Shown piece by piece: positions 1 to 42,890 of a stretch of 42,890 nucleotides of DNA. The DNA lies in assembly GCA_015661205.1 (NCBI GenBank), contig JACVXV010000007.1, forward strand, positions 1-42,890, in the 5' to 3' direction. The first letter of the stretch is position 1, and each line of letters begins with the position of its first letter. The notes under the pieces are model-generated. The model saw nothing but the letters and a program-made list of their open reading frames with translations. It made no database searches and had not been told where the DNA came from. This DNA is from Candidatus Brocadiaceae bacterium. Its GTDB lineage: Bacteria > Planctomycetota > Brocadiia > Brocadiales > Brocadiaceae. A program made the translations under genes and the position numbers.

Positions 1-429
1 CTCTTTTTCCAGGAGTGAGTTCATCACGAGCAGGCTATCGCCCGCTACGAGGCGATTGCTCCAATTTTCCTTGTGCTTGTAAAACTCCACGGCCTCGCGC
101 AGGGGTTTCTTGTGTCCCTCGAAAAGGGACAATTGCCTGGGACGATTATCTTCAATTTGTACGGACTTGATAATGCGTCTTGGGTCAATGCGTTCGTGTA
201 CATGCAGGCTTACGGTAGGCACTTCAAAGCTGGTGTGTTCAGCCTTGCCGGCCCATTGCAGTTGCGGGTCAAGGTGCGGGTCGTATTGGTAGGTCTTCCT
301 TTTCTGGCCGCCGTTATCGGTGTGCGCATCCACCAATCCTACGGGCGGATTATTGAGCCGATCCTTATCTTTGTGGTCATATTGCTCAATGGGTGTTTGG
401 TTGGTTTCTGTGCGTTTTTTCCGCGCCAT
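1..429 (-). CDS. Site-specific DNA methyltransferase (Type III Mod-like), N-terminal part, runs off window
   Basis: Only the first 143 codons are visible on the minus strand, because the gene continues past base 1. Translation begins MARKKRTETNQTP and runs through YDPHLDPQLQWAGKAEH and FYKHKENWSNRLVAGDSLLV. From memory, the N-terminal pattern (DPQL.W.GK, then NWSNR...GDSLLVM) is typical of the adenine-specific methyltransferase subunit of Type III-like restriction-modification systems. It precedes the first catalytic motif, which lies outside the window. The ATG at 427-429 is preceded by AGGTGAG at good spacing. The substrate would be DNA adenine with S-adenosylmethionine as donor. A restriction partner would be expected further left. 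The family call is fairly secure; intactness cannot be judged. Confidence 0.75.
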   Translation of the reverse strand, partial: MARKKRTETNQTPIEQYDHKDKDRLNNPPVGLVDAHTDNGGQKRKTYQYDPHLDPQLQWAGKAEHTSFEVPTVSLHVHERIDPRRIIKSVQIEDNRPRQLSLFEGHKKPLREAVEFYKHKENWSNRLVAGDSLLVMNSLLEKE

Positions 430-765
430 TATCTCACCTTTGATAATTTAATTTTCGTATTCCGTGCTACAGTTAAAGCAGATTTGGGAGTATTGAGAGT
501 GCCTTGTTAAGAACCTGTCTTTACCGCTTCATCCAAGCGGCGATGTAACAATGAAACAAGTTTTAGCGCCCGTCAGTGCCATATATCTCTTCCCTTCTGA
601 ATGTGCTGGATTTCGGCCATGTGTCCCAATTCCATGAATGACATTCAACGGATTTACGTAATTAAGTATAAAGGTTTGAACTATTTTATCAATCATTATC
701 TTTGCTTACCTATCTGCATCTTCAGTCAGTCTCCTTTATTGGAATCGGCAACGTATAGGTTGTCA

Positions 766-930
766 TTACAATTTGTTTGGAAATGAGGCACCGATTCCCG
801 TAAATACTTCTACCGCTATAAATCGTGAATAGTCTGTCTTCAGCCTGTCGGCAATGGCCTTCATCGCCTTCACCTGAGCCTTCCCGCCTATTCTTGATAC
901 CGATTTGCCGACGTCCACCGCCGGACGAAT
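766..930 (-). pseudogene. Remnant of F-type/N-type ATP synthase alpha subunit C-terminal region
   Basis: The minus-strand translation contains IRPAVDVGKSVSRIGGKAQ followed by VKAMKAIADRLKTDYSRF and EVFTGIG. This matches the alpha-subunit signature RPA(V/I)(N/D)VG.SVSR(V/I)GG.AQ and the following helix region. The YxxFxxxEVFTxxG pattern is closer to alternative (N-type) ATPases than to the housekeeping enzyme. Only about 50 codons survive. The similarity starts abruptly and ends at a stop codon soon after, with no start codon or upstream nucleotide-binding domain, so it is a relic. No other ATP synthase gene is nearby. Confidence 0.6.
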
Positions 931-1188
931 CTTTAATGGATTCTTCACGGGTTTGTTCAAGCATCAGGCTTTGCTGTTCCTTTAGCTTATCCAACCCTTC
1001 CTTTTTTGCGGCTATAATGTGGGTGGCGGGCGATATTGTATCCGGCAGGGTTTTGCTCAGCGGACTGCGCGCCAGCTACGCTTCATTTCTTGTAATAGTT
1101 TACCTACCCTGCATTCCGTGCGTGTTAAGTTAAGGACTCTAAAAATATTACTAACTGCTTATTAATATTAGCCTAAAGGGGCTAATCT

Positions 1189-1256
1189 GTAGTGCACGCC
1201 TCCAGCCTGCCATCGTCCTCTTTTTTTGCTTCATGCAGGCTGGAAGCCTGCGCTAC
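1189..1256. repeat. Dispersed palindromic element, GCAGGCTGGAAGCCTGC type
   Basis: A long imperfect hairpin: the left arm begins GTAGTGCACGCCTCCAGCCT and the right arm ends GCAGGCTGGAAGCCTGCGC followed by TAC, separated by a T-rich loop. A shorter relative with the core GCAGGCTTCCAGCCTGC lies at 37648-37674. It contains no ORF. Its place downstream of coaB would also allow a terminator-like role, but its recurrence suggests a repeat. Confidence 0.75.
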
Positions 1257-1308
1257 TTTTTGGGCAAAGATTGCTTGACCTAACACGTATGGGGTACTCT
1301 CTCTCCAA

Positions 1309-1995
1309 TCAGCATTTCAGCGCAAGCAAATCCAACAAGGCGTTGGATATCTCCTGTTTGGTTTCACAGCGTGATTCAACTTCTTTCTTCGCATTAATCA
1401 GGTAGGCGTAATGTTTGCCCCCGGCAATTTCATTCTGATTGTTGGCTACAACCAAATCTGACCTGTTTTCTTGCAAAGAGGTATATGCCCTTGCGATAAG
1501 TTCCTCGCCAGATATGCCTACTTCCAGTTTAAAACCGACCAGATACGTTTGTGGCCATAAGTTCCGTATCAATTTTATTACCTTGGGCGTCCTAACGAAG
1601 GTGACGGTAAGCTTGTCCTGGTTTGACGATATCTTTCCACCGCTCTGTTTTTCCGGGACATAATCCAGGACGGCCATGGCGTGGATAATTGCATTGAATG
1701 GTTTACCATTAACCGTTTGTTGAACTACCGTCAGTAAGTCATCAATCGTTTCTATCTCAATTGGGGTAAACCGGCTGGCATGGTTTTTACTCAATGAATC
1801 AGTATTGGGGATGGCGCTACCGGCGCCGTAGACAAAGGTGACTGCTGCATCGCGTTTTAAGGATTCCATAGCAATAGCAGCGCCGAGGGCGCCAGTTGAT
1901 TTATTACTGATGTACCTTACGGCGTCTATATAACCCCTGGTTGGCCCCGAGGTTATCAGGATGTTTTTCCCATCCAAATTTTTGTAAATTTGCAT
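1309..1995 (-). CDS. coaB: Phosphopantothenate-cysteine ligase domain protein (CoaB), stand-alone
   Basis: 228 aa. CoaB condenses 4'-phosphopantothenate with cysteine using a nucleotide triphosphate in coenzyme A synthesis in the cytoplasm. Near the N-terminus ILITSGPTRGYIDAVRYISN and KSTGALG match the nucleotide-binding start of the DFP/CoaB domain. HAMAVLDYVPEKQSGGKISS corresponds to the AAVADYRP...KIK region, and VGFKLE to the typical VGFAAE segment. The CoaC flavoprotein half of bifunctional CoaBC is absent, so this is a split version. The reading frame stays open upstream to 2130, but that part is the dispersed repeat. I place the start at the ATG at 1993-1995 (MQIYKNLDGK), preceded by GGGTGA. 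The start codon and first five or so codons are themselves the end of the repeat (see findings). Confidence 0.85.
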   Translation of the reverse strand: MQIYKNLDGKNILITSGPTRGYIDAVRYISNKSTGALGAAIAMESLKRDAAVTFVYGAGSAIPNTDSLSKNHASRFTPIEIETIDDLLTVVQQTVNGKPFNAIIHAMAVLDYVPEKQSGGKISSNQDKLTVTFVRTPKVIKLIRNLWPQTYLVGFKLEVGISGEELIARAYTSLQENRSDLVVANNQNEIAGGKHYAYLINAKKEVESRCETKQEISNALLDLLALKC

Positions 1996-2341
1996 TTTGT
2001 CACCCAGGGACAGATGGAAATAGTCCACCGATTTATCGGTGGGATCAGAGACCAGGATTTTTAGTCCCGTAGGGACAAAATATCGGTAGAAAAGAATGGC
2101 ATACACACATAAATGCCGTAGGCATGACATATTTAAAATCTTACTGTTCTACCAAACATATCATCCCTACGGGACTAATGCGGATTTTCTGTTTATTTTC
2201 TACCAATATTTCGTTCCTGACGGAACTTTGCAGCGCACTAATTACGCGGCAGACAGGTCAGTCGTCCCTACGGGACTTTATGATTTGTTTGCTTGGAAAC
2301 AGGCAATGAATTGCCTACCTATTAGCAGTTGCCCCTACGGG
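1983..2341. repeat. Composite hairpin-module repeat, left copy
   Basis: A run of short palindromes with a TACG/CGTA centre: 1999-2011 (degenerate), 2064-2076 GTCCCGTAGGGAC, 2113-2125 ATGCCGTAGGCAT, 2163-2175 ATCCCTACGGGAC, 2213-2226 GTTCCTGACGGAAC, 2264-2276 GTCCCTACGGGAC and 2331-2341 (half). Centres from 2070 to 2270 are about 50 nt apart. A CCACCGAT/ATCGGTGG hairpin sits at 2025-2042. Read on the minus strand, 1983-2076 matches 39242-39340 on the plus strand, and 2264-2341 matches the reverse of 39021-39088. The minus-strand part at about 2060-2135 matches 37690-37757. The element spans from the coaB start codon to the stop codon of the next gene. Confidence 0.9.
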
Positions 2342-3199
2342 TTACTTTTTCTCCTTAAGGTCTTCAAGCAATTCCTGCGCAAGCTCTCTCACCTCGTTGT
2401 CTTCATCATTAAGCGCGCCTTTAATAAGTTCCTGCGTATTTTCTCCGCGGACCTCGGCCAATGCCTCCAGTGCACTTTGGCGCACCTCTGAACTCTGGTC
2501 TTTAAGCGCAAAGGAAAGCGGTTCAATGATATTTTTGTCGCCCGTTGTTATGAGGGCGTCAATGGAACTGAGCCTGACGTCTTCGCTTGGGTCGCTGGCA
2601 AGCACCCTTGAAAGGATTTCCACCGTTCTTTTGTCTTTACTTTCGCCCAAAGCGATAACGGCGTCTTCGCGTTTGCTTGCATCACCACCTTCCAGGGCAT
2701 CCTTTGCAAGTAATTCAAATGGCATCATGTCACCCCGTCCTCTTCCTTTCTTGGGTGGCGGTGGTGGCTTTAGGCGTGACTTTTGAAGTAAATCATCATT
2801 TATCCTGTTGGCAGTATCGTCTGTTTTATTCTGTTTAATAAAAGCCAAGCTGCCTTCTTTCTTCTCGTTTGGAGTATAGACAAAGGCATAATTTTTGTCT
2901 TTCAGTATTTTGTGAACACCATCCCGTATGGGTACATCATAAAATTCAATGGTAACCGCGGTGTCGATGGAATCGCTAAGCCATATCCTTGCGCCGCTCT
3001 GTGCCATAATCTCCTTTAGAACCTTGTCCAACGGGGCATTTTTCAATTTTACTGATAGCCGTCCGCGGTCAAAGATAATGTCCGGATTTGCTTCAACGTA
3101 TTTTGTGGCTGCACAGTACGTTTGGCATTGGTTGCCCGGAGAAAAAGCGAAGCACATTGCGATAATGGTAAAAATCAATATACGTGGGTGTTGTTTCAT
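2342..3199 (-). CDS. Secreted HEAT-repeat protein with STN-like N-terminal domain
   Basis: 285 aa. The first 25-30 residues look like a signal peptide (hydrophobic ILIFTIIAMCFAFSP). Residues about 40-110 (LSVKLKNAPLDKVLKEIMAQ, then a VTIEFYDVPIRDGVHKIL segment) resemble the secretin/TonB short N-terminal domain fold. A proline-rich linker follows (KPPPPPKKGRGRG, about 144-156). Residues about 165-285 form HEAT-like repeats with recurring patterns such as DPSEDVRLSSIDAL and DQSSEVRQSALEALAEV. A periplasmic scaffold or protein-interaction role is likely; no enzymatic residues are seen. The stop codon at 2342-2344 abuts the end of the repeat element. The upstream gene ends 25 nt away, so the two may be co-transcribed. 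Confidence 0.75.
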   Translation of the reverse strand: MKQHPRILIFTIIAMCFAFSPGNQCQTYCAATKYVEANPDIIFDRGRLSVKLKNAPLDKVLKEIMAQSGARIWLSDSIDTAVTIEFYDVPIRDGVHKILKDKNYAFVYTPNEKKEGSLAFIKQNKTDDTANRINDDLLQKSRLKPPPPPKKGRGRGDMMPFELLAKDALEGGDASKREDAVIALGESKDKRTVEILSRVLASDPSEDVRLSSIDALITTGDKNIIEPLSFALKDQSSEVRQSALEALAEVRGENTQELIKGALNDEDNEVRELAQELLEDLKEKK

Positions 3200-3224
3200 A
3201 GTATTTTTCGTGCGAAACGGAGAA

Positions 3225-4757
3225 TTAGAGCAGCTTTCCCTGGATAATATTTATGAGCATCTTTTTCCCTTTTTCCATAAGTTCATGAGTTTTACCTTCC
3301 AGGTTTAACCGCAGCAAGGGTTCCGTGTTGGACTTTCTTACGTTGAACCACCAGTCCTGGTATTCTACCGTCACTCCATCAAGACGGTCTACCTTTCCGG
3401 TAGAAAATTTTCTGATGATTTCTTCAATCTTAGCGTCTTTGTCGTCTACTTCAAAATTCAGTTCTCCGGTTGCATGATAACGCTTAAGCGGCATGACAAC
3501 GTTCGAAAGGGACATGCGTTTAGCGCTTAGCAGTCCCAAAACGGTAAGAAACGCGATCATTCCAGAATCAGAGCAATAGTTATCCCGGAAATAATAGTGC
3601 CCGGACAATTCCCCTCCAAAAACGGCCTTTTGTTCCCGAAGCGCAGCCTTCATATAGGAATGCCCAACACGTTCCCGATACGGTACGCCACCCGCAGCTT
3701 TTATTTCTTCAGGCACCACCCAGCTAGACCGGAGGTCGTATAAGATGGTCGCGCCTTGTTCTCTTTCCAGGAACTGTCGTGCGATGACGGCGGTCATAAT
3801 ATCGCATCCGATGATCCGTCCCATTTCATCAACAAAGACGCAACGGTCTGCGTCGCCATCAAACGCTACCCCAAGATGCGCCCTCGTTTCGCGCACCTTA
3901 TTTTGTAAATCGCGCAGATTTTCGTTTACCAATGGATTGGGGTCATGATTGGGGAATGCGCCATCCAACTCGAAATAAAGAGGGATTATTTCAACAGGAA
4001 GTCCTTCACATACAATGGGAACCGTTCTGCCTGCCATGCCGTTTCCGGCGTCAACGACTACGCGGATGTTCCTGAGACTGTCAACAAACCTTAAAACGTG
4101 TCTTTTGTAATCCTTAAAGACGTCGCTCAGGACTACCTTGCCCAGTTGTTCGCCGCGGGGGGGGTGGTATTGTTGGGTCAGTTTTGCAATGCGGCCTATT
4201 CCTGTTTCCATGCTGAGGGGAATGGCTTGTTCCCTGCATATTTTAAACCCGTTGTATTCTGCGGAGTTGTGAGAGGCGGTAACCATGACCCCGCCGTCGT
4301 AGTTGTAATGGCCGACGGCAAAAGTGGTCATCTCCGTTGAAACGATGCCGATGTTTACAATGTTCATACCCGTCGAGCAAATCCCGTCGATCAAGGCGTT
4401 GGTAAGCGACTTAGAAGAGAGCCTCATGTCTCTGCCAACGACAATATTTTTCGCCTTGGGGTTTACCTCTTTCAGGAATTGTGCTATCGACGACCCGATT
4501 TTACGCGCCGTCAGGTCGTCAAGCTGTTCCAGATATTTGCCGCGAATATCATAACTCTTGAAGATGCTGGTGATTATTTTTGATTCGCTCACGGACTGCT
4601 CAAAATTTGCCGGTTCTACCTTGTCCAGGCAAACGTTGCATTTGGGATAATTTACCCTTTGCCTTCCCCTGCAGACGGAATCACTGATGGTGTAGGTTTC
4701 TCCCGGACAGCGATGATGCCGTACTTCACCATTCTCTACAACCTGTTCTTTTCTCAT
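3225..4757 (-). CDS. Phosphomannomutase/phosphoglucomutase with Cys-rich N-terminal extension
   Basis: 510 aa, alpha-D-phosphohexomutase family, interconverting hexose 1- and 6-phosphates for sugar-nucleotide supply. Catalytic phosphoserine motif TASHNS (Ser162), metal-binding DGDADR (300-305), sugar-binding GGELSGH (381-387) and phosphate-binding RKSNTEP (474-480) are all present. The family core starts at about residue 63 (TSIFKSYDIRGKY). Before it lies an extension with Cys17, Cys29, Cys40 and Cys43 plus His14/15, resembling a small zinc-ribbon-like segment. The ATG at 4757 has AGGAG at proper spacing, so the extension is probably translated. It likely supplies precursors for the polysaccharide genes at 12-24 kb. 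Confidence 0.9.
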   Translation of the reverse strand: MRKEQVVENGEVRHHRCPGETYTISDSVCRGRQRVNYPKCNVCLDKVEPANFEQSVSESKIITSIFKSYDIRGKYLEQLDDLTARKIGSSIAQFLKEVNPKAKNIVVGRDMRLSSKSLTNALIDGICSTGMNIVNIGIVSTEMTTFAVGHYNYDGGVMVTASHNSAEYNGFKICREQAIPLSMETGIGRIAKLTQQYHPPRGEQLGKVVLSDVFKDYKRHVLRFVDSLRNIRVVVDAGNGMAGRTVPIVCEGLPVEIIPLYFELDGAFPNHDPNPLVNENLRDLQNKVRETRAHLGVAFDGDADRCVFVDEMGRIIGCDIMTAVIARQFLEREQGATILYDLRSSWVVPEEIKAAGGVPYRERVGHSYMKAALREQKAVFGGELSGHYYFRDNYCSDSGMIAFLTVLGLLSAKRMSLSNVVMPLKRYHATGELNFEVDDKDAKIEEIIRKFSTGKVDRLDGVTVEYQDWWFNVRKSNTEPLLRLNLEGKTHELMEKGKKMLINIIQGKLL

Positions 4758-4960
4758 TAAGACTACTCCTGAAATTCAAATAGTTCACCATACAAACACA
4801 TTGGCCAGGGCAAATACGGACTATGGCGTTACTGAAAACGTTTTGGGGGATACGTTCAATGTCCCTTTTTAGCGGACAACCGGCGTCTTTCCGCCTTAGC
4901 ACAAAGCTTTCTGCGCACCTTCCGTTCACAAGCCGTATACCGGAAGTCAGCGAAAAAAAA

Positions 4961-5016
4961 CGAAGCAGGAGCTTCCGGCACAGGTGCATTCCCAAGCTGG
5001 AGCTTGGGAGCGAGAA
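4961..5016. repeat. Dispersed repeat, CGAAGCAGGAGCTTCCGG...CCCAAGCTGGAGCTTGGG type
   Basis: The sequence CGAAGCAGGAGCTTCCGGCA runs into CCCAAGCTGGAGCTTGGG. The same unit recurs at 29494-29547, a half copy at 29411-29436, and an inverted diverged copy at 27971-28013. It contains two hairpins (GGAGCTTCC and CCAAGC...GCTTGG). It occupies most of the 288-nt gap between the mutase and flavoprotein genes; nothing else is visible there. Confidence 0.85.
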
Positions 5017-5045
5017 GGTACATAGCGCGGTTAAAAAACATCATA

Positions 5046-5633
5046 TCATTTAATTACTGAAAAAAATTGTTTACCGGCAGTAAATGCCTGTTGTAACAAT
5101 TCGGGTTTTGTGTTTATTAAGGCATCTTTTTCCTCTAAACCGGAGAATAATAAATCACCGGTGTATTTTGTGTCGGACACGTGAAAAAAGGCTTTTATGG
5201 TTTTTATTGCGCCAATGAATAATTCTTCACTGCCGCTGCGCGCAGCGGTTGCTATAAAATAACCGCGGGACATTATTCCACCCTCTCTGATGGGTTGGTT
5301 CAAAAGGTACTTCCTGGACCAGAAAGACTGAAAACGGTCGATAAATGTCTTCAACTGGGCGCTCACACCCATAAAGTACAGGGGAGAGGCCACGATAATG
5401 CCGTCAGCCTCTATGAGTTTCGGATACATCTTTTGCATGTCATCATCGATAACACATATTCCATTTACATGGCAGCCGCCGCATGAGTTGCAAGGGGAAA
5501 CGTTAATATCGCGGATAACAATCTTTTCAATACAGCCGCCCGCCATTTCAACGCCCTTTAACATGCTATCAAGCGCTCTTTCGGAATTTCCATTCCGCCG
5601 GGGGCTGCCGGCAATCCCGATCACTTTTTTCAT
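5046..5633 (-). CDS. Iron-sulfur flavoprotein / NADPH-dependent FMN reductase family
   Basis: 195 aa, flavodoxin-like fold. [13 protein letters not shown] (residues 6-18) is the FMN phosphate-binding loop of this family. Cys48, Cys51, Cys54 and Cys60 (C-X2-C-X2-C-X5-C) match the compact [4Fe-4S] motif of archaeal/anaerobe iron-sulfur flavoproteins. [20 protein letters not shown] is the second FMN-contact segment. The likely role is cytoplasmic electron transfer; the partner is unknown. The start ATG overlaps the stop of the upstream epimerase gene (ATGA at 5630-5633), so translation of the two is coupled, although their functions have no obvious link. Confidence 0.85.
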
Positions 5634-6574
5634 GCGTCATTTTTTTGCAAAATTTTATTAAAATATCGTATAGTGTTCATTAGGCCGTCTTTACGGGATA
5701 CTTTCGGTTCCCACCCCAATATCTTTTTAGCCTTGGTAATGTCAGGTTGCCGTACCTTTGGGTCATCAACCGGCAGGGGACAATAGCCTATTTTACTTTT
5801 GCTGCCGGTAAGGGCAAGGATTTCTTTAGCCAACTGTAGCACGGTTATCTCTTCAGGATTGCCTATATTTACCGGCTCATGTTCGTCGGAAATAAGGAGC
5901 CGGTAAACACCCTCAACGAGATCTGACACATAGCAGAAACTTCTCGTTTGCAGGCCATCTCCATAGATGGTCAGGTCTTCTCCTCTAATTGCCTGGCACA
6001 TAAAATTAGGCAACGCGCGGCCATCCTTGATCCGCATACGCGGCCCATAAGTATTGAAGACCCTTACAATCTTTGTGTTTACCTGGTGGCTGCGGTGGTA
6101 GGCCATGGTAATCGCCTCTGCAAACCGTTTGGCCTCGTCGTAAACACCACGAGGTCCGATAGGATTAACGTTTCCCCAGTAATCTTCGCTCTGGGGATGA
6201 ATCTGTGGGTCTCCATAGACTTCAGACGTGGATGCAAGCAGGAACGTCGCCTTTTTAGCCTTAGCCAATCCCAGGCTGTGCAAGGTACCCAGAGAACCAA
6301 CCTTTAAGGTTTCTATAGGATACTCAAGGTAATCTGAAGGGCTTGCCGGTGATGCAAAATGCAATACATTGTCCACGTTCCCGCTCACGTAAATATAGCT
6401 GCTTACGTTGTAGTTGACAAAACTGAACCGTTTATTACCCAATAAATGGACTACATTTTCCGCATTACCCGTTAACAGATTGTCGATACAGACAATTTCA
6501 TGCCCCTTTTCCAACAAATAGTCACACATGTGTGAACCAACAAATCCAGCACCCCCTGTAATTACCGTTCTCAT
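5630..6574 (-). CDS. NAD-dependent sugar epimerase/dehydratase, UDP-glucuronate decarboxylase (UXS)-like
   Basis: 314 aa, extended short-chain dehydrogenase. [11 protein letters not shown] is the NAD-binding motif. [14 protein letters not shown] and [19 protein letters not shown] contain the catalytic Ser/Tyr/Lys (YDEAK). [10 protein letters not shown] and [18 protein letters not shown] are typical of UXS-type enzymes, which make UDP-xylose from UDP-glucuronate. A dTDP-glucose dehydratase activity is less likely given the HPQ.E.YWGNVNP segment. The frame is open to a TTG at 6607, but the ATG at 6574 ([10 protein letters not shown]) fits the family start. It is coupled to the downstream flavoprotein by a 4-nt overlap. 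Confidence 0.85.
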
Positions 6575-6734
6575 ATAATAAGCCTTTTCTGTTATTTTAA
6601 GGTACAAGAAATATTGAACAAAATCACCGTAATTGCATTATTTTTCACAACGTATAACGCAACATAGCCGGAAATGAAACAAACGATAAATATGAAACAA
6701 AAACACCTTCATCGTTACACAGATACCCAGTGGC

Positions 6735-7226
6735 CTATATCCCCGGTTCTATTGCCGCAATCCCCGGTTTATACTTTGAATAGACGAAAATTGGGATATT
6801 CAGCTTACCAAGGTGGTTTTGTATTAAGGGAAAAACGTCATTCCAGGGTAGCGAGCCGACCCCGGTCGCAAGCCGAGGCATAGCTACACTCTTAAATCGT
6901 TCCTCTTCAATGACTTTATGTAATCCTTTTAGGGCATGGTTGACGTATGAAAGGTTCGCCTTCCCGGGGTGGTCCCCTTGCAGCGATGCGGCTTCCTGGG
7001 TGAGTAGATTGACGATACGGATACCACCCACGCCGCCCCACGTCCACAATTCTCCCGGTTTTGGATGAAAGGTTTGGCAGTAATGGCGAAAATCTTTATA
7101 GAGTGCCGGCCAACGTTCCCGCAAAGCCAGTGCTAAACCATTTTTGAAATCATCATTCGGCGCCACACCATGTGCTAAAACCTGGGCGTGGGTTAAGAGT
7201 ATATCACCTTCAACTTCGTGTATCAT
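6735..7226 (-). CDS. Macro-domain protein
   Basis: 163 aa. The protein begins MIHEVEGDILL and has AHGVAPNDDFKNGLALALRE, and later VAMPRLATGVGSLPWNDV followed by a C-terminal strand IPIFVY. This layout (G.I, ...HGVA..., P.LATG.GG..W) matches the Appr-1''-p processing/macro fold that binds ADP-ribose. The expected role is ADP-ribose binding or removal; the exact substrate is unknown. The start at 7226 is chosen because AAGGAGA precedes it at ideal spacing; the upstream non-ATG codons to 7274 are not needed. It stands alone and is divergent from cbiM. A DarT-like toxin partner is not seen. Confidence 0.8.
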   Translation of the reverse strand: MIHEVEGDILLTHAQVLAHGVAPNDDFKNGLALALRERWPALYKDFRHYCQTFHPKPGELWTWGGVGGIRIVNLLTQEAASLQGDHPGKANLSYVNHALKGLHKVIEEERFKSVAMPRLATGVGSLPWNDVFPLIQNHLGKLNIPIFVYSKYKPGIAAIEPGI

Positions 7227-7399
7227 CTCGAATCTCCTTTTTATCTTATAAATATTTACGTTGCCTTTTCCCAAACATGGCGCTGATATTGTTCGTTAAA
7301 TAAGCCGTATACTCATACTCTTTATTATATGAATTACAAGTCTGCATTTCAAAACAAATACGCGATCAATGATTTGACTGGTGATAATTAAGAGCGTTA

Positions 7400-7428
7400 T
7401 TGACTTTTGATGTGGTTCGTTGTATATT
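7400..7428 (+). promoter_or_regulatory. Sigma-70-type promoter upstream of cbiM
   Basis: TTGACT at 7400-7405 and TATATT at 7423-7428 are separated by exactly 17 nt. Transcription would start near 7435 and leave a leader of about 95 nt before the cbiM start codon. The leader is long enough for a metal- or cobalamin-responsive element, but I could not identify one. Confidence 0.6.
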
Positions 7429-7530
7429 CCTTAGCCCTGAGCAATACCATGCAGAGGTTTTATCATCGTGGCAAAGTGGGTGATACCGGTTTAATTTAAA
7501 ACATAAGATACAATGTTAAAAGGCAAATGA

Positions 7531-8166
7531 ATGCACCTTCCTGATGGATTTCTAGATACCAGGACATGGATAGGGATGTCGGTGATTTCCGGCGTATTTA
7601 TCACTGTTGCTGTGCGCAAGGCAAACAAAACCATATCGGAGAAGCACATCCCCCTCTTAGGGGTTATGGCGGCCTTTATCTTTGCCGTGCAAATGTTCAA
7701 TTTTCCCGTTGGCGGGGGAACGAGCGGCCATTTCATGGGCGCCACCCTTATTGCGGTTCTCCTGGGGCCGTGGGCATCTGTGCTTATCATGACAACCGTG
7801 CTGTTCGTGCAATGCATGGTCTTTCAGGATGGTGGTATTACCACCCTGGCTGCTAATATTTTCAATATGGGCGTTGTTGGGGGATTTTTAGGATACTACG
7901 TCAATGCCGCCGTACAATCTTTTGTATCGGGAAGGAGAGGTGTTTTTGCCGGAGGCTTCGTGGCTGCATGGCTTTCGCTTGTGTTGTCGGCCGTTTGCTG
8001 TGCTATAGAGTTGGGGATTTCCGGCACCGTGCCTGCAAAGATTGCCGTGCCTGCAATGGCAGGCATTCACGCCGTCATTGGGCTAGGTGAAGGATTTATT
8101 ACCGTAGCCACCCTGAGCCTGTTATTAAAAGTCAGGCCGGATATGTTGTCACTGCAAAAAATATAG
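7531..8166 (+). CDS. cbiM: CbiM-like cobalt/nickel energy-coupling-factor transporter membrane component
   Basis: 211 aa, about six to seven hydrophobic segments. The N-terminus MHLPDGFLD is the hallmark of CbiM, in which the amino terminus and His2 help bind the metal ion. MFNFPVGGGTSGHFMGATL and FQDGGITTLAANIFNMGVVG are further conserved CbiM segments. It should act in the inner membrane as the substrate-specific part of Co2+ or Ni2+ uptake. No CbiN, CbiQ or CbiO gene is adjacent, so it is either an orphan S-component or shares an energy module encoded elsewhere. AAAAGG precedes the ATG. Supply of cobalt would fit the B12-dependent radical SAM gene downstream. Confidence 0.88.
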   Translation: MHLPDGFLDTRTWIGMSVISGVFITVAVRKANKTISEKHIPLLGVMAAFIFAVQMFNFPVGGGTSGHFMGATLIAVLLGPWASVLIMTTVLFVQCMVFQDGGITTLAANIFNMGVVGGFLGYYVNAAVQSFVSGRRGVFAGGFVAAWLSLVLSAVCCAIELGISGTVPAKIAVPAMAGIHAVIGLGEGFITVATLSLLLKVRPDMLSLQKI

Positions 8167-8287
8167 GCCTTTAACCTGCCACAATAAGGCATTCCCACTT
8201 ACCGTTATTTTCAAAAAACGAAAGTGGTTGAAAACCCCAATGAATTCCCCCTTTTCTTAACCTTATTGTACAATTAAGGGTGACGCT

Positions 8288-9094
8288 ATGATTGAAAAAT
8301 ATGCGGACAATGTCCCGTTATGGTCATTCCAAAAGCTCCTGCCGTGTAAAGAAATTTCACATTTTATTTCCACCAGAAACGGTGGTTTTAGCAAACCGCC
8401 ATATAACTCTTTAAATCTCGGATTTCACGTTGGTGACAACCCTGAAACAGTCCTTGAAAACCGGCAACGTCTGGCCACGGCGCTGGGAATTCCATCAGAC
8501 AATTTCACGACGGTACGTCAAGTTCATGGCGGTAATGTTGTAACGGTAAAAAAGCCGGGGGGGGCATTGCATTACGACATGGCAGTACCGGAAACGGATG
8601 CTATGATAACCGACGTTCCCAATATCTGCCTCATGGTACTGCAGGCAGATTGTGTTCCCATGCTTTTTTTTGATGCGGAAAAAAAGGCCATTGGCGCTAG
8701 TCATGCAGGGTGGAAGGGTACACTCAGCAAAATTGCTCAAAATACCGTCCGTGCGTTACAGGAAAGGTTCAATTGTTTACCAAAAGATATTTACGTGGGC
8801 ATAGGTCCCTCTATTGGCCCGTGCTGTTACGAGGTCGGCGCTGAAATAATCAGCAAAATAACAAGTAATAGTGATGTTTATGAAGGGTACATGGGCGCGG
8901 TGATATCGGAGAATAAAGGTTTTTTCAACTTGTGGGAGGCGAATAAGAGACAATTGATGCAGATGGGCATCCCCGAAAAAAACATAGAAGTAGCGCAGAT
9001 ATGCACCCGCTGTAATCATGACCGGTTTTTCTCATACCGTTACCAGCAGAAAGAAACGGGGAGGTTTGGGGCGGGGATCATCTTAAATACATAA
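8288..9094 (+). CDS. pgeF: Peptidoglycan editing factor PgeF / YfiH (laccase-domain) family
   Basis: 268 aa, usual family length. The zinc-site and active-site motifs are visible: QVHG (His80), ADCVP (Cys122), HAGWKGT (His139), then GPSIGPCCYEVG and the C-terminal CTRCNHDRFFSYR. Family members have been reported both as multicopper-oxidase-like/purine nucleoside-cleaving enzymes and, in E. coli, as editing mis-incorporated amino acids in peptidoglycan precursors. The start ATG has GGGTGA upstream. It lies 121 nt after cbiM on the same strand and may be co-transcribed. Confidence 0.88.
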   Translation: MIEKYADNVPLWSFQKLLPCKEISHFISTRNGGFSKPPYNSLNLGFHVGDNPETVLENRQRLATALGIPSDNFTTVRQVHGGNVVTVKKPGGALHYDMAVPETDAMITDVPNICLMVLQADCVPMLFFDAEKKAIGASHAGWKGTLSKIAQNTVRALQERFNCLPKDIYVGIGPSIGPCCYEVGAEIISKITSNSDVYEGYMGAVISENKGFFNLWEANKRQLMQMGIPEKNIEVAQICTRCNHDRFFSYRYQQKETGRFGAGIILNT

Positions 9095-9144
9095 CTCGAA
9101 CAACTGGAAAGCAGCACAAAAACAGCGACAAAATGTGAAGAACA

Positions 9145-9173
9145 TTGACAATAAACTATTAAAATTGTAGAAT
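9145..9173 (+). promoter_or_regulatory. Sigma-70-type promoter upstream of the radical SAM gene
   Basis: A consensus TTGACA at 9145-9150 and TAGAAT at 9168-9173, spaced 17 nt, lie about 140 nt upstream of the proposed start at 9311 and within the 330-nt stretch that otherwise holds no gene. Confidence 0.6.
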
Positions 9174-9310
9174 AAGCCGCACCCGTTGCTTTGAGAAACA
9201 ATTTTAAAAAGATACCATTACAAACGTTAAGTTATGCCTGGCTGTTTTTGTTTGTGCAATCGGAGCGTCTGCACGACCAGTTGGAAATCCCATACATTTA
9301 AATAGGGCTC

Positions 9311-10829
9311 ATGTCAGAATCTGAATACACAAGGCAAAAACAAAATCCTCCTTATAGAACCACCATTTTACCGATTATTTCATGATAAATATTCACTGAA
9401 TAAATATCCTTTATCTTTAGGCTATTTGGCGGGAATGATCAGGAAGCATACAGACTGGGACGTGATGGTGTATAATGCGGATTTTATGCCCAAAAGCGTC
9501 TTGATGCGCATTTCTCATTTATCCGGGGCCGGTTTTACGAATTATCGGAATACCCTTAAAAATGCATCGGCAAGCATCTGGGATGAGGTTAGAACAACCA
9601 TCCTTAACTATAGACCAAACGTAGTGGGCATAACATCCAAAACGCCTAATTTTGAATCGGCAAGCATCGTTGCCAGAATTACTAAAGAAATTGATAACAA
9701 GACCATTGTTATAACCGGTGGACCACATCCTTCGATAATGAGCTCCGACATTTTGAATAGGAAAGAGTTTGATATAGGGGTTAACGGTGAAGGTGAAGAA
9801 ACCATGGTTGAGTTACTAAAAACCATTCATAATAAGCCGGGTTGGAAAGGCGTTACCGGTATCTATTATCGTGATAATGGTGAAGTGGTAAATACGGCGC
9901 CAAGGCAGTATATAGAGGACCTGGACTCATTGTGTTTTCCTGCCGAATCCGCAGAATCTTCCCTCAAGGATTATAATAAATACCCCAACAGCGCCTTTCG
10001 ATATATCTTTGCGATCAGGGGTTGTCCATATAATTGCTGGTTCTGTGGTTCCCGATACGTGTGGAGCAGGAAGGCCAGGTTTCGTTCGCCGCAAAGTGTC
10101 GTCGAAGAAATTAAACTCTTGAACAAAAGAGGAATACATTACGTCGAATTTGATGATGATACCTTTGGAATCAACAAAAAGTACATCCTTGAGCTTTGTA
10201 ATCATCTTGCAAAATACACCCCGAAAACGACGTGGCGTTGTGAAATAAATATTAAATCGGTAGAAGACGATATCATCAAATGTATGAAGGATAGTGGCTG
10301 CGAATTCATAACGTTAGGCATTGAATCAGGGAATAATGGGATACTTGAGAAAATAAGGAAGGGAATAACCATAGAAGAGGTGTTGAGGGCCTGTGCCGTC
10401 ATTAAAAAACATAAAATTGGGCTGGGCGCTTTTTTCATGGTAGGTTTTCCCTGGGAAACGGAAGAAACCCTGAAAGACACCCTCAACGCCATCAAGAAAG
10501 TGAATGCAGACCAGACCATCTACAGCATCTTTATGCCATACCCTGGAACCGAGGCATTTGAGTATTGTAAAGAAAAAGGTCTCATTCCGGAGAATTTTGA
10601 TAGTTCTTCATACTCCCACCAGAGTCCTGAGAATTGCTTCTGCCTTAACATAGCACACGATAAATTCAGGATGCTTGTTTCTGAAATTGAACGAGAAACC
10701 GATAAAATAAATTCCAGAAATAATAAGAAGCTTGTCTTTAATAAGATTAAAAAAATGTCCTTTAAAGAGATGATTTCAAGTGTTCGGGAATTTGGTATAA
10801 GGAAAATCATAAATAAGATTTTGAAATGA
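9311..10829 (+). CDS. B12-binding-domain radical SAM protein, with apparent 1-nt frameshift near its start
   Basis: The uninterrupted frame from the ATG at 9426 gives 467 aa. The same frame is open upstream and encodes KILLIEPPFYR and YPLSLGYLAG, the normal N-terminus of B12-binding radical SAM proteins, but it has no start codon. The ATG at 9311 (MSESEYTRQK), with AGGG upstream, is one base out of frame. The shift falls in the A-rich run 9336-9345. A cobalamin-binding Rossmann domain covers the first 150 residues or so (ITGGPHPS...NGEGEETMVELL). The radical SAM domain has the cluster motif in RGCPYNCWFCGSR, then FDDDTFGIN and GIESGNNGILEKIRKG. The substrate is unknown; relatives methylate unactivated carbons or build lipids. 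It may be a sequencing error, a real mutation or recoding. Confidence 0.8.
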
Positions 10830-10987
10830 TTCATCTATAGTTTCAAAACGATAATTTTCATTTTTTATGCAAATTTGTGGGTGTAATTGCATAATTGAAA
10901 ATCCTGGCAGGTTTGTATTGCAGATTCGTAAGATAGATTTTGCCCAAGGGTGTTAATTACATGTAAGAGGAAATTCAAAGTTATCTT

Positions 10988-11036
10988 GTAGCGCGGGGGT
11001 TTATCCCCCGCCAATGCCGACCATAAAGGCTGGCAG
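10988..11036. repeat. Dispersed palindromic element, GCGGGGGTTTATCCCCCGC type
   Basis: GTAGCGCGGGGGTTTATCCC plus CCGCC forms a strong hairpin, followed by CAATGCCGACC and a GGCTGGCA arm. A related inverted copy is at 17801-17873. No coding potential. Confidence 0.8.
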
Positions 11037-11078
11037 ACACTCAAGTCCTATTTACCTTCAGTGATAGGAGACAACGGT

Positions 11079-12221
11079 ATGTATCCTTTTAAATCACACA
11101 CTTTTCTCGTACTGTTTTTTGAAAGTTTTCAAAAAATCAAAACGGTACTCTTCATTTCAATTATTGTGCTGGCAAGTGGGAGATGTTTACTTGCACAAGA
11201 GAACAAATCCACCCCCAGTCCCGGTAATCATGAATTTTATTCCGGCGATTACACAAATCAGGGAATAATCGGTAACAGCCTGCCGGGTTCATACAGGCCT
11301 TTTTCCGACGACTCGCCATGGAATAAACCGATACCAAAAAACATACCGACGCATCCGGATTCTCAAAAAATTATTGCCTTTGCCGTTACTCAAGCGAAAA
11401 ACATACGTTTGACCAAGTCATATACGATACCCGTATGGGTAGTTAATTCTAAAAACATACCGCATGTAAAAATGCGTAGTGACGTAATTTTTGATACGTG
11501 GGACAAAGACAGAGACGGATGGAGCGACGTAGGTGTTCCTTTAACTGAGACGATGTATCCGGAACCTTCGCCAGAGCATCATTTGTGTATTGTTGATCCC
11601 TTAAAAAACACCGCTTGGGAGTTTGGATATTACACCCGCATGGAAGATGGCACACCCAGGTGTACAACCTTTAATATTTGGGATCTTACCGGTAGTGGTG
11701 TTGGAAATCCTTTTGAAGGAAGACGTTGGCGGGCGCGGGGGGGGAGAGCATCAGGTTTTCCGCTCATTGCCGGTCTTCTTCGTCCTGAGGAATTGGCTGC
11801 CGGGGAGATACGGCATGCCTTAGCTTTTGGTTTCGTACAAAACAGGGGTGATAAAGATGATGTCTATGAGACCTTCATTTACCCTCCAGCGTGCCGGAGT
11901 GACGGTAAATTCGAAGGTACCCAGTACCCTGTCGAGGGTATGAGATTTCAACTTGACCCAACGCTCGGAGAAAAAGATTTCAACGCCTGGGGTTTAAACC
12001 GTGAAGGTAAAATCGTAGCCAGGGCCTTGCAAAAATATGGCATGTTTTTGGGAGATAGCGGCCCAGCCATGGCGTTGTGGCCCCAGCTTCTAGGACCTTC
12101 AAAGGAGGAGAACCTCAAACGATGGGAAGAATTGTATCCGGGGTTCTATAAAAACGTGGAAAAGATACCTACCAGCAAATTCCGTGTGCTTTATACAGGC
12201 GAACCGGTCACTCAAAAATGA
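11079..12221 (+). CDS. Secreted protein of unknown function (SPWN / LDP family)
   Basis: 380 aa. A hydrophobic segment at about residues 20-40 (VLFISIIVLASGRCLLA) indicates export. The mature part contains PFSDDSPWNKPIP, DTWDKDRDGW, ASGFPLIAGLLRPEELAAGEIRHAL and EGMRFQLDPTL followed by ARALQKYGMFLGDSGPA. I recall this combination from secreted proteins in other bacteria that carry no assigned function. The frame opens at a GTG at 11061, but the ATG at 11079 is chosen because AGGAG lies 9 nt upstream. It converges on the polysaccharide cluster at 12254, so a role in processing surface glycan is possible but unproven. Confidence 0.7.
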   Translation: MYPFKSHTFLVLFFESFQKIKTVLFISIIVLASGRCLLAQENKSTPSPGNHEFYSGDYTNQGIIGNSLPGSYRPFSDDSPWNKPIPKNIPTHPDSQKIIAFAVTQAKNIRLTKSYTIPVWVVNSKNIPHVKMRSDVIFDTWDKDRDGWSDVGVPLTETMYPEPSPEHHLCIVDPLKNTAWEFGYYTRMEDGTPRCTTFNIWDLTGSGVGNPFEGRRWRARGGRASGFPLIAGLLRPEELAAGEIRHALAFGFVQNRGDKDDVYETFIYPPACRSDGKFEGTQYPVEGMRFQLDPTLGEKDFNAWGLNREGKIVARALQKYGMFLGDSGPAMALWPQLLGPSKEENLKRWEELYPGFYKNVEKIPTSKFRVLYTGEPVTQK

Positions 12222-12253
12222 AGATGAAGCTTATGTCTATTCTATAGGAACTG

Positions 12254-13597
12254 TCAGGCCTGTCGTTTATTAAACCGCTCAATAATCGCTTCTAACATTT
12301 TTTCTGACAAATACTTTCTTGTATACCTGGCAAGAATGTCTTTTGCTGGGTTATAAGGCACTTTCTTTCCTTGTACGACCTCTTCAATGATATCGGCCAG
12401 CGGCTCGGGGGCATTGGCAACGGTAATCCCTACACCGGTAGTTTCTATCAATTTACTGGGTACCGAGTTGGGGGCTGAGCTGATGTTTAAGATGGGCGTT
12501 CCGGAATGCATGTATTCGAAAAACTTTCCAGGAATCATTCCCGTATCTTTCAGATTCTGCCAGTCAATAAATATAAGCATATCGGCGTCTCTTTGAACTT
12601 GCAATGTCTTTTCCCGGGGTATAAAACCGGGTACTTTGACGACGGTATCCAGGTTGTATTTGGTTATCATATCGGTAACAAATGTGTCCGGATGTCCGTA
12701 GAAAAGTATCTCTATACGCTGTTCTACGGATATTCCCCGGTTTTTTAAAATACCAATCGCCTCAAAAAGTCGCGCCGGGTTCTGCTTTTCCCGATAAAGT
12801 TGGCCGATATAGACGAGCCTGACCTTGCCATCGTCCGGAAATGCGCGCCCAGCCGCTATTTTCTCTAAGGACTCCGTGTCAAAGCCATTCTCAAAGGTGG
12901 CCACCTTGTTTCCAAACCTTGCGATCAGTTGTTCGCAGAACAAACTGCTCACCGTCGTAAAAAAATCGGCCTTTTTTACAACGAAGCTTTCTATGCATTT
13001 TTCAATGAATGAAAAAGGCCATTTACCTGAGTAATAATAGTTCCCGTACCACAAATCCCTGTAATCTGCCACCCAAAAGACGTTGAGTTTCCTTTTCAGC
13101 ATTGATGCCGTAAGGTGTGTGGCAGGGGGGCCGAAGGTGCTTACGATGATATCGAATGGCCACTGCTCATATATCTCTAGTGATCTTTTAACTGCGGGAA
13201 AGGCCCATAAATGGGGGCTGTAGATATCAATACCACTATATTTATTTACCGCCCGCTTTATTTTCTTGATAAGTTTACCGAGTATTGTAGGTGGTTTTTT
13301 AGGTTTATTGGTAGTTGTGTTGTTCAAATACCTGTTTTGCTTTGGTGTGTATATATCAAACATCTTGTGAGGCAAAGGCACTTTTTCTATCCTTACGCGC
13401 GCTTGCACGTCTGCATCAATGGGTAAGTTGAGGGGACTATCCAGTACATCGTTTTTTATGGTAACAACGCATATCTCGTGACCCATCTTTGACCAGTATT
13501 TTGCCCAAAAGTAGACTCGCATTCCTCCTATCACGTTAAGGGGAGGGAAATAGCAACTCACAATTAATATTTTTAATTTATCTTTATTCATAACCAT
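12254..13597 (-). CDS. Glycosyltransferase, GT4-like (copy 1)
   Basis: 447 aa, GT-B fold. KILIVSCYFPPLNVIGGMRV opens the N-terminal Rossmann domain. VADYRDLWYGNYY lies in the interdomain region, VRLVYIGQLYREKQNPARLF starts the donor-binding domain, and GKFFEYMHSGTPILNIS is the donor-nucleotide E-X7-E-like loop. The substrate is unknown. It is clearly paralogous to the protein at 17922-19268: the order of motifs and the phrases SPHLW, QWPFD and YSGKWPF are shared. Two in-frame ATGs (13597 and 13591) are possible; AGGA is better spaced for the second. It is the last gene of the minus-strand run with the flippase and deacetylase. Confidence 0.88.
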   Translation of the reverse strand: MVMNKDKLKILIVSCYFPPLNVIGGMRVYFWAKYWSKMGHEICVVTIKNDVLDSPLNLPIDADVQARVRIEKVPLPHKMFDIYTPKQNRYLNNTTTNKPKKPPTILGKLIKKIKRAVNKYSGIDIYSPHLWAFPAVKRSLEIYEQWPFDIIVSTFGPPATHLTASMLKRKLNVFWVADYRDLWYGNYYYSGKWPFSFIEKCIESFVVKKADFFTTVSSLFCEQLIARFGNKVATFENGFDTESLEKIAAGRAFPDDGKVRLVYIGQLYREKQNPARLFEAIGILKNRGISVEQRIEILFYGHPDTFVTDMITKYNLDTVVKVPGFIPREKTLQVQRDADMLIFIDWQNLKDTGMIPGKFFEYMHSGTPILNISSAPNSVPSKLIETTGVGITVANAPEPLADIIEEVVQGKKVPYNPAKDILARYTRKYLSEKMLEAIIERFNKRQA

Positions 13598-13621
13598 AAG
13601 TCCTTTAATGCAGAGATAAAA

Positions 13622-15121
13622 CTATTTTTTTCCCTGCAATTTCTTCAGGCTGAAAATTTTCAAAAACGGGTACTTTGATTGCGCCCGGTAAATAACGAAG
13701 GCCATAATCGCGTAATAGACAAAAAGCTTAATACCTGTCGCCAGGTACGCGTCGTAATACACGCAAAGGTAATCGTCCATTTGAATACTTCTGCCGGCAT
13801 ACTCTAATAACGCTATTGATACGCCCATAATAAGAAACGGATACGATAAACCGAGGATGTTTTTGCCCCAGTCCTGTAACGAGTGGTTGCTTAATATTTT
13901 AACAAAAACAACCAGGCCGATGAACATAACGAAAAAAGAGAGGCTGCCGGCAACGGCTACGCCAATGATGCCCTGTCCGGTTTTAATAAAAAATATGCTG
14001 ACGGCTGCGTTTACCAGCAATGCAAATAACATTATATACAATGCGCGTAATTGCCATTGGTATGCCACAATAACTCCCCGCGCCGTATATGACATTGCCA
14101 CAAAGTAGCTGCCGAATACGACGATTTGCGCACACAGTATACCGTTGGTATATTTTGGAAGCAGCAATGGAATGATTACGGGTAATGTAAAAAAAATGCC
14201 GCCTATCAGGAAGGGCATTAAATAGGCAGTGTGAAACATGGGTTTAATAAAGTACTCGCTCAGGTGCTCTTTCATGGAACACTTGTAGATATCTTGCATC
14301 ATCCTCGGCTCTATCACTTCCCGCGCCGTACCCGGAATTTGTATGATAAAACCTAGCACCATATCCGCAATCCCATAATAACCGAGTTGTTCGGTGCCAA
14401 GAAAGTATGAGATAATGATCCTGTCAGAGGTATTAATTAATATTGCGGTAAAGTTATAAAGCATAATGGGGAATCCCTTTATGACAAGATCCGCAAATAT
14501 ACTATACTTGAATTTCGCGTAAGGAGTGGGAGAGGGGTACCTTACTCTTAAGTATAGCGCTATAATACCGAATGATAACAGAAAGGCAAGATATGCGCCG
14601 TATATCTTATAAAAATAAATAAGAACAACGGTTAAGGCAAAGGTAATCGTTGCCTTCAGATAAAAAGTAGAGGTTATGAGTTTGAAATTCTGGTACGATT
14701 TTAGCAGGACAACAAAGTTTTCATAGTACCAGGAGATCATAACGACGAATGCCATCGCTATCAAGCCTACTTGCACATGAAACTCATAATTCATTACAAA
14801 GGCAAAGATAATGAGTCCTGCAACTATGAATAGATTAAGAAACAGGGTGCCATAAAATACACTATCCCTGATTTCTAAGCTTTTCTGATGTTCTTTTTTC
14901 CCCTCGTGATAGGGTATCATGTACCGCATAATATCAAACGTGCCGAGGTTGCTATATGAAGCATACGTTGGAATAATGTTGAGGATATTCCAAAGTCCGT
15001 AGAGTTCTGGAGAGAGAAGTTTCGGTCTTATAAAGGCGGTTAACAAAGAAAGGATTTGTTGATATACCTTGCTCGACGAATACCTGACGATGTTCTTGGT
15101 TACGGATTCTTTAGATTCCAT
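13622..15121 (-). CDS. Oligosaccharide flippase / polysaccharide biosynthesis protein (Wzx-like)
   Basis: 499 aa with about twelve to fourteen hydrophobic helices over the full length. The opening VTKNIVRYSSSKVYQQILSL followed by IRPKLLSPELYGLWNILNII is typical of the MATE-like polysaccharide exporters, as is SDRIIISYFLGTEQLGYYGI in the middle. The protein is expected to flip lipid-linked repeat units across the inner membrane. Its neighbours, a glycosyltransferase 24 nt downstream and a deacetylase upstream, support a surface-glycan locus. No strong ribosome-binding site precedes the ATG. Confidence 0.88.
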   Translation of the reverse strand: MESKESVTKNIVRYSSSKVYQQILSLLTAFIRPKLLSPELYGLWNILNIIPTYASYSNLGTFDIMRYMIPYHEGKKEHQKSLEIRDSVFYGTLFLNLFIVAGLIIFAFVMNYEFHVQVGLIAMAFVVMISWYYENFVVLLKSYQNFKLITSTFYLKATITFALTVVLIYFYKIYGAYLAFLLSFGIIALYLRVRYPSPTPYAKFKYSIFADLVIKGFPIMLYNFTAILINTSDRIIISYFLGTEQLGYYGIADMVLGFIIQIPGTAREVIEPRMMQDIYKCSMKEHLSEYFIKPMFHTAYLMPFLIGGIFFTLPVIIPLLLPKYTNGILCAQIVVFGSYFVAMSYTARGVIVAYQWQLRALYIMLFALLVNAAVSIFFIKTGQGIIGVAVAGSLSFFVMFIGLVVFVKILSNHSLQDWGKNILGLSYPFLIMGVSIALLEYAGRSIQMDDYLCVYYDAYLATGIKLFVYYAIMAFVIYRAQSKYPFLKIFSLKKLQGKK

Positions 15122-15188
15122 TGATTGCTTTGATTTTAGTGGTTGAATACCTAATTAATTGATAATAACAGCCATGAAAAGCCGGGTT

Positions 15189-16031
15189 TTAACGGCGTTT
15201 GACACACTTCCTTATTGCAAAAACAAACTTGATCTCGAATATGCCTGACACTCTAGTTTTAAAGGCGTATAAGGGATAATCTTGTATACAAAACCGTCCT
15301 AATTCAAATCTGTCACTGTGCGTATCGATTTCCCTATTCTCCGTGGTGAAGGCCGCCTTATAACCTGCCTGTTTAACCTTGTCCTTTACCTCTTCCGTAA
15401 AATGCCGTTTTTTCCCGTAGGGGTAGGCAAAATAGCACATCTCTTTCTTAAGTAAAGCCTCCAGTTCTGTTTTTGAACAGCAAATCTCGTCGTTTGCGGC
15501 ATTACCGTCAAGGCTGGATAACATCCGATGATTAACCGTGTGGCTACCAAAATCAATCCCATCTTTTTCCATGCGATTGATTTCTTCCAGATTCAGCATA
15601 TCTTTTTTATGCACAATCCACCCGCTGATGAGAAATATGGTTGCACGCAACTGATATTTCTTTAACACGGGATATGCGTTGAGAAAATTGTCTTTAAAGC
15701 CATCGTCAAAGGTTATGGCAACGGCGTCCGTCGCTACATTCGGTTTCCCTTCATTAGTTTCAAGGATCGTATCAAGAGAAACGGCAGAAAAGTGGCGTTT
15801 TATGTAATCCATTTGTTTCTCAAAGTTTTCCTTTGAAACGGCGTATTTCGAGATTGCTCCCTGTTTACAGATTTCATGATATACCAGGATAATGTTCCGG
15901 TATCGTTTGAAAACCTTTTTTCTGGAAAACGTGTAAAGGCCGACAATGCCTGAAAAATACAGGAAAAAAGATACCAGGAGAAATGCTGACCAAACTATTT
16001 TATCGGTGAGTTTTATGGCATTACCATTCAT
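15189..16031 (-). CDS. Membrane-anchored polysaccharide deacetylase (NodB/CE4-like)
   Basis: 280 aa. Residues about 10-36 form a membrane anchor (IVWSAFLLVSFFLYFSGIVG). The catalytic domain shows NILVYHEI, motif 1 ITFDDGFKDN (catalytic and metal Asp), motif 2 SHTVNH (metal His residues) and motif 3 YFAYPYGKK. It should remove N- or O-acetyl groups from a glycan on the periplasmic face. A TTG at 16043 is in frame, but I prefer the ATG at 16031; neither has a strong ribosome-binding site. It appears to be the first gene of the flippase/glycosyltransferase run. Confidence 0.85.
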   Translation of the reverse strand: MNGNAIKLTDKIVWSAFLLVSFFLYFSGIVGLYTFSRKKVFKRYRNIILVYHEICKQGAISKYAVSKENFEKQMDYIKRHFSAVSLDTILETNEGKPNVATDAVAITFDDGFKDNFLNAYPVLKKYQLRATIFLISGWIVHKKDMLNLEEINRMEKDGIDFGSHTVNHRMLSSLDGNAANDEICCSKTELEALLKKEMCYFAYPYGKKRHFTEEVKDKVKQAGYKAAFTTENREIDTHSDRFELGRFCIQDYPLYAFKTRVSGIFEIKFVFAIRKCVKRR

Positions 16032-16357
16032 GTATGTTATCAACTAAGGGAGTTGGCATTTACTCAAAATTATAGCCAAACAAGTCGGGTTTTTGATGCT
16101 TATTCCGGTAAACACCGGGATTCGTCCAGTATTCCGACTCGTTCACACGCTCTGCGTGGGAATGCTACCTTAAATATATTTTATATGTCCAGCGCATTTG
16201 CTTACTATTGAAACAAAAAAGTTTGATGGTGTCAAAAGGTATTTGATAAATGGTCACAGACTGTATTCCTGAAAAATACCGGGAATAGACATTTTCTTGA
16301 TTTCTATCTCCCACTTTTGTATCATGCCTTCGGCCTACAAACTGGAAATGGATTGGC

Positions 16358-16384
16358 GTAGGGACGCGGTTCCCGTGTCCCTGC
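16358..16384. repeat. GTAGGGACACGG-type palindrome, copy 1
   Basis: A 12-bp arm GTAGGGACGCGG, a 3-nt centre and an arm CCGTGTCCCTGC with one G:T-type mismatch. It is the same family as 17406-17432 and 17899-17925. Confidence 0.85.
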
Positions 16385-16537
16385 ATGAGAACACATAAAA
16401 GCACAGACAAGATGCCTGTGCCACCAAGGGTTTCCCTGGTGTGTAATCTGTAGTTCCTATGCTTTTACCCATCCGGGCGCTTACCTGTTCTCACATTTTT
16501 ACCTTGCATTTCTAAATTCATTGCTTTAGTATACCTT

Positions 16538-16565
16538 AAAAATTTGTAAATTTTTCATGTATAAT
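16538..16565 (+). promoter_or_regulatory. Probable fabG promoter with an 18-nt perfect inverted repeat
   Basis: AAAAATTTGTAAATTTTT (16538-16555) is an inverted repeat with 8-nt arms and a 2-nt centre. It ends 4 nt before a consensus -10 box TATAAT (16560-16565). No good -35 hexamer sits at 17 nt, so the inverted repeat overlaps where one would be. It may be a repressor or activator site, or simply AT-rich promoter DNA. Confidence 0.5.
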
Positions 16566-16591
16566 TACCAACTAAGAAGGAGAGGGACTGA

Positions 16592-17335
16592 ATGGAATTC
16601 AAGGATAAAGTGGCGATTGTTACCGGTGGCACAAGAGGTATAGGGAGGGCGATTGTCCTGGAGCTGGCAAGGAACAGATGCAACGTTGCATTTACCTACA
16701 GCAAAAATAAGGAACAAGCCGAAACACTGGTAAAAGAAATTGAATCAATGGGAACTAAGGCCGTTTCCTTCCAGTCCGATGCAGCCAGTTTTGAAGGCGC
16801 AAAAAATGTTGTAAAGGCGGTAAAAGATACCTTTGGAAGGATCGACTTTCTGGTAAACAATGCAGGCATCACGCGCGATAAACTCCTTGCCTTGATGGGG
16901 GAAAATGATTGGGATGATGTTATCAATACCAATCTCAAGAGTGTTTATGCCTTTTCCAAGGCGGTTATTATGCAAATGATCAAGCAAAAGGGGGGTAGTA
17001 TCCTCAATATAACCTCAGTAAGCGGAATAATGGGCATGGCAGGGCAGGTGAACTACTCTTCCTCAAAGGCCGGTATGATCGGTTTCACCAAGGCGTTGGC
17101 CAAAGAGGTGGGTAAGGCAAATGTAACGGTAAACTCTATTGCCTGCGGCTTTATTGATACGGACATGACGGCTACCCTTCCGCAGGAATATAAGGACAAG
17201 ATGGTTGAGATGATTCCTGTACGAAGATTTGGTAAACCCGATGAGGTGGCAAAGGTTGCCGCGTTCCTGTTATCTGATAATGCCAAATACATTACCGGAC
17301 ATGTTGTTAGTGTCGATGGCGGTTTAGCGATGTAG
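16592..17335 (+). CDS. fabG: 3-oxoacyl-ACP reductase FabG (short-chain dehydrogenase)
   Basis: 247 aa. TGGTRGIG (11-18) binds NADP(H), NNAGITRD (89-96) is the structural NNAG motif, and Ser142, Tyr155 and Lys159 (TSVSG...YSSSK) form the catalytic set. AKEVGKANVTVNSIACGFIDTDM and the C-terminal ITGHVVSVDGGLAM are typical FabG segments. The enzyme reduces 3-oxoacyl-ACP in fatty-acid elongation. No other fatty-acid gene is adjacent, so a role in another 3-oxoacyl reduction cannot be excluded. AGGAGAGG precedes the ATG. It lies on the opposite strand to the glycan genes around it. Confidence 0.92.
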   Translation: MEFKDKVAIVTGGTRGIGRAIVLELARNRCNVAFTYSKNKEQAETLVKEIESMGTKAVSFQSDAASFEGAKNVVKAVKDTFGRIDFLVNNAGITRDKLLALMGENDWDDVINTNLKSVYAFSKAVIMQMIKQKGGSILNITSVSGIMGMAGQVNYSSSKAGMIGFTKALAKEVGKANVTVNSIACGFIDTDMTATLPQEYKDKMVEMIPVRRFGKPDEVAKVAAFLLSDNAKYITGHVVSVDGGLAM

Positions 17336-17405
17336 GCATGAATGTTCACCGTGGGTTCTTATGATACATTCGATTTATTATGACAAAAAACAGGTCGCTG
17401 ATATC

Positions 17406-17432
17406 GTAGGGACACGGGCGCCGTGTCCCTAC
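17406..17432. repeat. GTAGGGACACGG-type palindrome, copy 2 (perfect)
   Basis: Two perfect 12-bp arms, GTAGGGACACGG and CCGTGTCCCTAC, around a GCG centre, followed by an AT-rich stretch. It lies between fabG and the isomerase-like gene and could act as a terminator for fabG, but identical hairpins at two other sites mark it as a repeat family. Confidence 0.9.
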
Positions 17433-17462
17433 ATTATATTTTAATATCGAAAGGCAACCGCT

Positions 17463-17774
17463 ATGTTATTTCTTTTAAAGGTTGAGGTGAAGCAAATGCC
17501 GCAAATGCCCGTGAAGGACTTTCTGGGGTATGTAATAAAAGAGTGGGAATACTTTTCCCGTTTTCAACGAAGGGGGAAGATACTGGCCGGTGGTAAACTG
17601 TCGGGCAGGCGCGGGGCTGCCGCTATTATTGACGCGGAATCCAATGAAGAGGTTGAAGAAATCGTCTCCAAATTACCCCTGTTTCCGTTTTTTACCGACA
17701 TAGAGATTACGCCGCTTGTGCCGATGGAAAAGGCCCTCCTCGACACCAAGAGAATACACTCGCTTATGAAATAA
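17463..17774 (+). CDS. Muconolactone delta-isomerase-like small protein
   Basis: 103 aa, ferredoxin-like fold of the muconolactone isomerase/YciI type. After the first strand (MLFLLKVEVKQMPQMPVKDF), LQ-type residues around EWEYFSRFQRRGKILAGGKL and GRRGAAAIIDAESNEEVEEI resemble the MIase domain, and LPLFPFFTDIEITPLVP matches the conserved LP..P....EV.PL end. True muconolactone isomerases work in catechol degradation. No other such gene is here, so only the fold is claimed. No strong ribosome-binding site is seen. Confidence 0.65.
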   Translation: MLFLLKVEVKQMPQMPVKDFLGYVIKEWEYFSRFQRRGKILAGGKLSGRRGAAAIIDAESNEEVEEIVSKLPLFPFFTDIEITPLVPMEKALLDTKRIHSLMK

Positions 17775-17800
17775 TTCAGACATTCGGTGATGGCTTTTTT

Positions 17801-17925
17801 GTAGTGCCAGCCTTCATGGCCGGCAATGCCATTGGGAACGCACGCCAAGCGGGGGATGAACCCCCGCGCTACAGGATGCTTGCGCTTTTTGTTTGCACGC
17901 AGGGACACGGGCACCGTGTCCCTAC
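17801..17925. repeat. Two palindromic repeats between convergent genes
   Basis: 17801-17873 is an inverted, longer relative of the 10988-11036 element: arms GTAGTGCCAGCC and GCGGGGGATGAACCCCCGC. 17899-17925 is the third copy of the GTAGGGACACGG palindrome. Its last bases include the stop codon of the minus-strand glycosyltransferase gene at 17922-17924. Confidence 0.85.
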
Positions 17926-19268
17926 ATATCCGTTGAGCTATTTGACGAGTTCGGCAAACGGGTGGTTATCTCTTTAATCATTTTTTCCGCCAAATGCCTT
18001 CTTGTGAACCTCAAAAGGACTTCCTGTGAAGGTTGGTAGGGTAGCTTGCCTCCACGTATCATGGTTTCAATCGTATCCGCCAGCTTTTCTGCAGACCCTA
18101 CAACGTTGACGCCGATTCCTGCCTCTTCTACAAGTTTACTGTTAATCGTTTCACAACTATTGCTAATGTTTAAAATGGGGGTTCCGGAAAACATGTATTC
18201 GAAAAATTTTCCGGTCAACATGCCCTTTGCCGTAGGATCTTGCCAGTCAAAGAAAATCAAGGCGTCTGCATCTCTTTGTGCCTCCAAAGATACCTTCCTG
18301 TCAACAAAACCATGCATTATGATAATGTTTTCCAGATTATATTTCGCAACCATATTCCAAATAGGTTCGAGGAGGAAACCGTAAAAGAGAACCTCTAATT
18401 TTTCCTGCAAAGGTATGCCCCGGCCTTTTAAGATAGCAAGCGCCTTCAATAGTTGCAAATAGTCCTGTTTTTCAGCATAAATCCTGCCGGTATAGACCAG
18501 GCGAATCTTGCCATCGTCAGGAAAGATGCCGGTTGTCTCTATCTTGTCCGAATCCTCTTCATCAAAACCGTTTTCGATAGTGGCAACCTTGTTTCCAAAC
18601 AGGGAGGTTAGGTTGTCTTTCAAAGGGTCTGACACGGTGGTAATGAAATCGGCCTTTTTTACAAGGAAATATTCGATGAGGTATTCCAGGTAAGTAAAAG
18701 GCCATTTACCGGAGTAAAAATAATTTCCATACCATAAGTCACGATAGTCGGCCACCCAATACACAGGCAGCTTTTTCTTGAGTATCGAACCAATGATGTG
18801 TGAGGCAGGCGGGCCATAAGAACTTACCACCAGATCAAAAGGCCACTGCTTATGTATTTCCAAGGCCTTTTTGACTGACAGATGAACCCACAAGTGAGGA
18901 CTATAGGGGTCTATCCCCGTAAAGTGTCGAATAACAGATAGTATTTTTTTCGCACATTTCTTTGCGGTGGATATTACGCAAAATCTTTTCTTTGCCGGAG
19001 ATAGGTTGTTTCCTTTTTTTCGGTGAAACGGTTTTTTTCTGAAAGACTTATATGGAGTTTCCTCAATCCGCACCGACGCCGCCACGTCCGCATCAATCGG
19101 TAAATCGAGGGAACCGTCATGATGGTTTTTTTTAGCGGTGAGCACACATACTTCATAACCCATTCTTGACCAATATTTTGCCCATGAATACACCCGTAAC
19201 GACGCTATCACGTTGAGGGGGGGGAAGTAATAACTTATAATAAGAATTTTTGGTTTTTGGTTTTTCAT
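17922..19268 (-). CDS. Glycosyltransferase, GT4-like (copy 2)
   Basis: 448 aa, GT-B fold and a clear paralogue of the protein at 12254-13597. KILIISYYFPPLNVIASLRV starts the acceptor domain. WVADYRDLWYGNYFYSGKWP, IENGFDEEDSDKIETTGIFP, VRLVYTGRIYAEKQDYLQLL and GKFFEYMFSGTPILNIS follow in the same order as in copy 1. The start ATG overlaps the TGA of the upstream deacetylase-like gene (19265-19268), so the two are translationally coupled and probably act on the same glycan. The stop codon lies in a palindromic repeat. Confidence 0.88.
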   Translation of the reverse strand: MKNQKPKILIISYYFPPLNVIASLRVYSWAKYWSRMGYEVCVLTAKKNHHDGSLDLPIDADVAASVRIEETPYKSFRKKPFHRKKGNNLSPAKKRFCVISTAKKCAKKILSVIRHFTGIDPYSPHLWVHLSVKKALEIHKQWPFDLVVSSYGPPASHIIGSILKKKLPVYWVADYRDLWYGNYFYSGKWPFTYLEYLIEYFLVKKADFITTVSDPLKDNLTSLFGNKVATIENGFDEEDSDKIETTGIFPDDGKIRLVYTGRIYAEKQDYLQLLKALAILKGRGIPLQEKLEVLFYGFLLEPIWNMVAKYNLENIIIMHGFVDRKVSLEAQRDADALIFFDWQDPTAKGMLTGKFFEYMFSGTPILNISNSCETINSKLVEEAGIGVNVVGSAEKLADTIETMIRGGKLPYQPSQEVLLRFTRRHLAEKMIKEITTRLPNSSNSSTDM

Positions 19269-20662
19269 GATATGGACTGCCGGTAAATCTCAACTTCCTG
19301 CTCATTCACAAATCTGTTGTTATGCCATAAAATCGTGAAATTACCATGATATCGCTTGCATTGGTTTCGATAGTTTAAAATAGTGTTTATTGCCTTCTGC
19401 GCATCCAGGTCGGGCCTCATACAACGCGCCCCGGTGACCGTGCAATCCATGACCACAAGCGGCCGCTCGATTACCGGCAGCTTTTGGCACGTTAATACGT
19501 TGAATACGGGAAATTCATAGCACACCCCGCAGCGGAATCCAGGGGTGTCCGCAAAGGATACCGTTGTGTCGTAATCCAACCCTGCATCCGATACGTTTTG
19601 AAAGGTTACCGGCGTTTTCCATCTAAGAAAATGCTGCCTGCTGCCCCACCGTTCCTGCTCTATTCCCTGTGAGGCGCAAACCTCCTTAAGGTGTTGGTGT
19701 TCCTTCATCGTTTGAACCGCATTGTCAAAGGTATTGTAGCTTAGATGCAGGCCTATTTCATGTCCACGCCTATGAATAGTACGCAGCAGTTCCAAAATGA
19801 GCGGGTGTTCCATGCGATAATCACCGTCAAGGCCGCCAGCCGTATTGCCCGCTATGAAATAAAAGGCCGATTTTAGGTTGTGTTTTTCACTGATGTCCAT
19901 GATCCGGTCGAAGGTGTTGTACTCATCTCGTTTTTCACCCTTAGCCTTTATCTTCGCCCACTCAAGGACGTTGTTTACGAGAAGAGATGGGGAATGGCTC
20001 TTGGTAACGGCAAAGACACATTCTTTTACTAATCGTGTAATGCCGGTAGTCGCCCATAAAAAAGGGGCATCGACGTCATGGCTGACGTAAATTTGGAATT
20101 GGCGCTGTTTACGCCGCAATCCCGGCCACAAATGTGACAGACACGTCCATAGGATTTCAACGTACTCGTTGACAATTGGGCGGTCAAGAAATCCAGACCG
20201 AAAGGCTAATGAAGCGGTGTATGGAAAACGATTGCGAGAGTCACGGTCTGCCTTGATTACCTCTTCGTAAAGGGTGAGCATGAAAAATGCAGACCCAAAG
20301 ACGTCCAGCCCCAAATGAATCTTGTCCTTCGAAAGGGTAAAAAAACCTGTATCTTCAGGATTTTCACCATAAATTACCGGTAATTTGTTATTTGCAGCCC
20401 CTAACCCAAAAGGCGTTCCGTCCAATGCCCACAATTTTAAAGGCGTTATGGGTAAAGAGCCGGGTTTTAACCATAATCGTTCCGAAACAGAGAAAAGCCC
20501 GTCGGCGACTATCAATTCCCTTCCATCTTCCGTGGTTATTCTTGTGTCACGTCTATCTTCGCAATGATGTTTATATTCTAGGCCGAGAAAAACATCCAGT
20601 ATCACAGAGAGGATATAGCCGCGTTCCGGTTTATAGTTGTTTGGGGTTTGTACCGTTAGCAT
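19265..20662 (-). CDS. Polysaccharide deacetylase-like protein with long N-terminal domain
   Basis: 465 aa. The C-terminal half carries the NodB-like pattern: IYVSHDVDAP (metal Asp pair), SAFYFIAG, RRGHEIGLHLSYNTFDN and, near the end, FTILWHNNRF. The first 180 residues or so (ending near AFRSGFLDRPIVNEYVEIL) are an extra domain commonly found with this deacetylase type in exopolysaccharide clusters. No signal peptide is visible, so it is probably cytoplasmic. It is coupled by an ATGA overlap to glycosyltransferase copy 2. A deacetylase function is likely; the substrate is unknown. Confidence 0.8.
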   Translation of the reverse strand: MLTVQTPNNYKPERGYILSVILDVFLGLEYKHHCEDRRDTRITTEDGRELIVADGLFSVSERLWLKPGSLPITPLKLWALDGTPFGLGAANNKLPVIYGENPEDTGFFTLSKDKIHLGLDVFGSAFFMLTLYEEVIKADRDSRNRFPYTASLAFRSGFLDRPIVNEYVEILWTCLSHLWPGLRRKQRQFQIYVSHDVDAPFLWATTGITRLVKECVFAVTKSHSPSLLVNNVLEWAKIKAKGEKRDEYNTFDRIMDISEKHNLKSAFYFIAGNTAGGLDGDYRMEHPLILELLRTIHRRGHEIGLHLSYNTFDNAVQTMKEHQHLKEVCASQGIEQERWGSRQHFLRWKTPVTFQNVSDAGLDYDTTVSFADTPGFRCGVCYEFPVFNVLTCQKLPVIERPLVVMDCTVTGARCMRPDLDAQKAINTILNYRNQCKRYHGNFTILWHNNRFVNEQEVEIYRQSIS

Positions 20663-20770
20663 TTTTATCTGTGATTTATTTTCATAAATAAGTCAAGGAA
20701 GATTTCGTTTTTCTGATTTACCACACGGCTAGGACAAGCGGGGATGATTGCCCAAGTTGTAAGAATCTAC

Positions 20771-20793
20771 AAAATCTGTGTAATCTGTGGTTT
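20771..20793. repeat. ATCTGTGTAATCTGTGGTT-family repeat
   Basis: AAAATCTGTGTAATCTGTGG followed by TTT, in the 137-nt gap between the deacetylase-like and oxidoreductase genes. Related copies are at 23889-23919 (inverted), 24105-24127, 30763-30791 (inverted), 31026-31055, 31094-31108 and 36420-36443. Confidence 0.85.
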
Positions 20794-20799
20794 CAAACG

Positions 20800-21897
20800 T
20801 CATCGGCTATCTTTATTATACTGTGCTTTTGTCATGCCAAGACGGCATTTTTCCGGTGAAAAGCGTAAGAAGATTTTTCTGCCTATTTCTGCCGATTCAT
20901 AGATAGCGTTGATAAGCTCAACGCTTTTTCTGCCCTCAATGCCGTCAATGAGTCCGGATACCCCGCTGTAATAGCAATTTATAAGGTCTTTATAGAATTC
21001 GGTAACATTCCATGCAGGCATATCCGGCACCTTAGCGAACTGTTCCCATACTGTGGTATCCATATCGTCCGGCTCACAGAAATCCCAGGTTTTTAATTCG
21101 TTCATAAAAAAGCCGCCAATTTCAACCGTCCCTTTCTCACCAAGGATGCTGACTGAACCCTCCAAATCCTTAGGTCTTGTCGCAGTGGTTGCCTCGATAA
21201 CGCCCAGCGCCCCATTTCTAAACTTCATTATCACCACGCCCGTATCCTCGGCTTCTATGTTAGCCAACCGCCTGGCAGTTTTTGCCATAACGTTTTCTAC
21301 GTCGCCCATCATCCAGGCCAGCATATCTATGTGATGACTGGCCTGATTGGTTAGTACACCACCATCCATTGCCCATGTGCCACGCCAGGGTCTTTGGTCA
21401 TAATAGGCCTGGTTCCTGCTCCATCTAAGCCGAACCGTCCCCAACACCAGTTTTCCAAAACGCCCCTTGTTCAAGGCTTCTTTGAGCTTGACGATTGGCG
21501 GGTTGAAGCGATTTTGATGCGCCACCGCGATCCTTAGCGACCTTTTATCACATTCTTCCAAAATCCTGTCAATATGCTCTACTCGTAAAGCCAGCGGTTT
21601 TTCGACCACGAAGTGTTTGTTAAAACGAGTCAGATCCATGATTCTCTCAAAATGGTCACCGGATGGCGTCAGGATATTTAAGAAGTCAGGACTTGCTGTT
21701 TCAACCATCTTTTCGACACTAGGGAAAGTGGGAATCGAAAATTTTTCACCTAAAGCCTTTGCTGTTTGAAAATCAATGTCATACAAGCCAACGACCTCTG
21801 CATCATCTAATCTCTTGATAGCCGTTATGTGTTTGGAAGCGATATTGCCACATCCTATCAATGCAAATTTTACTTTAATCTGTTTTCTGTATGCCAT
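20800..21897 (-). CDS. Gfo/Idh/MocA-family sugar oxidoreductase, WbpB/WlbA-like
   Basis: 365 aa. VKFALIGCGNIASKHITAIK is the NAD-binding Rossmann start and VVEKPLALRVEHIDRIL contains the EKP motif with the catalytic Lys. GTWAMDGGVLTNQASHHIDM is the substrate-binding region. With the aminotransferase and acetyltransferase just upstream, the likely reaction is oxidation of the 3-hydroxyl of UDP-GlcNAc-uronate (WbpB/WlbA role), which is inference from context. The start is placed at the ATG at 21897 because AGGTGA lies just upstream; the ATG at 21918 is less well served. Confidence 0.82.
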   Translation of the reverse strand: MAYRKQIKVKFALIGCGNIASKHITAIKRLDDAEVVGLYDIDFQTAKALGEKFSIPTFPSVEKMVETASPDFLNILTPSGDHFERIMDLTRFNKHFVVEKPLALRVEHIDRILEECDKRSLRIAVAHQNRFNPPIVKLKEALNKGRFGKLVLGTVRLRWSRNQAYYDQRPWRGTWAMDGGVLTNQASHHIDMLAWMMGDVENVMAKTARRLANIEAEDTGVVIMKFRNGALGVIEATTATRPKDLEGSVSILGEKGTVEIGGFFMNELKTWDFCEPDDMDTTVWEQFAKVPDMPAWNVTEFYKDLINCYYSGVSGLIDGIEGRKSVELINAIYESAEIGRKIFLRFSPEKCRLGMTKAQYNKDSR

Positions 21898-22153
21898 GTT
21901 TTTCACCTGTATAACCATTGATTATTTGGGATAACATCAAAAATAAGTCAAGTTTACCGCAGAGAACGCAGAGGAATAAAGGGAGAGGAGAATCTTTGAT
22001 CTTGCCCTCGATTGAAGAAAGTGGATAAGAATAGAAAACTTCATCATTCGAAATCCCTTGTTCGATATTCGTAATTCAATACACCGTCATAGAGTACCGT
22101 AACGCCCTATTTTCTTACTTTACGCTTCCGATTCATTCCGGTTATGTTCTTCA

Positions 22154-23257
22154 CTACTTTGATTGACACGCTATCCGCACCTGCTCAATTACGTATGCCA
22201 CTTGCTCGTTTGTCAGCTCGGCATAGATAGGAAGGCTTAATATCTCATTCGGTAACTGGTGTGCAACCGGGAAATCGGAAGGTTTGTGTTGTAAATAACG
22301 GTATGCCGCTAAAAACGGAAGTGCAATGGGATAGTGAATACCAGTAAAAATACCCTTTCCCTTTAAAAATTCGCTTACCTTGTCCCTGTTTTTTGTTCGA
22401 ATAACGTAAAGATGATAGACGTGCTTTACATCGGGCGAGACGGTCGGCGTAATAACAACATCTTTTAACCCTTCCGTGTACTTTGCGGCAATGGCATTTC
22501 TTCGCTCAGTCCAGTCTCCCAGGTGTTTTAATTTAACCGAAAGGATTGCCGCCTGTAAACCATCCAACCTGCTGTTTATACCCTCAAATTCGTGGTTATA
22601 TTTTTCTATCCTTCCGTGGTTCGAAAACATCCTTATTTTTTTTGCCAGGTCGTCGTTGTTCGTCACGATGGCCCCGCCATCTCCATAAGCGCCCAGATTT
22701 TTGCCCGGAAAGAAACTAAACGTGGCGCAATCGCCTAACGTCCCCGCATTTATCCCTTTATATTTTGCGCCATGGGCCTGGGCAGCGTCTTCTATAACAA
22801 AAAGATTATGTTTTTTGGCAATCTTCAATATTTCGTCCATTGCAGCGGGCTGCCCGTAAAGATGAATGGGTATGATTGCCTTGGTTTTGCTCGTAATGCG
22901 TTTTTCGATTTGGCTGACGTCAATGTTGTAGGTATCTTTATTGCAATCGACAAAGACAACCCTTGCCCCGGTCTGTGTGATTGATTCGGAAGTGGCTATG
23001 AAAGAATTCGCAACGGTTATAACCTCGTGGCCTTCCTTAATCCCTAAACACTTTAAAGCGATATAAATCGCATCCGTGCCGTTACCAACGCCGATACAAT
23101 GCCTTGCACCCACGAAGGCGGCAAAGTCTTGTTCAAAAATCTTTAAGTAATCACCGCCAACAAAAGCAGTGTCCTTAATAACGTTTTGTATGGCATTATC
23201 AATTTCATCTTTAATTGAAAAATATTGGGCCTTCAGGTCAACAAAAGGGATCGTCAT
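22154..23257 (-). CDS. DegT/DnrJ/EryC1/StrS-family sugar aminotransferase, WbpE/WlbC-like
   Basis: 367 aa, PLP-dependent. [16 protein letters not shown] binds the cofactor phosphate, EDAAQAHGA holds the ring-stacking region, and Lys186 in [20 protein letters not shown] is the Schiff-base lysine. The protein probably transfers an amino group to a UDP-3-keto sugar (C3). The GTG/ATG context shows the start overlapping the stop of the acetyltransferase gene by 4 nt (23254-23257). The grouping with an LbH acetyltransferase and a Gfo/Idh oxidoreductase is what points to the UDP-2,3-diacetamido-glucuronate pathway. Confidence 0.88.
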
Positions 23258-23829
23258 TCTTTTAAAACCTCGAAAAAGTCGTTATCTAATCTGTATTCAT
23301 TTTTACAAGTATTACATATAGCATAACTACCGTCGAATTTCAATGAAGTTCCGCACTTGCAAGTCCACCCAAGCTGCCGTGCAGGCACCCCCGCAACAAT
23401 TGCGTAGTCAGGCACGTCACGTTTGACGACGGCACCCGCGCCAATCATTGCGTATCTTCCAATGGTAACACCGCATACAATGGTGGCGTTTGCACCAATC
23501 GTGGCGCCTCTTTTCACAAGGGTTTGTTTAAACTCGTGTTTCCTCTCTATAAATGCCCTCGGGTTGTACACGTTGGTAAATACGCACGAAGGACCGCAGA
23601 AGACTTCGTCTTCAAGGGTGACCCCGTTATATACGGAAACGTTGTTTTGAATCTTGCACCTATCGCCGATAACTACGTCCCTGTCTACCATAACGTTTTG
23701 GCCTATGTTGCAGCCTTTCCCGATTTTTGCGCCTTTAAGGACGTGGCAGAAATACCAAATCTTCGTGCCTTCGCCAATCTCCGCGCCAGTGTCTACGTAT
23801 GAACTCTCGTGAACAAAAAATTGATCCAT
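23254..23829 (-). CDS. Sugar N-acetyltransferase, WbpD/WlbB-like (left-handed beta-helix)
   Basis: 191 aa. Hexapeptide repeats run through residues about 20-145 (for example [20 protein letters not shown] and [17 protein letters not shown]), forming a left-handed beta-helix that binds acetyl-CoA. [16 protein letters not shown] leads to a C-terminal CxC...CxxC zinc-ribbon-like tail, which WbpD-type enzymes commonly have. It should acetylate the 3-amino group of the UDP-sugar made by the following aminotransferase. It appears to be the first gene of this minus-strand run. The ATG has no strong ribosome-binding site (AAAG only). Confidence 0.87.
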
Positions 23830-24155
23830 ATTGTCCAGCTTTCAAAGGTTATTGAGGTAATGCCTCATGCAAAACATAAAAACTTGAAACCACAGATTTC
23901 ACAGATTACACAGATTTTGTATTGGTAAGACACACCGATTATTTCAGACCCGTAAGTAGGCTCTTAGCATCTTCTCCTTCGCCGCTAAAGGAATCGGCTC
24001 GTCCGCAGAATCAGTGGGTAATAAGTAAGACTTAGGGACTGTAAATAAATAACTTTACAACTTCCGTCTAACGATTTCAGCTTCTTTTTGCAGAAAGGTC
24101 TTTTCAATCTGTGTAATCTGTGGTTCCCGTAGTTCTTTCCAACGCTTGAAAGACA
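23830..24155. other. Intergenic region with two CTGTGTAATCTGTGG-family repeats
   Basis: Between the acetyltransferase gene and the downstream end of the PAS-GGDEF-EAL gene. It holds one inverted repeat copy (23889-23919) and one direct copy (24105-24127) about 190 nt apart, which could pair as a long hairpin. No gene is seen. Confidence 0.7.
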
Positions 24156-26600
24156 TCACACCACCGGAGAAGGCTTGCCGATATAATACCCCTGGGCATA
24201 ATCAATGCCGTATTCCCTGATGATTTCGACCGTCTCCTTATTCTCTACAAATTCTGCAACAGTCTTGATGCCCATGCCCTTTGCCACGTCCACAATAGCC
24301 TTGACGAACAACCGGTCGTGCTTGTTTTCCGTCAGTTTCCTGATAAAAGAGCCATCGATTTTGATGTAATCGACTTCCATTTCTTTCAAATACCTGAAAG
24401 AGGTAAAACCTGCGCCAAAATCATCCAACGAGAAACTGCACCCCATCGCCCTCAATTCCCTGATGAAGTTAACCGCCATGTCCAGGTTGCGGACTGCCGC
24501 CGTCTCCGTTATCTCAAAGATCAGGCGTTTAGGGTCTATTGCATTTCTTGTTATCTCCGTTCTCAAAAACTGGAGAAATTTTTTATCCTCCAGATCGAGA
24601 ATGGAAAGGTTTATGCTGTGGATGAACAACTTGCCGTCTTTGCATAAATTCAACTGGTTTAAGATGACCTTTTTTATAATGATACGGTCAATATCGGTAA
24701 TCAGACCAAACATCTCTGCCGTGTCAATAAACGAGGCGGGATAGACGATATCACCAATTGTGTTGTGCATTCTTGCAAGGGATTCAAAGTGATGTATCCG
24801 GTTTTCCTTCAGGTCCAATATAGGTTGAAACCAGGGTTCGAAGCGTTCTTCCTGGATGGCCTCCTGGATTTTCCCTTTCCACTCCATTCGTGTATGTATC
24901 TTTTCCAGCACGAGGTCTTCGCCGTGGTAGGTGTGTATTCGGTTGCCTCCAAGCTCTTTCGCGTATGAGAGAGAAGCGTCCGCCTTGGTAACCAGTTCTT
25001 TAACCGTACTCCCGTCCTTTGGGAAAAGCACCATGCCTATGCTTGCCGTTAAGTGGCTGGATATCTCCACAAAACGGTACTTTTCCAACATTTTCCTGGT
25101 TTCCTCGGCTACTTCCGTACCGTCATTTTCATTGCAGGCGGGTAGAAAAACAGCAAATTCATTACCCCCCAGGCGTGCAACAAGGGGTTTGTCCGCGTCC
25201 GAATTTGTGCATCGTTTCTCCCTGCTTGAAGAGGTTGAGCTGATGATTTCAGCGATACGTTGCAAGACAATATCTCCGGTGCCGCGTCCGTAGGTGTCGT
25301 TAATGAGCCGGAATCCGTCAATATCGATAAAGAGAAGTACTGCCGTCCGGGTATGGTTTGTCTTATCCATCAACCAGTGGTTCATCTGCCCCATAAAAGA
25401 GGTGCGGTTGCAAAGATTGGTCAATTCATCGTACACCGTGAGGTATTTTACCCGTTCTTCGGCTTTTACCTTCTCTGAGACGTCTTCCTGTATCGCGAGA
25501 AAATGGGTAATCGCCCCGTTTTCATCGCGAATGGGGGTGATTAATCCGTTGCCCCAGTAAAGTTGTCCGTTTTTCTTTTTGTTTTTAAATATGCCGCGCC
25601 AGGTCTTACCACGTTTAATAGTATCCCATAACTCCTCGTATTCTCCATGCGTAGTTTCCCCGGAGGCAAGCATGCTGGGATTCTTGCCAATGGCCTCTTC
25701 CTTGCTGTATCCGGTTACCTCTTCAAACATGGTGTTTACATAATCAATGCGTCCATGTATGTCGGTAATAAGCACCACGTTAATACTGTGTTCGACGGCG
25801 GCGAAAAGTCTCCCAAGCTGTGCGTCCACGCGCTTTCGTTCAGTTATATCGGTTGAAATATTGCAGACGGCAGAGATCGTATCATCCGCGGTATGGTAAA
25901 TAGGGAACTTCAGGGATATATAGGTGTGTGGCCCGTCTTCCTGGTGTATCACCTCTTCGAATTCAATAGGGGCTTTGGTTTCAATGACCTTCAGGTCGTT
26001 CGTGTAAAACGTGTGGGATAATTCATTTATGCCGAGGTCTATATCGGTCTTACCCAGTATATGTTCTCCAGACAAATGGAGATTTTTCTCAAGTTGCCGG
26101 TTTACAAACAGGTAACGGCCATCGACGTCTTTCACGTAGATCATTGCGGTAGTGTTGTCGAGGATTGACTGTAGTTGCAGCGTATTTTCGCGTAATGATT
26201 TTTCCAGTTGCTTACGCTCGGTAACGTTCGAAATCATACCGATAGCATAGCGTTTGCTGTTACTTTCGAAGGTTGCCGTTGCCCTATCGTTTAACCAAAT
26301 CCACCCGCCTTCTTTTCTTTTTACCCGGTAATCAATAGTAAAGCCCTTTGATTCACCCGTCGGGTTAAATAGTGATTTGTGCGCATTCTGCACCTTTTCA
26401 ACGTCATCCGGGTGAATCTTATCATACCAGAGGGCAAAACCTTTTTCATAAAACTCTTCAGGCGTGTGGCCGCAGATATTTGTTACGTTGTTACTGATGA
26501 ATGCAAAATTACCGTCGCAGCCGGATATCCATACCGTGTCTGGTATGTTTTCAGTAATTAACCGATATATTTTTTCACTGTCTATGAGTGGAAATTTCAT
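24156..26600 (-). CDS. PAS-PAS-PAS-GGDEF-EAL c-di-GMP signalling protein with degenerate GGDEF
   Basis: 814 aa, no obvious membrane segment. Three PAS/PAC units occupy about 8-130, 142-256 and 264-378 (each ending in an ERK- or VSEK-type PAC tail). The GGDEF domain (about 385-555) has GGNEF at 478-482, so the third position is Asn, and diguanylate cyclase activity is doubtful. The EAL domain (about 570-814) reads ESL at 606-608 but keeps INLS, FEITET, DDFGAG (726-731), the KIDGSFI lysine, AEFVEN and the final QGYYIG. A c-di-GMP phosphodiesterase regulated by PAS input is therefore the best guess. It starts 8 nt after the hemA stop, so it is probably in the hemA operon. Confidence 0.88.
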   Translation of the reverse strand: MKFPLIDSEKIYRLITENIPDTVWISGCDGNFAFISNNVTNICGHTPEEFYEKGFALWYDKIHPDDVEKVQNAHKSLFNPTGESKGFTIDYRVKRKEGGWIWLNDRATATFESNSKRYAIGMISNVTERKQLEKSLRENTLQLQSILDNTTAMIYVKDVDGRYLFVNRQLEKNLHLSGEHILGKTDIDLGINELSHTFYTNDLKVIETKAPIEFEEVIHQEDGPHTYISLKFPIYHTADDTISAVCNISTDITERKRVDAQLGRLFAAVEHSINVVLITDIHGRIDYVNTMFEEVTGYSKEEAIGKNPSMLASGETTHGEYEELWDTIKRGKTWRGIFKNKKKNGQLYWGNGLITPIRDENGAITHFLAIQEDVSEKVKAEERVKYLTVYDELTNLCNRTSFMGQMNHWLMDKTNHTRTAVLLFIDIDGFRLINDTYGRGTGDIVLQRIAEIISSTSSSREKRCTNSDADKPLVARLGGNEFAVFLPACNENDGTEVAEETRKMLEKYRFVEISSHLTASIGMVLFPKDGSTVKELVTKADASLSYAKELGGNRIHTYHGEDLVLEKIHTRMEWKGKIQEAIQEERFEPWFQPILDLKENRIHHFESLARMHNTIGDIVYPASFIDTAEMFGLITDIDRIIIKKVILNQLNLCKDGKLFIHSINLSILDLEDKKFLQFLRTEITRNAIDPKRLIFEITETAAVRNLDMAVNFIRELRAMGCSFSLDDFGAGFTSFRYLKEMEVDYIKIDGSFIRKLTENKHDRLFVKAIVDVAKGMGIKTVAEFVENKETVEIIREYGIDYAQGYYIGKPSPVV

Positions 26601-26608
26601 TATCGGGA

Positions 26609-27898
26609 TTATTGATGTGGAGGGTTTGAGTGGTGATGGAAAATTCCAAACAACTTTTTAATGGTCTCTACATAACGATATCCACCGCCGTTTTTCGCTT
26701 CCTGTTTTGCCACCTTTGCGGGATGATGGAGGAGTTTGTTAATCGTGCGTTCCATGGTATAGACAACCTGCTCCCAGTCTTCGTTGCCTACCTCTTTTAG
26801 TTTCGGTTTCAAACGGTTTAGCTCTTCCTTGCCGATGTTGTGGAAATGATTGCGTAAATGGGTTATCGCCGGCTCAATCTTCATTTCTTCGAGCCTTGCC
26901 ATGAAGTGTTCCACTTCCTCTTCAATAAGGGAACGGCATTTTTCGATTTCCCGCGTCCGTTCGTCAATGTTTTGAGCAACGACCGATTGCAAATCATCAA
27001 TATTATAAAGGTATACGTTATCGATATTGGCAATTCCCGGCTCTATGTCCCTGGGAACGGCGATATCGATAAGAAACATAGGATTGCCCCTCCGGTGCTT
27101 TATGGCCTCCTTGACCTGATCGACGTGAATTACGTAATGGGGGGCCGAGGTAGAGCTGATAATAATATCCGCTTTTGCAAGATATTCACCAAGAAGCTCG
27201 TATTTGATGGCCTGTCCCTGATACGCGTTGGCCAGTTCCTGGGCGCGTTCAAAGGTGCGGTTTGCAACGACAAAGGTGCGCGCGCCCTCTTCGTAGAGGT
27301 GTTTAATTAAAAGCTCACACATCTCACCCGCGCCTACAACGAGTACCGTTTTGCCCGTAAAATCCTGAAATATCTTCTCGGCAAATTCCACGGCGACCGA
27401 GCTTATGGAGACCTTGCCCTTCCCAAGAGAGGTCTTTGTGTGCACTAGCTTCGCAGCATTAAGCGATTGTTGGAACAACTGGTTTAAAACCTTTCCGGTG
27501 GCCTCTTCGACCGATGCGATGGTATAAGCCTCCTTCACCTGCGAAAGGATTTGCGATTCCCCAAGCACCATGGAATCAAGACTGGCAGCAACGAAGAAGA
27601 GGTGATTTACCGCACGGTCGTCAATATAATGATATAAGTACGTAGATAGATAGTTCATCTCTATCTTGTGGAATTCGGAAAGAAACGCGAGAATGTCTTC
27701 AAACTTGAGCGTGCCTTCCAGTGAAGACACGTACATCTCAACACGGTTACAGGTTGACAAAATAACCGCCTCAGATGATGGGTATTTTTGGAGAAACTGA
27801 GATAGCGCTGCGGGGATATTGTTAGCGTTAAATGCCAATTTCTCCCGTATTTCAACGGGGGCAGATTTATGATTGAGACCAACGACGATAATACTCAT
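26609..27898 (-). CDS. hemA: Glutamyl-tRNA reductase
   Basis: 429 aa. It reduces glutamyl-tRNA(Glu) to glutamate-1-semialdehyde with NADPH, the first committed step of C5 haem synthesis. The N-terminal GLNHKSAPVEIREKLAF and ILSTCNRVEMYV (catalytic Cys) are diagnostic. LVLGESQILSQVKEAY, VLVVGAGEMCELLIKHL (NADPH binding) and FLIDIAVPRDIEPGI follow in order. The frame is open to 27967, but the family start is the ATG at 27898 (MSIIVVGLNHKS). The CcsA/HemX-like gene lies 130 nt upstream on the same strand, a frequent partnership. Confidence 0.95.
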   Translation of the reverse strand: MSIIVVGLNHKSAPVEIREKLAFNANNIPAALSQFLQKYPSSEAVILSTCNRVEMYVSSLEGTLKFEDILAFLSEFHKIEMNYLSTYLYHYIDDRAVNHLFFVAASLDSMVLGESQILSQVKEAYTIASVEEATGKVLNQLFQQSLNAAKLVHTKTSLGKGKVSISSVAVEFAEKIFQDFTGKTVLVVGAGEMCELLIKHLYEEGARTFVVANRTFERAQELANAYQGQAIKYELLGEYLAKADIIISSTSAPHYVIHVDQVKEAIKHRRGNPMFLIDIAVPRDIEPGIANIDNVYLYNIDDLQSVVAQNIDERTREIEKCRSLIEEEVEHFMARLEEMKIEPAITHLRNHFHNIGKEELNRLKPKLKEVGNEDWEQVVYTMERTINKLLHHPAKVAKQEAKNGGGYRYVETIKKLFGIFHHHSNPPHQ

Positions 27899-27970
27899 TT
27901 TACCAGAGATTCCTTGTTTTGTAATGCCAATATGACAATTGAAGCACGGCTGAACTTTTTGTTTCAAAGC

Positions 27971-28013
27971 TCTCGCTTGGGAATGTGCCTGTACCGGAAG
28001 CTCTTGCTTTTCA
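27971..28013. repeat. Inverted, diverged copy of the CGAAGCAGGAGCTTCCGG repeat
   Basis: Read on the minus strand, AAGCAAGAGCTTCCGGTACA continues into GGCACATTCCCAAGCGAG. This matches the units at 4961-5016 and 29494-29547. It lies between the ccsA-like gene and hemA. Confidence 0.7.
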
Positions 28014-28028
28014 TTTCTTAACTTAGCA

Positions 28029-28904
28029 CTACGGCATCCGTTCCTTTAAAACCTCAATATGCGTCGGCTCGTTGGTTTTTTGAAAGGCGTGCTTCGATCC
28101 CATAAAAAAGGTGCCGATAAAGGTAAAAAGCACCAGGCAAAAACCTGCAATAGTCATGCAGGCGACTTTCGTGCCGTGAAAAGAAGCGACCAGCCTCATG
28201 TGTAACAAAGCCGCATAAGTAAGCCACGTGGCCAATCCCAGGATAACCTTGTAGTCCAGATACCACATATCCCCCAGGATGTTTTGAGTCCTCACCCAAA
28301 AAGCGCCGAAAACAAGCCCCAGGGTAAGCAAGGGAAAGCCTAACGAGAGGGTCTTCCACATAAGCTTATCGATCCCTTCAAGTGACGGCAACTTGTTAAA
28401 CAACGCTCCAAATAGTTTAAGCTTCAGTTGCCGCTGTTGGGTCAGATACATAATGCTGAGACTAAACGATATGGTAAAGGCTGCATATCCGACAAAGATG
28501 GGAATGATATGCGCTACGAGCCAAAAATTCTGAAGACTGACGGTGATAATCAGGTTTCCACCGTCAAACGTCATCGCCCAGATAGAAAGGGCGGTGACCA
28601 GCGGCACCAAAAAGGTATCTAAAGACGGCAGCTTGTAAAGATAGTCCAGGTTGATATAAACAAACAACACACACCAGAGAAGCGATATGAACGATTCGTA
28701 GACGTTGGTTATGGGGATGTTGCCTGACTCAAGGCCGAGAAATACCAGAAAACCGCTGTGGACAAAAAACCCCATCATCATCGTCCATTTGGCCACTTTT
28801 TTGTTAAAAAAATGCGGGCATACAATAGACCCTATCGACCAAACGGTAGACGTAAAGTAAAGTACTATGGTAATAATGAATGGAATATGGGATAGTTTGA
28901 ACAT
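28029..28904 (-). CDS. Cytochrome c assembly protein family, CcsA/HemX-like
   Basis: 291 aa with about eight hydrophobic helices. NVYESFISLLWCVLFVYINL, FWLVAHIIPIFVGYAAFTIS and the conserved LGLVFGAFWVR segment match the PF01578-type family. The tryptophan-rich WWD haem motif of true CcsA proteins (WG..W.WD) is reduced to GDMWYLDYK, which is closer to HemX proteins that accompany hemA in other bacteria. The role could be haem handling for cytochrome c maturation, or control of HemA. A TTG start at 28943 is possible, but the ATG at 28904 is preferred. Confidence 0.8.
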   Translation of the reverse strand: MFKLSHIPFIITIVLYFTSTVWSIGSIVCPHFFNKKVAKWTMMMGFFVHSGFLVFLGLESGNIPITNVYESFISLLWCVLFVYINLDYLYKLPSLDTFLVPLVTALSIWAMTFDGGNLIITVSLQNFWLVAHIIPIFVGYAAFTISFSLSIMYLTQQRQLKLKLFGALFNKLPSLEGIDKLMWKTLSLGFPLLTLGLVFGAFWVRTQNILGDMWYLDYKVILGLATWLTYAALLHMRLVASFHGTKVACMTIAGFCLVLFTFIGTFFMGSKHAFQKTNEPTHIEVLKERMP

Positions 28905-29013
28905 AAGTCGCTTTAGTGTAAAAAATAGCAGTTCATTAATCAATTAAATTTTCTAATTTTAGCAAAAGGCACCGTAGATGACAAATCAGGCCGGTTATTA
29001 TGGATTTTTTTCA

Positions 29014-29042
29014 TTGACAAAAACTCCATCGTTAGATAACCT
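29014..29042 (+). promoter_or_regulatory. Possible promoter for the DUF1858 gene
   Basis: TTGACA at 29014-29019 and TAACCT at 29037-29042 are spaced 17 nt apart, about 80 nt before the ATG at 29124, in the divergent gap between the ccsA-like gene and the DUF1858 gene. The -10 box matches only in its key positions. Confidence 0.4.
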
Positions 29043-29123
29043 ACTTCAAAGCATTTTTGGCACGGTTTACGGTTAACAATATATTCTAAACAGTACATCG
29101 CCACGTTTTCGAGAGGGATTAGT

Positions 29124-29354
29124 ATGGCAGACGAGCTAAAGATAACAAAAAAGACCAGTATTGGAGACGTAATCAAGAAGTACCCTGAAACGGAGCCGGT
29201 TATAAAAAAATATTTTGGGGTGGGCTGCTTTACTTGCCCCGGTTCCAAAACGGAGGACATAGCCTTTGGCGCCACGATGCACAACGTTGCCCCGGAAGCC
29301 ATTATCAAGGAACTGAACGAGGTAATTGAAAAGAAAAAGAGTCAACCGGCTTAG
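29124..29354 (+). CDS. DUF1858 domain protein (hybrid-cluster-associated redox disulfide type)
   Basis: 76 aa. ITKKTSIGDVIKKYPETEPV and IKKYFGVGCFTCPGSKTEDI followed by AFGA match the small DUF1858 family, in which two Cys (here CFTC) form a presumed redox disulfide. It is often found beside hybrid-cluster proteins and iron-sulfur enzymes. Here it precedes nfu and a Cys-rich protein on the same strand. GAGGGATT upstream may serve as a ribosome-binding site. The function is probably thiol redox or sulfur/Fe-S related, but is not established. Confidence 0.85.
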   Translation: MADELKITKKTSIGDVIKKYPETEPVIKKYFGVGCFTCPGSKTEDIAFGATMHNVAPEAIIKELNEVIEKKKSQPA

Positions 29355-29723
29355 CCTGCTTGGATGAGGGGGGACAGGGGAATACGTGTTAAGCTAAGCC
29401 TTATTCGCCTCGTTCCCAAGCTCCAGCTTGGGAACGGGATTGCAATAAACGCTCTGCTTTGAGTCAGAAAACGAAATCTTTCGAAAAAATTAACGAAGCA
29501 GGAGCTTCTGGTACAGGCGTATTTCCAAGCTGGTGCTTGGGAACGAGAGAACCCGGATAAGCAGTATAAACCGTGTGCAGGCACTGACAAACAAAGTTTA
29601 CCCGGCCACCAGCAAAACCGCTGTACTTATCCCGCATGGAAAACTGGTCGCTTCTATAAACATTACAAGCGACACGTGTACTTTTACCATTTTTTATGAT
29701 TACTATTTAAAGGAGTATATACG
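29355..29723. repeat. Repeat-filled gap between the DUF1858 gene and nfu
   Basis: 29411-29436 is a CGTTCCCAAGCTCCAGCTTG hairpin ending GGAACG. 29494-29547 is a full CGAAGCAGGAGCTTCTGG unit, in the same orientation as the copy at 4961-5016. The rest, including 29560-29700, shows no gene; a small plus-strand open frame there overlaps the repeats and is rejected. Confidence 0.75.
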
Positions 29724-29942
29724 GTGAGAGAAAGAATCGAAGAAGCATTGAATCATATCAGACCTGCATTACGGGCTGACGGCGGCGATATTGAATTGGT
29801 TGACGTACAAGGCGGCGTGGTGAAAGTACGGCTGAAAGGGGCTTGTGGCTCATGCCCGAGCGCTCTGATGACGCTAAAATACGGCGTAGAGGAGCGTTTG
29901 AAGGAAGAGATACCTGAAGTGGTATCCGTCGAACTTGCATAG
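29724..29942 (+). CDS. NifU C-terminal-domain (Nfu) iron-sulfur cluster carrier
   Basis: 72 aa, consisting only of the Nfu domain. RPALRADGGDIELVDVQGG and VKVRLKGACGSCPSALMTLK include the CxxC pair (CGSC) that binds a bridging [4Fe-4S] cluster at a dimer interface. It should deliver Fe-S clusters to target proteins in the cytoplasm. The start codon is GTG with AAAGGAG 11 nt upstream. It sits between a DUF1858 and a Cys-rich gene; with the cysteine desulfurase-like gene at 36.5 kb it hints at Fe-S biogenesis functions in this segment. Confidence 0.93.
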   Translation: MRERIEEALNHIRPALRADGGDIELVDVQGGVVKVRLKGACGSCPSALMTLKYGVEERLKEEIPEVVSVELA

Positions 29943-30047
29943 GCATTACATTTTGCCTTCCCAGGAAAAAGAGTAAACACTCGATTGTCCAGGAGAAAAC
30001 GGGAAGGGTGATCATAGAACGACACCTTACATAAAAGGAGTTTCCGA

Positions 30048-30722
30048 ATGAGTTTGGTATTAGGACCGATTCACCACTGGATGTATGGCAAGATAAAGAC
30101 CACGATGACACGGGAAGCATCCATTGTTGCCGCTTTTAAGGCAAAATATGGCGCGGATGCGGATAAAATCCTGGATGCGGTGTACAAGAAACATCCAAAG
30201 GCGGATGCAAATCAGCCCCTTGAGAAATTATTGGGCAATAAGGCCATCCACCAGGGAATCCAGGAACTCATTGTAAAGACGGAAACAAGAGAAGCCTCGA
30301 TTATCGCCGCATTTTGCGCAAAATACGACGACGCAGGAAAAGTAGCCGGTGAAGCCGCCCGCAAGCATGGAGTAAGCTGCGGAAAGGAAGCCATCAAGTC
30401 CAAAGGGTTGTCAACCGCGGATTGCAGCGATACTGCCAAGGTGTTTGAGGCTATGGGTGATTACCTTTGTGATGGAATGCCGTGTGACCGGGGAGCAAAC
30501 GTGGTATCTGAGGCGGCGAAAAGAACTGCCTGGGACCATGAAAGTTGCGTACATGAAGCATACTGGAAGAACGCCGGGGCCGATTTCTTAACCATGTGCA
30601 ACATTATCCACGAATGGGTCTCAGGTTTCGGAGAAGGCGTTAACCAGAAGATCGGCTGCAAGCGCGAAAAGGCAATCGCTACAAAAGACAAATCCTGTTT
30701 GAGTGTATTTGAAATCAAGTAA
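30048..30722 (+). CDS. Cys-rich protein of unknown function
   Basis: 224 aa, not recognised with certainty. Two similar segments, MTREASIVAAFKAKYGADAD (about 20-39) and TREASIIAAFCAKYDDAGK (about 79-97), suggest an internal duplication of a helical unit. The second half has spaced Cys (CGKEA, ADCSD, YLCDGMPCDRG, ESCVHEA, TMCNIIHEW, IGCKRE and KSCL), compatible with metal or Fe-S binding. No signal peptide or membrane helix is visible. AAAGGAG lies just before the ATG. It follows nfu by about 105 nt on the same strand and may be co-transcribed. Confidence 0.7.
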   Translation: MSLVLGPIHHWMYGKIKTTMTREASIVAAFKAKYGADADKILDAVYKKHPKADANQPLEKLLGNKAIHQGIQELIVKTETREASIIAAFCAKYDDAGKVAGEAARKHGVSCGKEAIKSKGLSTADCSDTAKVFEAMGDYLCDGMPCDRGANVVSEAAKRTAWDHESCVHEAYWKNAGADFLTMCNIIHEWVSGFGEGVNQKIGCKREKAIATKDKSCLSVFEIK

Positions 30723-31161
30723 TACTTAAATGGAAGAGCCTGGTTTTCGGAAAAACTACTGGAACCACAGATTACACAGATTTCACAGATAAAAACAAAC
30801 ATTTCTACCGGTATTTAAAAAAACCACTGCCCTCCAAATGCCTCACCTGATAGAGTTTTAGAAATACCGGGTTGAAGCAAGGGGGGGGCGACCTACGTAA
30901 CGCAGCAGCGGCGCAACCCAAAAGAGTGTAACCACAAATAGAAACTTTAAAAAAAGAATTATTTACTGAGTAATACTATAAAATAATTTCAAATCCTAAA
31001 ACAATCAGTGGATTTTATTAACCAAAAATCTGTGCAATCTGTGAAACCTGTGGTTCCATTGTTTGTTCCGTTTTGTCTCGTTAACTAATCGTCGAAATCT
31101 GTGGTTCCATATCTTTTCCTATTAAAAATTACCCCTCGGACCCATTCTGGTTAAATTGCCC
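30723..31161. other. Intergenic region rich in CTGTGTAATCTGTGG-family repeats
   Basis: Contains an inverted copy (30763-30791, ACCACAGATTACACAGATTT) and two direct copies (31026-31055 and 31094-31108). The outer pair could form a very long hairpin enclosing about 230 nt. No ORF in this stretch looks real. Confidence 0.7.
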
Positions 31162-32187
31162 ATGTTAGACCGCTATGCGCGACAGGCGTTGTTTTCCGGT
31201 ATTGGAAGCAAGGGGCAAGCGGCCATTATGGAAAAGACGGTTGCCATCGTCGGCTGCGGCGCCTTGGGCTGTACTTCGGCAAACCTGCTTGTCCGTAGCG
31301 GCGTCAAACGCCTGCGCATCATCGACCGTGACTACATCGAAGAAAGCAATCTGCAACGCCAATTGTTGTTTGACGAAGAGGACATAACCAAAAACCTTCC
31401 CAAGGCCGTTGCCGCCCAAAGAAAACTGCAAAAAATCAATTCCCACGTTGTTATCGACGCAACCGTCGCCGACCTGAACCCATCAAACATTGAAACCCTC
31501 CTGGAAGACGTGCATCTCATCATCGACGGCGTTGACAATTTCGAGACACGATTCCTCATCAACGACTATAGCGTAAAGCAGGGCATCCCGTGGATATACG
31601 GCGCCTGCGTGGGAAGCAGGGGGGTGACCATGAACGTCGTTCCGCAAAGGACTCCGTGCCTCCGCTGCGTCCTGGAAAACCTCCCACCCGTCGGCACAAC
31701 AGAGACGTGTGACACCGAAGGTATCATCGCCCCCATTGCTAATCTCATCGCCTCCCTTCAGATAGCAGAGGCCTTAAAAATCTTAACAAACAACCTCGAT
31801 GCCCTGAATACCGGCCTCTTAACGGTAGACCTCTGGCAAAATAAAATGACACGTATGGACGTTAAAGGTTTAAGTGGAAATACCGATTGCATCACATGTA
31901 AACGGCGCACTTACGAATTCCTTTCAAGAGACAAAACCTCCCTTTCAACCATCTTGTGCGGGAGAGGCTCCGTGCAAATATTACACCCGAACGGCGCAAA
32001 ACTCGACCTCGCAAACCTGGCAGAACGGCTGAAAAGGGTAGGGGGGGTTACTCACAATAGCTTTCTATTAAGACTCAAGCTGGAAAAATACGAACTAGCC
32101 GTTTTCCCAGACGGCCGGTCAATCATCTCAGGCACCAATGACCCTGTTGTAGCGAAGGGGCTTTACGCAAAATATATAGGGATGTAA
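31162..32187 (+). CDS. ThiF/MoeB/HesA-family E1-like adenylyltransferase
   Basis: 341 aa. LDRYARQALFSGIGSKGQAA leads to the nucleotide-binding VAIVGCGALGCTSANLLVR, RLRIIDRDYIEESNLQRQLL holds the metal/ATP Asp and Arg residues, and ETCDTEGIIAPI contains the likely catalytic Cys. The zinc site is CLRC (about residue 170) with CITC (about 242). The C-terminal 70 residues form an extra small domain common in HesA/MoeB-like proteins of anaerobes. It should adenylate the C-terminus of a ubiquitin-like sulfur carrier for molybdopterin, thiamine or thiolated products. No such carrier gene is adjacent. A TTG start at 31156 is also possible. Confidence 0.88.
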   Translation: MLDRYARQALFSGIGSKGQAAIMEKTVAIVGCGALGCTSANLLVRSGVKRLRIIDRDYIEESNLQRQLLFDEEDITKNLPKAVAAQRKLQKINSHVVIDATVADLNPSNIETLLEDVHLIIDGVDNFETRFLINDYSVKQGIPWIYGACVGSRGVTMNVVPQRTPCLRCVLENLPPVGTTETCDTEGIIAPIANLIASLQIAEALKILTNNLDALNTGLLTVDLWQNKMTRMDVKGLSGNTDCITCKRRTYEFLSRDKTSLSTILCGRGSVQILHPNGAKLDLANLAERLKRVGGVTHNSFLLRLKLEKYELAVFPDGRSIISGTNDPVVAKGLYAKYIGM

Positions 32188-32373
32188 TATTCAGGTTTTG
32201 AGTTTCTAGCCGACCTTTCCAGGACAAGAAGTTTGCAAGGTTTGGGAATGCACCCAAGTACAACCTGTTTTGCCGGAAACATTGCGTTTCAAAAACAAAA
32301 TCGTCCTCATTAGAACTTGTATTATCATAAATCATACTTGACTATAATCACAAATAATAATAACATATACATT

Positions 32374-33648
32374 ATGACTGTAGACTATCAACAACTTATA
32401 AAAGTTATCGAATTCTGGAGAGAAAGCATACATCTGGATGAGTTACAGGACAGAGACGTTGTCGGGGCAGTTGACTTGAAAAGCCGCGAGATAATTGACC
32501 TTGTCGGGACGAGAAGAAGCGGTAAATCTTCTATACTGAAGCTTATTGTCAAACGACTCGGACTAAAAGACAATTACCTTTTTATCAATTTTGCAGACCC
32601 CATCTTCATTACAAACAACGATCCGGCGATCATTGAGGAATTAATCCAGGTATTCAGGGAATATTTCAACCCGAAGCTTGAATATCTTTTTTTCGACGAG
32701 ATACAGGATATCACTCACTGGGAACGGGCTATTCGGAAACTTAGAGACGGCGATAAATTCAAAATATTCCTTACCGGCTCGTCTTCAAAACTCCTGAGCG
32801 GTGAATTGTCCACGCTCCTTACCGGCAGGCACCAATCGTACAGGGTTTTCCCCCTATCATTCCAGGAATTCATCGCTTTTCGCGGGGTAGTCCTTGCCGG
32901 CAAGAGAGACTTAGCGCTAAAAGAAAAGGCGCTGTTGAAGCATTTTGATGAATATCTTTCTATTGGGGGATTTCCCGAAATTGTACTAACAAACAACCGC
33001 GAACTATTAAAAAGCTATTTTTTCGACATAGTGCAGAAGGATGTCGTTATGCGCTACGACGTAAGAGATAAAGAGGTCTTACAGAAGATGGCCGTCTACT
33101 TAATGAGCAATGCGGCCAAGATTGCCTCCGTTGAAACACTCAAGAACACTTTTAAGATATCCTTTGCCCTTGCATCTTCTTATATAGAGTACCTCAAAGA
33201 GGCGTTTCTGATCTTTGATCTGCAGCAGTTCTCGTATTCACTGAAAACACAGCATAAGGCATTGAAGAAGATATATTCCATCGATACTGGCCTTTCAAAT
33301 GCAGTCTCTTTCAAGTTTTCTGAAGATATCGGGAGGGCGCTCGAGAATGTGGTTTTTCTTGAGTTATTGAAAAGAGGGAATGAAATATACTATTACATGA
33401 CTGCCGGAAATCTCGAAGTTGATTTCCTGATAAAGCAGGGGCAGAAGATGGAAGGGCTTATTCAGGTATCGTGGAGTTTAGAAGATAAAAAAACCCGGCA
33501 AAGAGAAATGCGGGCGCTGTCTCAGTCCATGGAGGAAACGAATATCAATCATGCAACCATTCTCACGTATAACGAAGAGGAAACAGCGGAAATAAAAGGT
33601 CGTGTAATTCAAATCATGCCCGTGTGGAAATGGTTGCTATCAGCATAA
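32374..33648 (+). CDS. AAA-family ATPase with DUF4143 C-terminal domain
   Basis: 424 aa. Walker A GTRRSGKSS is at 45-53, and Walker B LEYLFFDEIQD at 102-112 is followed by sensor segment KIFLTGSSSKLLSGELSTLL and TGRH. The C-terminal half has the DUF4143 region (SSYIEYLKEAFLIFDLQQFS, IYSIDTGLSNAV) and ends with YYYMTAGNLEVDFLI, a restriction-endonuclease-like strand. These ATPases are widespread, often linked to mobile or defence regions, and their function is unclear. The frame opens at a TTG at 32317, but the ATG at 32374 starts the family-type sequence. No ribosome-binding site is visible; the leader is AT-rich. Confidence 0.87.
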   Translation: MTVDYQQLIKVIEFWRESIHLDELQDRDVVGAVDLKSREIIDLVGTRRSGKSSILKLIVKRLGLKDNYLFINFADPIFITNNDPAIIEELIQVFREYFNPKLEYLFFDEIQDITHWERAIRKLRDGDKFKIFLTGSSSKLLSGELSTLLTGRHQSYRVFPLSFQEFIAFRGVVLAGKRDLALKEKALLKHFDEYLSIGGFPEIVLTNNRELLKSYFFDIVQKDVVMRYDVRDKEVLQKMAVYLMSNAAKIASVETLKNTFKISFALASSYIEYLKEAFLIFDLQQFSYSLKTQHKALKKIYSIDTGLSNAVSFKFSEDIGRALENVVFLELLKRGNEIYYYMTAGNLEVDFLIKQGQKMEGLIQVSWSLEDKKTRQREMRALSQSMEETNINHATILTYNEEETAEIKGRVIQIMPVWKWLLSA

Positions 33649-33718
33649 AAATGGGTAATAACTGGTGCATTTCAGTTCATCCACGATAAACAGGTTTGAT
33701 AAAAATAAGGAGTAAAAA

Positions 33719-35017
33719 ATGGATAAACAAAACAGTGCAAATCAAAAGCAGATTCATGCCGGGATATCCAAAATCACGGACGTCCTGGCCGGACTGGAGG
33801 ACTTCTTCCACAAGACAGACGTAGACATCTCAAACGATCCGGATGACCCTCGTGAGGGCATCGGACGTTTAATGGGACTGGACCGGTTGATGTGCCTCAT
33901 CCCCTGTGTGCTGAACCGCCTTGAGGAAGACGTCTCTAATGGCAAAGAAGGTGAAAATATCTCGTCCATCATCGAAGGCCTACAGGCAATACAAGCAGGC
34001 TTACAGAGCGTATTGGCCTATTATCAACGGGACGACGTAGAAGTCCCACTCGAAACACTTAGCAATGCCCTTTCAACAATCGACCATCTTTCCTATAAAA
34101 AGCCTCCATCCGGCATCCGCATCTTCCGCGACATAGCGAGGATAGCGCCGGACTTCCAGATTATCCATAATATGTTTGAAGAGTTCCTTGAAAACAGGCG
34201 AGTAAGGCCCGAAGCGCTGAAAACAGACGCTGCGTGGTCGCCTGAGAGTTGGTTGGACTATTACCGGGAACAAGCCAGACTTGAAGAGCCGCTCGTCGCC
34301 GTCGTTGAGGCCGAAGGACTCTCCGAGGCAAGCCTTGAAAAAGGCATGAAACAGATGCTGAAAGAAAGCGAGCAGAGAGACAAGGCGAATGAAAGGTTTT
34401 TTGCAAATTATACCTTCATGAAAAACAGGGACGCCGCCTTCAACCCCGATTATCCTGAAAAATTCCTGTACCTATCGGAGATACCTGACATAACTGACGA
34501 GGAAGACGACGGCGAGCATGAAGTTAGGGTGGTAGACCTCCACTACGAGGAAGAAGATGAGCCGGAACCCTGGGCAAGTTCACTACCGGAACTAGACAAC
34601 TGGAACAAGGCTTCCCAGGAATCATTATATGACGACCCGGAACGGCACCCTCCGGATTTTAAGGATGACCCGGTTTACCAACTGCTGAATCCCTTTGTGC
34701 ATGACCTTATTAAATGCCTGAAAAACGACTATAGCCGGCGGGTAAAAGAAAGCGAAAGCAAGGAATATGCGATGCGCTCGCCGTTGGAGCATTACCTAAT
34801 AATCCTTGCCCTCAAGGCACAGGCGCGCATAGCATCAAGTGGAGTCCATACCAAAAGCGCCGGACACGATGCGCCCAGAAAAGGCGTCTACCTCTTCGTC
34901 ATGGAATGCCTTGAAAAAATCGCCAAAGCCACACACAAATTCTCCCAAAAACACCTATTCCATCTCGCCTCCGAAGCGCGAAATATCAAAAAGCAGATTG
35001 AGGAGATAATTGAGTAG
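33719..35017 (+). CDS. Acidic protein of unknown function
   Basis: 432 aa, predicted largely helical and soluble. A very acidic linker lies at about residues 258-300 (ITDEEDDGEHEV, YEEEDEPEPW). The C-terminal 110 residues (NPFVHDLIKCLKNDYSRRVK ... LFVMECLEKIAKATHKFSQK) look like a helical domain. I recognise no catalytic motif and no family. AAGGAG precedes the ATG at good spacing. It lies 70 nt after the ATPase gene on the same strand and may be co-transcribed, so it could be a partner of that ATPase; this is inference from proximity only. Confidence 0.75.
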   Translation: MDKQNSANQKQIHAGISKITDVLAGLEDFFHKTDVDISNDPDDPREGIGRLMGLDRLMCLIPCVLNRLEEDVSNGKEGENISSIIEGLQAIQAGLQSVLAYYQRDDVEVPLETLSNALSTIDHLSYKKPPSGIRIFRDIARIAPDFQIIHNMFEEFLENRRVRPEALKTDAAWSPESWLDYYREQARLEEPLVAVVEAEGLSEASLEKGMKQMLKESEQRDKANERFFANYTFMKNRDAAFNPDYPEKFLYLSEIPDITDEEDDGEHEVRVVDLHYEEEDEPEPWASSLPELDNWNKASQESLYDDPERHPPDFKDDPVYQLLNPFVHDLIKCLKNDYSRRVKESESKEYAMRSPLEHYLIILALKAQARIASSGVHTKSAGHDAPRKGVYLFVMECLEKIAKATHKFSQKHLFHLASEARNIKKQIEEIIE

Positions 35018-35335
35018 GGTGGGCATTGCCCACCGTTTGCATGCACGAGCGTGTTTGGGTGCGTGGCGCATGACTCTTAACTTAACACGTATGGGGGGAA
35101 CCCCGCCCATACAATGCGCATTTGCATAGAGACGTACGTGCTTACACTAAGTTATACGTTTCAAAGGCAAGGTTAAAGCCTTGCCCTACGTGTGAAGATA
35201 TCAAAATATTATTTGTAAGACGCTACACGTTCTGGTCTAATGATATGATTATGAACCAAAATCTATTAATGAAAGAACTTAAAAGTCTCTTTAAAAGCAT
35301 GGATTTTGTCAGCAATAATTTCTTTAATGGCAAAA
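35018..35335. other. Intergenic region with small hairpins
   Basis: Holds GTGGGCATTGCCCAC (just after the upstream stop codon, possible terminator stem), a CACGTATGGGG...CCCCGCCCATAC hairpin near 35087-35112, and GGCAAGGTTAAAGCCTTGCC at about 35165-35185. The string TTAACACGTATGGGG near 35080 also occurs near 1280, suggesting another dispersed repeat. No gene is seen. Confidence 0.6.
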
Positions 35336-35551
35336 ATGAATATAAAAAAACGTCCCAATCACAAACTATACATCCAAACGCTTCGGTGCATGACGCCTGA
35401 GCAGCGGCTGCTTAAGGCTTTTGAATTATCCCAGTTTTCCCGCGATCTCTTTTTGCATGGATTGCGGAAGAGATTTCCTGAACTGCCGGCTGAGGAAATC
35501 AAGAAAATATATCTGGAGCGCCTGGACAAATGTCACAACAGGAATTACTAA
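35336..35551 (+). CDS. Small conserved protein paired with a nucleotidyltransferase
   Basis: 71 aa. MNIKKRPNHKLYIQTLRCMT is followed by PEQRLLKAFELSQFSRDLFL and ends LERLDKCHNRNY. I recall this short family from many genomes, directly upstream of and overlapping a nucleotidyltransferase gene, an arrangement resembling toxin-antitoxin pairs. Here the last 22 nt overlap the start of the nucleotidyltransferase frame at 35530. The function is unknown. The ATG at 35336 is chosen because the family begins there; no strong ribosome-binding site is present. Confidence 0.75.
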   Translation: MNIKKRPNHKLYIQTLRCMTPEQRLLKAFELSQFSRDLFLHGLRKRFPELPAEEIKKIYLERLDKCHNRNY

Positions 35552-36059
35552 GAAGGGTTATTCTGACGCTGGACGGCGCCGGGATTCAATACATGGTGAC
35601 CGGTTCCACCGCTTCAAGTTTACAGGGTGAGCCGCGATCTACCCAGGATATTGACCTCGTGGTTGCCATAGAAATAACGGACGTAAAAAAACTTCTCAAG
35701 GCATTCCCATCGCCTGATTTTTATCTGGATGAAGGAAGCATTGTTGATGCAATTAATAGACAGGGCATGTTCAACCTCATTGACGCAAATTCAGGAGATA
35801 AAGTCGATTTCTGGATATTAACGAATGAACCTTTCGACCGATCACGCTTTGCAAGAAAGTATGCCGAGGAAGTGTGGGGAATGCGAATTACTGTTTCCAG
35901 TTATTCGGCGGCAGCGAAAAGCAGTTTACTGATGCGTTGCGGGTCTATGAAGTACAAGGTGAGAAGCTTGATATGGATTACCTCCATAGTTGGACGAGAA
36001 AGCTGGAGGTCGAAGCGATGTTCCTAAAACTGCTGGAAGAGGCTGAAGAAATAGGGTAA
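35530..36059 (+). pseudogene. Nucleotidyltransferase-fold protein, broken by an internal frameshifting deletion
   Basis: The intact part covers about 124 codons: MVTGSTASSLQGEPRSTQDI followed by DLVV holds the G-S...D-x-D signature of the nucleotidyltransferase fold, then DKVDFWILTNEPFDRSRFAR. At about 35900 the frame changes. In one frame the protein runs on as unrelated residues to 36027. In another, the expected C-terminus resumes as FGGSEKQFTDALRVYEVQGE through LEVEAMFLKLLEEAEE to 36059. Homologues as I recall them have roughly a dozen extra residues between the two parts, so a deletion of a length not divisible by three is likely. The gene is probably dead, while its small partner remains open. 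Confidence 0.75.
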
Positions 36060-36085
36060 ACTTAACGCCCTTCGGGCGGACTCTG

Positions 36086-36116
36086 CCTTGCAACTGCAAG
36101 GTTATTTGTTTTTCTT
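36086..36116 (+). terminator. Possible rho-independent terminator
   Basis: CCTTGC (36086-36091), loop AACT, GCAAGG (36096-36101), followed by TTATTTGTTTTTCTTT. A second hairpin (CGCCCTTCGGGCG) lies just upstream at about 36066-36078. It would end transcription of the nucleotidyltransferase pair. Confidence 0.5.
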
Positions 36117-36129
36117 TAAGCCCCAGAGG

Positions 36130-36319
36130 TGCGGCCTGTTTGTAGCATTCCAAGCGAATTAAGCTATTTAGCTCCATAGGAGCGACCTGTTTGTTTTATA
36201 ACGGTTTAGTTTTTTGAAAATTGGTTGTGCTTTTTAGTCCCGATAGGGACGTAAGGAAGTATTTTCGCCAAACAAAAATACAGTCCCGTAGGGACGGCTG
36301 AGATTGAGTACGCTCAATC
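36130..36319. repeat. Fragments of several repeat families, including two CCTACGG-type hairpins
   Basis: A tandem of CCCCAGAGGTGCGGCCTGTT (near 36121) and CTCCATAGGAGCGACCTGTT (near 36171) are two versions of one unit. GTCCCGATAGGGAC (36237-36250) and GTCCCGTAGGGAC (36283-36295) are hairpins of the composite family, with centres 46 nt apart. GATTGAGTACGCTCAATC (36302-36319) has the same TACG centre with fully different arms. Confidence 0.8.
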
Positions 36320-36366
36320 TTCTTTCGCCCCTACAACGGCATTGAAATTCCTGTACATTAAAATTA

Positions 36367-36396
36367 TTGACACAGGTAGTTACTACAAATTACAAT
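36367..36396 (+). promoter_or_regulatory. Sigma-70-type promoter upstream of the cysteine desulfurase-like gene
   Basis: TTGACA at 36367-36372 and TACAAT at 36391-36396 with an 18-nt spacer, about 90 nt before the GTG start. A CTGTGAAATCTGTGG repeat (36420-36443) lies between promoter and gene. Confidence 0.55.
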
Positions 36397-36490
36397 GTTG
36401 CCATAATTGCCATAATCCAAAATCTGTGAAATCTGTGGTTCCAAACGATTTTATCCGCCCAGTTGCCTGGCCTCATTAAGGACTATAATA

Positions 36491-37642
36491 GTGATATACC
36501 TCGATAACGCAGCAACAACCTTTCCCAAGCCTGAAACAGTATACAAAACGATGGACACTTTTTACCGGACGCTGGGGGCAAACCCAGGACGTTCCGGTCA
36601 CAAAAGGGCAGTGGCCGCTGAAAAAGAGATTGAAGATACCCGCCTGGTCGCCGCGCGGCTCTTCGGTATTAAGGACGTAAAGCGGTTTATTTTTGCCTAT
36701 AATGCCACCGACGCCATTAACATGGGGATCAAGGGACTGCTTAAGCCCGGCGATCATGCCATCACGTCCTACCTGGAACACAATGCCGTCTCCCGCGCGC
36801 TGGACGGTCTTGAGCGAAAGAAGGGGGTTACGGTAACGAAGGTCGGGAATTCAATGGAAGGTTTTATTGACCCGAACGACGTTAAGAACGCCATTACGCC
36901 CAAGACCCGGCTTATCGTTTTAACCCATGCGCCCAACGTCCTGGGGACGATCCAGCCCATCCGCGAAATCGGCGAGATTGCGCGGGAAAGGGGGGTTGTC
37001 TTTATGGTCGATGCAGCCCAAACGGCGGGTGTGTGTGAAATTGACGTTGATGCGTTGTGCGTTGATATGCTTGCCTTCACCGGTCACAAAGGCACCCTTG
37101 GGCCGACGGGAACGGGGGGGTTGTACGTCGGAGAACGTGCAGCGCTGGAGCCGTGGAGGGAGGGGGGGACGGGGTTTGAGCCTGCCTCGCTCTCTCAGCC
37201 GGATGAATTGCCCTACAAACTGGAGAGCGGCACCCCAAATACCGTTGGTATTGCCGGGTTGCGGGCCGGTATTGAGTACGTCATATCAAGAGGCATCAGT
37301 GCGATCAGAACTCATGAGCGAAAATTATTACAAAAGTTGATCACGGCTTTACAGGACGACAAACGATTTGTCTTGTACGGCACAAAGGACGTGTCAAAAA
37401 AGGTGGGCATACTCTCCCTGAACGTAAAAGGATACCGTCCCGCCGAGGTTGGCGCCATACTGGATCAGTCATTTGACATAGCCGTGCGTCCAGGTTTGCA
37501 CTGCGCCCCCTTTGCCCATCAGCGGCTGGGAACCTTCCCGGACGGCACGGTAAGGGTGAGTCCGGGTTGCTTTAATACCGAAGAGGAAATAGACCAGCTT
37601 ATTACCGTGCTGGTTCGCATTGCTGAGCAATCATCTGTTTAG
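36491..37642 (+). CDS. Cysteine desulfurase-like class V aminotransferase
   Basis: 383 aa, PLP enzyme. MIYLDNAATTFPKPETVY is the family start, DAAQTAGV contains the cofactor Asp/Gln, Lys200 in FTGHKGTLGPTGTGG is the Schiff-base lysine, and Cys338 in RPGLHCAPFAH is the sulfur-accepting Cys. The RxGLHCAP.AH...GT..G..R.S end is typical of the SufS-like subfamily of about 380 residues found in anaerobes. It should convert cysteine to alanine plus enzyme-bound persulfide for Fe-S clusters or thiolated molecules. Start codon GTG. No scaffold gene is adjacent; nfu and the HesA-like gene lie 4-7 kb away. Confidence 0.9.
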   Translation: MIYLDNAATTFPKPETVYKTMDTFYRTLGANPGRSGHKRAVAAEKEIEDTRLVAARLFGIKDVKRFIFAYNATDAINMGIKGLLKPGDHAITSYLEHNAVSRALDGLERKKGVTVTKVGNSMEGFIDPNDVKNAITPKTRLIVLTHAPNVLGTIQPIREIGEIARERGVVFMVDAAQTAGVCEIDVDALCVDMLAFTGHKGTLGPTGTGGLYVGERAALEPWREGGTGFEPASLSQPDELPYKLESGTPNTVGIAGLRAGIEYVISRGISAIRTHERKLLQKLITALQDDKRFVLYGTKDVSKKVGILSLNVKGYRPAEVGAILDQSFDIAVRPGLHCAPFAHQRLGTFPDGTVRVSPGCFNTEEEIDQLITVLVRIAEQSSV

Positions 37643-37647
37643 TAAGG

Positions 37648-37757
37648 TGGCGCAGGCTTCCAGCCTGCGCTGTAGAATAATTTGATTTTGAATATGTCAT
37701 GCCTACGGCATTTATGTTTGTATACCCTTTTCTACCGATATTGTGTCCCTACGGGAC
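37648..37757. repeat. Palindromic repeats upstream of the secreted DUF11-like gene
   Basis: 37648-37674 is a GCAGGCTTCCAGCCTGC palindrome related to 1189-1256. ATGCCTACGGCAT (37699-37711) and GTCCCTACGGGAC (37745-37757) are two composite-family hairpins with centres 46 nt apart. The sequence from about 37690 to 37757 is the reverse complement of about 2064-2137, including the TTCTACCGATATT spacer. Confidence 0.88.
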
Positions 37758-37783
37758 GATTATAGAAACAAACGCTGATACTT

Positions 37784-38962
37784 ATGAGCAAAAACCTACT
37801 CACTTTTGTTTTGCCGTTGATGGCGCTGATAATGCTGGCGGCCTCACCGCTTTACGCGGAACAACATATTGCGCGCCGATTGGGGCATCCCAGCACACGC
37901 TTTGCCGACCCGCTCCACACCCCGGAGGACTTGCGTGACCGGTTGACCTCGCAAAAGCTGAAGGCCGACGTTGCCGTCATCGTAAACTTATGCGAAGACT
38001 GGCGGGGCAACCTCTCCGATTTTCTCCAAGCCGCTGCAACCGCGCCGATTACGCCGCTCCAGATTCCCATCGGCGCCCGCCTGAAGGCTATGTCCACGCG
38101 CAAGGATGGTAAACCAAGACTGATCCGTAACCTGATTTGGGGGGGGATCGAACCGATAGATGCTTATGAATTCTCTTTTTATTCAAAAGGCCGCCGTTAC
38201 CGTTGTGTAACGCCTAAGCTATGCTGCAATTTCTGGGTTGAAGACGCCGGCCCGGACCTTCGTACCCCCATTCTGAAATTAGAGTGCAGCGCACCTGAAG
38301 CTGTATCGACTTATCGCCCCGTGAAGGTTTGCCTGACGGTGAATAACGCCGGTGATGTGACAGACGAGTTGGTCACCGTAACGCTGCCTGTTCCTGAGGG
38401 CGCGATATTTGTCAAGCCGTCCGGTGAAACCCACGCCGCTGCACGCCGCGTATTCTGGCGCATCTCCAACCTTGCGCCCGGTGTAAGCAAGCAACTCTGT
38501 GCCGACTTCAAAGCCACGCAACCCGGTACGTTGGCGTTCGAATCCTCCGCGCGCAGCGCCGTCGCCCGTCCGGTGGAGTCGTGGTGTTCCACTCGTATCT
38601 CCGGCATCCCAGCGGTTCGCTTTGAGGTTGTTGACATTGATGACCCCATTGAGGTCGGCCGGCAAGAGACCTACGAACTGAGCGTGACCAACCAAGGATT
38701 GACCACCCTCACCAACGTGAAAATCGTTTGCACACTGGAATCCAGCCAGCAGTTCGTCTCATGCACCGGCGCAACAACTGCCCAGGCGCAGGGACGCACC
38801 ATCACGACTGCGCCTCTGTCCACGCTCTCCTCTAAAGACACGGTCAAATGGCAAGTAGTCGTGAAGTCCCTTGCACCCGGCGACGTCCGCTTTACCGCCG
38901 AACTAACCAGCGACCAATTCAAACGCCCCATCAACGAAACGGAAGCAACGCATCAATATTAG
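37784..38962 (+). CDS. Secreted DUF11-like (Ig-like repeat) protein
   Basis: 392 aa. A signal peptide is clear (LLTFVLPLMALIMLAASPLYA-type, cut near residue 25). The mid-region (about 50-170) is not recognised. Two Ig-like segments follow: about 178-275 (TYRPVKVCLTVNNAGDVTDE ... GVSKQLCADFKATQPGTLAF) and about 288-385 (VGRQETYELSVTNQGLTTLT ... APGDVRFTAELTSDQ). These are DUF11-like domains typical of planctomycete surface proteins. The protein is probably in the cell envelope and structural or adhesive. The ATG lies 27 nt after a hairpin repeat and has no visible ribosome-binding site. Confidence 0.75.
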   Translation: MSKNLLTFVLPLMALIMLAASPLYAEQHIARRLGHPSTRFADPLHTPEDLRDRLTSQKLKADVAVIVNLCEDWRGNLSDFLQAAATAPITPLQIPIGARLKAMSTRKDGKPRLIRNLIWGGIEPIDAYEFSFYSKGRRYRCVTPKLCCNFWVEDAGPDLRTPILKLECSAPEAVSTYRPVKVCLTVNNAGDVTDELVTVTLPVPEGAIFVKPSGETHAAARRVFWRISNLAPGVSKQLCADFKATQPGTLAFESSARSAVARPVESWCSTRISGIPAVRFEVVDIDDPIEVGRQETYELSVTNQGLTTLTNVKIVCTLESSQQFVSCTGATTAQAQGRTITTAPLSTLSSKDTVKWQVVVKSLAPGDVRFTAELTSDQFKRPINETEATHQY

Positions 38963-39020
38963 AATGATACCGGCTTGCAGCGTGGATTTGTGGGTAATCG
39001 TTCACCCGGCTATCTGTACA

Positions 39021-39340
39021 TGCCCCGTAGGGGCAACTGCAAATAGGCAGGCAATTCAAGGAAACGAACCACAAAGTCCCGTAGGGACGTCTGATTATGT
39101 TATGCTACTCCTTGTCCTCAATATTCCTTGCAGATTGACCTCGACGAGACATTTGATGATAACCCGGCAATTCATTGCCGGAACGTGTACCCACAGCCTA
39201 TGGGTTTCATAGTAATGGCTGAGAACGCCAAACAGCCTGCCGTCCCTACGGGACTAAAAATCCCGGCCTATGCTCCCACCGATGAATCGGTGGGCTATCG
39301 CCATCTGTCCCTACGGGACAAAATGCAAATTTACAAGCTG
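39021..39340. repeat. Composite hairpin-module repeat, right copy (inverted relative to 1983-2341)
   Basis: Hairpins at 39021-39035 (TGCCCCGTAGGGGCA), 39076-39088 (GTCCCGTAGGGAC), 39242-39254 and 39307-39319 (GTCCCTACGGGAC), plus a CCCACCGAT/ATCGGTGGG hairpin at 39275-39294 and CCGGCAATTCATTGCCGG at about 39165-39182. 39242-39340 aligns with the reverse of 1983-2076, including the ATGCAAATTTACAA end. The reverse of 39021-39088 aligns with 2264-2341. The plus-strand frame 39128-39370 translated here (VPTGLKIPAYAPTDESVGY) mirrors the extra N-terminal residues upstream of coaB and is repeat-derived, not a gene. Confidence 0.9.
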
Positions 39341-39412
39341 GTTTGCCTGGGAACGAGGCGCTCTTCGTGAAAATTCGTGTAATTCGTGTCTTTTTGGTTA
39401 CGGCGCTCCAAA

Positions 39413-42328
39413 CTACGCTTCCCACCGGTAAAATGAAAGGGCGCCGTTTTCCAGCGCCCATTTTTTAAAGATATCGGTCTGAACATAAATGGCTTCCTTA
39501 AACGACAAGGTATTCTTCGAGTCCTTCTTCTCCATCTCCGCCTCGAATTCGTTGACAAAGGTTTTTACCGCCTCTTTTTTGAGATACCACCCGTTTTCGG
39601 CGCCGATAAAATCCTCTTCGGTAATCATCTTCAGATTTATCAAACGCACTATCAACCGGTCAATCTTCGCCCTGAATAGCTCCTCAATGTCGCACACCAG
39701 CGATTCGTAATTGTCCTGGTCGCTGTGTAAAAATCCCAGGTAGGGGTTCAGGCCAACCGCGCGCACTGTGGCGTTTATGCGTGAAAAAAGGAGGTAGTAT
39801 CCGAAATTAAGCAGCGAATTTATCCGGTCAGGATTTCTCCGTTCCCGTTTTTTGAGATGAAAGGCCTCGTGGTCAATAAAGTTGTTCAATCTCTTATAAA
39901 TCCTCCTGGCGGCCAAACCCTCAAACCCCCGCGCCTGCTGCACGTCTCCGGCGTAATACATCTGCCGTACCAAACCTTCAATCTCCCCGATAAAAAGATG
40001 CATATCTTTCTCGTATCGCTGTTTAAAAAAAGAGATATAGTTGCGCAACTTGCCCGCAGCAAACTCCTTTGCTATACTGAGATGCTCTGTATCGGAAAGG
40101 CCGTAAAACCTCCTCCCATGCTCATAGCAAACGTCATAATGTTTTTTTGTGTCCGGTCTTATCGTCGTAATGTAATAGCCCGTGTTGAGCGTGATGGTAA
40201 AGGGAATGTTGCTGTCCGTGCATTTCCGTATGAGCGCCGTAGAGAAAACGGACTTTTCCATGACCATGATCTCGCTTATCCTTCGGAGAGGAATCGTCTC
40301 AATGATCTTCTTGTCCTTGTACATGTCCAGCGCGTCGCCGTTGAGCGACAAGAAGAGATAGGGTTCCGTAATATAGAGCGGTTTTTTTAGCAGTTTGAAG
40401 TCTTCACCATGCTCCACGACTACTGCCGATTTCTCGAACCGCATCCCCAGGAACTGAAACCCCTCCGCTATTGACCTGATTGCAGTTTTCTCCTTTTTAA
40501 TCTTCAAACCAAGCTGCGAAAGGAACGATTCCGTACCTGCCAGGACACGTTCCGCATCCTCCTTTGTCTTCGTCAGGATAATAAAGTCATCGGCATATCG
40601 CACCATTCTCACCCCGCCGGAAGGCGCGCTGTTGGTCAAATCCAGGGCGACGTCTCCCGCACCAGCCATCGGCGACGGCACAGGGGAACAACCGCCGCCG
40701 CTATTTTCAATGGTTGCCTCGTCACTGCCGCCGTTCCATTGTTTTACCCGTTCATCGAAGGCGTCCAGGTAGAGATTCGCAAGGATAGGTGAAAGCGGGC
40801 TGCCCTGGGCGAGTCCTTTTCTGCGTTCATAGCACACGCCGTTCAGTATATACCCGTGCCTGATGGATTTCAGCAGGATATCTTTTAAAACAGTATCTTT
40901 TTCCGGAATGTAATAATCGAGTTGGCGTGTCAACGTCTTCAGGTCTACAGAAGGGTAGAAGTCCTCAATATCCGATTCGAGTACATACTGGAATCCTTCT
41001 GCAATGGCCGCCTGGATGATTTCAACAGACCGCTGCCGGGAAACACCCTTCCTGCACCCGATGGATTCCTCTTCGAAAAAACGGTCAAAAACGGTAGAAA
41101 TAGTCTTCAGGAGATATTGCTGAACAATCAGGTCTCTCACCTGCAACTGTTCAACCAGCCGGTCGTCGCCCCCTTTTTTCTTTATCGTAAAGGCCGTTGC
41201 GGGCGACGGCAGGTACGTATTCCCGGTGATTTGCTGAAGGACGTTCTCCGCATAGACCTCCTCGTTGAATGGAAACATTTCCGTCTCCGACAGGGATTGC
41301 AGCGCGTTATCGTATCTGTCCACCACGTCGTTGATAACGGATACTATCGCCTTCTTTGCGGGAAAAAAACCCGTAAAATAGCCCGGCGAATCCCCGTGCG
41401 CCAGGTAATATCCCTGTGAATTGGAAAGCTTCGTCCCGGCATGGAGCTCGCTTCCCAGTATCAAAAACGGCAGGAAGTCATGAAACCTCCCCTTTATATA
41501 GAGCTTCCCCACGCACCCGTTAATGTATTGCGTATGGCCGCCTTGAGACCGTGAGCCATGCCTGATTTCCGTATAATTCCAATAATAGGGGAGGATAGAA
41601 AACAGGTCGTCCCTGCTGTGATAAACAATCTCCCTTCCCAACAACCTCGAAAACCGCCTTTCGAATGACTTAATGAAGGCAACCTGGCTGATGTAGGTGC
41701 GCGACTTGCCTTTCACGGCCTTAAAGGGAAACGGCGTTAAAAACTCCAGGCACATCTCCCCATCCCCTTTGTGTATGCCATGCTCAGCGGCAACCATTTC
41801 GAATGAGCGTTCTTCAATTTCAGCCATTTCGACCATTTCAAAATTCCTGCCGGTCTCCGGGTCTGCGAGATAGGCACGAAATGCATCCCTCCACTGCCGG
41901 GCGTATCCTTCCCCTTTCCTGAAAAAGTATATTTCAAGCGGGATCGTGTCTGAAACCTGCATCCTGAAATTATGCCTCCTGTTCTTCACGTGAAACACCG
42001 GCAGCAGTTCGTCATCACTTTCCTCCGCGGAACGGTCACCCCGGATGGTTTCTTTCTTATTTTCGTTATCGCACGGCGTCACACCCTGATCAGGGGATAG
42101 TGGGCATTCCTGTTTTATGTTGGGAGGGATTGCTAAGACGTCGCCCCGTTCCGGTGAAGGCGGCAGGGGGGATAGGGGGGAGAGAGACGAGGAAACCCCT
42201 TTTATTATTGCCTGAAACACGGAAAAGGGATGCGCCGTCATCGCCGGCAATGAGCGGATATTAACCAGCTTCACGCAGAGGCGGCGCCAGTGCAGGCCGG
42301 AAAAGGGATGTGAACCGTCAGATTTCAT
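39413..42328 (-). CDS. Cas6-reverse transcriptase-Cas1 fusion protein (CRISPR spacer acquisition from RNA)
   Basis: 971 aa from the ATG at 42328. Cas6 part, about 1-345: LEFLTPFPFKAVKGK and the glycine-rich C-terminal block GKLYIKGRFHDFLPFLILGS followed by ELHAGTKLSNSQGYY (271-308). RT part, about 375-635: DIEDFYPSVD (first Asp 453), QGSPLSPILANLYLD (from 508), VRYADDF (YADD 578-581), LGLKIKKEKT and GFQFLGMRF. Cas1 part, about 650-971: catalytic Glu803 (FEGLAARRIYKRL), His868 (YLGFLHSDQD) and Asp880 (CDIEELFR). All three activities look possible. Two low-complexity insertions occur, at 48-107 and 532-572. Such fusions belong to Type III systems, process crRNA and acquire spacers from RNA. No cas2, effector gene or array is beside it. 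The frame extends to 42502, but that part is repeat sequence. No strong ribosome-binding site is seen. Confidence 0.93.
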   Translation of the reverse strand: MKSDGSHPFSGLHWRRLCVKLVNIRSLPAMTAHPFSVFQAIIKGVSSSLSPLSPLPPSPERGDVLAIPPNIKQECPLSPDQGVTPCDNENKKETIRGDRSAEESDDELLPVFHVKNRRHNFRMQVSDTIPLEIYFFRKGEGYARQWRDAFRAYLADPETGRNFEMVEMAEIEERSFEMVAAEHGIHKGDGEMCLEFLTPFPFKAVKGKSRTYISQVAFIKSFERRFSRLLGREIVYHSRDDLFSILPYYWNYTEIRHGSRSQGGHTQYINGCVGKLYIKGRFHDFLPFLILGSELHAGTKLSNSQGYYLAHGDSPGYFTGFFPAKKAIVSVINDVVDRYDNALQSLSETEMFPFNEEVYAENVLQQITGNTYLPSPATAFTIKKKGGDDRLVEQLQVRDLIVQQYLLKTISTVFDRFFEEESIGCRKGVSRQRSVEIIQAAIAEGFQYVLESDIEDFYPSVDLKTLTRQLDYYIPEKDTVLKDILLKSIRHGYILNGVCYERRKGLAQGSPLSPILANLYLDAFDERVKQWNGGSDEATIENSGGGCSPVPSPMAGAGDVALDLTNSAPSGGVRMVRYADDFIILTKTKEDAERVLAGTESFLSQLGLKIKKEKTAIRSIAEGFQFLGMRFEKSAVVVEHGEDFKLLKKPLYITEPYLFLSLNGDALDMYKDKKIIETIPLRRISEIMVMEKSVFSTALIRKCTDSNIPFTITLNTGYYITTIRPDTKKHYDVCYEHGRRFYGLSDTEHLSIAKEFAAGKLRNYISFFKQRYEKDMHLFIGEIEGLVRQMYYAGDVQQARGFEGLAARRIYKRLNNFIDHEAFHLKKRERRNPDRINSLLNFGYYLLFSRINATVRAVGLNPYLGFLHSDQDNYESLVCDIEELFRAKIDRLIVRLINLKMITEEDFIGAENGWYLKKEAVKTFVNEFEAEMEKKDSKNTLSFKEAIYVQTDIFKKWALENGALSFYRWEA

Positions 42329-42715
42329 AATGCTGCAAAGCCGTAACCAAAAAAAGGATAATTGAAGCAACGGTTCACCGCAGAGGGCGCAGAGAACAAC
42401 GTTTTGGCAACTCGAAACCCGGAACCAAAACCGTAGCCACCGTTTCAGTCCCAGCCGGCTGGGATGTCCTTTCGGACTACCCTTTTTAAGTTGTTGCGAC
42501 AAAAGGGGTTAAATCGCCAAAATTCAGAACCTCCCCCTAATGAAGTTTTGATTTTTACCGTTTTTCCGTTATATGACATAAGCATATCCATCGTCAAGAC
42601 CCATCATCTTTGCGCCCTTTGCGGTGATTTCTGTTTCTGGTTTGAGGTTTCGGGTTTTATGTTGTAGGGCATCTGAGCGGCGTGCAGGGTAAAGTGGATA
42701 GGGTTACGATGGTAG
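42329..42715. other. Upstream region of the Cas6-RT-Cas1 gene with ACCGCAGAGGGCGCAGAG repeats
   Basis: CACCGCAGAGGGCGCAGAG at about 42376-42395 and an inverted partner GCGCCCTTTGCGGTGA at about 42611-42626 could form a large hairpin. A related ACCGCAGAGAACGCAGAG lies at 21956-21974. There is no CRISPR repeat, leader or cas2 frame in this 387-nt stretch. An open frame through 42502 in phase with the Cas gene is made of repeat sequence. Confidence 0.65.
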
Positions 42716-42890
42716 TTATTTCCAAACCCTTGATATTGCAATGCCAATGGTGGTACAACCGGCGGCAATGGCAAGTATCTTTACCAACAAGTCGGTATGA
42801 GACGCCCTTATGCGGAGTTCTGAAGATGTAATCTCATATCGGACGTCTTTAAATTTGCTGTCCATCTCAGAGCGCATATCTTTGAACTTA
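42716..42890 (-). CDS. Small coiled-coil protein with C-terminal membrane helix (DUF1640-like), partial
   Basis: Only the last 57 codons or so are visible, and the gene enters from beyond the right edge. The translation KFKDMRSEMDSKFKDVRYEI has a heptad-like repeat. It is followed by ASHTDLLVKILAIAAGCTTI and GIAISRVWK, a single membrane helix at the C-terminus. This layout resembles DUF1640/CCDC90-like proteins, which are common beside toxin-antitoxin or mobile genes. The function is unknown. It is on the same strand as, and upstream of, the Cas6-RT-Cas1 gene, with a gap of about 390 nt. Confidence 0.65.
   Translation of the reverse strand, partial: KFKDMRSEMDSKFKDVRYEITSSELRIRASHTDLLVKILAIAAGCTTIGIAISRVWK

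Follow-up and report, generated by a model that had tools for sequence, protein, structure and literature searches.

Hairpin-TAG repeats in a Candidatus Brocadiaceae genome are probable REP/MITE-like units associated with TnpA transposases of subclass 1.2

Hairpin repeats in the window

The window, i.e. the whole 42.9-kb stretch of the Candidatus Brocadiaceae genome that was analyzed, harbors a hairpin array at positions 1983-2341. Its hairpin centers at 2070, 2119, 2169, 2219 and 2270, with a spacing of about 50 nt, were confirmed from the sequence as given in the initial annotation. The array is a composite of three sub-families, labelled A, B and C, in which A is fused with B and C (Table 1). 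B and C share with A its terminal GTCCC hairpins at 2064-2076 and 2264-2276, and the former, located within the core unit 2062-2092, is the one shared by A and C. A second copy of the composite is present in the same genome (contig C213, L070). The core unit consists of a 5-bp hairpin followed by TAG 10 nt further on (complement CTA-N10-hairpin), so that the full anatomy reads 5-bp hairpin, 3-4-nt loop, linker of about 10 nt (consensus GAMATRTTWR) and TAG. Not all hairpins previously assigned to this family hold in the form described. The ATCCC/GGGAC hairpin is present but forms only four of five pairs, with an A opposite a C, and GATTGAG/CTCAATC at 36302 was excluded, as it has neither linker nor TAG. 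The proposed constant TAC or TACG center holds locally but is not general, since the loops on the TAG strand read GTA, GAA, GGA, ATA and others near tnpA genes elsewhere.

Further hairpins of the window are located at 36283, 37699, 37745, 39021, 39076, 39242 and 39306. The only match of the window to reach an Rfam gathering score was RF01687 (Acido-Lenti-1) at 39275-39320, with 40.1 bits compared to a threshold of 37 (cmscan). The sub-family C copy at 1998-2076 stayed below this score, and no part of 1983-2341 reached it. Units of the type found at 36171-36194 flank tnpA at three loci (L147, L149 and L150), tandem 50-nt units like 2197-2228 recur in other family A copies, and the sub-family B series of 2264-2345 also flanks the subclass 1.2 tnpA of the source genome.

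Several features of the window lie outside these families. A 1029-aa ORF at 39413-42502 on the minus strand shows weak Cas6, reverse transcriptase and Cas1 domains, i.e. a Cas6-RT-Cas1 fusion. A palindrome CGTAGGGACACGG..CCGTGTCCCTACAT occurs at 16357, 17405 and 17898, and the same repeat surrounds and interrupts the class 2 Y1 gene L005 (G000:C285) of the source genome. A series of ACCACAGATTTCACAGATT repeats is found at 23878 and 30753, and a 63-bp repeat containing CCAAGCTGGAGCTTGG at 4953 and 29486.

Table 1. Hairpins and repeat units of the window. R1, covariance model of tnpA-flanking units from other genomes.
Feature	Position	Strand	Support
Sub-family C, Acido-Lenti-1-like: degenerate outer hairpin, CCACCGATTTATCGGTGG at 2025-2042, GTCCC hairpin 2064-2076	about 1998-2076	-	sequence
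Core unit: GTCCC-GTA-GGGAC, 10-nt linker AAAATATCGG, TAG, AAA	2062-2092	+	R1 33 bits, E 1.1e-5, best of window
Hairpin GTCCC-GTA-GGGAC	2064-2076		
Family A central hairpin ATGCC-GTA-GGCAT, no TAG at 10 nt; slot kept in genome copies	2111-2138	+	R1 18.2 bits
Hairpin ATGCC-GTA-GGCAT	2113-2125		
Unit with ATCCC/GGGAC hairpin (4/5 pairs), CTA at 11 nt	2146-2177	-	R1 20.8 bits
Hairpin ATCCC-TAC-GGGAC	2163-2175		
Family A tandem unit of about 50 nt: GTTCC/GGAAC hairpin, GAAATATTGG linker, TAG	2197-2228	-	R1 26.5 bits, E 4e-4
Hairpin GTTCC-TGAC-GGAAC	2213-2226		
Sub-family B: GTCCC hairpin 2264-2276, inner palindrome CAGGCAATGAATTGCCT, CTA-N9-GCCCC hairpin	2264-2345	-	sequence
Hairpin GTCCC-TAC-GGGAC	2264-2276		
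Unit with imperfect GCCCC-type stem, CGGCCTGTTTGTAG linker	36118-36148	+	R1 27.2 bits, E 2.7e-4
Unit GCTCC-ATA-GGAGC + GACCTGTTTGT, truncated ahead of TAG	36171-36194	+	R1 22.1 bits
GTCCC-GTA-GGGAC hairpin + GGCTGA, sub-family B inner-hairpin type	36283-36298	+	R1 12.5 bits, weak; sequence
Truncated family A: ATGCC hairpin 37699-37711, core unit 37729-37759 (GTCCC hairpin, N10, TAG)	37691-37759	-	R1 29.1 bits, E 9.5e-5
Sub-family B copy, inner palindrome degenerate	39020-39091	+	R1 15.6 and 12.5 bits, weak; sequence
Sub-family C copy, intact	39242-39320	+	39275-39320 matches RF01687 (cmscan)

Family A in the source genome

The module pattern CTACCNATATTNNNNNCCTACGG, with up to two mismatches allowed, gave 107 matches in the 3.89-Mb genome compared to two for the reversed pattern; its occurrence far exceeds chance. 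A search for direct repeats at 25 nt did not pick up the family. A copy of family A is composed of one to three units of about 50 nt (5-bp hairpin, GAAATATTGG, TAG, about 24 nt), an ATGCC-TAC-GGCAT hairpin, an inverted unit and an A-rich tail. The inverted right unit reads CTA-CCGATATTTT-GTCCCTACGGGAC, followed by the short tail, and many copies consist of this right unit alone. The family is nearly restricted to this genome, as none of 32 family relatives harbors more than seven copies compared to the 107 found here. Among the right units, 65 of 68 are intergenic, i.e. located outside ORFs of at least 120 aa, and their orientation between neighboring genes on the same strand shows no bias (23 vs 21). 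In a sample of 60 stretches of this genome, the distance from hairpin to TAG was 10 nt in 145 cases and 9 nt in 81, above a background of about 44.

Two other readings of these copies were discarded. Terminators were rejected, as one orientation carries an A-rich tail instead of a T-run and copies show no preferred orientation with respect to genes. An interpretation of the chained composites as 5'-truncated retroelements with an A-rich tail was dropped, because right units standing alone, units paired in inverted orientation and units that flank tnpA suit REPs better.

Covariation of the hairpin stems

To obtain the covariance model R1, 64 tnpA-flanking units were taken from other genomes, and the source genome was left out. 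In the window it ranked the core unit 2062-2092 first (E 1.1e-5), followed by 37729-37759, 36118-36148, 2197-2228, 36171-36194, 2146-2177 and 2111-2138. On the whole genome it produced 123 matches at E ≤0.1 among 150 candidates scored, many of which form inverted pairs 130-160 bp apart.

As selection by pairing had to be avoided, units near tnpA were picked by linker and TAG alone; 52 of 76 nevertheless showed five of five pairs. Covariation, for which the initial annotation had suggested a statistical test, was assessed in 36 sequences selected in this way, one per locus, and the stems covary. Paired cells amounted to 82.2% compared to 65.8% in shuffled alignments, double changes to 33 compared to 11.5, and none of 500 shuffles equaled either measure. 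Kinship among the sequences can inflate such a shuffle test, so more weight is carried by a second control, in which structures slid by 1-3 columns had at most 47% of cells paired. The compensatory arm changes that had been read as a sign of selection are thus statistically real across genomes. Within this genome, however, most of the arm differences correspond to fixed positions in a composite that has been copied, which indicates inheritance rather than repeated selection.

Transposase genes of the source genome

The initial annotation had proposed a search for a TnpA/RAYT transposase. Five PF01797 genes (L001 to L005) were found, one of them a tnpA of subclass 1.2. This gene, L001 (G000:C18), encodes an IS200-type protein (NF033573) and is embedded in hairpins of types B and C. 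Its motif YIENQENHH together with WQ assigns it by signature to the TnpA_Y1 subclass 1.2 of Quentin et al. 2018 (PMC6006769). Residues W95, Q96, Y115, Q119, H122 and H123 are invariant across 11 aligned proteins including L001 (Y---Q--HH, W then Q; core protein of about 148 aa). Relatives of TnpA in the PDB include ISHp608 and other IS200-family transposases.

L002 to L004 are REP-associated tyrosine transposases (NF047646); L005 resembles them but does not reach the cut-off. These class 2 RAYTs were rejected as mobilizers of the hairpin-TAG units, since the palindrome family that goes with each of them is a different one and class 2 loci show no spacing peak. L002 (G000:C153) is surrounded by a classic REPIN, GTAGCTCAGGGCTTCAGCCCTGA ... 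TCAAACCTGAAGGTTTGAGCTAC, near a family A composite. In L003 and L005 (G000:C168 and C285), the Y1 transposase genes themselves contain in-frame insertions of palindromes of the cognate family, an arrangement reported for subclass 2.4.

L001 is the only subclass 1.2 tnpA of the assembly, which is 96.7% complete in 292 contigs. It is flanked by the 9-nt B/C arrangement, not by family A linkers. Neither a cognate tnpA of family A nor a TnpA of the FAVK type, the type found at loci with the 10-nt TAGAAA arrangement, was found in this assembly. Family A is either an orphan or served by L001, the sole subclass 1.2 gene, which bears the related B/C arrangement. Relatives often harbor tnpA fragments in a degraded state.

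Association with subclass 1.2 tnpA in other genomes

In the description by Quentin et al. 2018 (PMC6006769), subclass 1.2 generally has no terminal IS200 structures, and no REP is listed for it; the automatic search of that study relied on GT[AG]G at the hairpin foot. This motif was present at the foot of none of 262 units analyzed here. Hairpin-N9/10-TAG units were located at 105 of 122 subclass 1.2 loci, which contradicts the published description of the subclass with respect to REPs and terminal hairpins, but not its protein signature. Hairpin proximity was assessed in a set of 44 loci, two of which are duplicate fetches. Perfect hairpins of at least 5 bp were located within 70 nt of the tnpA start in 38 of 44, no more than 60 nt from the stop in 37 of 44 and at both ends in 31 of 44, compared to a background of 17% per random window. 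A further 80 loci were obtained from a scan of named genomes of Bacteroidetes, Ignavibacteria, Verrucomicrobia, Acidobacteria, Chloroflexi, Neomarinimicrobiota and Desulfonema; these are the best matches to one query and not a balanced sample, with Cyanobacteria absent. Overall, the units flank subclass 1.2 tnpA in the phylum of the window and in at least six other phyla.

Within 350 bp on either side of the 122 genes, the distance from hairpin to TAG was 10 nt in 216 cases and 9 nt in 53, against about 13 at other distances. No such peak was observed at 30 class 2 RAYT loci, with none at 9 nt and two at 10 nt, and GTRG was located within 8 nt of 41 of 272 hairpins near class 2 genes. Most units (201 of 262) are aimed at tnpA from both sides in an inverted arrangement, and their stem and linker differ from genome to genome. 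TnpAs of the FAVK type nearly always show 10 nt and TAGAAA, and those of the F[SAG]TK type often 9 nt and TAGCCC, together with a large hairpin.

Among 294 genomes of the same phylum, L001-type TnpA was found in 77 and RF01687 in 78. Both are present in 64 genomes, one alone in 13 and 14, respectively, and neither in 203 (odds ratio 71, p 2e-37, Fisher test uncorrected for phylogeny). In 119 genomes in which class 2 RAYTs were also searched, RF01687 tracks subclass 1.2 (odds ratio 111) far more closely than class 2 (odds ratio 4.8). RF01687-like matches adjoin most of 20 tnpA genes examined, and 21 of the 22 R1-positive genomes of the phylum contain a subclass 1.2 tnpA.

Interpretation of the hairpin-TAG units

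The hairpin-TAG unit is common to the array and to the flanks of subclass 1.2 tnpA genes, with which Acido-Lenti-1 co-occurs. The repeats are thus best read as a REP/MITE-like family associated with the Y1/HUH transposase TnpA of subclass 1.2 (Y---Q--HH), a reading to which we assign a probability of about 83%. Of the two models put forward in the initial annotation, that of REP/MITE-like elements and an IS200/IS605-type TnpA finds strong support in anatomy, spacing, covariation and co-occurrence; mobilization itself is the part that we infer. Its other model, in which the hairpins are transcribed and act as small structured RNAs, as the Rfam sRNA label implies, gained no support. Weinberg et al. 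2010 (PMC2864571) list the Acido-Lenti-1 motif as a probable RNA, 39275-39320 exceeds the RF01687 gathering score and covariation fits an RNA too. However, copies occur in both orientations with respect to neighboring genes on the same strand (23 vs 21), paired units are inverted around tnpA and their presence follows one transposase subclass. Together these features favor DNA, and the overlapping Rfam family itself behaves as tnpA-flanking DNA, which leaves a function as RNA very improbable.

Equally improbable is that the hairpins pre-exist for another reason and serve as landing sites beside which subclass 1.2 tnpA inserts without moving them. Certain IS elements such as ISPpu9 are described as targeting REPs (PMC8450116), and the observation as such amounts to proximity only. 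Against this, units are located on both sides of tnpA, inverted and at a fixed distance, with a stem and linker that vary by genome, as expected of ends that co-evolve with an enzyme, and their co-occurrence with tnpA is tight. It also seems unlikely that the units are simple remnants of IS ends without a REP-like life, i.e. decayed IS200/IS605 copies or PATE-like MITEs derived from them. TnpA does score as IS200 family (NF033573; PF01797), inverted pairs in which a short spacer replaces tnpA resemble internal deletions, and degraded tnpA fragments are frequent in relatives. Decay does not fit the high copy number at one or no tnpA per genome, nor flanks that are inverted repeats of each other. 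Arrays of 50-nt units in tandem, half-units on their own and chained composites are features of REPs and BIMEs.

In single-stranded DNA, IS200/IS605 transposases bind to subterminal hairpins, and guide bases 5' of the hairpin select the sites at which they cut (PMC5934647, PMC8266576). For REP/MITE-like units of subclass 1.2, TnpA would by analogy bind the 5-bp hairpin in single-stranded DNA, and the TAG 10 nt 3' of it may be the cleavage or recognition site. Movement of the units in trans by TnpA could give rise to the scattered single units as well as to the inverted pairs, the tandem arrays of 50-nt units and the chained composites. Relatives contain a dispersed half-element of 78 bp in which hairpin-N10-TAG is followed by 24 nt, a second hairpin and another 6-8 nt; where a copy carries tnpA, the gene starts at about the end point of this half-element. 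As the half-element ends 6-8 nt past the second hairpin and not at TAG, TAG may serve for recognition and not for cleavage, and the true element ends may adjoin the second hairpin. Length differences between genomes G292 and G307 have junctions at or near hairpin+10, which are not clean and remain ambiguous. For an empty-site comparison of G106 the relatives were too diverged.

Beyond this genome, subclass 1.2 TnpA probably has its own REP super-family, marked by TAG ten bases 3' of the hairpin instead of GTAG at its foot and distributed over at least seven phyla, with Acido-Lenti-1 as a branch and not an RNA gene. No earlier report of a hairpin-TAG repeat partner for subclass 1.2 was found in the open-access PMC literature. 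With the hairpin-TAG units, a transposase subclass that was described without a partner repeat gains one, whose anatomy (hairpin, 10 nt, TAG) is precise and can be tested, and the spread of REP-like repeats becomes testable in a new enzyme group. The units would also explain hairpin clutter in genomes of several phyla and suggest that the Rfam RNA family Acido-Lenti-1 be re-examined as mobile DNA.

Comparison with known systems

PATEs, the palindrome-associated transposable elements of haloarchaea, are non-autonomous palindromic derivatives of IS200/IS605-type elements. The units analyzed here are likewise palindromic and non-autonomous, a likeness at the level of description. Sub-family C corresponds to the Acido-Lenti-1 motif (39275-39320), with a large hairpin, CTA, 9 nt and a 5-bp hairpin; RF01687 is filed as an sRNA, whereas here it behaves as tnpA-flanking DNA and as one sub-type of a wider hairpin-TAG unit. 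With IS200/IS605 elements (IS608 and ISDra2; TnpA subclass 1.1) the system shares a Y1/HUH TnpA recognized by the same Pfam and NCBIfam models and subterminal hairpins near the gene. It differs from them in flanking units that are inverted copies of one another and mostly lack tnpA, and in the additional HH of the Y motif. The REP/REPIN systems with TnpA_REP (RAYT, class 2) of E. coli and Stenotrophomonas are similar in their short intergenic palindromes of high copy number, present as inverted pairs and arrays, and in repeats that adjoin a low-copy Y1/HUH transposase gene, each transposase having its own family. As in a REPtron, tnpA is flanked by its repeat, which is dispersed, of high copy number and mostly intergenic. 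Unlike REPs and REPINs, the units described here carry no GT[AG]G at the foot but TAG 10 nt on the 3' side, and their transposase belongs to subclass 1.2 (Y---Q--HH) instead of RAYT class 2 (Y---NP).
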